This document shows, piece by piece, positions 1-64,000 of a DNA stretch of 64,000 bases (positions within the stretch are counted from its first letter, which is position 1; each line of letters begins with the position of its first letter). This DNA comes from Liolophura sinensis. Taxonomy: Eukaryota; Mollusca; Polyplacophora; Chitonida; Chitonidae. The position numbers were made by a program, and so were the translations under genes. The DNA lies in NCBI RefSeq assembly GCF_032854445.1, contig NC_088300.1:15939570-16003569 (forward strand). Direction: 5' to 3'. The notes beneath the pieces are model-generated. The model ran no database searches, was not told the origin of the DNA, and worked only from the letters and a program-made list of their open reading frames with translations.

Positions 1-548
1 ATACCCGACATACTCACGTCATTCATGTCACTCTGTAATAACGCAAAAATATTTAATATTTGGACGTTCATGTTGCTTTAAGTTAATTTCTACATTTTGT
101 GTTTGTTTATGTAAGACTTACACTGTGTTACCTTGGAACAGAAGAGGTTTACACCAGCCAGTAGAACTTGACATTTTGAATGCTGTTAAGGTGACATAAA
201 TTTTATTTTGTGTTTTACAGATGGGCTGACTCTAAAACCTCCAAAAATGGAATAAAAATGAGACTGAGATTTTATTTTGCCCATCTCCATGTTCTTATGA
301 TTTTTTTGTTATTTTAGGTTTTCTGATGTAAAATATGTCTTCAGCAGGAAATATTGCCAGGTTGATCCACATTTTTTTCACAAGTTAGATGATTTTAAAA
401 TTTTTACTTTTTTTTCATACATTGAAAAAGGATTTATTCTATCCTTAAAATTATATTTAAATTTGGTGTGGCTTAATTGTACTTTGGTATGTGTATGTAT
501 GATACAAACTGTATGAAGAATTGATTGACGTTTCATGTTGTACCCTAG

Positions 549-3500
549 GAATGTCTGGAGGGTGTAAAGATTCACCCAAAGATGTCTGAGCGTGGGATGA
601 AGAGTCAGATAGCAGCTCGCACCTACTGGTGTATCTCACGACAGCGAGCTTGGGGTGTGCCCATACCAGTGTTCTACCACAACGACACAGATGATGTTAT
701 CATCAATGAGTAAGCATATCCCACGTTTGTGTGCTGTGTTGTGTACAGCACACAGGAAAAGTTGTCATTTAATTGTGATCTGTAATTACAACAAAGCTGA
801 AAATGTTCTGGTTGTGTAACTGAATGGTGTCATACGCAAGACTTCAAACTCATCAGTTTTAGTATTTGCACTTCCCTGATATAGACCAAGCATTGGGTGG
901 CCTGGTGTCCACATACTCTGACTGGGTAGGGTGTCATATCTGGTGTCTTTGGCATGACATTCTAGTCAGGCAGCATTGTGCCCATGGAAATACCTCCATG
1001 AAAGTACCAAAATCATGCTCAACTTCAAACTAACATCAAACTAATTGAAACATAGCTTTTTATATAGTTACTAGATCAGAATAAATGTAGAGGTCATCAT
1101 CAGCTTTGAATTGGTTGCTCTATATACCACTGAGATGTTTATAATGATAGCAGAGTTTCTAAAACAACCATATCATTCAATGCATTGGGCAACTATGTCC
1201 ATAAATATTCCTTAGTTATGTACCATGTCAGTTTAATATCAAATGAAAATGCTGATGAAAATGTGTGAACCGTTACGCCACTTTACAGCTCTTCAGGATA
1301 CGTAATTGAAGACTGACATATGGAATTAGGTCAATCCGTTTATTGCACATGTTGCTGGCACCATATACAAGCTACATGTACATTTGTACATCTACTTTTT
1401 CTGTTTGACATCATTACTATTTTAATTTTGAAACCTCAACATTTTCACATATCAGAGAGCAACTTTCAGTGCAATTTATGCACATTTTAATGATCATCGA
1501 GACAAACCACTGCGACAAATATTTTGAAATATAATGAGAGAACTGGGGGGGGGGGGAGGGGGGGAGAAATAATCCGCAGAGTTTTATGATGAAGCTTGTA
1601 TCTATAGTGACACAAACAGATCATTTTTGGTGTCCTTCTTGTAATAATTGTTTGCATAAATTCCACTGAAAAAGGACTTTAGATGTTACCAATATCTACA
1701 CAATCTCTCCACTTTAAATCAGGCTTTCTGCTTTGAAGAAAGTCAGGTATTCTTGAGTGTGGAACACAAACCAGAAAACAAATAAGTAGATAAAACGTTA
1801 GTATCGAAACTGTTGCGTACTTGCAGGGCGTCCATGGCTCATGTTTCTAGTTTGATGAAGGAACACGGGTCAGACTGCTGGTGGTCACTCTCCCATGATC
1901 AGCTCATGCCTCCACATGTAGCTCAGCAGGTAAGTCTGACCACACCAACACCTTCAGTAAACATACATGTTACTCAATTTCTTTGTGTTTGAAAGACAAT
2001 TTATGATCAAATACCCATTCACTAAAGTATTAATTTTAATATAGCAGTTGGTAAAAAAAGTGCACCAGCTACACATATGAATACGGCAACCCAAACATAC
2101 CTGGGAGTCTTTCTGGCTGAGAGACATAATGGGTCCTACCTGGAAACCACTTCATCATGACCAATTAAATCATGTGTTTTCTACTAACCCCTAACTTGCA
2201 CTGTTTCCTCCTGCCCTTGTATTAGTGAAATTTTCTGGAGTATGGCGTAAAACACAAATCAAATAAAAAAAAAAAAAAATAAATCTATCTCTGTGTTTGT
2301 AGTCAGGCCTGAATTCTCCATCAGACTGTGTCAGGGGTAAGGATATATTGGACATCTGGTTTGACAGTGGCTCCTCCTGGTACTCTGTTCTCAAAGGTAG
2401 CGGCTTTTGTAATCTCACGCATCAACAAAACTGATAGATACTAAAATATTTCATTTTGTAGTTTAGTTATTTTTAAAATGACACATTTTGCTTGATTCTG
2501 ATTGATTCATCCACCATGTAGGACCACTTGAAATCTGATCAATTTTTTTTATCAGAAAAAACTTAGCATCAGTTGTATCATTTTAGGCTTAAGAAATGCG
2601 TTTTTGCACAGAACCTTTAAATGAAATTCAGTGATTTGGATCTACCCATTGCTTTGTCTGCATGTCTGTCTGGTCGTCTGTCTGTTATGCTTTGGTTTCC
2701 ATGCAATAACTGTGCCAAAAAGTTTCGAATTTTGATAAAACTTTGTGAGCTGATTCATATTTTGTGTTTAAATCGTGGATCAAGTTAGAGAACAAGCCAA
2801 TCTGTTCTTAGGTTTTGCCCAGTTTAATAGCATAGGATATAATTTCTGTGAATTTGCATCTATTACTATGTCTTATGGTTGGTTATGAGGCACTTTGATC
2901 AGCGTGGTGGTTTTTACCTATGAAACTGTAACAGCAAGCCATATTATCATGTATTGTTCAGTATTGTTGTGATTGGCTGCAGATGTTGGAGGAGTGGCTG
3001 ACCTCTATGTGGAAGGGATAGATCAGTTTGGGGGCTGGTTTCTCTCATCCCTTCTCACCAGTGTGGCCTTGCAGGGGAAGTCACCATACAGGTAGTGAAA
3101 TTATTGTCACATGTATATTTCCAGGCATTCTTTTTGATTATAGGTTCTTTAAACATTTTCTGTTCCTTTCGCTTCTTTTTCTTGAATCCTGATTTGAATC
3201 TGAATATGAGTGCATGCGTTTTCTTCCATCCCACTTAAATGCAAACTTTGAAAGTGATAGGTCCTCATGAACATTTTTACACTTTATATTGGAACAAGTG
3301 ACTATTTTGAATTATTAGATGTAGAATAATTCTGTCATTTGTAGCATAAACATCGCACAGATTGAGAAATAACACGGTACTGTGGTGAAGAGCTTAATCT
3401 GTCTTCATTTGATTTAAGTATCGGAATTCTGGGTAGTGTTACATACAGGCTTGCTTCCTGTATGTTACAGGGGCTTGCTGGTACATGGGTTTGCCTTGGA

Positions 3501-6500
3501 TGAGCAGGGTAAGAAGATGTCCAAATCAGCAGGGAATGTCATAGATCCAAACATAGTCATCAATGGGGGAAAGGTAAGATGTTTTGAGTGTCAGTCAAGG
3601 AAGTAAATGAGTGAAGTAAGACATCTGTGCATACATTGTATTGATTTTATTCAGGTGATATTGAAAACATGTTTTCTACATAGTCATGTCCGAGATACTG
3701 TATTAATAAAAAATCCTGTAACAAAATTCATAAATGCCACGCCTGGTGTTTTGAAACATGTATTTAGAGTGTATACAGCTTTAAGGTATTCAACCTGACA
3801 GACTGAATTTAACAGAATATGTGACATTAGTATTAAAATATGTTGGGGAAAACAAGATTGTTTGGTCCAGTGTGAGTGACAGATTCACATCCTTTGTCTC
3901 TCAGAACCTGAGTGAGTGTCCAGCGTATGGGGCAGATGTCCTGAGGTGGTGGGTGGCAGCCTCACACCTTCAGTCCAACGCCACCATCGGGCCTAACATC
4001 CTCTCCCAGTTCTACGAGACTGTCTTCAAGGTAACAAACCATTTCTAATGAGGTTTGGCTTTATAATGTGTAGCTGTTGATATGTTAGGCTGCGAGATGA
4101 AATCAAACTGTTTACTAATTTGTTGTTAGGCCTAATGTAAAGGAGATTTATCATACGGCTGATGAAGCTGAGTGGTTTTCATCACAGATTAAATAAAATG
4201 GTATTCATTGTAGTATAATATTCTTGAATGCCAAATATTAAATGCCAGAAATGCAGAACTATTTGTTTCACCACCCTGATGTCTTTGAGAGGAGGAAAGC
4301 CAGGTGTTTATTCCTGTATTTGGCTGTGTATAGTTGTCTTTTTGTGCTCCACTTGGAAACCTCCCCTCTTCCATATTAGAAAAGTGGATTCGTGGCTTAC
4401 TGCTTAGGAATCAAGGTGACTTTCAAGAGGTTTGTTGCTTCTCAACCAGTTGTAGTCTGCTTACACAAATCAGAGCTTTACTTTTGACTGGGATCTGAGA
4501 ATCTGATTCTCGCCATGACTCTCGTAAACCAAAACTGCACGAATACGCTTGGATTCTCAATACACAAAGTCAAAATTAAAACTCATATTAGTTTTTTAAA
4601 GTAAAATATTCATTGTTTTACATGGATAAAACTATGAACATGGGATCCCCTAAATCATAAGCGCAGTAAAACCTCTGGACAAATTGCTTTATGGTACCAG
4701 GTTAGAACTAGATTCTCATGGATTTCAGCAATGCCAGTCTGTGGAATCCATTTAGATTTGGGTAAAAAGTGATGAAAATAAAGGCTTAGAAATGACATGG
4801 ATAACAATGTTGTCCTTTCCAGATAAGGAAGACTATGCGGTTTCTGCTGGGTAACTTGTCACATTTTAGTGTTGACCATGACATGATGCCTTACTCTGAG
4901 CTCTTACCCCAGGACAGGTATATGTTACACCTGCTCTACATCTTTCATCAACAGGTAAGCAGTACATTTAGGGCATGGTTAGATAGGAAAGCCTGTTCTT
5001 ATGAACAAGGTTGGAGAGTTGTTTGATGTTCACTATAAATGCATTTGTTATCATATTTAAAAAACAATTGTGAAAGCTGCAGTCTAATTTCTTTCTGTTC
5101 CAATAAGTAAAAATGTGTCAAAGTACTTATTTATCCTATTATAACAATCAGCACTATTTCAGGAACTATTTGTTCTGCACTCCTCAACAGAAGACTACTA
5201 GATGTATCAGAATAGCACTCTTTTTATCTTTCAGTGTGTGACATGCTATGATGACTTAAACTATGTCAGAGTGACCCAGACTGTGGAGAAATTTGTCAAT
5301 GCTCAGCTATCTAACTTCTATTGCCACATAACCAAAGACAGGTGAGAATGCCTACGTGCATTAGCAGTCTCATTCAGTGTCAACTTGCTCAGTAGTGCCC
5401 ATTTTTTGGTAAATGACCAGTTATATTGCCATTAACTTTGATACCTTAAAGTGACCTTCTTACTTGTGTACCTTAATAATATTTATTTATTTATTTGATT
5501 GGTGTTTTACGCCTTGCTCAAGAATATTTCACTTATACGACGGCGGCCAGCATTACGGTGGGAGGAAACGGGGCAGAGCCTGGGGGAAACCCACAACCAT
5601 CCGCAGGACCGTAATAATAGCACTGTAAGCTGTGTGATTGTGGGTCATAAGCCAGACATGGGTCGATTAGCAATCCTAAGCCACTGGGACCAACTCGACA
5701 GAGTCCATTTATGTGTAACATTTATGTCAAAAAGTTTGAGAAAACCTCTAGTGGTGTCTGGCCAGATTCAGTTTTCAGTTTTTAGTTTCTGTTTTCAGTG
5801 CCCGCAGTAGCAATATGACTGTCAAGTTACCTTTGGAATGTAATGCATCACAGTGACAAACTGTGGGCAAACTGTGCTGAACTGTAGATCAACGGAACAG
5901 GAGACAACTTGTTCAACTCCAAGCAACTGCTGACTGGTATGGACTTAAATCATTGCCTAGTCATATGCTCTCAGTTGCTCCTGTTTTCTTCCAGTTGCAT
6001 CCAGTCGCCAAAGCTGACTTGCTCTCAGTCGCAAGGTCAGTCCTCCTACTGTGGGGGAGACTTTTTGTGAAAATTGACCCAACTACTTACGGTTTACTTA
6101 ATTGTTAAATACTTTATGTTTAGGTGTTACTGTGGAAGTATCAACGATAATCATCGTCTGTCTAGCCTTACAGTCCAGTATTACGCACTACAGATAGTCT
6201 CCCGAGTGATAGCACCAATCTTACCTCACTTGTCAGAAGAGCTCTATCAGTATTTCCCAGGTCTCCACAACTCTTTTCCAGGTATTGTGGCCATATACAT
6301 ATATACATCCTCATTCTTACAGGTAGAAGACTTAAATGCTGTTGTGGGACCTTCATTTGCTCAGTTGGCTAAAGTATTGTTCTCACTTTGATTAATCTGG
6401 TCACAGACTCGAATCCAGTATTTCCTGCTGGTTGGACTCGGGCTTTGAAGAGTTTTGTGTGTCCTTTTAAGAGGCGTTAGATCTGTCCAAAGTAGTAAGC

Positions 6501-8357
6501 ATTTGTAAATTCTCATTTATTTAATTCTTAGATTTACACCTTTGTTACTGTATGAACACCTCTCTGTCTGTCAGGTAAGAAACTTACCCCTCAGAAGTTA
6601 GGGGATGTGAGGAGTATATTCAGAGAGGACTGGGTGGAGCCCCACCCTGAGTGGGCTGACCCGGGTCTCCAGAGAGCGATAGAGGCAGTGTTGTCTGTTA
6701 AGGAAGCAGTCTATAGCGTCATGGGGACGGAAACCTCCACAGAGTTTGATGTCATCCTCCACTCTAGTGGGGCACTCTTAGATGTCTTCAAGGTATGCCA
6801 TAAGCTTTTATTCTTTGAAAAAGTTCTGAATTTAATTGAAGGAACAATGCGATGGCTGTTCGAGTTCCTGTCCAGGTCATTTTGGCTTGGTCTCCAGTCG
6901 TACGTGAGAAGGTCTCCCAGCAACTTGTGAGTGATCGTGGGTTTCGTATAGGTGAAATATTTTTGAGTGCTGCCAGTCACATAAATACATGAATAATTCG
7001 AAGACTGGGTCTCTGTTGTATAGTAAGGGTGTTCAAAGACAGTCGTGAATGTACCCTGTAATTTGATGGATAGGGTGGTATACTTTGTGCTGTTTAAGAG
7101 GTTGCATTATATGTTGTATTTCTTATGAATTTTTGTTTTCTTATTGTTGTGATGTTTACAATGTTATCTTAATATTGTCACAGAAATTGCAGTCTCAGCA
7201 GACGTCGTCCACCTCACCCTTGTGTGAACTACTACAAACCTCGCAGACCTCTGTGATTGCCCAGGCGCCGCCTGCTGTTACCGACGATTATGAGCTGGTA
7301 GAGGGACACTGCCAGTTAACAGGTCAGACAATGGACTAATGCACAGAATTTATTTATTTTCAGATTAACTGCTTTTAAGATCAACGAACATACATTGGGT
7401 AGGAAGGATTCAGTATTTACATCATTACCAAATTTATTGGGTAACATTTTCTTTTCAAAGCACAGACCAAAATCAAATGAAACTGGGAATGATGTGTTGG
7501 TCAGCTTTATTCAGAATTCAGCAAAGTTGTGACACAGTCTGATATTGATTAAATGTTCTTGAGTATGGCATAAAGCACCAGTCAAATAAATAAATCAGTA
7601 AATACGTGATGTTTATAAGGTTTAGTTAGTAGATAGCCAAACAAATGGGTTGAGGGAAAACACTACCATTATGAAGATGCAAAACCTTTATATGAAAATA
7701 TCACTAAATATTCAACTGCTTTCTGATAGCACAGTTGGTAGGGCGTCTGCTTCAGGAGCGGTAAATACAGGGTCAATCCTGGGTTGAGTCACACTTAAGA
7801 CCTTAAAAGAGGAAGTTATAACTTCCTTGCTAGGCGTTCATCATGAAGTTGATAGTGCGATGGCTTGGGCGGGGTGGCTTACTTGCCTTCGGTAACGCGT
7901 CTTAGTGAAGCAGCACTAGATAAAAAAGCGGTGGAAATCCGTCCTGCTACAAGGAGGCACATTACATGCACTCTAAGGATTCCTTTGTCATCATACGATT
8001 GAAAAATTGTCAAGTACGACGTTAAACCCCAGGCACTCACTCACCCACTCCCTCACTCTTCTGGTACGGCTTACATCCATGATTTGTGCATGTTGTATAC
8101 AATTACTTGTCCATTATGTGGCTCATGTTTCACATCAGCAGAAAGGAACTACAGTTTTCTTGCTGAAGGTCAAATCTGCACAGAATGTACAAATTTCATC
8201 CTTTGTTTTTCCAGATGATACTGAGCCTATTCACTACACAGCTTTGGTATTCCCTGCAGAGATGGATCTGTGTGAACGATGTAGACGTTACACAGCCCAG
8301 CATAAAGAACAGCTGTGTAACCGATGTGTGCAAGTTATCAACAAAGCAGGGTTGTGA
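549..8357 (+). CDS. IARS2: Mitochondrial isoleucyl-tRNA synthetase, C-terminal half (5' end outside window)
   Basis: This class I aminoacyl-tRNA synthetase charges mitochondrial tRNA-Ile. I place 12 exons with GT-AG borders and consistent phases: 549-709, 1827-1929, 2303-2396, 2983-3091, 3471-3573, 3905-4030, 4823-4954, 5235-5341, 6124-6281, 6575-6792, 7184-7322 and 8215-8357 with stop TGA. They encode 530 residues, about half of the roughly 1010 aa of the human protein. The first exon carries the [16 protein letters not shown] segment typical of IleRS and ValRS. Exon 3471-3573 carries the KMSKS ATP-binding loop ([14 protein letters not shown]). Exons 4823-6281 match the anticodon-binding helical domain. 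The last exon ends in a CERC...CNRC zinc knuckle, which fits IARS2 rather than the cytosolic enzyme. The HIGH motif and mitochondrial presequence would lie upstream of base 1. The first 548 bases are intron. Confidence 0.95.
1436..1515. repeat. Copy of a dispersed AT-rich repeat
   Basis: This stretch in IARS2 intron 1 of the window shares an alignable core (CAACTTTCAGTGCAATTTATG, with minor changes) with segments at 20935-21010 and, inverted, at 18520-18560 and 18690-18730. It belongs to a small dispersed family that otherwise sits in RAB3GAP2 introns. I see no tRNA head or clear terminal inverted repeats, so its class is unknown. Confidence 0.5.
1545..1564. repeat. Guanine-run simple repeat
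   Basis: A nearly uninterrupted run of G broken by one A lies in an IARS2 intron. It could form a G-quadruplex on this strand and is prone to length error in sequencing. Confidence 0.8.
2228..2284 (+). mobile_element. 3' tail fragment of a tRNA-derived SINE (family B)
   Basis: The fragment carries the family-B 3' signature GAGTATGGCGTAAAACAC, followed by an A-rich tail. It ends just before the acceptor of the IARS2 exon at 2303. The body and tRNA head are missing or decayed, as expected for a 5'-truncated retroposed copy. Confidence 0.6.
3471..3573 (+). CDS. IARS2: IARS2 exon with the KMSKS catalytic loop
   Basis: This 103-nt exon follows a TATGTTACAG acceptor and ends at AAG|GTAAGA. It begins with the second part of a split arginine codon and encodes the KMSKS signature that class I synthetases use to stabilise the transition state of amino acid activation. 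The motif is intact, so the gene looks functional. It is listed separately because it is the only catalytic signature of the synthetase inside the window. Confidence 0.93.
5474..5612 (-). mobile_element. SINE family B, inverted partial copy
   Basis: On the minus strand this copy has the AATAAATAAATA tail, the GGCGTAAAACACC signature and the conserved body with GGCGGCCAGCATTACGG on the plus strand. The match breaks off near 5612, before the tRNA-like head. It lies in the IARS2 intron between the exons ending at 5341 and starting at 6124. Confidence 0.8.
6845..6995 (+). mobile_element. Old degenerate SINE family B copy
   Basis: Recognisable body words are present in order: a TTCGAGTTCCTGTCC B-box-like segment, then CGTACGTGAGAAGGTCTCCCAGCAAC, GATCGTGGGTTTC and GTGAAATATTTTTGAG. 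Substitutions and gaps are many, so this is an old insertion. It starts about 50 bases after the IARS2 exon that ends at 6792. Confidence 0.65.
7557..7596 (+). mobile_element. SINE family B tail fragment
   Basis: The short fragment has TTGAGTATGGCATAAAGCACC followed by AATAAATAAAT. Only the 3' end is recognisable. It lies about 125 bases upstream of a family-A SINE in the same intron. Confidence 0.55.
7721..8057 (+). mobile_element. SINE family A, near full length
   Basis: The head is tRNA-like, with an A-box-like GATAGCACAGTTGGTAG and a B-box-like GGGTCAATCCTGGGTTG. A conserved body follows, then the 3' signature AAGTACGACGTTAAACCCC and an imperfect (CACT)n tail. The element resembles the copy at 42163-42529 along its whole length, although that copy has about 30 bases more in the middle. 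It sits in the last IARS2 intron in the sense direction. Confidence 0.88.
8215..8357 (+). CDS. IARS2: IARS2 terminal exon encoding the zinc knuckle
   Basis: The last exon opens after a TTTTTCCAG acceptor and reads to TGA at 8355-8357. It ends in a four-cysteine knuckle (CERC, 12 residues, then CNRC) that in this family contacts the tRNA acceptor side. Recognisable decayed copies of the end of this exon, including the region around the stop codon, lie just downstream at about 8428-8513, 9105-9165 and 9290-9400. No AATAAA is obvious in the first few hundred bases after the stop, so the 3' end of the mRNA is unclear. Confidence 0.92.
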
Positions 8358-8394
8358 TATGGGAGAGGTATAATCATGCAGCACAGATGTGTAT

Positions 8395-9105
8395 ACATTT
8401 TCTACAGCACAGAGCTACAGGTGTAAATCAACATTGTACAGCCCGGCTTCAGCAATAATTGTGTGTAACTGATGTGTGCAAGATGTCGACAAAGCAGGGT
8501 TGTGATAGATGAAACAGGTTTAAACACTTTGCAGTAGAGATAATGTGTGTAAATGTTCTACAGCACAGAAAAGGTGTAGACATTATGCAGTAGAGATGTG
8601 TGTAAATGTTCTACAGCACAGAAAAGGTGTAGACATTATGCAGTAGAGATGTGTGTAAATGTTCTACAGCACAGAAAGTGTGTAGACATTATGCAGTAGA
8701 GATGTGTGTAAATGTTCCACAGCACAGAAAAGGTGTAAACATTATGCAGTAGAGATGTGTGTAAATGTTCTACAGCACAGAAAAGGTGTAGACATTATGC
8801 AGTAGAGATGTGTGTAAATGTTCTACAGCACAGAAAAGGTGTAGACATTATGCAGTAGAGATGTGTATAAATGTTCCACAGCACAGAAAAGGTGTAAACA
8901 TTATGCAGTAGAGATGTGTGTAAATGTTCTACAGCACAGAAAAGGTGTAAACATTATGCAGTAGAGATGTGTGTAAATGTTCTACAGCACAGAAATGGTG
9001 TAGACATTATGCAGTAGAGATATGTAAATGTTCCACAGCACAGAAAAGGTGTAGACGTTCTACTGTAAATGTTCTACAGCACAGAAAAGGTGTAGACACT
9101 ATGCA
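8395..9105. repeat. 53-bp minisatellite downstream of IARS2
   Basis: About ten copies of a unit close to GTGTAGACATTATGCAGTAG plus 33 more bases repeat with a 53-bp period; consecutive starts at 8574 and 8627 give the spacing. The unit weakly resembles the GATGTAGACGTTACACAGC part of the last IARS2 exon, so the array may have grown from a duplicated exon end. It ends in another exon-like piece at 9105-9165. Open frames across it only reflect the repetition. Confidence 0.88.
8428..8513 (+). pseudogene. Decayed downstream copy of the IARS2 terminal exon
   Basis: The words ACAGCCCGGC, TGTGTAACTGATGTGTGCAAG and GACAAAGCAGGGTTGTGATA follow the same order as in the true terminal exon at 8290-8358, including the bases that carry the stop codon. 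Substitutions and a frame break make it non-coding. It is a tandem duplicate just outside the gene and may be transcribed as part of the 3'UTR. Confidence 0.72.
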
Positions 9106-9400
9106 GCCCTTCATAAGGAATAAGTGTGTGATCAGAGTGTGGCAGTTATCACCAAGGTAGGGTTTTAGGAGAGAGGTGTAAACAGATGTGCAGATGTGAT
9201 CAAGTCATCAAAAGAGTGTATAATAAGTGTCATCAAGTATCTGCAAGCCATTAACGCAGTAGAAACATTGTGATAGGGAATGTGAAGAAGTGTAAGCATT
9301 ACACAATCTGGCATAAGGCCATCAACAAAGTAAGATTGTTGTCCAGAGATGTGTAGGGAACAAGTGTGCGACTGATGTCTGCAAGCCATTAATGCAGTAG
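9105..9400 (+). pseudogene. Further degenerate copies of the IARS2 last-exon end
   Basis: Two or three weaker relatives of the terminal exon can be picked out, near 9105-9165 (CAGCCCTTCATAAGGAATAAG and ATCACCAAGGTAGGG) and 9290-9400 (GTAAGCATTACACAATCTGG and GTGCGACTGATGTCTGCAAG). They are more diverged than the copy at 8428-8513. They have no usable frame. Confidence 0.5.
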
Positions 9401-9449
9401 AAAGATTATGGTAGGGAAAGTGGAGAACTGTAATGTACAAGACCATATT

Positions 9450-12400
9450 CCACTCATTGATATTAGTGCTATAATCCTAACAACACTATGCCCGTACACA
9501 AACTGAAGTCCTACATATTGGCTTTAACAGATATGTTGTGTTTGGGTTGGCATTGGTCTATCCTATGCGAAGCAGACCTGTCAGCAAAATATGAAACATC
9601 CAGTTTGATCTTTGTCAAAAAAAAAGTTTGTGATAAGTTATTTTATCCACATCGTATCAGTCTTTATTTATTCAGGCTAAAAACTGAAAAGAATGAATTT
9701 TATGCTTTTTGTTGCAGTAAACTTATAAAAGTTAGAGCTGCAGTGTGTTGGAATTCGGTACTGTATGAAGGTAGTTTCATATTACAATATATATTATACC
9801 ACCTTTTTATATAACTGTTGCTTTGTTGTCTTGTGTTTTTTTTTCAAGGTGGTTGTGTGCAAGATTATTTCTGGAGATTAAAAGGAGGATTTCATTGGCA
9901 TAGGGGACTTCATTGGCGTAATTAATAGCTCTTAACTGATGAGGTCACATATTTGAATATAGACACATGTCACTAGTGCATTAACTTATTGCATTTCAAT
10001 TTGTCTCTAATCCTTGGAACAGATTAATAGATCTTTGAATAGACTAAACATATATATCGGTAGGACCCTATAAACACTGGATTGGCTTGTGTCAGGGCTT
10101 CACAAAACTTGCAGGTTTATCAGTCAGAACAGAACCATGCCTTGCAAACATGTGAAAATTGTGGTACCTGTAAACCCTCAGGTCAGTGCAGCACAATGAC
10201 TCCGGAGTCTCTCGCCAGTGCAGTCGATGTGACTTCAAGTCAACGCCGGCTTCCTCTCTAGTGGTGTGTAGAAAGGTCTGACAGCAACCTGCAGATGGTC
10301 GTGGGTTTCCCCCAGGATCTGCTCGTTTTCCTCCCACCATAATGCTGGCCACTGTCGTATGTGTGAAATATTCTTGAGTATGGAGAGAAATACCAATCAA
10401 ATAAATAGATGAAAATGCTCAGGCTGGCAGGTACCATTTAGTAGATAATGACACTGTTCTGACCAGGACAGGAGGAGACTGAATGACTAAGCTGGCTTAT
10501 GTATTTTTAAGGAGAGTTGGTTTTTAATATCTTTGAACCTATGCCAACACAATATCACCAGTCTTGAAAATTGTACAAATAGGCCACATTTATAATCACA
10601 ATAGGTATCAAGTTGTGTAATATATGATATTTTTGACATCAGTTTCTCTCTTAAATGTAAACATATACAATAAACATTTTTTTCCCTATGCAAATGTGAC
10701 AGTAACATTTTACCAGATGTTGGGTATATAAAGTGTAATCTGCCTTAAAATTGTTAAAGCAATGAGAAAGGGGTTAACAATAACAACAGAGGTGAATATA
10801 CCATGAACACACAATGTGACAGATGGAAGCCTCTTAAGTCTGAAGGAAAGGTGCTCCGCTCAGAATAGATGTTACTAAAAAAAAATCAGCAGAATTTGTT
10901 CTCCAGCAATTAATAATCTAACTCCTCAACCATTTTACATATTAAAGGGTAATTCTAAAGGCAATTTATGAACCGTAGATCATAGGGGATGTTACAAGAT
11001 CATTGGTTGTGACGGTCAAATTGTCTAGGCAATTTCCTGTGAATATATTTGAAAAATAAGGCAAGCATCTGTGCATAGAAAACAGAAATCAACAACAAAA
11101 AATAACAATCTCAATTTATACTGGAGTTTCTTACGAATTTCACAGGGATTGTATGGTAAAAAGGTTTTCAAGTAATAAATAAACTACCAATAATAAATTG
11201 ATACGTACTGTTAATCCTTAAATCTTATATCTTTAAAAATAAATTTGTGCAATACCTATTACCTCCAATGACTATACAGAGTGAAGTCCCTTGTGGTGGT
11301 ATGTCGCCAATTCACAGCAGTCTGCAAACTGGTTTAAATTTGTGGCAGAGTATATCATCAGATCAATTCAGGAAAAACTAAGGCTAAATTTCTTTATTAT
11401 TCCCTGTTCTAATAGTACAAAGCCACAACAATAACTAATCCCCAAATTTATTTTCATTGCTGTGATATGTTTACCCTTTTAGAATTCACACATGTGAAGG
11501 CCTCAACAATGTAAACTGCAAACATTTTCGCATCTGCCATGAACTGGTGATGCAAACCACAAAGGGACAGCACTCCAGTGTTATGAATTTCACTATAAGT
11601 TGCATATTACCATGGCAGTATGGTGTAAGCTTTCACAAGCACATAATTATACAGGTAGATGGATAAAAAACCTTGGTTAAGGAAGACGAGTGGTCATCAG
11701 AAACAAGCATACACAAAAGTCGTAAATAAATTTAAAAAGCCCAATTCAGAGGAGCATAAAAAGAAACGTTAGTATATCATGGAGATCAGCTTAAGAGAAA
11801 AGTTTTAGTTTCCTGAAAATTCATCTTATCAGTACCCAGCAATTTCAGTTTCACTTTCACTGAACAAATGATGTATAAAGTTATGGCTTACTCACTAGGT
11901 AACGGTACTTTAATGTGTAACTTTCTTCACCTTCAAATGGGTCTTAGTTATTATAGCAGTTTGAAAGAAGCGAACCTCTTTCATCAAAGCAATCCAGCCC
12001 AAGCTATGTTCAGTTTTTTGCCTTGAAGTTTTATTTTTTCGAGTAAAACAATTTACAGGCATAAACAGGAAAAAAAGGGCAGATTTTCTTATTGCATGTC
12101 TATCCTCAAAATCAAAGTATTTCTATGTCTATTTACTTATTAAACTTGAATTTTAAATTATCCCTCAGAATAGTCAATGCTTTCCTGCACTCCGGCCCCT
12201 ATTAAATACATGCAGGATATCAAAAACTTTACCAATTAACTGACCAACAGACAGACAGGTGTCAGTTGTCACTACTAATACTTTTGTAATCAAACCAGAT
12301 ATCTCAAACTGATGAGTGCATCCTCTTGAATTGGACACATTACTTATTACACAGAAAATATTGCTGAAAATAACGTGCTTGTTCTCCATCAAGTGTACAT

Positions 12401-14135
12401 GATACTGACATCACAAGTTAAACGATGAACAAAATAAGGTACCGTACGTGATAAAAGGTCAGGCATATTCTGTATACATTTTGGTAATATCAGTTCATTA
12501 CAAGGCAAAACCTGTTCAGTCTGCATTTAAGATTTAAACTTTCTTTCTTATCATAATACCCAATTATAAGAATAAATTTACTAAAAATTCTAAAAGGACA
12601 TGCAGTTGTGTACAAAAAGTAACATGTGGACTGTTTAAGATTTGCTTGTAAACAAAAGTGAAAGTTTTCCTGTTCTGTACTTAGTTTACTGTATGTACAT
12701 TTGACACTTCAGTGAAGGTATAATGGAAATTAAGATGTTTAGCATTTAACACCATATTTCCTACATAACTGCAAAACCAAACAAACAATTTTCTGGACTT
12801 TACACACAACCATGAACATTTAACTAATACTATTAACATAAATGTTAAAATAAATAATCAAATGTACACCTGATATTATTTGCTGACATGATAGGGGCTA
12901 TAAATATTTATGCAATGTAAGATTGGAAACAAGACTAGTCACTTTAACGAATGCAAATATGGACTTAAAAATCTGGATCCTATTGCAATATAATACCAGC
13001 ATTGATGTAAACTTTGTCTGACCTGTCAATCTGTGGTGGCTTCATTTCACAAGTGTCATGCCTGTCTTACATCCTGGGCTAATGTATCAGACTAATGGTA
13101 CATGAGAAAAATTCTGACAACCTGGTAAAAACATCCCTCAGTTTACACAAGCACATACCTGTCAAAAGTGTTGATACCTAAAAGTTTTCCAGATGAAGTC
13201 ACCAAAAACAAATTCCAGTATTGGGCTTATCAGAATGTACCTATAATTTTGTGATCAAGATCACCATTGTCTCAGTATTCAACACATTATAAAACACAAC
13301 ATGATTCCTCATCTCCAGGCTCTGTATAAATTCCAATTTCATATGAACAAAGTTTACGGCTACGAAAGCCATTAAGATTTAATTCATTACAGGACATTCA
13401 CTGCAGCAACCATGTACATACTGTCTGCGCCAAAAGCTACAGTTTAGATTTACTTTAATGAAACTGTGTCATCTCTGCTGTTAGAGTGGGTTAATGGCGT
13501 AACAGAATGTAACCCAAAGTTTGAAAAAGTTATGAAGTGACTCATTCTATAAACTTTAGGAACTTCACTGATCGATTTTGAACGGTAACATGAGCACAGA
13601 CGTGACAGATAAGTTGTGAAACGTCATTTTCGCTATTCTAAAATAACATCAAAAATTCAACTGGATCTGCTCTAACTGATGTTAAATACAGCCTCTTAAG
13701 TGGACCATGAGCTATATACTTGAGTTTTACCATAACATGTAACTCGAATGAAAAATGTGAGCGTGTGTCAAACTTCTTCCACATGATATATCAAGATAAC
13801 AAAACAAAAATCATGTAACCCTGTCATTAGCTTGTGCTTTCCTCCTCAAAACATTATAACTGACATTAAATAATCATAGGATGAAACTCTAGTTCAGTCA
13901 TAGCCTTTGGTTTGAGGCTACATACGTGATCTACGACTGGGCCATCTGAAGCGTCTCTTTTTTACATAGCTGAAAGAAAAATGCCTTTCAGTTTGTTCAT
14001 TCACTCCTATGATATCTCCCACAAAATTTCAGTCTGCTCTCCTACATGCTGCTTCACCACAAGACTGAACCAAAGGATCTCAGTCCTCCCTGTTACCTGT
14101 TCATTCATCACTCCACACACTGGACAGCGTCAGGA
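9450..14135. other. Convergent IARS2/RAB3GAP2 interval, mostly AT-rich unique DNA
   Basis: The two genes converge here. Apart from a SINE at 10175-10412 and a short dispersed-repeat piece at about 10080-10140, I see no coding potential. From about 10700 to 14135 the DNA is AT-rich, free of recognisable repeats and rich in minus-strand AATAAA (TTTATT on the plus strand, for example near 11391 and 12030). That suits a long 3'UTR of RAB3GAP2, but I cannot place its end. Confidence 0.55.
10175..10412 (+). mobile_element. SINE family B copy in sense orientation
   Basis: The order is: a degenerate tRNA-like head (GTGACTTCAAGTCAACGCC as the B-box region), the conserved GGTCGTGGGTTTCCCCC, then CATAATGCTGGCC, TTGAGTATGGAGAG and an AATAAATAG tail. 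It abuts a piece of the dispersed repeat that contains GTGTCAGGGCTTCACAAAAC. Confidence 0.8.
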
Positions 14136-17100
14136 TTACAGGAGCGACTGTACCAGCTCCACCAACGAGACAGCTAGGTTGTACTCAGAGTATCCCTCAG
14201 GCAGCTGGTTGACCACATGCCCCATGAGCACGGCGGTGTTGTGGAGGGGGACATTGGGGCACCTCAGTTCTACACTCTCCTGTAATAACACAGATTCACG
14301 TTGGTTAAAAATGAATGTAATCAAGTGAAACGTGAACTTTATGAGTTACTTGATAAATATCATTCTTCATACTTCAGTAAGGCTAGACCAACAGGTTGTT
14401 TACAAACCGAAGGTCTACACAGAGTACAATCATGCTACAGGAGCTGTGATTCACTTTCAATCTTATTGTACACTCATCTATTGTATTCTGGACATTTCCA
14501 TTCATATTATGTTATCAAGATGGGCCAAATTATTGTTCTATTTTTACTTCTTTATTTTGTGTGCTTGATAGGTGTTTGATGCCATGCTGAAGACTTTTCA
14601 ATTGAATGTTCTGGCGAACAGCTTTATGGGTGGAGTAAAAACGAGCCTTTGAGAGTGTTATATGTTTATATAATTAATAATGTTAAGAAAATAACACATA
14701 TTAACTATAAAAATGTCCTGGATCAGTTTTGACAGGTTTTTGGTTGGCAGAGCAGATACGGAATGCTATTCATGTTTCTGGTTTGCACAACAATCTCTAC
14801 AAACCCCATCCTTACGCTTTGTACATTCGAAATACATCATCATTATACATGTAAGAACGATGTCAAAGTAATGACTTAAGTGATTTTGAAAACATCAATC
14901 ATATAAATGAATAAGTGAATTGCTGTAGGAAAAAAAAAGTTTTCAACAGCACACTTGAAATGTAGGTTCCCAAAAATAGACCATAACTGACCATGCTCTT
15001 GAGCCAGGTGGAGACGGTAGGAGAGAGACTAGCAACTTTCTCCAGTCCCCCTGGGGGGTCACAGGTGTAGATGTAATGAGCCACTCTCTGTCCTGCCACC
15101 AGCAATAACTGTGACCCCATCAGCTCATGATCGTTCACTGTCGATAACACCTGCAGAAATAAAATTACGATTCACAATATAGAGAGAAAAAGTTCATAAG
15201 AAAGCAATTTGATGCATTTTAGGTAACCAATTTAGTTTCACTTTCACATCTATAGCTGGTCAGAATCTTACTACTCAGGAGTCCAATACCTATAATTGTC
15301 AGAAATTAAAATTTGCTCTGTATCCTGTCACAGGAACAGTGTGTTTAGAAAAAAAAAGCTGATTTAAAAATGAATAAAATCGATTTTTATTTGACTGGTG
15401 CTTTACGTTGTACTCAACAAAATTTCACTTATAAGACGATGGCCAGTATTATGGTGGGAGGAAACTGGGCCAAGCCTGCGAAAAACCCATGATCATCCAT
15501 TGGCAGATCTTCCCACGTAGAGCAGGAGAGGAAGTCAGCATGAGCTGGACTTGAACTCATGGCAAACACAATGGTGGGAGACTCCTGGGTTACTGCGCTG
15601 TACAGGTGTTCTAACCCCCTCGGACACGGAGACTACTGTTATAAGTATACTTTGTAAAAACATACCTCTTCAGCCATCTTGTCTTTGCCTTCTGAGTACA
15701 GTTCACAGACCAGGTGTTGTTTGAAGTAATCAATGTCCAGACCAAAGTCCTTAGCCAGCTCTAACACGAGAGATGACCACTTAGTGTCTAGTGTGTCATT
15801 GTCTCTCACCGACTGGGTCAAAACTCGACTCAGGAACTGAGCATTAGACAAAAGGAAAGTAAGAAATACACCTTTAATAGTAATATTATAACTGATAAAG
15901 CCCAGAACCAACATAACCTCCATGTCACACTTTCTATAGCTCCTAGGGCAACTTGTCTTTTATTAATACATGTACATGTACTTACACTTTCTTGTAGCAT
16001 GTCATAATACAAGTGCTGCCTTTACATATTAAAGCCCTAATGCAATGGTATATGCTGTTTGATTTGACCTTAAAGGGATACAGAATCAATTCTGATTGGC
16101 TGGTGTGAGAGATGGCTAAACCTAGTCTAAGCTGAAAATAGGTATGGTACATTTATTCAAGCATGACCAAGGCTGCAGCGTTTAACACAGGAAAACCTAT
16201 CTCCAGTGTCAGCCAATCAGTGTTGAATCTGTATCCTTTCAAGGATAAGTATATCAACTTGATGTTAATGCATGACTTGTTTTATAACAGACTATCATTC
16301 ATAGCGTCCCACATTTCTGTTCACCAGAATGATACATCTGACTCACCTGTCGCCTTGCCAGTGATAAGGAAGAGTCCACATTTTGGTTGGGTAATAGAGG
16401 GTGAGCATGCAAATCATTGAAAAAGGCATTCTTTCCCTAAAGAAAAATTAGAAAAAAAAATTAATTCATTAACAATGGCTAATGATAGTTTTACTTCTGA
16501 CATGTATGCCTAACAGGTAAACTAACAACCTTGATACTGGATACTGTGTATATGCCAGGAAAATAAACGTTTTTACAACAAAATTGACACCTAATGTATT
16601 TTACTCAAAGTAAATCCTTACAGTGTATGTAATGCAAAATCTTATCCCTGACTTGACAATCATTGTGTCGATTTGTAAGGAAATCAATCAGCGGATCTTT
16701 TATATAGAGGACATTCCAAAGCGTAATTTAAGCTTAATCTTCATTCCTCTGACAAATCACTCACCTTGGAATCAAACAGAGACAGAACCTTGACAGATTT
16801 GATGTTAAAGTGAAGTATGAAGTACATCAGTAATGACAAATGGTAGTGGTGTCGCACCAGGCCGTAGTTCGTGGCTCTCTGCTCTACAGAGAGTTCCACT
16901 AACGAGGCAGGGCCATGTACTTGCTGCCACAGAGGCTCGATGTTGAACACAGGTACCACGTTAGCATCACAGTTAGCCTGGAAAGGGGAGGCAACCACAA
17001 CAAGGAATTCTGTTATAACTTCACATATGATACATGTTTACTGGGTTGTCATATATGATGGGAATCCCAGGCTTGCTACAAAGGGAAGTAAATCTTGCAA

Positions 17101-20100
17101 CTCAAATTGAATGAATACAATACTAGTCATTTCAGTCATGCATGTGATCACGAATAAATGTTGCTGGCCTTGTTATTCAAGTAGATAGAAGGCATTGTTG
17201 TTTTATGAGTTGCATGAGTTGCTTCACTTTGCAGTGGGCAGGAGATCCCCATTATATGTACAAAAGTGACTGGATTGATTGATGTACTCAAGAATTTTTC
17301 ACCTATAAGACAGCTGGGCCCTGAATCACAAAGCGACGCAAAACATTTTTTTATTGTACATTTGTCTGTACGTTATTTTGTATGTCACTACTACTGTGCC
17401 ATTCTTCTATTTGTGTGATTATTGTACATGTACATGTTTCTTTGTGAAACTGGGACCAGGGTTTATGGGCGGAGGGAACTAGAGAATCAAGAATAAACCA
17501 TCGCCTTAGGTAAGGTACACGACAAACCTCCTGTACTAAAGCTGCAGCGGAATGAAACAGCCAGAGAGCTGTATCTTAACATTCCACGTCACTGGTCAAT
17601 GGCCCAATAGTGGCCCTACAACAGCAAATCAGGGCTGTATTTAAACATGCCACCTCACTGGTCAATGGCCTAACAGTTACAGCAAATCAGGGCTGTATTT
17701 AAACATGCCACCTCACTGGTCAATGGCAAGACAGTTACAGCAAATCAGGGCTGTATTTCAACATGCCACCTCACTGGTCAATGGCCCTACAATAGCAAAT
17801 CAGGGCTGTATTTCAACATGCCGCCTCATTGGTCAATGGCCCTACAACAGCAAATCAGGGCTGTATTTCAACATGCCACCTCACTGGTTAATGGCCCTAC
17901 AATTACAGAAAATCAGGGCTGTATTTAAACATGCCACCTCACTGGTCGATGGCCCTACAACAGTACATCAGGGCTGTATTTCAACATGCCACCTCACTGG
18001 TCAATAGCCCTAAAGTTACAGTAAATCAGGGCTGTATTTAAACATGCCACCTCACTGGTCAATGGGCCGACAGTTACAGTGAACAGGGCTGTATTTAAAC
18101 ATGCCACCTCACTGGTCAATGGCCCTACAACAGCAAATCAGGGCTGTATTTCAACACGCCACCTCACTGGTCCATGGCCCTACAACAGCAAATCAGGGCT
18201 GTATTTCAACACGCCACCTCACTGGTCAATGGCCTGACAGTTACAGCAAATCAGGGCTGTATTTCAACACGCCACCTCACTGGTCAATGGCCCTACAACA
18301 GCAAATCAGGGCTGTATTTCAACACGCCACCTCACTGGTCAATGGCCTGACAGTTACAGCAAATCAGGGCTTTAACTATCAACAAATACTGTAATTAGCA
18401 TGTTTGCAAAGTGTTTATGCAAACATATTCGAAAGGCATTGTTCTGTGTTGACTGATAAAATTATAGTTTTTGTGAAGCCCTGACAATGGCCACTCCAAC
18501 CAATAGGTTTGTCTCCAAAATGAAATTAAAAATGTGCATAAAGTGCACTGGAAGTTGTTCTTTCATACGTGACAAGGTTGAGGAATGATTGTATTCATTC
18601 ATCAGTGTAGACTGATCAAATTACACTTTTTGTGAAGCCCTGATATTGGCCAATCCAACCAATTTCCTTTTGTCTTCAAAATTAAAATGTACATAAACTG
18701 CACTGAAAGTGGTTCTTTCATATGCAAAATGGTTGAGGAATTAGAGTAATGAGTTACCTGATCAAACAAATGCACTCCATAATAATAACATATCAACAAT
18801 AGTTGCAGATCTGATGTATGAGACTGCATGAACATTTTCACTGAAAATATTTTTGCCTTTGGCTGAAGTGCAGTGAAGGTCCAAACTCACGTCTTGTAAT
18901 ATTTCCAGAAAATCACAGGTAAGCCTCAGGAAATCCACCATCAGTGTATCACTGATTCCAACCTCCTGGTGAACACACATAAAGAACACGGCTTACACTT
19001 AGCAGGCGACAAAGATGTAATAAAAAAATATGTGTTGAATTCATAAGAAACACAAGAAACCGTGACAATTACATGAAACATGTACAAGCAGAATATTTGG
19101 TCAGTTCATTACCTTGTACCTGATATAACATGCACTTAATGAGCCGTCACAAGCTAAAGGATTTATTTATTTATTAAATTGGTGTTTTATGTGGTTCTCA
19201 AGAATCTTTCACTCATCCAAAGATAACAAGCATTTTGTCGGGAGAAAATCGAGCAGAGCCTGAGGGAAACCCATGAGCATCCGCAGGTTGCTGACAGACC
19301 TTCTCATGTACGACTGGAGATGAAGCCAGCATGAGCTGCACTTAAACTCACAGCCGCTGCACTAGTGAGAGCCATCACAAGGTACAGGTGTTCAACACGT
19401 GGCTTAAATATAATGAACATACATACTGAACATTCAAATGCTAATTACCTTTCTGCAAAGCCGTTCCTTTGGAGGTTTCCCAACCTGAAGAAAACATTCA
19501 ATCATCATTCTAGCAATATGCAGTTATTTTAAGCGATGTACATGTATTTAAATGTCGGACTTGTTTGAAATTCCTTTGTTTCATTAATCAAATTCGCTAT
19601 AAATGAGAGATACAAATACTGCAACAAAATATCGTTTTGGATATTGCTTTCTTTAAAACATATAATACCTGAATATAATCTTCTTCATATAATATTTTTA
19701 TGGAAAATACACTTTCATTTTTCACCATATTAACCTTTTCCATGAGATATGCTGCAGCCATCATCCTCTTGGCAATAAACATGTGCCAGAACATACTGCA
19801 GACGCCTACAAAACACAACCATAAATGGCAACCACACATTAATTAGACAAAGCACTCATTAATTTATTCAACATTTAATGAGATAGAGGCAATGCTACTT
19901 GGATATACTGATGCCTATATTCCCTCTAAGTATGAAAGCCTTTCCTATTAAAAGACCTTAACTTTGAATGGATTCCTTTAAACTGTCATAATATGGTAGC
20001 AACACACTCATGTAAATATATGCTGAGACACAGACACCTACCTTGTCTCAACACTGCATTCTGAACCAGCTTCATAAAGTGTAAAGAGTTTTCTAGGCAC

Positions 20101-23100
20101 ATCATTGACTGAAGAGAAAAAGAAATCTGGATGTATACACGAAAAGCTGATACATAAGTTAACCCTGAGATTCCCAACCTTTGAAAGCAAAACTCCAAAC
20201 ATGTTCTGAAATCAGTGGTATTTTGGTATAGTTGGGTGTGTAAAAAGACACTTTCAGAAGCACACAATGGCCTTACAATTATACTTTTAACGCCCACAAG
20301 TTTTTCTGATAAGAAATTAATCAAGCTTCACTAAAAACTCATAAGTGAGCATACAAGGCGGATGAATAAATGAGAATCAAGTAAAATGTGTGACCTTAAA
20401 GAGGCTAAACTTTAGGTGAAATACAGTAGTATGTCTGTAGCCCATTCTTTCCATTTTTATTTTTCCATATTCAGATGTATGTGTCTTATGTGAAAAATAT
20501 TACACCTGTAAATTTTGTCCCCGTACAAGTACAGAAGCTATAAATTTTCTCCAAATGATGACAAAACGTCCTCTGGTGTATGATGAGGATAACACAGATA
20601 TATCTGTGTAAACTGAGGAATCACTGACCTCGGGATCCCTATTCCACTGAGCAGCATACTCCCATGCACAGTTAGCCATGAGTACATCATTCTCCAGGCT
20701 GTATGGGAAGTGGGACTGTAACTCTGTGAACTGTGACCTCAGTCTGTCTGACACACCAGAGTTCTCTCCCTTCTCTACCTCTTCTGTCTCCATTGAGCTC
20801 TCCTCCTCAGGGGTTTTATGAGGACTGTTAAAAACATGTGAGGAGAGGCCAGTGCGACAGACATACCGGGCTACAACCTCGGGAACATAGCCTGGAAACA
20901 GAATAAGTAAGGAGAGTAATGAATACAATCATTCCGCAACCTTTTCGCATATGAAAGAACAACTTTTAGTGCAGTTTATGCACATTTTTCATTTGATTTT
21001 GGGGACAAAACTATTGTTTGGATTGACATTGTCAGGGCTTCACAAAAAGTATAATTTGATTAGTCAACACAGAATGCCTTCAGAATCAGCTTAATTGAAC
21101 ACCTTTCAATCGTGCAAAAAGGTTGAAAAATTACAGAAAATGCTTTGTAGCATTGTACAGTTCAGTAAATTCAGAGAATGAGTAATATGAAATCCAATTA
21201 CAAATTTTAAATGTAAAGTTTTATAAGACTTGCATTTTTACTAAATACTTACAATGTGTTACGCACAGCCAAGACTATTGCACCAATGCAATGGTTATCG
21301 TGTTTATTCCTTTAATGATTTGCTTGCACATTTGACTAACCTTTTCCTCCTTCCAGAAACTTGGCCACTGACACACCTAACCCATTCACACCCGCCTCAG
21401 AGTGGACTGGTCCTACATTGTCTGAGCTTGGTGTGATTTTCAGAATGGTGCTTATGGCCAGGACATCCTCCAGCTGTTTAATGAGGTTGGTCCATTGTTC
21501 TATGTCTACAGTAATGGATTCCCAGTCGGATGTGTCCATGTTCTCATCTGGAGGTGTACTGGCAGTGTCTGCATCAGGATCCTTTAATAACAGTCCCGCA
21601 TTTCAATGTATTTTATGATAAAATCAGACAATATGTCCAACAACTTATAAATGGCAACTTGGACTATCTCAGATATAGCACTTTAGAAAATCTGTGGTCT
21701 ATCAGTCACATGTAGTACACGTTCATGCATGTTGGCATAATACTCCTGTGGAGGGATGGACTCGCCCTGCCACAAGAAAACACAGTATTTACACACACAA
21801 CGAATGAATCCTCGTTGTCAGATGACAGAAAAATGATTAAAGACGATGTATAAACCTGAGTATACATACATGCTTACTAACAGCCAAATCTGCTGGTATG
21901 TATAAAAATGAGTTCACAGAAAAGTGGACATTTTGCATCAAACTTCATGAAGTACACTAACCTTAGCTGTGGTCTGGTTCCGTAACAACTCTAAAGAAAC
22001 ACTTCTTCCAACGACAGCGAGAAGAATGGCAGCACAGGCTCTCTCTGAACGGCTACATGAGTCTCTTAGCTTTTGCCACCAGGGGGACACAGTATTGGGA
22101 TCCACAATCACATCTGACGTTTCTTAAAACAGATCCCATAAAATATTTCTCTAAGAATTCCAAGTACATGTACATACAAATACAGGTACAGAGAGTTTAA
22201 CTGATAATCTGTGGACTGACAGGAGGAGTGTTCATTTGGTCATTTTCTTGACTAAGCAATGTATCCTGATAATTTGTAAGTTATTGGTAACATAGTGATA
22301 TGGTCATCTGCCAATGAGTCACCTGTGCAACGTAACCATCACACAGGTAATGTCCTTGACCAGGTAACACAATGGCTCACCTCATGCCTGACAGGCAGTT
22401 AATGCAGTGAATCCACTGACTGAGAACTACAGTCTTCCTTTGACTGCCAGTGATGGGTCACCTATAATAACTCACCTGTCACAGGTAAAACATTTAGTCC
22501 AGCAATTCTGATGCCTCAGCCACATTTGCACTGTGACCAAAAACCAGCTTCACATTCAACCTTGATGAAACCTTTTAGTTCACAGGAGGAATTAATATAT
22601 TTTCACCTTAAGTCTTAACACACATGGCCACCATGGCCTGCGTCTCGCACGCCAATCTACTGTACTCACCAGATGTCACCATAGACAATGCCGACAAAGC
22701 CATAAGTATGGTCAGGTATAACTTACCTGTCATACAGGTAACAGATTTGATCAGGTAATACAAGCAGCTCTTTGACTGAGGGTTACGATCATCTTCTGAC
22801 AGCCAATAACTCACCTGTCATACAGGTAATAGCTTTGATCAGGTAATACAGTGGCTCTATTGACTGAGGGTTACGATTGTCTTCTGACAGCCAGTAACTC
22901 ATCTGTCATACAGGTAATAGATTTGATCAGGTAATACAGTGGCTCTATTGACTGAGGGTTACGATTGTCTTCTGACAGCCAGTAACTCACCTGTCATACG
23001 GGTAATAGCTTTGATCAGGTAATACATCCACTCTATTGACTGAGGGTTACGATCGTCTTCCTACAGCCAATAACTCACCTGTCATACAGGTAATAGCTTT

Positions 23101-26100
23101 GATCAGGTAATACAGTGGCTCTATTGACTGAGGGTTGCAATCGTCTTCTGACAGCCAGTAACTCACCTGTCACACAGGTAATAGCTTTGATCAGGTAATA
23201 CAGCGGCTCTATTGACTGAGGGTTACCATCATCTTCTGACAGCCAGTAACTCACCTGTCATACAGGCAATAGCTTTGATCAGGTAATACAGCGGCTCTAT
23301 TGACTGAGGGTTACCATCGTCTTTTGACAGCCAGTAACTCACCTGTCATACAGGTAATAGCTTTGATCAGGTAATACAGCGGCTCTATTGATTGAGGGTT
23401 ACGATCGTCTTCTGACAGCCAGTAACTCACCTGTCATACAGGTAATAGCTTTGATCAGGTAATACAGCGGCTCTATTGATTGAGGGTTACGATTGTCTTC
23501 TGACAGCCAGTAACTCACCTGTCATACAGGTAACAGCTTTGATCAGGTAATACAGCAGCTCTATTGACTGAGGGTTACGATCGTCTTCTGACAGCCAGTA
23601 ACTCACCTGTCATACAGGTAACAGCTTTGATCAGGTAATACAGTGGCTCTATTGACTGAGGGTTACGATCGTCTTCTGACAGCCAGTAACTCATCTGTCA
23701 TACAGGTAATAGCTTTGATCAGGTAATACAGCGGCTCTATTGATTGAGGGTTACGATTGTCTTCTGACAGCCAGTAACTCACCTGTCATACAGGTAATAG
23801 CTTTGATCAGGTAATACAGCGGCTTCTTTGATTGAGGGTTACGATCGTCTTCTGACAGCCAGTAACTCACCTGTCATACAGGTAATAGCTTTGATCAGGT
23901 AATACAGCGGCTCTATTGATTGAGGGTTACGATCGTCTTCTGACAGCCAGTAACTCACCTGTCATACAGGTAATAGCTTTGATCAGGTAATACAGTGGCT
24001 CTATTGACTGAGGGCTGCGATCGTCTTCTGACAGCCAGTAACTCACCTGTCATACAGGTAATAGCTTTGATCAGGTAATACAGTGGCTCTATTGACTGAG
24101 GGTTACGATTGTCTTCTGACAGCCAGTAACTCACCTGTCATACAGGTAATAGCTTTGATCAGGTAATACAGCGGCTCTATTGACTGAGGGTTACGATCGT
24201 CTTCTGACAGCCAGTAACTCACCTGTCATACAGGTAACAGCTTTGATCAGGTAATACAGCAGCTCTATTGACTGAGGGTTACGATTGTCTTCTGACAGCC
24301 AGTAACTCACCTGTCATACAGGTAACAGCTTTGATCAGGTAATACAGTGGCTCTATTGACTGAGGGTTACGATCGTCTTCTGACAGCCAGTAACTCACCT
24401 GTCATACAGGTAATAGCTTTGATCAGGTAATACATCGGCTCTATTGACTGAGGGTTGCGATCGTCTTCTGACAGCCAGTAACTCACCTGTCATACAGGTA
24501 ATAGCTTTGATCAGGTAATACATCCGCTCTATTGACTGAGGGTTACGATCGTCTTCTGACAGCCAGTAACTCACCTGTCATACAGGTAATAGCTTTGATC
24601 AGGTAATACAGCGGCTCTATTGACTGAGGATTACGATCGTCTTCTGACAGCCAGTAACTCACCTGTCATACAGGTAACAGCTTTGATCAGGTAATACAGT
24701 GGCTCTATTGACTGAGGGCTGCGATCGTCTTCTGACAGCCAGTAACTCACCTGTCATACAGGCAATAGCTTTGATCAGGTAATACAGTGGCTCTATTGAC
24801 TGAGGGCTGCGATCGTCTTCTGACAGCCAGTAACTCACCTGTCATACAGGTAATAGCTTTGATCAGGTAATACATCGGCTCTATTGACTGAGGGTTACCA
24901 TCATCTTCCCACAGCCAGTAACTCACCTGTCATACGGGTAATAGCTTTGAACAGGTAATACATCCGCTCTATTGACTGAGGGTTGCGATCGTCTTCTGAC
25001 AGCCAGTAACTCACCTGTCATACAGGTAATAGCTTTGATCAGGTAATACATCGGCTCTATTAACTGAGGGTTACCATCGTCTTTTGACAGCCAATAACTC
25101 ACCTGTCTATAGGTAATAGATTTGATCAGGTAATACAGTGGCTCTATTGACTGAGGATTACGATCGTCTTCTGACAGCCAGTAACTCACCTGTCATACGG
25201 GTAATAGCTTTGATCAGGTAATACAGCGGCTCTATTGACTGAGGGTTACGATCGTCTTCTGACAGCCAGTAACTCACCTGTCATACAGGTAACAGCTTTG
25301 ATCAGGTAATACAGCAGCTCTATTGACTGAGGGTTACGATTGTCTTCTGACAGCCAGTAACTCACCTGTCATACAGGTAATAGCTTTGATCAGGTAATAC
25401 AGCGGCTCTATTGACTGAGGGTTACCATCGTCTTCTGACAGCCAGTAACTCACCTGTCATACAGGTAATAGCTTTCATCAGGTAATACAGCGGCTCTATT
25501 GACTGAGGGTTACCATCGTCTTTTGACAGCCAGTAACTCACCTGTCATACAGGTAATAGCTTTGATCAGGTAATACAGCGGCTCTATTGATTGAGGGTTA
25601 CGATTGTCTTCTGACAGCCAGTAACTCATCTGTCATACAGGTAATAGATTTGATCAGGTAATACATCCACTCTATTGACTGAGGGTTACGATCGTCTTCT
25701 GACAGCCAATAACTCACCTGTCATACAGGTAATAGCTTTGATCAGGTAATACAGTGGCTCTATTGACTGAGGGTTACGATTGTCTTCTGACAGCCAGTAA
25801 CTCACCTGTCATACAGGTAATAGCTTTGATCAGGTAATACAGCGGCTCTATTGACTGAGGGTTACGATCGTCTTCTGACAGCCAGTAACTCACCTGTCAT
25901 ACAGGTAACAGCTTTGATCAGGTAATACAGCGGCTCTATTGACTGAGGGTTACGATCATCTTCTGACAGCCAGTAACTCACCTGTCATACAGGTAATAGC
26001 TTTGATCAGGTAATACATCGGCTCTATTGACTGAGGGTTGCGATCGTCTTCTGACAGCCAGTAACTCACCTGTCATACAGGTAATAGCTTTGATCAGGTA

Positions 26101-29100
26101 ATACATCCGCTCTATTGACTGAGGGTTACCATCGTCTTCTGACAGCCAGTAACTCACCTGTCATACAGGTAATAGCTTTGATCAGGTAATACAGCGGCTC
26201 TATTGACTGAGGGTTACGATCGTCTTCTGACAGCCAGTAACTCACCTGTCACATAGGTAATAGCTTTGATCAGGTAATACAGCGGCTTTATTGACTGAGG
26301 GCTGCGATCGTCTTCTGACAGCCAGTAACTCACCTGTCATACAGGTAATAGCTTTGATCAGGTCATACATCGGCTCTATTGACTGAGGGTTGCGATCGTC
26401 TTCTGACAGCCAGTAACTCACCTGTCATACAGGTAATAGCTTTCATCAGGTAATACAGCGGTTCTATTGACTGAGGGTTGCGATCGTCTTCTGACAGCCA
26501 GTAATGTGTTAAGAGGTCCTATTAAAGACAACAAAGGAACATGCAGCTTAAGATGATGAAACATTACATGTGCTTCTGAACAGTACAATAACTTGAATAG
26601 CCTGGGAGAACAATAACTGTCTTTGATTTTGCAAAAGGGTCTTCAAATGTTTTGAAATGCAGTTCAGTAACAATACATCCATATTATCAAGTTATAGCAG
26701 GAAAATGAGCTCAGTTAAATATGGAGTCAAATCAATGCATTTGTATGAATAATGTGTTCCCATGTAATGACAAATGCTAAGTTTGCTTCTTTCTCAATTA
26801 CTTAACATAATTAAATTCACATGTATTATTACATACCATAAGTTGGTCAGGTCCTAGGCCAGAGCTCTGCAGAACAACGCTCAGGTCTGCTGGCAAAACT
26901 CGTCTGTCTAGGCATGCCCCAAACACTAAGCGTCCTGTGAAACAAAAGTGAAAACATACTTCCATAGTTTCTGTGATATTTCCACTCCAGACTGGGTGCA
27001 AGTGATATCCACATCTTGGCAGGAAAGTCTCTTGTCAGCCATCTTGGATAGTGATTTTAACACCAGAATGTGTAAGAACTATGTTACATTAAGGCTGTCG
27101 ACAGTAGGTCACACAACCTTTAATTAATGTTACAAACAAGTCAGAAAAATCAGAGACAAAAGCTTAAACAAAATTACACAAAAGTACATGGAATAAATGC
27201 GTGCCATAAAAAAACAGTGAAGATTTCTGCTGAATAGGAGTTTCTTAGAAAGTCAATTATGGTCACCAATTTTTACATGAAACAAACTATGTTTTCAGGA
27301 AAAAGTTGCTATTGGTAGTTGCCCTTACCCAGGGATATTTTCCGCTCCTCACTCATGTGCTTGCCCAGGGTCAGTCCTCCATGTTTGCCAATGTGCGACT
27401 CTCGGGAGTGATGGTCCAGGTGAAAACAGTGCAGGTAAGGAACCACATTCAGACAGCTGTTCAGGTCAAAGGACACATGACCACCTGCACTTTCTTGGAC
27501 ACAGCTGTGAAACTGTTCCACCTGAGATAACAGGTGTTCAATCTCTGACTGATTGACTAACAGCAGCGATGTGAGGTGCTGAAAATATCATACACAGCTG
27601 TGAAACTGTTCCACTTGAGATAACAGGTGTTCAATGTCTGACTGATTAACTCACAGCAGTGATGTGAGGTGCTAAAAATATTGGGCATTCGTCAAAAAAT
27701 CTTCAAGACCTGGTCATTACGCTTTGCCCACACCAAAGAGTTCTGAAGTGGCATGTTATCAAGCAATTTCAGTTAAGTATCATATGTTTAAACAGCCTGA
27801 GCTGTTTAACAACGACAGGCTAAACTTGATCAATAGATTTATTGATTTGACTGTTCTTTAATGTGCACTTGATGGAGGTTGTAACATTGTGTGCAACTGA
27901 CATATTGTTGTGTCATATTTCATATGTATTGATCTCTTTATGACTCCTGTGACCCCAGATAACCTCTCACCTCAGACAAATTTTCTGAGTGCGTTGCCTC
28001 TTGTGTACTAAGGCTATTCAGGGAGATGTAAGTCTGTAACAGAGATTCCTGTCCCTGACAAAACTGGAACAAGTGACGCCCTTCTACATCCATATCGGCT
28101 TCAGCTAAAATGTTTACACAAGAAAACGAAAAACATCAAACCTTGACCATGACCAAAGCATTTAAAATTAGTGGATTAACAACAATAAACAACTCAGCTA
28201 AATGTTATTCACTGAAACATGCAAAATTTATTAGCTTTTTCCATTTTTTTCCGTTATCTTATTGTCACAGTGCATAGGCCTACACGTAAGCTTAAATGAT
28301 CTGTAAAGAAGAGCCTTCTTGTGAAAAAATAAGTATGCAGTTATCATTGCTTATTTATCTGATTGGTGTTTTACTCCGTACTCAAGAGTATTTCACTTAT
28401 ACAATGACGACCAGTATTATGGTGGGAGGAGCACAGCAGAGTTCAGGGCAGACCCACAGCCATTCACATGTTTATGCCTTTGTCTGTGTCGCAGACTTAC
28501 CAATGTCATGGAGCCTCAAGGACACAGCCTTGACCAGTCTTAACATGACAGCTGGACTAAGGTAACGGGTATTCAGAGCCTTCTCCAAAGCCTACAACAC
28601 ATCATCCACAGAATGAAGATCAAACAAATCACACAACGTCTACTTTAATCAAAGAATTCAAACATCAGACAAAATTTTAAAGATCACTAAAACTCATTAC
28701 CGTTTCCAGTTTTGGACACAATGTGGTTGCTTTGTATTTAAGTACAGTCATACTCATCACTAAGACCAAGTTCAGTGGCATTCAAATTTAAACAATTGCC
28801 ATCAGTCTATTACATAAATTTTGTGGACTTCATCCTGCTATTCCATCGCCAGTACAAATTATATTATGTATTACAATTATCAATAAACATGGAGTTCTTG
28901 AGAAATACATTTTCAAGGTGTTTCATTTTTTTTCTTACAAAGTTAATGTAGAATTTCTGCATAAAAGCCTTGTAAAACAATAATTATACTTTGTTTTAAA
29001 TTTAACTACAATAATAATTACTGTTCCATTAACATTAAGCAAGGACTGTGAAATTGTCAAATTGTGTCTGACTGTCACAACTTATTCATAGGTATGCCAT

Positions 29101-32100
29101 AAAGGCTGTATAGGGTGTAGAATTTGTATTGAAGTATGAGTGTTGAGCATACTGTACATAAGCCCTTGGTTTGTGTCTCACCTGTCTAACAATATTAGCC
29201 ACTCTCATGTCCAAGAGAATCTCACTCACTTCTTTTTCAAGTCCATCTGTAATGAATCCAATTAGTTAATTCTGCAGATATAAAATCTAATCTCTCAAAA
29301 TTTAATTAAAGAAAATAAAAAAGAAAAAAAATCCACTCATCAAATCTCCTTGCATTTGGGCAACCAAGATGGCTATATACCTTAAAATCACTTCAGATCA
29401 TACAGTGCAATGTGTGCCAATATGGTGCAAACAGAACATAAATTTACTGAAGGACTCTAAACGTTGTATGGTAATACTTTTATACAAAACAGAGGAAATC
29501 CCTCCAACTTGAAACCTAGACTCCTTCACCTGAGTTGTGGGTGTGTTCTTTCAACAGTGTCTTCAGCTTCTTCAGCAGGTGAAGATCTCTGGCTCGCTTA
29601 CTGTTCTTGTCACTGTTAAGAAGAGAAAGAAACAATAATCATTTAAACAGTTATCCATAACCAACTGGTTCATACACCACATGTCACGCCTTCCACTGGT
29701 TCGTACACCACATGTCACGCCTTCCACTACAAACCCACTAGCTTTGAGCATTCAGGTCACAACTCAAATGTGGCTCTTGCTGGTTTGACATCAGCTTTGA
29801 CGGGTAAGGTACCTGACAAGGTGAAGGTGTTTCCCATGGACAACTGTTCCCTTTCATCCATTAATAAATTTAACCATCATAAATGCTGATGGGGTAAACA
29901 TTATGGCAGACTAACTTTCTTACCTTGGGGACACTTTGACACAAATATAGTACAGTTAAAAATCTTGCAAAATTTCCATAAAGCTCTGGTAGCTGATTAT
30001 TCAGTTTCTACACACTATACCATGACTTATTTTCAATCAAGCCATACATTTTATACATTACCCATGCAAATCTGTGGAGAAAATTACATCCTCATTTAGA
30101 GCTCACCTCAGTGCCAGATGAAATGGCACTTCTAGGGTCTTAACTGTTCCCTTGGGGTCAACGAGTATGACTTGGAAGGCTTTGTTCTTGACAGACTTTA
30201 TGGTGACATTATTGAGGCCCATCATCCCGTATCCAGGGGAGATAAGCCGTGCCCACTTGCTGACATTGAAGGCAGCTACTCTGGGACCGTTCACTGCTGT
30301 CCATACCTGTACGACAAATACATTCACTTACTGCCTTGTTCACTACATGCTTCAAACTTTCACACAAGACTACAGAGTTACTCTGACAGAAGTGGATAGG
30401 ATCTAGCTTAAGGCATTATGGCTCATACACATCATTTGCTACAGGTGACTTTGTTGGTGTAAACAGGGGTTCATTTGACAATACATCTTAGATTTATTTG
30501 ATTGGTGTTTTTCGCCATCTTCAAGAATATTTCACTTATACGACGGCGGCCAGCATTATGGTGGGAAGAAACCGGGCAGAGCCCGGGGGAAACCCACGAC
30601 CATCCGCAGGTTGCTAGCAGACCTTCCCACTTACGGCCGGAGAGGAAGCCAGCATGAGCTGGACTTGAACTCACAGCGACCGCATTGGTGAGAGACTCCT
30701 GGGTCATTACGCTGCGCTAGCGCGCTAACCGACTGAGCCACGGAGGCCCCATACATCTTAGAAAATTACAGGTAATTTTCAAGTTAAAGACCACACATAT
30801 ACGAGCATGTAGGAGAAAACCATGGTAACCAGAAGATCATTTGTTCTCTCTAAGACATCTGTTAAGAGTATCTTAGTTTGCCGTCTAGAAGGCCACAATT
30901 ATAAGAGTGTAACAGAGCTCAAAACCATGTTGAGTACTCACCTCCAATATGCCTCTTCTTGGAGCATAGATCACCAGGAACTGTGCTGTTCTCACGCTTT
31001 CCTCGTACTTGTTCTCACCATCATCCTTTACCTGGATCCAGCCAAGTTGAGCATCACGATAACCTGTAACACATACACAGTTATACAGGTAAAAGATTTA
31101 AGACTATAGATGGGGTGGGGTGGAAGTGTACATCTATACGTGTACGTATTGCGATGTTGCATGCCAGATCCCACTCAACTGTACATCAAAGTCACTTACA
31201 ACACACAGTTACACAGTCTTAAAGAAAACACCACTATACTGTGGCAAACATTTTAACATTTATTGAAAACAAGGCCAAGAAATGTTTATCACATCACTGA
31301 ATAAATACAGTTTCCTGGGATCTCCAAGAATGCTATTAATTCCTCATGGGACCAAGCTCAGGACACCACATACAAATACAAAATCACAATGCAGGGATTA
31401 TTGATAACAAACATTACCATATAACTGAAAATTACTATACACAGTCCAAAAAGTATGGCACATTCTACTACAATAACTTAAGATCTTCTGAACCAAGATT
31501 CAAGGAATCTTCAAGATTGTCCCACCTCCACTGTTTTGTGGCCTTTGTGAGCAATAAGTGGTTGGCACTTGTAAACTGATATGGCTGGATTTACCTTTCC
31601 ACATTCTAACAGCTGTTCCACTCTCTACATCAATCAGGAACACTCGCCCAAAACTGTCTGTTGTGGCAGCATAGTTACAGCTTGGTGATAACACGATACT
31701 CTCCCCTTGACGACGCTTGTCTGGTAAACCGAACCTAAACAGAAAGAGATGGTTGAAGGTACAGGCCTCTTTAGTACTTCACAGAAATGTTTCACCTAAA
31801 ACCTAGAGGTTACTCCCTTTGCCTGACCCTCAGACTTTTACACAACTTGAGGTGCTTTACAAGGTAGGATAATATTGTACCGGAAAAATGTGGCTTTCAG
31901 CACCAGAAGGAATACTTCAGCACTTATTTGCTTCTAAAAATAAATATTTGCATGTAGATATTTAGGACAAATATAAATACACATACTTTGCAGTACAGTC
32001 AAGAAAAGTTCTCCATTTTTAAAATATTTACCTCAGAGGTAATGGTGCTGCAGGTTCCACCTTGGGTTTCCTTTTGTCTCTGTGATCAACTTTAGGCTTT

Positions 32101-35100
32101 CCACCAAACCCCAACCAGCCACTAAGACACACAACCAAATATTGAAAACAAGACAATAAGCAATATCACATATACTGTACTATGAAGTTCACTAAAAGCT
32201 CATTTCTTACACAAAAAAAAAATTAAAAAAAGCAAGCTCCTGATAACTCTTGCAAAATACTAACGCACAGTGAATGGCAGCATGGCATGGTGCAATCATG
32301 AGCCTTGTGGTAGACCACAGCAGACGCATTCCACTTTGCTGACATGCTTCCCAGTACTGTATGGCAAAAGTTAAGCTGTGAATGTGTTGTGTTTTTAATT
32401 GCAGGTGCAAATTCACTACTTTTAACTTGTCAAGGCAAAGTGAAACCTGGGCAATTTAGACAATACAATTTAGCACAAAACCTACATGTACTTAACTTTC
32501 TCCAACAGAACTTGTACAATTGTAACCTACCTGGCAGCTGACATGAAGGCAGTCCTCAGTTTATTAGCTACGGCATATGCCACTTCTGACAGCAATGGCT
32601 GGCTGCTCCCCTGGTTTAAACATGAGAGATAACTCAATACACATGCATGCTTAAATAATGCTTTCAGCTTTTGCAACATTTGTTGTGGATAGGCTTCTCC
32701 TGTTACTGTATAAAATAGTGGAAGTTTTGTTTGCAAAAGTAACTTTTTAAGTATTTTAAGTATAAAATTTTTACACCTCTACACTGTAAAATTGTACCCA
32801 AAATTTCAAGTTTCTCATTTTGGTATTTAGAATGTTGTGACATTATAGTGGTCTCCACCATGCAAATGTACTAGTTATTGTGATGCTATGGACAATCAGA
32901 TGACTGAACCAGAGTCACTTTGACACACTAAAATTACAAAAGCAAAAGGCAACAAAGGGCAAAGGGCAGCAAAGGTTAGCAATAAAATATGGCATTATAA
33001 ATAATTTAGAAAAGACAAATCACAGCAGTGCAGAGGCGGGATTGTTTTTAATCCAATGATTAAAATGGCGTTAAGGTCTTACTGCCGGGACGGGGACCTT
33101 ATTTAGTTTTGAAAATATCAGATAGACTCCACATGAAAGAGAAAGTGTCTGTACAATATCCTGCACATCAATACTGCTTGTAATACCTCAACTGCATAGA
33201 AGAAGCCAACATAAGGGCCTATTCCTGCTGTAACATACTGAGCCGCAGCTGGTGGGGTGGGCTTGATTGTGGCCTTAAACCCTCCCAGGATTGACGCTGT
33301 CTTCATCTGGTCGAACGGGTTCGGGGTCGTCACACCTGAGAACATCAGTCAATAATCATAAATGTATTAATATCCAAACAGGAGGGCTTCATTCCTAAAA
33401 ATTAACTATTAATCTATATTTCCACTCTGAAATTATTAGTGAAGTTTCATTCTGACAAGGAAAACAATAGTAACCACCATAATCAATGACAGTTTTCTAC
33501 CGAACAAAAAGCTTTATGGTCACATAATCACCGCCCAGTGGCGCGCTTGAGCACAGCAGGCATGCTGCAGACAGTTTCGGGAGCCTAGGCAAGTGACCAC
33601 AGGCCCTCTTTGATCAAACAGACAGCTTCAGCAGACAGAAATACATGCTCTGGACAAATTATAGTTGTATAGTTATGTTAGCCTTTTAAAATACGGGTAC
33701 CTGTGTTTTATGTTCGTAATGTTGTTGTTGTTTCAAACAGCAATCTACTTATTGCCTTGAGATAACAGGTGCCACTGGCCGAAGAAATGCTTGTTCGTAC
33801 ATATTATTCTCTTCGTTTCTAATGTATCATCAGTTGTCTTGTGTGTATGTATAGCTTGTGGTTTGGTTGTGTCACTGTTCTAAGTTGAACTACACCTTCA
33901 GCCTTGCGTCAAGTATAGAGACTATACCAGGGACTGTATAAGTTGAGGCTCCAAAAGGGATTGTCCAACTAAAAACATGATGAGGGAAATACATGATGAA
34001 GGCCTATTTATGCATGCTGACAAATTGGTGATAGTATTACACTTAGATATACATGTATATGTGTAAATTGTCTTAATTCTGTTCATAAATAAGCCGACTC
34101 TAGGTAAGGCCATGCTTACGTTAATATTTCCAGGAAACGGGGAGTAATTGAGACTAACTGCCAACATGGGACCAAATCTTTATTTCACCCTACAAATTTG
34201 CCCGAATAAGTGGATTTTTAGAGGCACAGATCATAAAATATTACTTTTGGTGCTAAAAACTACATCTGTGCAGCAGGATATGATCACACCCTGAAAACAA
34301 ACATGAAAACACCTTTCTTGGATCAGTAAAACTCTCAGAATCAGGTAAAATCTCCCATAGTCCACTGCTATGATAATGTTTTGACAGCGTGCCTTACCAC
34401 AGCTGACTTGATCAAATATCCCTTCTTGATCCTGAAGACCCCACTTCTTGTAGGCTAAGGGAGGAGGCTGGAGTGAGGACTCGCCACCACTGGCAGCAGC
34501 TGCAAACAATTGTAGAGGCAAGTTCTCAAAATCTACTTTAAAATTTATTTTGCTATTTTATTTATATATTAAGCCATGCTCACAAATTTTTTACTTAAAC
34601 GCGGGTGGTCAGTTTTAAGTGTGGAGGAACCAGAGTGTAAATCGTCAACCTTTTGGAAAGGTACTGATGAACTTTCCTGTGTGTGATCTAGAGATATGCA
34701 AACCATACTGGTGAAAGACAAATGGTTTTCAAAAAATGATAGACTGATCAAACACCCACATGAGTGTCACTGACTGCTTATTGTCACCAAGTTTCCATGA
34801 CAGAGGGGAAGAGTAAATACATGAATATCCTGTCTGAGGTCAGGATCTGAACCCACGACTCTTGTTCTATTACAATGGGGATTCTTTCAAGAATGATACA
34901 CAAGAACTAAAACCTCACCTTCAAAACTTTCTTAGATTCTGATGCGCCCATTAAATTGTGGATAGAGATTTATAAAATTTTAACTGGGATCTTATTGATG
35001 ACAACTTTAAGCCCTGTTCATTTATTTAAAAAAAAAAAAAGCAATCAGAGCTCGAGCCATGATGTAACAGTGATGTCTAAACATCAACATTGCCACTGTA

Positions 35101-38100
35101 AAAAAGATAGGCAAGTGATCCTACTGAGCCTTAAAGATGCAACATCATTTTGCACTGGGATCATGTTTGTTGTCATAATGATGCAATTACTTGGAAACTT
35201 CACATTCTTACCACCAACAAATGCCTTACCTCTTGCTACCTGGTTCCTGCAGGCTCTCAGAGACTGAACAAAGCTAAATCCATCAATGGTGACCAATGCC
35301 TTCTTATACAGGATAATCAGCTCCTCATGCTGGAAAACAACACAAGTTCATAATGCCATCATTACATAATCACTCCAATAAGCATTAAAGGAGAAGAAAA
35401 CTTAAATATCAAACAAATACCATTGAAAAAAGCATGCATTTCCTCACAGGTGCATGCCATAAAAGAATTCTAATATATAGCTCAAGCTGAAGTCAGCGCC
35501 AAAATCCGCTGTGGGCGACTTCATTTTGCCTCAGAACTAGTTGGAACCCGCCGAAGTGCAGTTCGTACATTTCTGGTAGAACTCTTCTTCCCTGAAGGTT
35601 TCGAACAGTACAGTTCGTTTTCCGCTTGACGATTGGGAAACTGGAATGTTGGATGTAGGTGTGTTGGAAGTTTACACAAACAAGCCAGCAGATTTAACGA
35701 CTCTCATTGGCTGAGAGGCAACACACCCCCAACATAAATTATAGGGTGTTAAAGACGAAGGATGCGATGGACTTGGCGATTTATGCCAGCTCTGCAGTTT
35801 TCAGGCTTTACATGTATGGCGAGGAAAAATGGCAAAATTATGCAGCAGGCACCACCAGATAGAAAGAAATGTGCTCTTTTCAGCCTATAGTGTCATTGTT
35901 TTAAGTTTTCTTCTCCTTTGACATGTTTAGAGGTGTGAATTTCCTTATGACAATAAAGCAAAAATTACTTCCTCACAATCTGTTCAACCTTAGTCAGATA
36001 ACACCTGGTACATGAGAAGGTAGCCACAGGCCATGCCTATACATGTATGTAACTTATTTACTAGTACATGTTCATGTATTTGTACATATTCAAGTAAATA
36101 TCTATATGTGTGTTCATGAACAATTGAACACAGAGTTACATCTTACATGTTCAGCTTTTTCCAGGTAACATCTATTTGCATTTTCATGAACAAATTCAAA
36201 ATTGCTATCTTACCTGTTCAGCCATACTGAGGTACATTTAACACTTACATGTATATGAATGTTGATGAATGGGTGAGCACAGGATTTGCATTTTCACAAA
36301 CATATTCACACTTGCCAGACCTTACCTATTCACCCATACCCAGGTATTTATTTATTTATTTATTTGATTGGTGTTTTACGCCAGGTAACACCTATCTGAA
36401 TGTTCATGAACAGATTCACACTTGCCACATCTTACCTGTTCAGCCATACCCAGGTAAAACCTACATGAATGTTCATGCACAGATTCACACTTGTCAGATC
36501 TTACATGTTCAACCACACCCATGTAACGCCTACCTGAATGTTCATGTACAGATTCACACTTGCCACATCTTACCTGTTCAGCCATACCCAGGTAAAACCT
36601 ACATGGATGTTCATGCACAGATTCACACTTGTCAGATCTTACATATTCAACCATACCCAGGTAACATCTACCTGAATGTTCATGAACAGATTCACACTTG
36701 TCACATCTTACCTGTTTAGCCATACCCAGGTAACCCCTACCTGAATGTTCATGAACAGATTCACACTTGCCAGATCTCACCTGTTTAGCCATACCCAGGT
36801 AACCCCTACCTGAATGTTCATGAACAGATTCACACTTGCCAGATCTCACCTGTTCAGCCATACCCTGGTAACACCTACATGAATGTTCATGAGCAGACTC
36901 ACACAGATCTTACCTGTTCAGCCATACCCAGGTAACACCTACATGAATCTTCAAGAGCAGACTCACACAGATCTTACCTGTTCAGCCATACCCTGGTAAC
37001 ACCTACATGAATGTTCATGAGCAGACTCACACAGATCTTACCTGTTCAGCCATACCCAGGTAACACCTACAAGAATGTTCATGAGCAGACTCACACAGAT
37101 CTTACCTGTTCAGCTATACCCAGGTAACACCTACATGAATGTTCATGAGCAGACTCACACAGATCTTACCTGTTCAGCCATACCCAGGTAACACCTACAA
37201 GAATGTTCATGAGCAGACTCACACAGATCTTACCTGTTCAGCCATACCCAGGTAACACCTACAAGAATGTTCATGAGCAGACTCACACAGATCTTACCTG
37301 TTCAGCCATACCCAGGTAACGAGAAGCTTCATACGTCCTGCATTTCAGCTTTATCACAGGTTCTTCATGAAGTAATTGTGACATCAATAATGTGCCATTC
37401 TGTAATTTGGAAAGAAGCAAAATATTAATGATAACGATAAACCACAGCAAGTCCATTACAGTACAGATGAACTGAGCATTACACGAAGTTTATCACAGAA
37501 GCAAACAAAGGTCCATAACTCTTGTATAAGAAGAATTTCAAGGTTTCATTTCTTATTTTTTTTATTTACACTGAAAAAAAGAGAGAAGGTGACAGAAAGA
37601 GATGAGAAAATTGGTGATCTCAGCACACGCTCTGTTTTAATTGAAAGGTTAGCTATTCACAACACTAAAAAAATACGCATGTGATATCTGGCCAACTACT
37701 ACGTCTTGAACTCTAAATCTTAATATAACCCACCTCTGTATAGAAACGAACATATCCTGTGGAAAACCCCACCAGTATACATGTCCAATCAGGACCTCCT
37801 TGTGTGCTCCTGTGAGAAGAATCAGAAACAAGTCTTGATACTGACAAGATAATATAGCTAGAGTTTTTTCCTGACAAATGCAAAAACATGTATTACTTTA
37901 TGACTGCATTTCACCTAAAGTTTGTCCTGTAAAAATGCACCACTAGAAACACGTAAAGGCCTTAAAATGATTCTTTTGATGCCAACAATGAGATATTACT
38001 CAAACTTCACAATAAAGTTTTTAGAAATATAATGGCCCTATAATGCTATGACCCAACTAGAAGCCAGCAAAAAATGCATCACTTGAAAAAAGGAAAAATT

Positions 38101-39979
38101 CAGGTAAAACAGTGTTATAATTTGACAAATGACTCCTTTGCAAACACCGCTTAGTCCGCTACATACTGGAGTCAAATAAACTCACCTTTTCTGAGAAGCT
38201 AAGGGGACGCACATCACAGCAGTTATCTGTTCCCTGCTTAAACGTAATCAACAGATCATTACACACATTCCATTTTTTGAGAGAAATTTACAGAATGACC
38301 AAGTGCTGTTTAACCGCATAACTTAATTCTTCAAGTTTTTTATTTATCAAAAGACATGTTTCAAGGTGACATATTCATCTCCAAGTTTGTAGATACCACT
38401 ACATTGCCTTTGTAGACAAACCTCTACCTTACATGTTAGACACATTTTTGTCAGTCCACATAAAGTAATGAGTTCATAGTATACCTTACTTAAAACCATG
38501 CAACAAGGATAAGACCTGTCATAGCACAATGCTATACACATGTCCAATAATTTTCCTTTGTGGCACATCACTCATGTCTGTTTCAAACCTCAGTTAACAT
38601 CATTTTCAAAACTTCAAATATTGCTGTACTACAGAAATGAAAAAAATATTTCTGCAAGGTAAGTATTATAATCTGACTCACACCAAAGTCACTGGCATAA
38701 AACTCACCTTTCTTCCTGTCGTAAACTTCCTTGCCAGACAGGACAATACTTTGTTTGAATTTCTCCCTTCTCCGTAGGATCCCACTTTTCTAAATCAGTC
38801 AAGACAGGCATGCACATCATTAATTACATGTATATGTACAAAATAGGTTTACAAAAAAAAACAATAAAAACGCTGAAATACAAGTGAACTATTCTTGAGT
38901 ATGGTGAAAAACACCGATCAAATAAATAAATAAATACAAAAAAAGCTGCTAGACTGAATATACATCTTTCAAAGCCTTGTCTGTTGGCTCAACAGTAGCA
39001 TTTGCAGGTACTATAAAATCACAATACCAATGGCACTAATCTTCTGGATTTCTTGAATTCAAATGAGTGTGGGTGTAAGTGTGAAGAAAAGCAGTTAAAG
39101 ATCTATCTACCATTTTACAAATAAGTAAGTAGCTTCACCATGCCACAAACCCCAGCATCTCTTCACAAGGTGATTCCATTCTGAAGCTGTTATATCTATA
39201 TTAAAGCTTAGGAAATGCATACTGCATAGTGTGGATTAGAGGGGTTTCATGTTGAGTATATTTATTATTTGACATGTGTTTAAAAAGTACAGCATCTCAC
39301 ATACGTGTTAGAAAGACAATACGATCCTGATTAGCAATGGCCACGAGGTCATTAGTAGGTGACAGGGAAATGATGGTTTCCTGAAACCAGGTTTGTCTGA
39401 GGTCTGCCATGACATCATTCTCAGTGGTTTCCTCATCCTCTACTTTCCAACCCCAGTCAGCCGTGCCCCAGTCATCTAAAACACAAACACAACTCAATTA
39501 ATCTGCCAGTGAAGACAACTATAGTTCTACCACGATCTCTTTCTTTTACTTCTGTCAAACGAATGGCACTTTAATTTGGCATCTCAAATTATTCTGACAC
39601 AACCTTAGGTGCCTATGTTCACAACACTGTAATCTGATTACCAGTATTAAAATAAACTGCAACTTGTCACAATACTAAACGGTAATTTGACATTTGCAAA
39701 TGTGTGTTTATATTAATTTTTATTCATTTCTTGACAATCTCAAATATCAGTAGGCTAACTCTGCCATCAAAAGGACATAATACTACCAAATATACACTTG
39801 CAGATTCGATAATAGGTGCAGATTTTTACACATATAAAACTGATCAGCACTGCGGATAAACACTGTACGTTACCGTCTGTAGTTGGTTCTGGGGTTGGAT
39901 CTTTCAGTTCGGGGAATAAAAACCGTTTTACTGCAACCAGATCGTGAAAATGGGACAGTGCAGTAAGTTGACACGACAT
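14136..39979 (-). CDS. RAB3GAP2: Rab3 GTPase-activating protein non-catalytic subunit, complete
   Basis: The partner of RAB3GAP1: the heterodimer inactivates Rab3 and acts as an exchange factor for Rab18 at the ER. I place 34 coding exons with GT-AG borders; phases join throughout and total 1378 residues (human about 1390). Exons 1-17: 39874-39979, 39305-39475, 38708-38789, 38186-38236, 37734-37809, 37298-37399, 35230-35329, 34398-34499, 33187-33335, 32531-32610, 32032-32121, 31595-31734, 30942-31063, 30107-30306, 29530-29612, 29182-29246, 28501-28591. Exons 18-34: 27971-28104, 27329-27578, 26837-26934, 26422-26518, 21962-22122, 21710-21766, 21341-21581, 20629-20891, 20042-20108, 19735-19805, 19449-19484, 18891-18965, 16765-16977, 16347-16436, 15666-15836, 14992-15150, 14136-14279. 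Family landmarks: [44 protein letters not shown]-like, [54 protein letters not shown]. It lacks a signal peptide and membrane segments. Confidence 0.96.
15375..15625 (-). mobile_element. SINE family B, inverted, almost full length
   Basis: Reading left to right on the plus strand are the tail-side signature TTTGACTGGTGCTTTACG, the body (GATGGCCAGTATTATGGTGG), GAAGTCAGCATGAGCTGGAC, the B-box complement CTTGAACTCATGG, and a decayed head ending CCCCCTCGGACACGGAG. It lies in RAB3GAP2 intron 32, so it is sense relative to that gene. Confidence 0.82.
16072..16239. mobile_element. 168-bp MITE-like element with about 30-bp terminal inverted repeats
   Basis: The left end starts AAAGGGATACAGAATCAATT and continues to GATTGGCTG. 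The right end is its imperfect inverse, CAGCCAATCAGTGTTGAATC then TGTATCCTTT. The centre has no coding capacity. It lies in RAB3GAP2 intron 31, about 100 bases from exon 31. The superfamily is not identifiable from the ends alone. Confidence 0.75.
17275..17495 (-). mobile_element. SINE family B fragment split by a MITE
   Basis: The left part (GTACTCAAGAATTTTTCACC, then TATAAGACAGCTGG) and the right part (GGGTTTATGGGCGGAGGGAA) are consecutive pieces of a family-B body, with about 142 bases of unrelated DNA between them. This shows that the MITE inserted after the SINE. Confidence 0.65.
17316..17457. mobile_element. Short MITE-like element nested in a SINE
   Basis: The ends GGGCCCTGAATCACAAAGC and TTTCTTTGTGAAACTGGGACC are imperfect inverted repeats (GGGYCC...TTTCACAAAG type). 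The interior is AT-rich and non-coding. The element interrupts a recognisable SINE body, so both edges are fairly well defined. Confidence 0.65.
17580..18372. repeat. 55-58-bp minisatellite in RAB3GAP2 intron 29
   Basis: About 13-14 units contain CCACCTCACTGGTCAATGGC, an AAATCAGGGCTGTATTT block and a variable ACAACAG or CAGTTACAG linker; starts at 17763 and 17818 give a 55-bp period. Unlike the arrays in introns 6 and 21, I find no match to the flanking exons. Each unit has an inverted CCAAT-type word (GTCAATGGC). Open frames across it are repeat artefacts. Confidence 0.92.
18430..18745. repeat. Two tandem copies of a dispersed repeat
   Basis: Two units of about 165 bp each hold TTTTTGTGAAGCCCTGA, a CCAACCAAT word and CTGCACTGRAAGT-like and TTCTTTCATA words. 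An inverted relative lies at 20930-21095 and fragments at 1436-1515 and 10080-10140. It is a non-coding dispersed family of unknown type. Confidence 0.65.
19158..19385 (-). mobile_element. SINE family B, inverted, diverged
   Basis: The tail TTTATTTATTTATTAAATTGG is followed by body words in the usual order (GAGCAGAGCCTGAGGGAAACC, GCAGGTTGCTGACAGACC, GAAGCCAGCATGAGCTGC). The tRNA head is decayed. It lies in RAB3GAP2 intron 28. Confidence 0.8.
20930..21095. repeat. Inverted copy of the dispersed repeat
   Basis: In inverted orientation relative to the pair at 18430-18745 it carries CATATGAAAGAACAACTTTT, GTGCAGTTTATGCACATTTT and GTCAGGGCTTCACAAAAAGT. It lies in RAB3GAP2 intron 24. Confidence 0.65.
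22250..22721 (-). repeat. Decayed distal edge of the 88-bp array
   Basis: Between exon 22 and the clean array, fragments of the same unit can be followed with increasing divergence and indels: GTCACCTGTGCAACG, GACCAGGTAACACAATGGCTC, CCACTGACTGAGAACTACAG, and TAACTCACCTGTCACAGGTAA. This is the end farthest from the true exon. The DNA at 22500-22700 is only faintly similar or unrelated. Confidence 0.65.
22722..26503 (-). repeat. 88-bp tandem array, about 43 copies of exon 21 3' end plus its splice donor
   Basis: The unit is 88 bp; for example, unit starts at 23421 and 23509 differ by exactly 88. In the RAB3GAP2 sense direction it reads from TACTGGCTGTCAGAAGACG to ATGACAG and then GTGAGT: 82 nt of coding exon followed by the first six intron bases. 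From the donor at 26421 to the one near 22811 there are 41 intervals, giving about 43 copies with the flanking one. Most copies keep CAG|GTGAGT; at least three (near 22900, 23690 and 25625) carry GT to AT. Copies are mostly a few substitutions apart. The array fills most of intron 21. Confidence 0.95.
26422..26518 (-). CDS. RAB3GAP2: RAB3GAP2 exon 21, seed of the 88-bp array
   Basis: This 97-nt exon (residues 765-797) has the acceptor GTCTTTAATAG and the donor ACAG|GTGAGT. It encodes [20 protein letters not shown] and then 12 more residues. This aligns with vertebrate [20 protein letters not shown] and splices in phase to the next exon (M-T-E-T-S-D-V). Its 3'-most 82 nt plus GTGAGT are the unit of the array that fills 22.7-26.5 kb. 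Only this copy has an acceptor upstream of it, so it is the real exon. All others are acceptor-less half exons. Confidence 0.93.
27500..27681 (-). repeat. 93-bp tandem duplication across the exon 19 acceptor
   Basis: The word CACAGCTGTGAAACTGTTCCA begins at 27500 and again at 27593. The repeated unit contains the TTTTCAG acceptor and the first part of RAB3GAP2 exon 19. In the sense direction the inner copy reads CACCTCACATCGCTGCTG TTA, in frame. The outer copy has TGA at the TTA position, so splicing to the outer acceptor (TTTTTAG) would give a stop within seven codons. Confidence 0.88.
28345..28462 (-). mobile_element. SINE family B fragment next to RAB3GAP2 exon 17
   Basis: The fragment has the tail-side word TTATTTATCTGATTGGTGTT, ACTCAAGAGTATTTCACTTA and AGTATTATGGTGGGAGGA, ending near CAGACCCACAGCC. 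It lies about 40 bases past the exon 17 donor in intron 17. Confidence 0.75.
29681..29727. repeat. Short tandem duplication of about 33 bp
   Basis: The segment containing ACACCACATGTCACGCCTTC occurs twice in direct succession, with CTGGTTCATAC and CTGGTTCGTAC ahead of each copy. It is intronic and has no exon similarity. Confidence 0.75.
30493..30750 (-). mobile_element. SINE family B, full length with target-site duplication
   Basis: This is the best copy in the window. On the minus strand it opens with a tRNA-like head (GGGGCCTCCGTGGCTCAGTC, A box; GTGAGTTCAAGTCCAGC, B box), then the conserved body, the GATGGCGAAAAACACCAATC end and an AAATAAAT-type tail. A 12-bp duplication, ATACATCTTAGA, lies at 30481-30492 and 30751-30762. 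The clean duplication and intact head suggest a young insertion in RAB3GAP2 intron 13. Confidence 0.93.
35387..35919. mobile_element. 533-bp non-autonomous DNA transposon with 20-bp terminal inverted repeats
   Basis: AAAGGAGAAGAAAACTTAAA at 35387-35406 is repeated exactly, inverted, at 35900-35919. The interior is more GC-rich than the surrounding intron and has no long ORF, so it needs a transposase in trans. I cannot define a clear target-site duplication. It sits in RAB3GAP2 intron 6, between exon 7 and the exon-derived array. Confidence 0.85.
36000..36340 (-). repeat. Decayed distal copies of the intron-6 array
   Basis: At least three diverged units are visible (near 36140, 36210 and 36325), marked by CTTACCTGTTCAGCC-like words, TTCATGAACA and CCAGGTAA-like words with indels between them. 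They lie on the side away from exon 6, as in the intron-21 array. Confidence 0.65.
36347..36380 (-). mobile_element. 34-bp tail-only SINE insertion inside the intron-6 array
   Basis: A run of TTTATTTATT followed by GATTGGTGTTTTACG is the inverted family-B SINE tail. It is bracketed by CCAGGTA at 36340-36346 and 36381-36387, which is also the local repeat sequence, so it behaves as a target-site duplication. It appears to be an extreme 5'-truncated retroposition into one array unit. Confidence 0.72.
36385..37297 (-). repeat. 64/69-bp tandem array of exon 6 3' end plus donor
   Basis: Nearest the exon (about 36862-37297) the period is 64 bp: 23 nt of exon 6 (GTTACCTGGGTATGGCTGAA plus CAG) and 41 nt of intron starting GTAAGATCTG. 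Farther away (36385-36861) the period is 69 bp, and donors vary among GTAAGA, GTGAGA and disabled ATGTAAGA forms. I count about seven units of each kind including the true exon. Each 64-bp unit also has TTCATGTAG or TTCTTGTAG just before the exon piece, so it resembles a 25-nt mini-exon with both splice sites. Confidence 0.93.
37298..37399 (-). CDS. RAB3GAP2: RAB3GAP2 exon 6, seed of the intron-6 array
   Basis: This in-phase 102-nt exon (34 codons, residues 163-196) encodes a segment with [17 protein letters not shown], equivalent to the vertebrate LKCRTYEIPRHPGVTEQ. Its acceptor is CAAATTACAG and its donor is CAG|GTAAGA. The last 23 nt and the donor are repeated about 17 times downstream in intron 6. 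The next exon joins in phase 0 (Q then HEEL), so the exon is intact and usable. Confidence 0.93.
38890..38938 (+). mobile_element. SINE family B tail fragment
   Basis: CTTGAGTATGGTGAAAAACACC followed by AATAAATAAATAAATAC is the 3' end of family B with an expanded tail. It lies in RAB3GAP2 intron 2. Confidence 0.6.
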
Positions 39980-40610
39980 CTCAGCGACTCAAAGAATGCC
40001 TTGGCACTTAAGGTTTCTGTGTAATGAAGCGCCTTGTACCGCTATTAACCAATATTTTCATAAACGTCCCAAACGAAACAGATACATATGTCCATCATTT
40101 GTCACACGTAGACTGACGGCCGACAGGTGGCGCTTTACTGTGTTGATAGGCGCGAGTTTCGACTTCTACATGTTGGGAAAGCGTGGATTCAGCAAAAATT
40201 ATGAAAAAATAGGGGTATTGCACCCTTAGGGGTATTTACGTGTACGTGTCTTATAGCTGTTGATTTGTAACTTCGGTTTTTGTCTGGAAGGTTTTCTCTA
40301 TTACAGAAATAAAGCTGCTTTCTGAAGAAGGAGTGTGTTCTACATCGGCCGCGCGTCAACAGCACATGTCATGGAGGGCCAAGTCATTTACGAAAACGGA
40401 TTTGAGACAGGAATCTGGCTTAACTAGTCGAAATTAATCGCAGTGTTGAAAAGTTGCTCAATCGATAACAATTTATGGCAATATATGACAGTTGTGCCAT
40501 TCTATCTTGATACTTACAGTTTATTTTGAATAAACAGGTTGGGAGGACGGAAATGTGCAATGGGTGCTCCCAAGAGTTGGCAGAAGAGCGGGAAAATATG
40601 CTGACATGAG
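39980..40610. promoter_or_regulatory. Putative divergent promoter of RAB3GAP2 and XRCC3
   Basis: The two start codons point away from each other across 631 bases. The interval is locally richer in CpG than the flanking introns (for example GACGGCCGACAGGTGGCGC near 40115 and CGGCCGCGCG near 40350). No TATA box is evident at a sensible distance from either ATG. A shared bidirectional promoter is the simplest reading; the transcription start sites cannot be set from sequence. Confidence 0.6.
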
Positions 40611-43600
40611 ATGGACGAGTTGGATATTCATCCTAGAATTTTAACAGCTGTGAAAAGAGGTTACATTTTAATTGCCGGATGAGCCCATATGTACTTTTTT
40701 TGGGTGTCATTTTATTCTTATTTTAGTCTATGAAAGTATATTCATGTAGTGACAAATGTTTTATTGTATATCAAGAAAGCTTTTGGAGCATAAATTAAGT
40801 TGCTGGTAAAAATGCGCCTGCCTAGATAGGCACGGTGTCAGTAAGACTGCTTGCAGACTGTATAGGCTTGATGCAGATGCCGTTACACTTTGCCACAGTG
40901 TATGAAACAAAATATTTCCTGTCAAACACCTCTCTACGACCTTCAGTTTACAGAAATTTTTACTCCTTATCTTTTCATCAGTCAGTTTATTGTAAGCACA
41001 ATCTTGATTGCTTATTTGATGCCTTGGTGATGCACAAAGTGGTATTGACAGTCTCCACATATTTGACAAGGGCAGATAACTGCATCAGGTTTTTAAACGG
41101 AGAGCCCTTTGACATTGGTTTGGGGTCAGTCATCTTTGGTCGAAAAAAATTTTTGCAAACCTACTGTCACAGCAATGAACTGATTCAATATCCCACAATG
41201 AGAGTGAGCATAACAAGGGAAAAATGAAAATATGTGGTAAACTATTTATTATATTTTTGGAAACTATGGGTTGTGGAAATTATACAGAGCAGTTAAAAAA
41301 ACATGTAAACTAAAACGTTTATAAGATAACAATGTTCCTGGACCTCAGTGTCTGTACAAAGTTGTAAGAACTGACTCGTGGTTCTTCTTAATACTGTTTC
41401 AGCCCACTTAAATAAGCTGGAGGATATTTTAATTTTCTCTGCGCTTGAACTGGAAAGACGTACCAAGCTGAGCTCTAGTGATGTGTCAGTTTTAAAGAGA
41501 GCTGTGGCTGAACTGATCCCAAAGCCAGTCCGAGTGACAGGTTAGTGTCCTGTTCTTAAGAGCCCCCAGTAAACATTCCACCCCCAACTCGAACGCCTTC
41601 CACTGAGGGATGCTACTCATATATTTCTATATTTGTAGGTCATTTGATTGTTCCTCATACATGTGTTTTGTAAAAACTTTGTAAACTATGCCTTTAGCAA
41701 TACTAGGTTGCCAAATTCAGCATTTCCTTTTTAGTCATATAATATATTAAAATACTCTTATATATATTTTTCTTATATGTTTCTGTTTTTTTTATTGGCA
41801 GCATTGGCTCTTCATTCACATTCGGTTCCAGACGATCTTAAAATACGAAAGCTTACAACAGGATGTCCAGTTTTGGACAAATTTCTGTCAGGTCAGTTGG
41901 TCATTTTATTCCTATCTCCTGTACTTCAGCTGGTAGGTAGAATAGATACCACTTAACACTGCAAACCATATGTAGTTTGTTCATGGCTATGTTAGTAATA
42001 CATGATGTAGCAGTTTAAAATGAAATAGATGGTTGGACATGTACGTTTGTTCCAGGCGGGATAATGAATCATGGTATCACAGAGACTACTGGCAGTACTT
42101 CCAGTGGTAAAACACAGCTCTGCCTCAGGCTGGGTTAAAGAGTATAGCTTCCTTCTGACCAACTGGCTCGGATAGCACAGTTTGTAGAGCGTCCCCTTCA
42201 GGAGCGGTAGATCCAGGATCAATCCTGGGTCGAGTCATACCCAAGACTTCAAAAGAGGAAGTTACAACTTCCTCACTTGGCATTCAGCATGAAGGGGATA
42301 GTGCAACGACTGGTTGACCCGCATCAGTATAATGGCTTGGGCGGGACGGCTTACTTACCCTTGGTAAGTCGTCTCAGTGAAGCAGCACTAGATTAGAGAG
42401 TGGTGAAAATCCGTCCTGCAACAAGGATGTACATTACACACACCCTAAGGATTCCTTCGTGGTCATATGACTGAAAAATTGTTGAGCACGATGTTAAACC
42501 CCAAGCACTCACTCACTCACTCACTCACTCCTTCTGACCAAAGTGGACTCTAGGGAAGTAATCCATGGTCTTGGAACCATTCAGCTAAGATCAAGATATT
42601 TTTATGTTCCAGGTGGGATTATGAGTCGTGGTATCACAGAGATTACTGGCATTAGTGCCAGTGGTAAAACACAGCTCTGCCTTCAGCTGGGGCTAACTGC
42701 ACAGCTTCCTTGTAGCCAAGGTGGACTCAAGGGAGGTAATCCATGGTCCTCATTCATTCATTTATCTGTTGCATAATTGTTTACATAATTGAAGGATGCC
42801 CAGGCAAAAACATGAGTTGAAGCAAATTATTAATAGAAAGGGTAACTTTTTATGTTAAAAGCCATATGTGTTGTGTTTGGGTTATTGTCATATTTTCTAT
42901 GACTTTGTTTTACAAGGCGAAGATGTTAATGGTAATTTTTGTTGCATTCCATGTGCATTGTGCAGCATGTTTGGTGTTTTTTAGTGTTAAGAAATATGAA
43001 TTTTTCCATATTTCAATTTAACCAGAGTGTAATTCAGGGCAGTAAATTACCATATTTACTGCTATATAATATGTGTAATTCTTCAAAGTTTTCGTACTGT
43101 CATCATACAAGTGAAATACCTTTGAGTATGGCATAGAACACTAATCAACTAAATCAAAGTTTTTCATGCAAAGCACTCTTTGTGCCCTAATTATCTTACT
43201 CATACCCATAGGAGCTGTGTATATTTGCACAGAAGATGCTTTCCCAAACAAGCGACTCTATCAGATGATGCAGCATTTTAGGAAAAATACATCTGCCTCT
43301 ATGGGCAACACAGCACAACTGAGCGATTCCATTTTTGTAGAGCATGTGGCAGATGTGGTATGTGAAAATCTGTTTGATGAGAAGGCTTCAAATTACTCAT
43401 TCCAATGCCATTATTAGTTGTTGTTTTTTTTTAAAGCAGAGCACTTTATTTTTCTGATATGGTTAATGAAAACTTAATATGAAATTATTTAAGAATGTTC
43501 AGAGGAGTCCAATTTGCAGAATATGGGGGGGGGGGATCAGGGTGAATGAACAGAGCCATCTAGCTTCCATGTTTTCATTTTTGTGAAAAGGTTGATGGGA

Positions 43601-45710
43601 CACTGGCAGGGCGCTTATTCAGAGTAGTGTATGGAGTTGTAAACTGTTTGAATAATAGAAAGTCTTTGACCAACTGATTGTCATTTACTGCTCTGAGAAC
43701 CCACCAACAGCAAATTACAATGGAAAGCAGTTTCTTGTATGCCGGCAAAACAAGAATTGTTTCAACCTAGGGAAACATTTTCATTGTTTTTGCACCTAGA
43801 AATGTAGCACTGAAAAGTTGATTTTCTCCTTCAGGATGGTCTTCATCATTGTATCAGTAGAAAGCTGCCTGTCCTCCTGTCCAGGGGTGCTGTCAAGCTT
43901 GTTATCATTGACTCTGTAGCAGCCCTCTTCAGGTGTGAATTTGAGGCAGGTCAGATGGTCCATCGAGCCAAGTCTATAGGAACACTGGGTTCCTGTCTCC
44001 ATAAACTCAGTGCTAAGTTTAACATACCTGTGGTTTGTGTAAATCAGGTGAGAAAAAGATAGAAATAGTTCTTGCATTCTGTTAGACATTAACATTCATT
44101 GATGAAAGTTTGACAGGGTGAGAACCCATAATTCTTTTATCAGATTCATAGAGTGTTTGTACAAAAGGGGATATCAGTGGCTGAGTGATTAGAATGCTAA
44201 TTCGGCACAGGGACTCATAAGCCTCTCACCAACATGAATGCTGTGAGTTTATCCAGCTCATGCTTGCTTCATCTCCAGTGAATGCAGGACAAAAGCTCCG
44301 CGGACAAAAAACACAGGGTGGGCAAAGCCCCATCGTCTTAATTATCGTACAAAAAATATCTGACAGTCTTGCAAATATGATGTTAAATATGTTGAATGTT
44401 TTTTTATGGGAATTCATACAGTGGGACTTTATTTTCCATCTGGAAAGGACCTGGGATGGTATCCTCTCTGTGCCTCATAGAGGTACGATAAGAAAGTGCA
44501 AAGTTCAAAATCCCAGAACAATGCTGTAAATTTCGGAATCAGAAGTAGAAAACTTTTTTGAAGCACTGATGAAAGTTATAATGCCATGAAAGAGATAGTT
44601 GTTTAGTAATAACCCTCCAAAAATACACTCAAGATTAAAAATACTTTTTTTCATTTTTCATTCAAACGAGGCACTGTGTGTTTTAATTTACAGTATGAAG
44701 ATCAACGTTAACCAGAAAAATATCTTTACTGAAACCTTCATGTGTGTATTTCTACGTGCTGTGAAAGTTTCATTTTGGTTCACATTTGTCTTCATATGTA
44801 AAACATAAACTTTATAATGTGATGAGTTTTGTCATATTTTGGCAAGTTTAAAATCTGTATCTTTGCCATGGTCTATCAGGCATCCTTCGCAGTTGATTGG
44901 ACTAACGAAGTCATTGCGGAGAGTTCGAATCATTTTGGCTTTTTTATGGAAACATTCTTTTGTCTGAGTGAAGATAAAGGCTGTCTTGCAGTAAATAAAT
45001 GTAATCCTGAATTAGAATGGATAAGCTATGGTATTATGTAACATTTGGCAACTATAGCAACATCATACATGACTCCTGGTTGAGAGTGCATGTGATCCAC
45101 TAGCTATCATTAACATGTTATGCGTACAGGTAGTATAAGGTTGAAAGTTACATTTGTTATACCCCTGCCGGGGGTTTTGTCCGCCGGTAAGGTCTGCAGC
45201 AACCTGCGTAGGATTGGGGGTTTATTGCACACTCTGCTGGCATCCTCCCACAAAGTAAAGAGAAAAAATAAAGGTTAAAAATTTCAAATACAGTTTTGAG
45301 AAAGTAGAGAGCGATAAGACAACAGCAAATTAATTGTATTAATAACATATTTTAATATGAACTGTTATGGCATTTTAGTGATAGTAACACTTCAGAAAGC
45401 AGTTGGGTTAACTGCACAGATAATTTCTATCTTGGTTTCTATCTTGGCTTTTCCCTTACAGGTGTCGGACTCGTTCAGTGAGGGTGCCTCGGGTAAGGTG
45501 GTGCCAGCCTTAGGCCTTACTTGGTCTAACTATGTGACAACCAGGCTGATGTTGTCCAGACTGACAGGTATTCTCAGTGTGAGTGGTCAGAATACAGGGA
45601 AGCCAACTCCAAATGTCCTGAGGAACATCGAGATTCTCTTCTCCCCTCACCTGCCCAACATGTCATGTGACTTCATTATCGACCAGGAAGGAGTAAAAGG
45701 AATAGGGTAG
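40611..45710 (+). CDS. XRCC3: RAD51 paralog XRCC3, complete
   Basis: XRCC3 pairs with RAD51C (CX3 complex) in homologous recombination and Holliday-junction handling in the nucleus. Seven exons join in phase: 40611-40659, 41403-41540, 41802-41891, 42613-42735, 43212-43357, 43835-44047 and 45462-45710 (TAG). They encode 335 residues; human XRCC3 has 346. Family marks include the start MDELDIHPRILTAVKRA, TTGCPVLDKFLSGG, the Walker A GISASGKT at about residues 105-112, GAVYICTEDAFPNKRL, IFVEHVADVD, the Walker B LVIID at about 204-208 followed by SVAALFRCEF, and the ALGLTWSN segment. The start was chosen because it matches the vertebrate N terminus. A dead duplicate of exon 4 lies upstream in intron 3. 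AATAAA at 46309-46314 is a plausible polyadenylation signal. Confidence 0.96.
42056..42558 (+). pseudogene. Dead duplicate of the XRCC3 Walker-A exon, split by a SINE
   Basis: A TTGTTCCAG acceptor-like word is followed by a copy of exon 4 that aligns base for base with 42613-42735 and would read GIMNHGITETTGSTSSGKTQ. Two in-frame stops follow (TAA and TAG within CTGGGTTAAAGAGTATAGC). A family-A SINE splits the copy after 42162, and the remaining 3' part resumes at 42542 and ends AA|GTAATCC. Inclusion would truncate XRCC3 just after its P-loop. Confidence 0.9.
42163..42529 (+). mobile_element. SINE family A, full length with 12-bp target-site duplication
   Basis: The element runs from CTGGCTCGGATAGCACAGTT (tRNA-like A box) through GGATCAATCCTGGGTCGAG (B box) and a conserved body to GAGCACGATGTTAAACCCC and a (CACT)n tail. 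CCTTCTGACCAA occurs at 42151-42162 and again at 42530-42541. It interrupts the duplicated XRCC3 exon, so the insertion followed the exon duplication. Confidence 0.93.
43118..43158 (+). mobile_element. SINE family B tail fragment in an XRCC3 intron
   Basis: TTTGAGTATGGCATAGAACAC and AATCAACTAAATCAAAG form a diverged 3' end of family B. No body is recognisable upstream. Confidence 0.5.
44170..44290 (+). mobile_element. SINE family B tRNA-head fragment
   Basis: The head words TCAGTGGCTGAGTGATTAG, GACTCATAAGCCTCTCACC, GTGAGTTTATCCAGCTCATG and CTTGCTTCATCTCC match the first half of family B. The 3' half is absent. A tRNA gene is unlikely because the acceptor stem cannot be formed. Confidence 0.6.
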
Positions 45711-46308
45711 AAAAGAAAAAAAGCCTCTGTACATTGTTTCATTGTCATGTGTACATAGAGGCATACACCTGTTTTAAGTGAATGCCGAAAGATGTTATTA
45801 GTAAAATTCTCCTCTGAAAAATGAAGCTTACCCATTATGATATCATGAATGAAATGCAAGGAGTTAAAGGATTCAGACACCAAGAAGAGCAGGCTGATGT
45901 ATGTCTATGCCCTTTGTCATTTGTTTGTCATGACACGCCAACGTCTATTTAAAATTTATTTTAAAATTGTCATACCTAAATGTCATTTTAAAGATATTTT
46001 TGGACAGAAGTTGATGAAAAGTTTTGAATTGATTTTACAGGACATCTTCAGACTAACTTGAGCCAGAAGACAGGTGTAGGTGTAATATCAAATCTTAGAT
46101 ATGCACTTTGTAAGCAAGTCCTGCCTTATCATTGTTCGAATTCTGAATGACTGTAGAATTTTAAAACCATAAAATTATACATAAAAATATAGTAATGAAA
46201 ACTTCGTAATAACCAGTAAATAAATGAAGTAAAACAAACTTCTTTGTGGAGTGTTTCATGACTGTCGGCTATCATCCATGTATTTTATGTATATTGTATG
46301 GAACGTCC

Positions 46309-46314
46309 AATAAA
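46309..46314 (+). terminator. Likely XRCC3 polyadenylation signal
   Basis: The canonical AATAAA lies about 600 bases after the XRCC3 stop, in the context GTCCAATAAAGG. A second candidate lies near 46219. No experimental 3' end is available. Confidence 0.5.
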
Positions 46315-48856
46315 GGTTTGAAGATGCCTGTCCTTCCTGTATTTGATTCTGTCTGAAACAAGATTTTCTGCCATGAGTCAGAGATAAATGTGTTGATCAA
46401 AAGTTTGCAACAAACATCTTCACTTACACAAGCATCTGAAACTGGAAAAAAGGAAGTAGATGTGATTTGTTTGGATCTAGTGTGTATTTTCAATGGTTAA
46501 ATAAGGTCATATTTAAATTAAACAGATTCCACTATTGCCAAGGGTTAAACAAGAAAAACAGGTATTCTTTCAAATGGGAAAAGGCGGTTCAACGCGCAAA
46601 TTTTCGTCGTGAACAGTGTTATTTCCTGTATGGCCAAAATAGACGTTTTATCCAGGAGAAGGTAAATAGGAGCTGACGTATACAACATTTACTGCAAAGA
46701 AAACAGAATAGAGAACGTCTGTAGAAATACCATTGATTTGTTGTTTGATTCGGGTTTAGCATCACTTTTAACAATATTTTGGTCATCTCACAGGGGTATC
46801 TTATAGCAAACCCAACCCAGTGCCGACATATATATATATATATATATTGTTGCCTCACTAGAATTCCATGCTAAGACAACACTCGATCACACACACTCGG
46901 ATGACCAGTACTTTGCATATTCCTCTTACACTGACCGTCAAGCGGGATCGTGCTAAGATTACCGATTATAAAGCACAAATTTCGGGCTGAACTCCGGATG
47001 TATTCATAGCGAAGGGCGCAGACTTTCCACTAATTGAAAAGTACATCAAAATAATGACAGATTACTAAAATTTAACTGATTGCTTTACTTCTGTGGTGGG
47101 CTTTACGTTCAATGTTGACTGTTTGATCACTTAAAACGGAATTTTTGAACTTTAAATTTTTCGCTTTGGCCAAAATTTTGCATTATTTACAAATATAAGG
47201 TCTACTGTTGCATGAAGAAAAACGATTCAAACAAGAAAGACCGAGTTTGGGATGAATAAAGGCCATTTGTCATTGACATCTTAAAGTGATCCAAACGGCT
47301 CACCACGAAATACAAATTTTTGACAGCGTTGTATTCAAACAATATATATCTAACAAAATGAAGCATAAGTTCTTAGTAAAGGTAGTTTTGTATATGGTTT
47401 CTATTGGTCCTTTTACTAAAGCTAAATGGGACTGGATTGTTTTCTGTCATTTTGAAGGTTGCGGAGCAATGCCACAACTTGTACAGTTTTATCAAGGGGT
47501 GTGACGATGTAGATTGGCCACAGATCAGATAAATCCAGTTGTAGGTCTATACATTATTTGTTTTTGTGTATGTATCATATAAAGGTGTATTCTTCAAACA
47601 TTCCAAATTTCACGAAGTTTTGCTCAATTTGGACAGTTCATTTTACACCATCGTAAGCCATTGCATTAAACCTTGATATATGCGTGTTGGGCCTAGGCCT
47701 ATGTCTTTACGCTGGCCTGAAATGAAAGGTAAAGAACATAGCTCGGCGTTAGCTATAGGCCTACTGAAACATGTAGATCTACTTTGTAGCTTGTGCTTTA
47801 TATTCAAATATCTAAATCGTCACCATATACCATGTTATAGCCTACATAAAAGTTATGCAACGTTTCTTCTTTTACTTCTTTTTCTTTTGAACCTTCAGGT
47901 TTTGTGTGCAGTTGAATATCGTGCACTTCACGTGTAGCCTAAATATAATAAATTATATCAGATCTAAAATAAATTATATCAGATCTAAATAAGTAATGAA
48001 TTTAGGTCTTTCCAGTTAATGCTATTTTTCAACAGCCGTTCAAAGTTACGACATGGCTCACTTCACTTATGCAAAAGTTTGCACGTGAATATAGTCCATA
48101 TCATTAAGCATACGCGACTCATTTATAATGAATAAATAAAAGGAATAGGTTGTACGTGAAAATATGTTTCAGTTGTAGATTTCCAAATCCTTGGTCCATA
48201 TACATGTATATGATACGATAGTGTCGGATGAAGATCCTTGGACCGCCTATAGAGAAGTTCAGTCGACTCTTGCAGTTGGACTGATCGAGAAATACATTAT
48301 ATTATAAGCGCTTTAATTCCTGTGAGTATATGAGAAATTATAACTAAGTAAACCGTACAAATCCCCGGCCGGTCCAAGTCACATATATCCATATATATGC
48401 AGGTCTTTACACATCGAGGTACACATCTAGGTATACGAAGGCCAAAAATATATTTACTGCATATAAGATTTTTTTTTTCACCTGGTCGTCATGTATTTTA
48501 CATGTATTTTATGTCCGCTCGCAAAGTGAAGATTTTCAGTGAAAGCTCTCTAGTGTAAACCCTTGTTGCATGCCTTATCATTTTACAAAGTGTGCTTTTA
48601 TTACATGTGGGCATTGTTCGGACTGGGGTAATAAGGATTTAATATATGCACCGGTAGCCTACGTCAGTTAATTATTGATTTAAATATATACATACACATA
48701 TACATCTGGGATTTTTTTTTTTCAAATTGGATGAACTCTACCCCTATACAGTGGGACACTTGAGTGCTGTGCCGATGTTACAGCAAACACCCTAATAGAT
48801 CTATACGTTTACGTGTATATCGGGCATTTATGTACCTGCACATCAATACTGTATAT

Positions 48857-48919
48857 CGTCGTCATATGACTGAAAAATTGTTGAGTACGACGTTAAACCC
48901 CAAGCACTCACTCACTCAC
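48857..48919 (+). mobile_element. 63-bp 5'-truncated SINE family A with perfect 14-bp target-site duplication
   Basis: Only the last part of family A is present (TGACTGAAAAATTGTTGAG, ACGACGTTAAACCCC and a CACT-type tail). TCAATACTGTATAT flanks it exactly at 48843-48856 and 48920-48933. The truncation with an intact duplication fits target-primed reverse transcription that stopped early. Confidence 0.9.
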
Positions 48920-49299
48920 TCAATACTGTATATATTAACTGTAGGGGTTGGAAATTCCTATTGTTTAATTCCTGCAGGTGATCAAGCATTTAAACTCTAA
49001 TCCGCGAGGGTATTGTAAAAGGATCATAATTAGCGACAAATTAACTTAAACTATATGACTCGTTTAGGATGGCATTCGCACTGACACGTCTTGGCACTCC
49101 AGCAGGTGGGTGGGGGAAACCGGTTAACATGATCCATGCATGCACACAAGGGTGACCGGTACCTGGCAACAATACATCTTCTCGGATACCTGTTCCCTGA
49201 TTTACATGTACTATTCTAACACCAATCATCAACATTTATGTGTTGAATTTTGTGCTCAAACGGTGCAAGTGTGACGAAAAATTTCAGGTTGTGGGATAA

Positions 49300-49838
49300 A
49301 GATGCGAAAGCTCAACCAGCTGTTTGGCCCGCAGTGATGATGTCATTCTGCGTCGGCGCACCAATCAAACCTTACCTTGCGGAACCCGTCTGCGCACGGC
49401 CCGCTATTTGGCGTGGACAGTGAAAAGTCGGCCATCTTGGCAATGAGAGATTGAAAATTCGGAAAACGAATTGCCTGTGCACGGCTAGAATCATCTGATT
49501 GTTATAATTCTGTTGCAATTTTAGGATGCTCGCGATCATGGATTATCCAGGAGAGCCAGTCTAAATGTGGAACTTAAACTTTTTCACTTGTTTTGGCAAG
49601 TGAATAGGTTGAATGCCAGTTAGCGCCGACACAACACTGGACATTTGCTGACCTATTTCCCAGGAAAATAGCCGTCAGATTTCTCCTTTCGGGTTGCTAG
49701 CCGGTCGAACGAATGCGTCTTCAGCGAGGTCATTCTATCAACCATCGGGCATCATATTTTTTGACGGCTTACACCATCAATCCAAGGCTAGTTTTGGCTA
49801 GATCGACCTACACCGGCAAGTAAAATTAGAAATTCAAC
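49300..49838 (+). promoter_or_regulatory. Putative promoter and 5'UTR of the MARK kinase gene
   Basis: This interval is more CpG-rich than its surroundings. It holds several words typical of TATA-less animal promoters: TGATGATGTCATT (CRE-like), CACCAATC (CCAAT box), TCTGCGCACGG (NRF1-like) and GCCATCTTGG (inverse of the YY1 word AAGATGGC). They cluster about 400-500 bases before the start codon. These are motif matches only. Confidence 0.5.
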
Positions 49839-50039
49839 ATGTCTGACAGCAGAACGAGAACTCAACTGCAGACAGTGCACGAATGCGTCTCTGCCGACTA
49901 CCCAGATGATTCGCCACTGTTTTCCAAAAGACGTGTGACAAATGAACCACATATTGGCAAATATCGTCTGGTGAAAACCATCGGGAAGGGAAATTTTGCT
50001 AAAGTAAAGTTAGCAAAGCACGTGCCCACAGGAAGAGAG
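49839..50039 (+). CDS. MARK/Par-1 family serine-threonine kinase, first coding exon
   Basis: MARK kinases phosphorylate microtubule-associated proteins and set cell polarity. This 201-nt exon encodes 67 residues and ends in phase 0 at GAG|GTGCGT. After a lineage-specific N terminus it reads [20 protein letters not shown] and on to [12 protein letters not shown], nearly identical to the start of the vertebrate MARK kinase domain. The glycine-rich loop IGKGNFAKV falls at residues 48-56. The next exon should begin with V-A-V-K, the ATP-binding lysine, but I find none before base 64000. The vertebrate symbol is ambiguous because an invertebrate has a single MARK1-4 pro-orthologue. The start codon is the only upstream ATG in this open frame. 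Confidence 0.92.
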
Positions 50040-53000
50040 GTGCGTATACAACACCGATGACTGTCAGTTGCATGCAACTAAAATGACAGCCATGTCAAAA
50101 ATAATACTTTGACTGATTAGTTAAGTTTTGTACTTTTTATAGTAATGTTTGTAAGCAGCATTTGGCCAAACAGTTGCTTTGGTGATGACGATGAATTTTG
50201 TTGTAATGATAGATGAACACATCCATGGTAGTGCTGATAAGTATCAGATGCAACAATGGTGAACTGCAACCTGATTAAGCCAGTCTTTATTTGTACACCA
50301 TAGACCTGTAAATATTATGTGGTACAAGCAAGCCACAATAATTGAATGTGTGAAGTTCACCTGGAGAGGAAAAAAATTTCATCAAAGTGAAAATGTGAAA
50401 GCAAAATTCAAGTTACCCGCTTGTCAATCTTTTGCTGCATTCTGTAAGACGAGTCGGAATTGGGGGTCATGTGACCACCCTTTCGTGTCTAAAATAAAAT
50501 GGCCGCCCAATGTTAAGCATTGGGGAAAAGGTCACTTTTTTCCACTTCGCTAGCGACCAGTAAGGCCTCATACATAATAATGTCACAAAAGCTCTGCAGA
50601 AACACTCAGCCTATCTGGAAAGCTGAAATTATACAAATCCAGTGGATACAAGATGGCTGACAACGATTCAAAATAGGCAATTTGCTATGCAATAACGTTG
50701 GAAGGACCATTTTCTCACCCATGTTAAGGAGATCATGTGGCTTCTATCTTCTGATCTGTCTTACAGAATGCATCACCATCAAATGGGAACAACTACATTT
50801 GCACATGCCTCGGATAGACACAATTCACTTAAACAGCTTGACAGTGCATGTCCATGGGTTAAAAGTAGTCTGGTTTTTGGTACCATCTCTCACATATTCT
50901 GTATTCATGTAGAGAAAAGAAAATTATACTACTACTACGGGTAGATCCATAGTTATCCAAAACTACTGTCTTTTATTCTTGCAATGTGGCCAGCCTGCCA
51001 TATAGACTGCAGTGACAGAATGAACAGGTATAAAGACCAGATTTGAGATGGATCAGCTACAAATAGGTGACTGTAACACAGAATCTACCGCATGTACGTC
51101 AATCATGCAACTGATTAAAAAAGAGCAGATTTCAAGCTATCCAGAAATATATATTGCAATTTAGTTACATATAGGACCCATTTCTCAGACCATATGAAAG
51201 AAAAACCAGACCACAAAACCTGGCCTGGTAAGCCACTTTTGTGGGTTATCTCCCCTGATTGCCTTGTCAGAGTTGGCCACAGAGCTCAAACAACGTGGGG
51301 CTCGAATAGAGCAATTGTGCTTGCGATCTTCCGCCAGATCCAAGAAATAGACCTGAAAGAAAGCAAGTCTTCATATACCATGAACATATATTTCTGTTTA
51401 GCTTGCAGGGCTCAAATTAAAAGTCTCCTCTGGCCTGCAACTTTTTTCCAGTTTTAGCAGGCACAATAGCAGATCATCTACAGTGTTTAAACTTGGCCTG
51501 CCAATTTAGTAGTTCAATTGATGTTGAGGTCTATTTTCAACAATTTTCTGATATTTGCCTGCCTCAACGTTTATTGAATGTTGAATTCCAAAATCTAGTC
51601 GGTCCATAACGATGTGGGCTTTTAAATTCTCTCTAAAGCAAGAGAGAATAGAACCTTTATTATGACTTCTGCAAGTATAAATCCAGTCTCGAGTCAAAAT
51701 GTTGTTGCAATCTACAGAATTGTTTCCTCCTCACTTGTTGAAGTAATTTTTTGCTGTCATGGCAAGTCGGGTCTACTAACTTTTCGGAGCTGCGCTCCAA
51801 AAAATCAACATAGATATCAACCTAACAGGACAACGCAAATTTGTTTTAATAAATGTCCAGGCATTAGTTTCTGTGTTATGTTAGCTCATATGTACTTGAC
51901 CTGTCTCGAATCAAGTTTTCATACCCTTCAAGTCTCTCATTCCGGGCTTAGGCCAGAAAAGACCAGATTTCAGAGGGCTTATGTACACACAAATGACTAT
52001 TACATGGAAATTGCTGCAGAAACATCTATTAAGCAACAGATTCAAAAAAGAGCACATATCAAGCTTTACACAAATACACAGTATGTCACAATGCAGTTTA
52101 TTTTCAGGCCTATTTCTTGGACTGGACGAAAGAAAATGTAATCAGTTCGGTCCAAGAAGTAAAACTAAAAATAAAGAAATTTTTCATATAACCAGTAACA
52201 AGTATCATGGTCACTTAGATGAAATTGACCACTCAAATCTGGGTCTATATGCCGGTTTTGTCTATCATTTCGGTCTTTAGGCTGGCCCCAATTATTTTAT
52301 TTTTATCACACCATGTACAAAAAATAATGTATTAAATGAATTATTGTGACTAAGTCTATACTTTGCACACCTCCATTGTGCGAATGTTTGCATGCATTTT
52401 TAATTTTTATCAGCACAGTCAGATAGAATAAAAGAGCAAGTTACAATGAAAACGTAGCGATTTTGTCATGACCTGTACGGAAAACAACTGCACACCTGAA
52501 CACAGTTGTTGTCTGATCCCTTATTTTATCTTTTTCTTGCTCACATTGCTTCAAGGATTGTTATTGGTTTTGAGCTAGAAATCCGGGTATTGCTAAAATA
52601 TGATGGAATACACCCATTGAGCATCCTTTTTTTTTTTTTTTACTTAAATTCCGTTTCATATGGCAAAACAAAATTTAGGAGATCAGTAATTAATTCTAGA
52701 ATAGCTTAACAAGGAAAAAGAAATCTGATTGATGGTCTTAATGCAGCATATGTATAAACCAACATCACAAGTTCAAACATTGAAGAAGGGAGGTAACCAT
52801 GTAAAAAATCGTAATTTCTTGTTGAATACGGGGATTCATAGAAGTCCAACTTTGTATAAGCGGAAACTCAAAATTGGTTTTTTTTCTGGTCCAAATTGAG
52901 TTTATTTATATTTTAAACACTGACTATAACCTGGTATTGAAGTTAATTCTGTTTTAGGGACCGGTATGTTTGTGAATGTGAAAGTATATATGATATACCT

Positions 53001-55570
53001 TTATATACATATGTGTCTATATGTGTGTACAACACATATATGTCTATAAATTTACCAACGGATGTAGATGCCACCCAAATACTGTCCAGACGGAAATATT
53101 GTGTATATGGCATCACTCTAGAGGAATGTGCTTATTCCCCCATGCATACAACACCAGTATGCAACCCCAGCGAGCCAGATGTCTGTGTAGAATTTGTTGT
53201 GATGAATAAAATGCCATACTGGTAGTAAATGCTGGTTAATTTGTCCTGAAAATTTCACGTAAAATTTCCTGGAGTGACCCTCCTTGGAAAGACACATGAT
53301 GATGCTGCTCTTTACCATTTGGTGTTATATTGGAATCTACATTTACACTTATCTCTCGTAACCTTGGGTTCAGGGTTGTCAGGCTTATTATGAGGTTTTG
53401 GGTACATATGCATTAGGCGCTCCAGTGGCAAAATACATCAGGGGGCTTTCTAGCCAATTTCTTTTCAGAAACTCAATTTGAACAATCAGACAACTCAGTA
53501 TTTTTTTGTCATCCATGTGTCAAAAAATTTTTCTCCATGTATTGTATTTCAAATGCCTAAAACTCCATATTAAATCTGTTTCAGTCTTTTTTTATTAAAC
53601 ACCTCATATCTAATTTATAATCTTTGTGAAATTAAAGGCCTGCATTTATTGATATATTTTAAGTGGAACGGCTTTTATTGTTAGGTAACAAATTATGCGA
53701 TCTCAGCTGTTGATATGTATAACTAATTCTTGTGATAATTATGCAGAGCGATTGGATATTTCTAATCTCTATTAAATACTATTTTCCAACAGGAAAGGAA
53801 AGTGAATAGTCCAGTGTACAGTAGCATTACCTTTGTCTAAGTGATTGTATGCTTTAATGATATAAACAGTAAACAGGTGGGAAAATACAGCTGTACACAT
53901 TTACATTGCTACTTCAGTCAGAAAAAAAGGCCATGTTGTGTAAAGTTTATTTGTGAAGTAACATTTTGTGTAGCCCAATAGTCTAGTATCCGTTTGGAAT
54001 GTTGCGTTTATGAATGATTTTGCCAACTGCTATGTTGTTGTAACTGCTGAGTGACAAAGTACCGATCTTGTTGCTGAGCATTGCAAAGAGTTACTGAACT
54101 CAAGAAATTTTCACAAAATAGCTCATACAATTCTTGAAACCCTAAATCATGTCAAACGAACAAAATAAGACGAACAAGCAGAGTGATAATAGGTGCAGGA
54201 ATCTGGTAGTTACCGATGTGAATAAAGACAGTCTGCATGGAGAACTGTCACTTGTCTGTCTGAAGTATTTCACGCTATACTTTTATCAATTATACTTTGG
54301 TGGCTTGGCAGATCATACATATTCATGTTCCACACCTCCTTCACCTGAATGTATTGTGCATTGAATGGACCTTCCAGCAAGCAATCATTTGTCTGGGGGT
54401 AGTTTTGTTTGTCGGTTAGGAAAAATACCAACTGCCGAAAATTTCCCATCTGGGGAGAGCGCCAGGGGGAAACCCAAGTCACAGCCCATGTGTGCAAGTA
54501 AACCTTTGACCAGTAGTGGTGATATGCTGGCGACTCCAGCGAGGAAGTAGTCACCAAAAATCCATAAGCAACAAAACCTCAAAGTCAGAAAAATGCAGAA
54601 ACTCAGTTTTTTAAAATTTGTCTAAAACTCAGTTTTCCAATACTTCTCTTCGTGTTTATCACAAGTGGTTACAAAATTTCCCAAACAGAAAGAGTTCGTG
54701 TGAATACAACAAAAATTCTTCTGCCTTGGTTGATTCCTCTGCTCTCATTGTTGTTCCTGGCCTTGGTGAAAATAATAATTTGCCATTGTTCATGGGTATG
54801 TTTGCGCAGCTTTATGTTAGTTAAAAAATAGTTTTTGAGTTTTTTTGAGATGTGTGTTTAGTGTTTTGCCGAGTAAATAATACCTATTTCTCTTTCCTTG
54901 TGAGCTCAGCTAATTTTATGTCAGTGTTGCTGATTGTCCAGAAATCAGATCTTGAATATGCTCTAATTGTAAATCCATAGTTTTTTTTTTTTTTTTTAAG
55001 AATTCTGATTTCAAGGACTTTAAGTTGATGTCTGGATTTGTTGTGATGATCATACCAGAAAATCTGGAATTCATCAACCTTGAGCAAATTTCTGTTTCTG
55101 CAATGTCCTACCATGGTACATGCAGGTCTACATGTAAGTACTTCATTCCAACTTCCAAGGGAGTGAAGTCAGTGGAGCAGCTTGGATAGCCTGGGATCCT
55201 CATTGTACGTCTTGTGTATATTTGTACATCCTGTATATATTTTGTATGTGAGCGATACATCCTATGTTTTAAGGACACCTTTCGTTTTTTGCCCATGGAA
55301 ATCCACTTCATTGAGTTAAAGCCATTGTAGTTCACTGTGAATTATAAATGGCATGTTGCTAGGCTATGACTTTGACTGATCAAGCAAAATTGATAAATAG
55401 GTGTGCCCAGATTATAGTGGTACTTCACACTGTCCAAAAATCCATAATCCCGTGTCAGTTTCATACAGGAGATCAACCAGGACATGTTTACCTCTTAGAA
55501 CTGTGACCTCCACAGATCAACTAAATATACATTAACCCTTATTGTCTTCCATTTTCAGACACAGTAACAT

Positions 55571-55788
55571 AGTCTATCAGAGGGCTTTACACTCTTTGGG
55601 CAAGGTTGGGGAGATTGGTCAACAGGCTGGATAATGTTTCTGAGGCTTTTTAGAACAAAATGCCTTCTAATATGGGAGTCTATCAGAGTGCTTTACACTC
55701 TTTGGGCAAGGTTGGGGAGATTGGTCAACAGGCTGGACAATGTTTCTGAGGCTTTCTGGAACAAATTGCCTTCTAATATGGCATGAAA
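55571..55788. repeat. Tandem duplication of about 106 bp
   Basis: The segment beginning AGTCTATCAGAG and running through TTTACACTCTTTGGGCAAGG and CAACAGGCTGGA is present twice; starts at 55571 and about 55677. The two copies differ at few positions. It is intronic to MARK. Confidence 0.85.
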
Positions 55789-55999
55789 ATAGGCATTTGT
55801 AATACATGATTCACTGAATTTTCAAAAAAATGTGGCTCTCTCGTCTGACATCTTTGATTTTGCCATAGGATCATCAGCTATGTAACCTTGATCTGCATAA
55901 TTGTGGTAAATTATCTGCTTTTCTGCTTAGCATAGGAAATTACTACAGCTGGAACACCTGGATAGCACATTGCTTTCAAGATAACTGCTTAGTTGAGAG

Positions 56000-57180
56000 G
56001 TACACCTTGCCTTAGGGAAGACCATGTGATTGATAAGAACACATTACTTTAGGGATGACCATGGGGTTGAGAGGAACACATTGCTTTAGGATGACTGTGA
56101 TTTAGAGAAAACATGTTGCTTTAGGCATGGCAATTTGATTGAGAAGAACACATTTCTTTAGGGATGACCAACCATGTGATCGAGAGGAACACAATGCTTT
56201 AGGGATGACCAACCATGTGATCGAGAGGAACACATTGCTTTAGGGATGACCAACCATGTGATCGAGAGGAACACATTGCTGTAGGGATGACCAGCCTTGT
56301 GATCGAGAGGAACACAATGCTTTAGGGATGACCAACCATGTGATCTAGAGGAACACATTGCTTTAGGGATGACCAACCATGTGATCGAGAGAAACACATT
56401 GCTTTAGGGATGACCAACAATGTGATCGAGAGGAACACATTGCTTTAGGGATGACCAACAATGTGATCGAGAGGAACACATTGCTGTAGGGATGACCAAC
56501 CATGTGATCTAGACGATTACATTGCTTTAGGGATGTCCATGTGATTGAAAGGAACACATTGCTTTAGGGATGACCATAGGGTTGAGAGGAACACATTGCT
56601 TTAGTGATGTCCAAACATATGATCAAGAGGAACACACTGCTTTAGGGATGACCATGGGATTGAGAGGCACACATTACTTTATGGATAACTATGGGGTTGA
56701 GAGGCACACATTACTTTATGGATGACCATGGGGTTGAGAGGCACACATTACTTTATGGATGACCATGGGGTTGAGAAGCACACATTACTTTATGGATGAC
56801 CATGGGGTTGAGAGGCACACATTACTTTATGGATGACCATGGGGTTGAGAGGCACACATTACTTTATGGATGACCATGGGGTTGAGAGGCACACATTACT
56901 TTATGGATGACCATGGGGTTGAGAGGCACATATTACTTTATGAATGACCATAGGGTTGAGAAGCACACCTTACTTTATGGATGACCATGGGGTTGAGAGG
57001 AACTTGTTACTTTATGGATGACCACGGGGTTGAGAGGAACTCATTACTTAATGGATGACCACGGGTTTTCGCCATAGGGTTGAGAGGAACTCATTACTTA
57101 TGGATGACCATGGGGTTGAGAGGAACTTGTTACTTTATGGATGACCCTAGGGTTGAGAAGCATACATTACTTTATGGGTG
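56000..57180. repeat. Compound minisatellite with 41-bp and 37-bp blocks
   Basis: The first block (about 56000-56650) repeats a 41-bp unit with TTGCTTTAGGGATGACCAAC and GATCGAGAGGAAC; starts at 56231 and 56272 fix the period. The second (about 56650-57180) repeats a related 37-bp unit, TTACTTTATGGATGACCATG plus GGGTTGAGAGGCACACA; starts at 56704 and 56741. The units are clearly related, so the second block is a variant that expanded separately. Confidence 0.92.
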
Positions 57181-60100
57181 ACTTTGTGGTTAAAGGATTA
57201 GTGTCCAGATTTAGCTACTTGTGTTAAGTATAAAGATTATAACCAGTTTAACAGTATTCACCAGGAAGGCTTCTGAGAAAATTAATTATGACTTTAAATC
57301 CACCAAAAACAATAGATTTACTACCCTAGCCAATCTCCAGCCAGCCATCCAGTAAAGCTCAGTGAGTGATAGATGACCAACCCAAGGCTTGCTGGCCTAT
57401 ATATCCTGGGAATTCGTATCAGAACAATGTCATTTTCAAGATGGATTCTAGCTTCACAGAAGCTAATGTACTCATGTATGAGTTTGAACATGTGGTGGAC
57501 GACATTGAAGTTCTCATTTATGACACTGACATACGACTCAGGTTAGACTTCAGATTACAAGGTTTTAGACGTTGAATTTGATCTTTGTACATGCATTTCC
57601 AACTGCACTGGCAATACGGACTTGTAAGCTATAGCTTTATCCTTTGCTACACTGTAGGTTGTTTGTATGTCAGATTTAATATTTACTGTTCCTTCCTTCT
57701 GTCCGCATCACAATAAATATTTTATTCCCCAGAGTGGATTTATCTCAAAAATGGGTTTGCGGGAATAAATGTTCGTGCATTTAATCAAGGAAATACTGGA
57801 AAAAAATTCTTCCACCTGTTAAATTTTCCTAGTTAAATTATGTCTGGAATTGTTAGGCATGTCAAACAGGTGTTATGAAGGGCGGCTTTAATCCTCTTTA
57901 GTTTCCTGCGGTGTCGCTAATCATCGTAATCTGGATCAGAGATTAAAACAGTGTTGGATGGTTTATCACTATAAGATTGCTTGCGCACCTACCCTGAGCA
58001 GTATTCAAAGAGATGTCACTTGTTTTTGCACCTTTTGATGAGTAATTTTAATCAATAACCAAGATTTCTACCCAAGTCATTAATTCTTGATTAATGTAGT
58101 CAAGCAACATGATTAGTCTTCCACTGTTTTTGGTTTCAATTGTCCCCTGTAACCTGTCTGAAACCGCTAGTATAGCCGTAGCTGTCAAGCGACCATTGCA
58201 TGACCTTTCACTTTTACTGGCATACAGAATATTGATCAAGCTAATGACGAATGACCTCTCACTTTTTTTTTACACCCACCAAGCTCTATCACCAAGCAGT
58301 GATCCTTGCATAGGCCCTATTAGTGAAATATAAACCCTCCTTAGACACTATAGAATCTCTCCTTTAGTTTTAAAACTCGTGTAAATGCGATCAACTTTAC
58401 AAGCAAACTGTTTAAAGTCATTCTGATTCCCGCTGCTTCTGGTGTTTCATTGCTGCTTAATAGCCAACAAAATATTTTTACAAAAACGTTTTCATGCGTA
58501 ATATAGTATCCTAGCTGTAATATAGGCTTCGTCGTTGTTATACTTCGTACGGTACTGTACTGCTACAACAGCTAAGATGTCACATAATAAGGGCAGGTGC
58601 CTGTGATTGTACAAAGGTGGCATTTCCAACAATTTGTTCAAAGCTCATTCATTGGTCCACAGGAGAGACCCAGCCAATGCGATAGCCTGTATCATAGCGA
58701 CATTCACTAGAAAGCACCAGAAACTTTTCTTTCACTTTTACCGGCATACCGAAGATCGATCAAACTAAGGACGATGGAACACCCACTTGGTTTACTCACA
58801 GCACCCTAATTCACCAGAGTTTATATACACATCTTATTTCTCCTCCCTGCTGTTAAAATTTAGCTTGTCCCATTGGACTTTCTTATCCCAACTTTTGCCA
58901 TCACGTCAAAGATTTCACTCTCAGTTATTTCAACCCTGCTGTATTTCATTGTTTGTCAGTCCGTTTATGCTAAATAATTTGTGTGCAATGTAGGATAAAA
59001 CCAAACAGTGATTCATTTCAAAGTTAGTTCAGAGTTTATTTTGATCTCTGTTTGTCAGTTTAGAGGTTCTAGTGTTTGTATGTTTTGAAAGTTATCATGG
59101 CGAATAACAACAACGCCCATTTGACATAATGTGCAAACAGTCGAGCAGAAGGCACATTGTGGTGATGGTTATGGTCGTAAGTCCTCTTATTGAGATTTGA
59201 GAAAAATTGGTCATTGGAATATTATTATTGTGACTTTCTTATGGGAATCCAAGCAGATTGGATTACAGGGGTCATGGCGAAAATCGGATAAGGGGTCAAA
59301 AGTAAAGCCCTTCTGTATAGCTTCATGTAATTCTAAGTGAATTTGACTGTTTGACAAATACCTTCGGGAAGTGTTTATTTTACAAACATGTACTTTCTTT
59401 AGACGTTTGCTGTAGTGTTAGACGTTGAATCCTGTTCCCAAAAATGTATTCTGGCTTGCTTACATGAGTGATTATGTGATTAGCAGAGATTTAATATGTT
59501 TCACCAGTTTGTATTGTGAGTCACAAAAACTGCATGGTGCTTGACTAGCTGTAAGGCTCCACATCCCTCAGGTTAGAATGTCCCACTGCTGAGGTATGTT
59601 CCGAAGTACATGTTTTAGTGATGTGAACACCAGGGGGAGGTATCCAGGGCTATGAGCCTATCACTATGGCCACTTGATATATGGACTGGAGTCTGTGGAG
59701 AACTTAATGGAATATCAAGGTTTTCTTTACATCAGAAGTGTTCTTAGTGTTATCCAGGCTGGTCCTGTTGCCAGGGATCAGAAATGTACATGTGTGTATG
59801 TGTTATCTGAAGCCCCCCTCCACCTTTCGTGGAGACTGCATACCCTTCACGTGCCCATAACATATTCTCATTATATGGTCTTGTGTACAAATTTCACCTG
59901 TGCTGGATGAGCATTAAAGTCACAAGACACTACTGATTTATGTTTAGTCTGTTATGGTTGACTTGTGTTTTAGGCATTGGGTGGTAAAGATAAGTGTGAT
60001 AAATTTTGCAAGTTCCAGACCCCTAGTTAGGATTTGGTGAAGGCATGGGGGAAGAGCGTCCCAGCCAAATGAGCCGGGCATCCTCCGGAAGACTTGCATT

Positions 60101-60349
60101 GCCAGAAATGCTTTTGTCACATCGCAAGAGTAGTTTTACATCTAACATCAGGATAAATTAAATGGCCTAAAACATTTTATTTTAGTAAGCTTTGTAATCC
60201 TCATAGTCAAATGGGATCTTTGATCGCAAGGCTTGCTGCTGTACTTGATTCGATAGATATGACACGTGACCAGTATTCCGAGGTCACCACGGCAGGAATT
60301 TTCTCATTCCACCGCAGGCAGTTTAGTAGTTAATTTCATGGGGTTTGGT

Positions 60350-60530
60350 GGCAGAACTGTGTAAACGGGGCTGCTGTAAGACAAGTGGGGAAGTTGTCAG
60401 TGACTTGCCAATGATTGGTGGCTTACCCCGGTTTCTTTCAGGGGTTACCTACACCCACCTGACAGTACTGACCCATCTTCATATGGGTGATATAATCACG
60501 AGTATGGCGTAAAACAACAGTCAGTCAGTC
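60350..60530 (+). mobile_element. SINE-like element with a (CAGT)n tail
   Basis: The body has no similarity to families A or B, but it ends in CACGAGTATGGCGTAAAACA followed by CAGTCAGTCAGTCAGT. That is the same 3' signature as family B with a different simple tail. No target-site duplication is obvious and the 5' boundary is approximate. Confidence 0.6.
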
Positions 60531-63500
60531 AGTCAAATATCTTACAGGATAAATAAAATGTTAATTGAAACTGATTGTGGAAGAACACCATTTCAGTAGT
60601 TGCTGTGACAACAAAATCGTTCATATTTTATCACTCCAGCCTTCCAAGATTTATTTTCACTAACTTCTGTGCTCTTCAGTTGAAAGAAAACAGGATCAAT
60701 TACTTTTTAAAGTAAATTGGGTTTGCCATCCCTCTAAAGCCTCAAAAATTTCCCTAACAGAAAGCAGAAAGTTTATCAGGGATCATGCACTATGGCTGTA
60801 CTGAAAAGAATTTCCTGTATCAAAATCGACTAAGCTTTAATGGTAATCTGGGACACAATAGTAGGCTGCATTCAAAGTCAGTGCACTGGCATATTTGACA
60901 AACTTTCACCTGAAAACACCTGTTGTCGGAGTCAATTAAAAGGCTAAAATATTGCCTTTGGAGGTTAAACTGAAATTTTATATGGGGAAATCATCCTGCC
61001 TTCAAAACACTTTTCCAGGATGGACTTCCTAGATAGCCGAGCTGAACTCGGCATGCTTTTGTGTCAACTCAGTGCATTGCTATTCTAGGTGCTACCTGCG
61101 TAATTTGCGATTTAATAAGCAATGGCTTGGCAAGATCACAAAAATTTGAGCGTTTCCGCAGATATTTGTGCAGCCAGCCGACTCCGGAACTTCGGAAACC
61201 ATGCCTCAAGCACTCAAGATGTCTGAACTAACGGGTTCCGATGTGGAAGTAACTCTCGGGAATTGGAGGCGAAAAATAACTACGCGTATGTAAGAGATAA
61301 TATGCCGATGGAATTCTAGTGCATAGCGTTGTTTTATTTGACAGAAAATTAAAAATATGGAAAAAAATACTTTACAAAGGACATTTTTAGCCATGGCGCT
61401 TGGTACTGTGGTTTCACAGATGGATGGCGGACATTCCGAGATGCATGGCGGAGCACTAGCTTGGGCTCTGAGTTCGCTTGATGCAGCTTCATTTTTCTGG
61501 TTTTGCTGAAGTGTAGGGTTGTTACATTATGTGACAAAGTAAAGTTAGTAAATGCAATTAACACGTTTCTAGGTTTACCATTAAACTTGTATGTGTACAC
61601 TTCCATGTGTACAGGAGTGGACATTATGAGCCAAAGGGCAGGGTACATGTGCAGTTAGTTACGTCTGAAGTGTACATGTGGCTTGAAGAAAAACATCATA
61701 TATTTACTGTTTAGCTTACAATGAATGTGTATTTCAACCGTGCTCAGCAACATTGCACTTCTCCCTTACGTCTTACAATAGTGTTGTGGTAATAATGTGA
61801 AATCAGAGACAAGTCTGCATGTATCTACTAAAGCAAGAAAGGCTCATTGTATTGTACCCATTAAAAGAGTACTTTCCAATTAATTTAATGGGTATATGGT
61901 TTTACATGTGTGATGACAGTATTAGTATAATATATACGTGTGTACTAGAGTTCTGAGACTTCGGAGTTTTGCATCTGGTTTATTTATTTTACTGGCTCAA
62001 CTATTCTTATTATGCTTCATAAATACTGCATGCGTACTCTTACTGCAATGCATGTACATGCAATGTTCTGAATTGCTTTTGTTTTATTCGAATGATTCCA
62101 TTTGCACAACTGAAGTCACAGAGCCACTGTGCAATGTCGGCCAGTCGGCTACATCCATGTTCAGCTTATCACAAACATTCACTCGCTACTGTCTAAGACA
62201 GGTCCTTCCTGTTAGCCATGCTAGAATTTGGAACAAGGGTCAGGCACAGCTTTAAACTAAAGTTGATTTAAACAGGTCAAGTCACATTGTAAATCTGTGA
62301 AAGAAATCACGTGATTTGATCAGACATCTTGATATAGATATAATAATACATGTATATTTATTATCATAGAACTATTTTTTGGGCTAGGGTACTGGTAATG
62401 AATTCTATGTACCAGTTTTGTGGCCAGTTCTGTTGTGCCACAGTGTGTGGTATGTATCAACATGGTTGGTAGGGTACTATGTATGAAGGATTTCAGGTTA
62501 GTTACCCAGGGTATATGTATCACAGCAGGCTTTTCAGGAGAGTTTGATTTTATCAGCTCATCCTCTATTCTGATTTGAAGGCTGTGTTTCTGTATGTTTC
62601 TGTACTTGTTATCAGCCTGTGATTCAGTGCAGAGGCCAAAGACTGAAAGCAAATACATATCTAAAGCCTACTTTGTCAAGCATGTTCAGTGTATTGGTAT
62701 CTGATTTTAATTATAGTGGACAAGTGGAAAACTTAATTTTTTTTTCTTCTTTTATACTGGTCTGAAGCTCATGTATAAGTATGTCTATATGTGTAATATG
62801 AGTGCATCTTTTGTGATCTGAACTTCTTTGTAACCTAAATGTTCAACATAAATTTACGATACTCCATGATACGCCTTTTATACATTCTCAATAACGTCAC
62901 AAATGGATACGAAACCTGCACTGTACATATATTAGAATATGCCTGTCATGTAACATGTACAGGTGTATTTTATCTCATCTTATGATGTACATATATTGGT
63001 ATATAAAGATTGCTCATCATTGGCTAGTCTGTAGGTTTACCACTCATGGTTGGAAAGATTTTGCTGTCATGGCTTGGGCATTTGTAGATCACACTGTGTG
63101 CAGTATGAATAGTGATTAATAATCATGTTGACTGTTGCATGCTTTTGTCTTCCTGATGACCCTACAGACTAGCCAAGACTCTGCAACATTGGCCTTTGTG
63201 GCAAGACATTGATGCCTCAGTCAGTTAGTCTTATGTTATCTTTTGACACCCACACATTTTACCCCTACTTTGACTAAAGGATATTGTAAGATTAATGATT
63301 TTGGGAAATTCTTAAGCCAGGTGAATAGTAGCCTGGTTGATGTATTTAGGTAGTTTTCACAGGTAAAATATCATCGGAAAAACATTAATTTACCGAGTAA
63401 AAGTGAAAAAGACTTCAGATGGATGAAGGCCTGGTTGGGAAGATAACAGTAGAGGTGTTTTACCCGTCTCACCCTCCACTTGGTAGCCCCCTGTCGAATA

Positions 63501-64000
63501 TTCCTCTTAGTCTAGCAAGACTCTGATAAGCTACTTTTGTATATGTGTTCTGGGTAGCAAGTACCATAGTCTAATTTTAGCCTTGCTTATGCAGGAATAA
63601 ATTAGCCAACTGTTGCTAGAATTCAGTGAGGTTTTTCTTTTAAAAAATGTCAACAGTATTCCAACACATGGATTCCTGTACATTCCACCCTTCAGGCATT
63701 CATAATTTAGCTGTAAAGGGCATGTGCACATGTATACACTGGGCTACACACTGGCCAGGTATATGAGCCACTCACATCCTCCATGCTGTGGGCTGAGGCT
63801 AGCTGGTGGCAGGCGAACTGGTATATCTGCTTTGAGCACTCATTAAATCAGCTTACCTTTCAAGGTCATGTCATAGGTCGGCTCTTGAGAAGGCTTTTAA
63901 CTATGCATCCCCATTTGAATAGTATGGAGATATCCAGTGCATGGGAATGTAGGCTAAAATGTGCCATAACATAATGATATACATGGCTGTTCAGGTAATA

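Follow-up and report, generated by a model that had tools for sequence, protein, structure and literature searches.

In amphioxus, minisatellites lying across exon-intron boundaries, termed mirages, were described in Adh3, the globin genes BflGb6 and BflGb9, troponin C, and PGBD5 (PMC3087553, PMC3902484), and the Adh3 data together with globin RT-PCR were said to suggest that splicing is undisturbed (PMC3087553). These reports describe minisatellite-like tandem units that cross the boundary and carry splice signals in many copies, and in BflGb9 a 3' exon boundary that has been duplicated. A second described process is the tandem duplication of AGGT segments, which leads to intron gain (Rogers model) and was reported for ATP2A1, fission yeast genes, and potato RdRp (PMC4974935). 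Human UBC and VCX3A reportedly carry dual-specific arrays of tandem units, each with AG/GT (the slash marks the splice junction), and the UBC array was reported to serve as both donor and acceptor (PMC10809524).

Here we describe, from the chiton Liolophura japonica, an array in a RAB3GAP2 intron. It resembles the amphioxus mirages, as reported, in its minisatellite-like units across an exon-intron boundary with splice signals in many units and, like BflGb9, in duplicating a 3' exon boundary; as under the Rogers model, the duplicated segment contains a splice signal, and as in UBC and VCX3A, the tandem units contain AG/GT. It differs from the mirages in that its host is a mollusc rather than a cephalochordate, in that 83 of the 88 nt of the unit are exon, and in having 43 copies, compared with the 6 and 3 units reported for BflGb6 and 3 for PGBD5. 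The initial annotation of the locus knew of no repeat class with such a construction, a view that the amphioxus reports contradict.

Anatomy of the 88-bp array

The host gene in the window (the whole stretch of 64,000 nt analyzed, to which all positions refer) matches Pfam RAB3GAP2_N and RAB3GAP2_C, in agreement with the gene name given in the initial annotation. The features of the locus are as follows, with exon numbers 20, 21, and 22 being those of that annotation.

26837 to 26934, minus strand: upstream RAB3GAP2 exon (exon 20), acceptor TTTGTTTCACAG, donor GTATGTAA
26422 to 26518, minus strand: RAB3GAP2 exon of 97 nt (exon 21), from Pfam and frame tests
22719 to 26501, minus strand: 88-bp array, head to tail, 43 units of exon end plus GTGAG, from TRF, unit parsing, and donor count
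about 22339 to 22506, minus strand: decayed older unit copies past the distal end of the array, from BLAST with the consensus unit (E values of 1e-7 to 1e-4)
21962 to 22122, minus strand: downstream RAB3GAP2 exon (exon 22), matching Pfam RAB3GAP2_C positions 46-89

TRF assigned a period of 88, 43.0 copies, and 94% matches to positions 22719-26504, and parsing of the minus strand from 26501 down to 22719 gave 43 units, 42 of 88 bp and one of 87 bp, confirming that the array is real and that its anatomy is a head-to-tail series of about 43 exon ends with their donors, as had been noticed from the sequence. The unit consists of the last ~83 nt of the 97-nt exon (the match extends over 83 nt) followed by GTGAG, and copy 1 is itself the 3' end of that exon, read from 26518 to 26422. 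Because TTAC is found both within the exon and behind GTGAG, the unit boundary can be shifted by a few bases; the previously proposed division into 82 exonic and 6 intronic nucleotides holds as one among several equivalent splits, although we count 83 exonic nucleotides plus GTGAG. The unit count, the split, and the copy numbers refer to one assembled locus.

By ungapped count, differences from the consensus number 14 in the distal copy 43, 16 in the 87-bp copy 16, where they reflect a one-base deletion, and 0 to 7 in the remaining copies. The array has a homogenised interior and a diverged cluster boundary, formed by copy 43 and the relics beyond it. When a 401-bp array query was compared with the whole genome, 14 matches were obtained among the best candidates scored, all within the array itself.

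Array copy number is frequently wrong in assemblies, and coverage here is 14X; nevertheless, the HiFi reads average 8,347 bp, exceeding the 3.8-kb array, and the copies are not identical (94.6% mean pairwise identity), so that a false expansion or chimera has a negligible chance of explaining the locus.

The exon at the proximal end of the array

The upstream exon ends in phase 0 at ATG/GTATGT and reads in frame into exon 26422-26518, which has the acceptor TTCCTTTGTTGTCTTTAATAG and ends ACAG/GTGAGT with the donor GTGAGT. The downstream exon begins AAG/AAACG and requires one nucleotide from the preceding exon. The Pfam RAB3GAP2_C match scored 58.2 bits with exon 26422-26518 and 39.7 bits without it in a hypothetical in-frame join, while its real omission would shift the frame. 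These comparisons show the exon to be coding, upholding the exonic nature and the phase proposed for the unit. A search of the Protein Data Bank found no RAB3GAP2 relatives; its seven hits were aminotransferases with E values of about 0.3 and were taken as chance.

In a crude count, the acceptor-like AG at 26519, upstream of copy 1, is preceded by 14 pyrimidines in 19 positions and that at 26547, also upstream, by 13, compared with 8 to 11 for the AGs within copies 1 and 2, the copies scored. Among the AGs scored, the best acceptor-like site is upstream of copy 1, in line with the initial annotation, which assigned the only upstream acceptor to this copy.

The open reading frame runs 38 codons beyond the distal copy, and pieces of this distal frame joined to the downstream exon scored 43.3 and 43.6 bits versus 41.1 bits for the exon alone (one query contained a mistyped residue). 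These values would suit an array within one ancestral exon, that is, an intron newly gained by AGGT tandem duplication. However, inserting the distal frame between the exons lowered the Pfam score from 59.8 to 45.8 bits, and the direct join covers profile positions 1-89 in one 85-residue stretch. Since the Pfam joins favor direct joining of the flanking exons, a nascent intron inside one exon was rejected, and new intron gain is considered extremely unlikely. In contrast to the Rogers model, the RAB3GAP2 intron is not new, as indicated by the Pfam and frame tests, the duplicated donor was pre-existing, and no formerly continuous exon is interrupted.

The repeated donor sites

The motif CAGGTRAGT is kept in 40 of the 43 copies, bearing out the expectation of dozens of near-consensus donors; CAGGTGAGT is intact in 39 copies and CAGGTAAGT occurs in 1, while GT is mutated to AT in copies 10, 32, and 41. 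Computed for donors 1 to 6, donor 1 produces an open exon and donors 2 to 6 all run into a stop at codon 52. In the donor columns, the final 11 of the unit, a single site is variable, versus 29 of the other 77 columns, a difference that is not significant (P = 0.09) and a weak hint of constraint. Across 41 copies (the 87-bp copy 16 and the diverged copy 43 were dropped), 31 distinct coding variants were counted, of which 7 are synonymous and the other 24 nonsynonymous or stop. The synonymous share is close to the quarter (0.25) expected without coding constraint, and the variants fit its absence.

Retention of the donor motif, the early stops from every later donor computed, and the nominally lower variation of the donor columns are what a splicing-regulatory array would display, in which competing donors divert some transcripts to stop-containing, decaying mRNAs and copy number tunes RAB3GAP2 output. 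Against this, an ordinary exon of 97 nt results from the proximal donor, which lies nearest the real acceptor, the unit variation is compatible with neutrality, the amphioxus mirages reportedly leave splicing undisturbed, and the occurrence of similar arrays at unrelated genes speaks against a gene-specific device; we therefore regard regulation of this kind as very unlikely.

Intact units end ACAG/GTRAG, with AG/GTRAG in 40 of the 43 copies, so that joining donor 1 to any copy's AG would silently rebuild the exon-donor junction and could permit stepwise intron removal by dual-specific or recursive sites, for which the reported UBC array offers a parallel. However, the AGs of copies 1 and 2, the copies scored, are preceded by pyrimidines at 9 of 19 positions, versus 14 of the 19 before the real acceptor, and this possibility appears highly improbable. 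The UBC units are reported to be coding and spliced within, whereas the chiton units appear intronic and their acceptor role is putative.

Donor arrays elsewhere in RAB3GAP2 and the genome

The 88-bp array is not unique, there being another in RAB3GAP2 and more at unrelated genes.

36381 to 37320, minus strand: second donor-spanning array in RAB3GAP2, 64-bp unit, about 14 copies, from TRF and unit reading
37298 to 37399, minus strand: RAB3GAP2 exon whose 3' end seeds the second array (NGTLL...YLGMAEQ/GTAAGA)

The 64-bp unit comprises 23 nt of exon end and 41 nt of intron, and its exon scored 65.1 bits against RAB3GAP2_N with the following exon joined on by eye and 25.2 bits alone (cut-off, 26.6). 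By-eye reading of the window's other large arrays, at 8511-9056, 17611-18371, and 55992-57182 revealed no donor-type motif.

Genome-wide, tandem consensus donors gave 1637 matches versus 219 for the reversed motif, a stronger over-representation than that of the single motif (19904 versus 7580). Among the matches listed, the first 6.95 Mb of C1 contained 13 tandem-donor places and no reversed-motif place. Given this tandem excess and the C1 counts, 5' splice sites may be favored, rather than merely tolerated, places of array growth. Arrays built in this way likewise adjoin the ends of exons in the genes for SUFU, an SNF2 helicase, and an Fe-hydrogenase-like protein. Peptides from 10 of 19 C1 arrays were scanned, and 3 were above the Pfam cut-off, 1 was below it, and 6 had no match. 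The acceptor-type tandem motif TTTYCAG x 3 gave 3790 matches versus 1363 for the reversed control, and no conclusion is drawn from this tandem count alone.

Discussion

With a minisatellite-sized unit of 88 bp repeated 43 times across a gene boundary, and the authentic boundary at one end, the array is very probably a mirage-type minisatellite, one that would be nearly neutral and tolerated, with the first donor predicted to be used. We infer that a short segment reaching from the 3' end of a coding exon into the start of the intron was duplicated in tandem, probably at the TTA(C) common to exon and intron start, and then expanded to 43 copies inside the intron by unequal exchange or slippage. 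The array would be tolerated because in the copy adjoining the acceptor both the exon end and the donor are still intact; we expect the spliceosome to join the acceptor with this first donor, and the remaining copies would leave with the intron. Its effect on RAB3GAP2 is probably small. The interpretation offered in the initial annotation is, overall, partly supported.

A broader conjecture, which we consider unlikely, is that minisatellites are born preferentially at 5' splice sites throughout the genome and that their AG/GTRAG ladders act as dual-specific or recursive sites, such that array length would affect intron removal and, over time, intron creation.

The kind of repeat is already known; new are its chiton host and its scale (1637 versus 219 matches). 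Boundary-spanning minisatellites now extend from lancelets to a mollusc, and the chiton data suggest that they are common there. The many natural multi-donor introns would allow a test of how the spliceosome chooses among dozens of near-identical donors, and the donor arrays are candidate raw material for intron gain through tandem duplication.

Exon status and anatomy of the main array

Exons and repeats at the main array of RAB3GAP2
26934-26837, minus strand: upstream exon, in the same frame through the 97-nt and downstream exons
26518-26422, minus strand: 97-nt RAB3GAP2 exon, ending ...ATGACAG, then GTGAGTTA
26501 to 22719, minus strand: main array, 43 head-to-tail units, each the last 83 nt of the 97-nt exon plus GTGAG
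about 22339-22506: decayed copies past the distal end of the main array, still recognisable
22122-21962, minus strand: downstream exon, needing one nucleotide from the 97-nt exon

Joined at their exact edges, the three exons form a single open frame that matches the Pfam profile RAB3GAP2_C at 58.2 bits over profile positions 1-89, whereas the peptide of a hypothetical in-frame join lacking the 97-nt exon scores 39.7 bits, its match starting at position 45. The upstream and 97-nt exons without the downstream exon gave no RAB3GAP2 match in Pfam, so the evidence for the 97-nt exon lies in the frame and in the bits that it adds when all three are joined. Together these indicate that it supplies conserved sequence and that the unit, judged from sequence, is truly exonic, as the initial annotation had claimed. 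Direct joining of the outer exons, named there as the outcome that would make the unit non-exonic, would break the protein, because the downstream exon takes one nucleotide from the 97-nt exon and skipping the latter in the true sequence shifts the frame into stops.

An open frame just past the distal end of the array was tried as coding sequence and rejected: its insertion gave 45.8 rather than 59.8 bits (earlier joins made by eye), which argues that the main array is intronic, not exonic. Pieces of this frame placed before the downstream exon scored 2-3 bits above that exon alone, a gain taken as chance.

The units are 88 bp long in 42 of 43 cases and 87 bp in one, and the copies, numbered from the acceptor, have a mean pairwise identity of 94.6% (41 of 43 copies, 16 and 43 being dropped). 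Of the 43 copies, 40 retain the consensus donor 9-mer CAGGTRAGT, whereas copies 10, 32 and 41 have lost it through an identical G-to-A change; copy 43, at the array edge, is diverged and has GTAAGT. TTAC occurs twice, in the exon at the unit start and after GTGAG, which leaves the exact breakpoint of the duplication ambiguous and would make a microhomology-assisted event a plausible origin of the array.

The main array did not look measurably constrained. Its coding part shows 31 distinct substitutions over 41 copies, of which 7 were synonymous, a quarter being expected, and two created stop codons; variable columns made up 1 of 11 at the donor end of the unit versus 29 of 77 elsewhere, a difference that is not significant (p = 0.09). 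Use of any of donors 2-6, for which the outcome was computed, would carry the exon to a stop codon in copy 2, and donors beyond 6 share that path. The AG/GTRAG units might also act as dual-specific or recursive splice sites, a possibility with a precedent in the UBC array, whose AG/GT units are used as dual-specific sites (PMC10809524). By a crude measure, pyrimidines fill 8-11 of the 19 positions before AG within copies 1-2; the true acceptor has 14 and another AG upstream of it 13.

A second array in RAB3GAP2

Second donor-spanning array of RAB3GAP2
37399-37298, minus strand: seed exon, RAB3GAP2_N
36381-37320: array of a 64-bp unit, the last 23 nt of the exon plus 41 nt of intron

The main array is not alone: RAB3GAP2 has a second of like build. 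By itself the seed exon of this second array scored 25.2 bits against RAB3GAP2_N, just below the cut-off of 26.6; a by-eye join with the following exon scored 65.1 bits. The 64-kb window holds five arrays with more than 5 copies, a CACT microsatellite aside, which by their coordinates together occupy about 11% of it. The other three of these five (8511-9056, 17611-18371 and 55992-57182, with 53-, 55- and 37-41-bp units) are minisatellites without an evident donor motif.

Tandem donors across the genome and at other genes

The genome behind the window carries molluscan haemocyanin domains, with eight matches in a single cluster. Tandem donors were sought in it as three CAGGTRAGT motifs with 60-90 bases between them, the motif read backwards serving as control. 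Genome-wide there were 1637 matches against 219 for the control, a 7.5-fold excess; the single motif gave 19904 against 7580, or 2.6-fold. Among the first 100 matches listed for each on C1, one contig of this genome, 50 donor and 15 control motifs belonged to groups of at least 3 (gap of at most 500), and among the matches listed such groups numbered 7 in 2.98 Mb for the donor and 3 in 6.64 Mb for the control, which are small counts. Grouped by eye, the 100 tandem-donor matches listed fall into 13 places in the first 6.95 Mb of C1, and the 100 control matches listed, out of 219, into about 9 places over the whole contig, the first at 8.1 Mb. All 100 of the 1637 tandem-donor matches that were listed lie within the first 7 Mb of C1, and a concentration of arrays near this chromosome end is suggested. 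Since motif matches are non-independent events and this end may be unusually array-rich, no genome-wide number was extrapolated. The tandem excess leans towards some preference of arrays for 5' splice sites, but it does not separate the copies within an array from independent events.

Nineteen donor arrays on C1 were inspected, comprising 13 tandem places and 6 further groups (one a mere pair) among the matches listed; at one (L046) the examined flank stopped short of the array start. For 10 of these 19 arrays, peptides were compared with Pfam. Three reached the cut-off, namely SUFU, an SNF2-related domain (presumably BTAF1) and Fe_hyd_lg_C (which we take to be CIAO3), and in each the exon ends at the first donor of the respective array. 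One more matched alpha-L-fucosidase below the cut-off (E 9e-4), and six had no Pfam match, two of which, we assume, resemble TRPM and KATNIP.

Two of the C1 arrays (L-numbers denote examined stretches)
C1 about 4.178 Mb (L042, L040): SNF2-helicase array, 48 bp x about 39, unit of 21 nt exon plus 27 nt intron
C1 about 5.4716 Mb (L054): Fe-hydrogenase-like array, 40-bp unit, 35/40 exon

The Fe-hydrogenase-like unit consists of exon plus GTGAG only, as in the main RAB3GAP2 array, with TTATCACT common to the exon and the intron start. By our own scoring, the SUFU unit includes 14 nt of exon, and the fucosidase and TRPM-like units are intron plus donor with an exon share of a mere 2-3 nt. The source exon of the TRPM-like peptide sits between two arrays. 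At about 6.949-6.951 Mb (L055), two donor-containing arrays lie about 1 kb apart near TRPM-like exons, for which Pfam gave nothing with the one peptide scanned. At the other inspected arrays no exon was identified; that at about 3.806 Mb is apparently several hundred bases within an intron. A 112 bp x 9.7 array (L037 2101-3184, C1 about 2.76 Mb) is possibly a 3' splice-site counterpart: read on the same strand as the donor array next to it, its unit contains an acceptor-like TTTGTCCCTTGTAG.

Relation to amphioxus mirages and proposed mechanism

The initial annotation knew of no described repeat class of this build; two papers already describe one in amphioxus, the minisatellites spanning exon-intron boundaries termed mirages (PMC3087553, PMC3902484). 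In the globin paper, which uses this name, Adh3 of two species is cited, BflGb9 has a duplicated 3' exon boundary, length instability is noted, and Adh3 data with globin RT-PCR are said to suggest that splicing is undisturbed (PMC3087553). Troponin C and PGBD5 are further hosts (PMC3902484, PGBD5 paper). Of the literature containing both words, mirage and minisatellite, that examined beyond title and abstract start concerned amphioxus. The exact phrase "mirage minisatellite" was not found in the literature searched, nor, among titles and abstract starts, any report of such arrays in molluscs; most subscription journals lay outside this search, and absence from print is unproven.

We propose that duplication of an exon end with its donor would leave a complete exon and donor still beside the acceptor, every added copy becoming intron. 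Unlike duplications within exons, such events would be invisible to the protein, and the arrays would grow and decay like other minisatellites. With five arrays of more than 5 copies in 64 kb, some would be expected to begin on a splice site. Donors may be either tolerated or favoured as starting points of arrays, and the tandem excess leans towards some preference.
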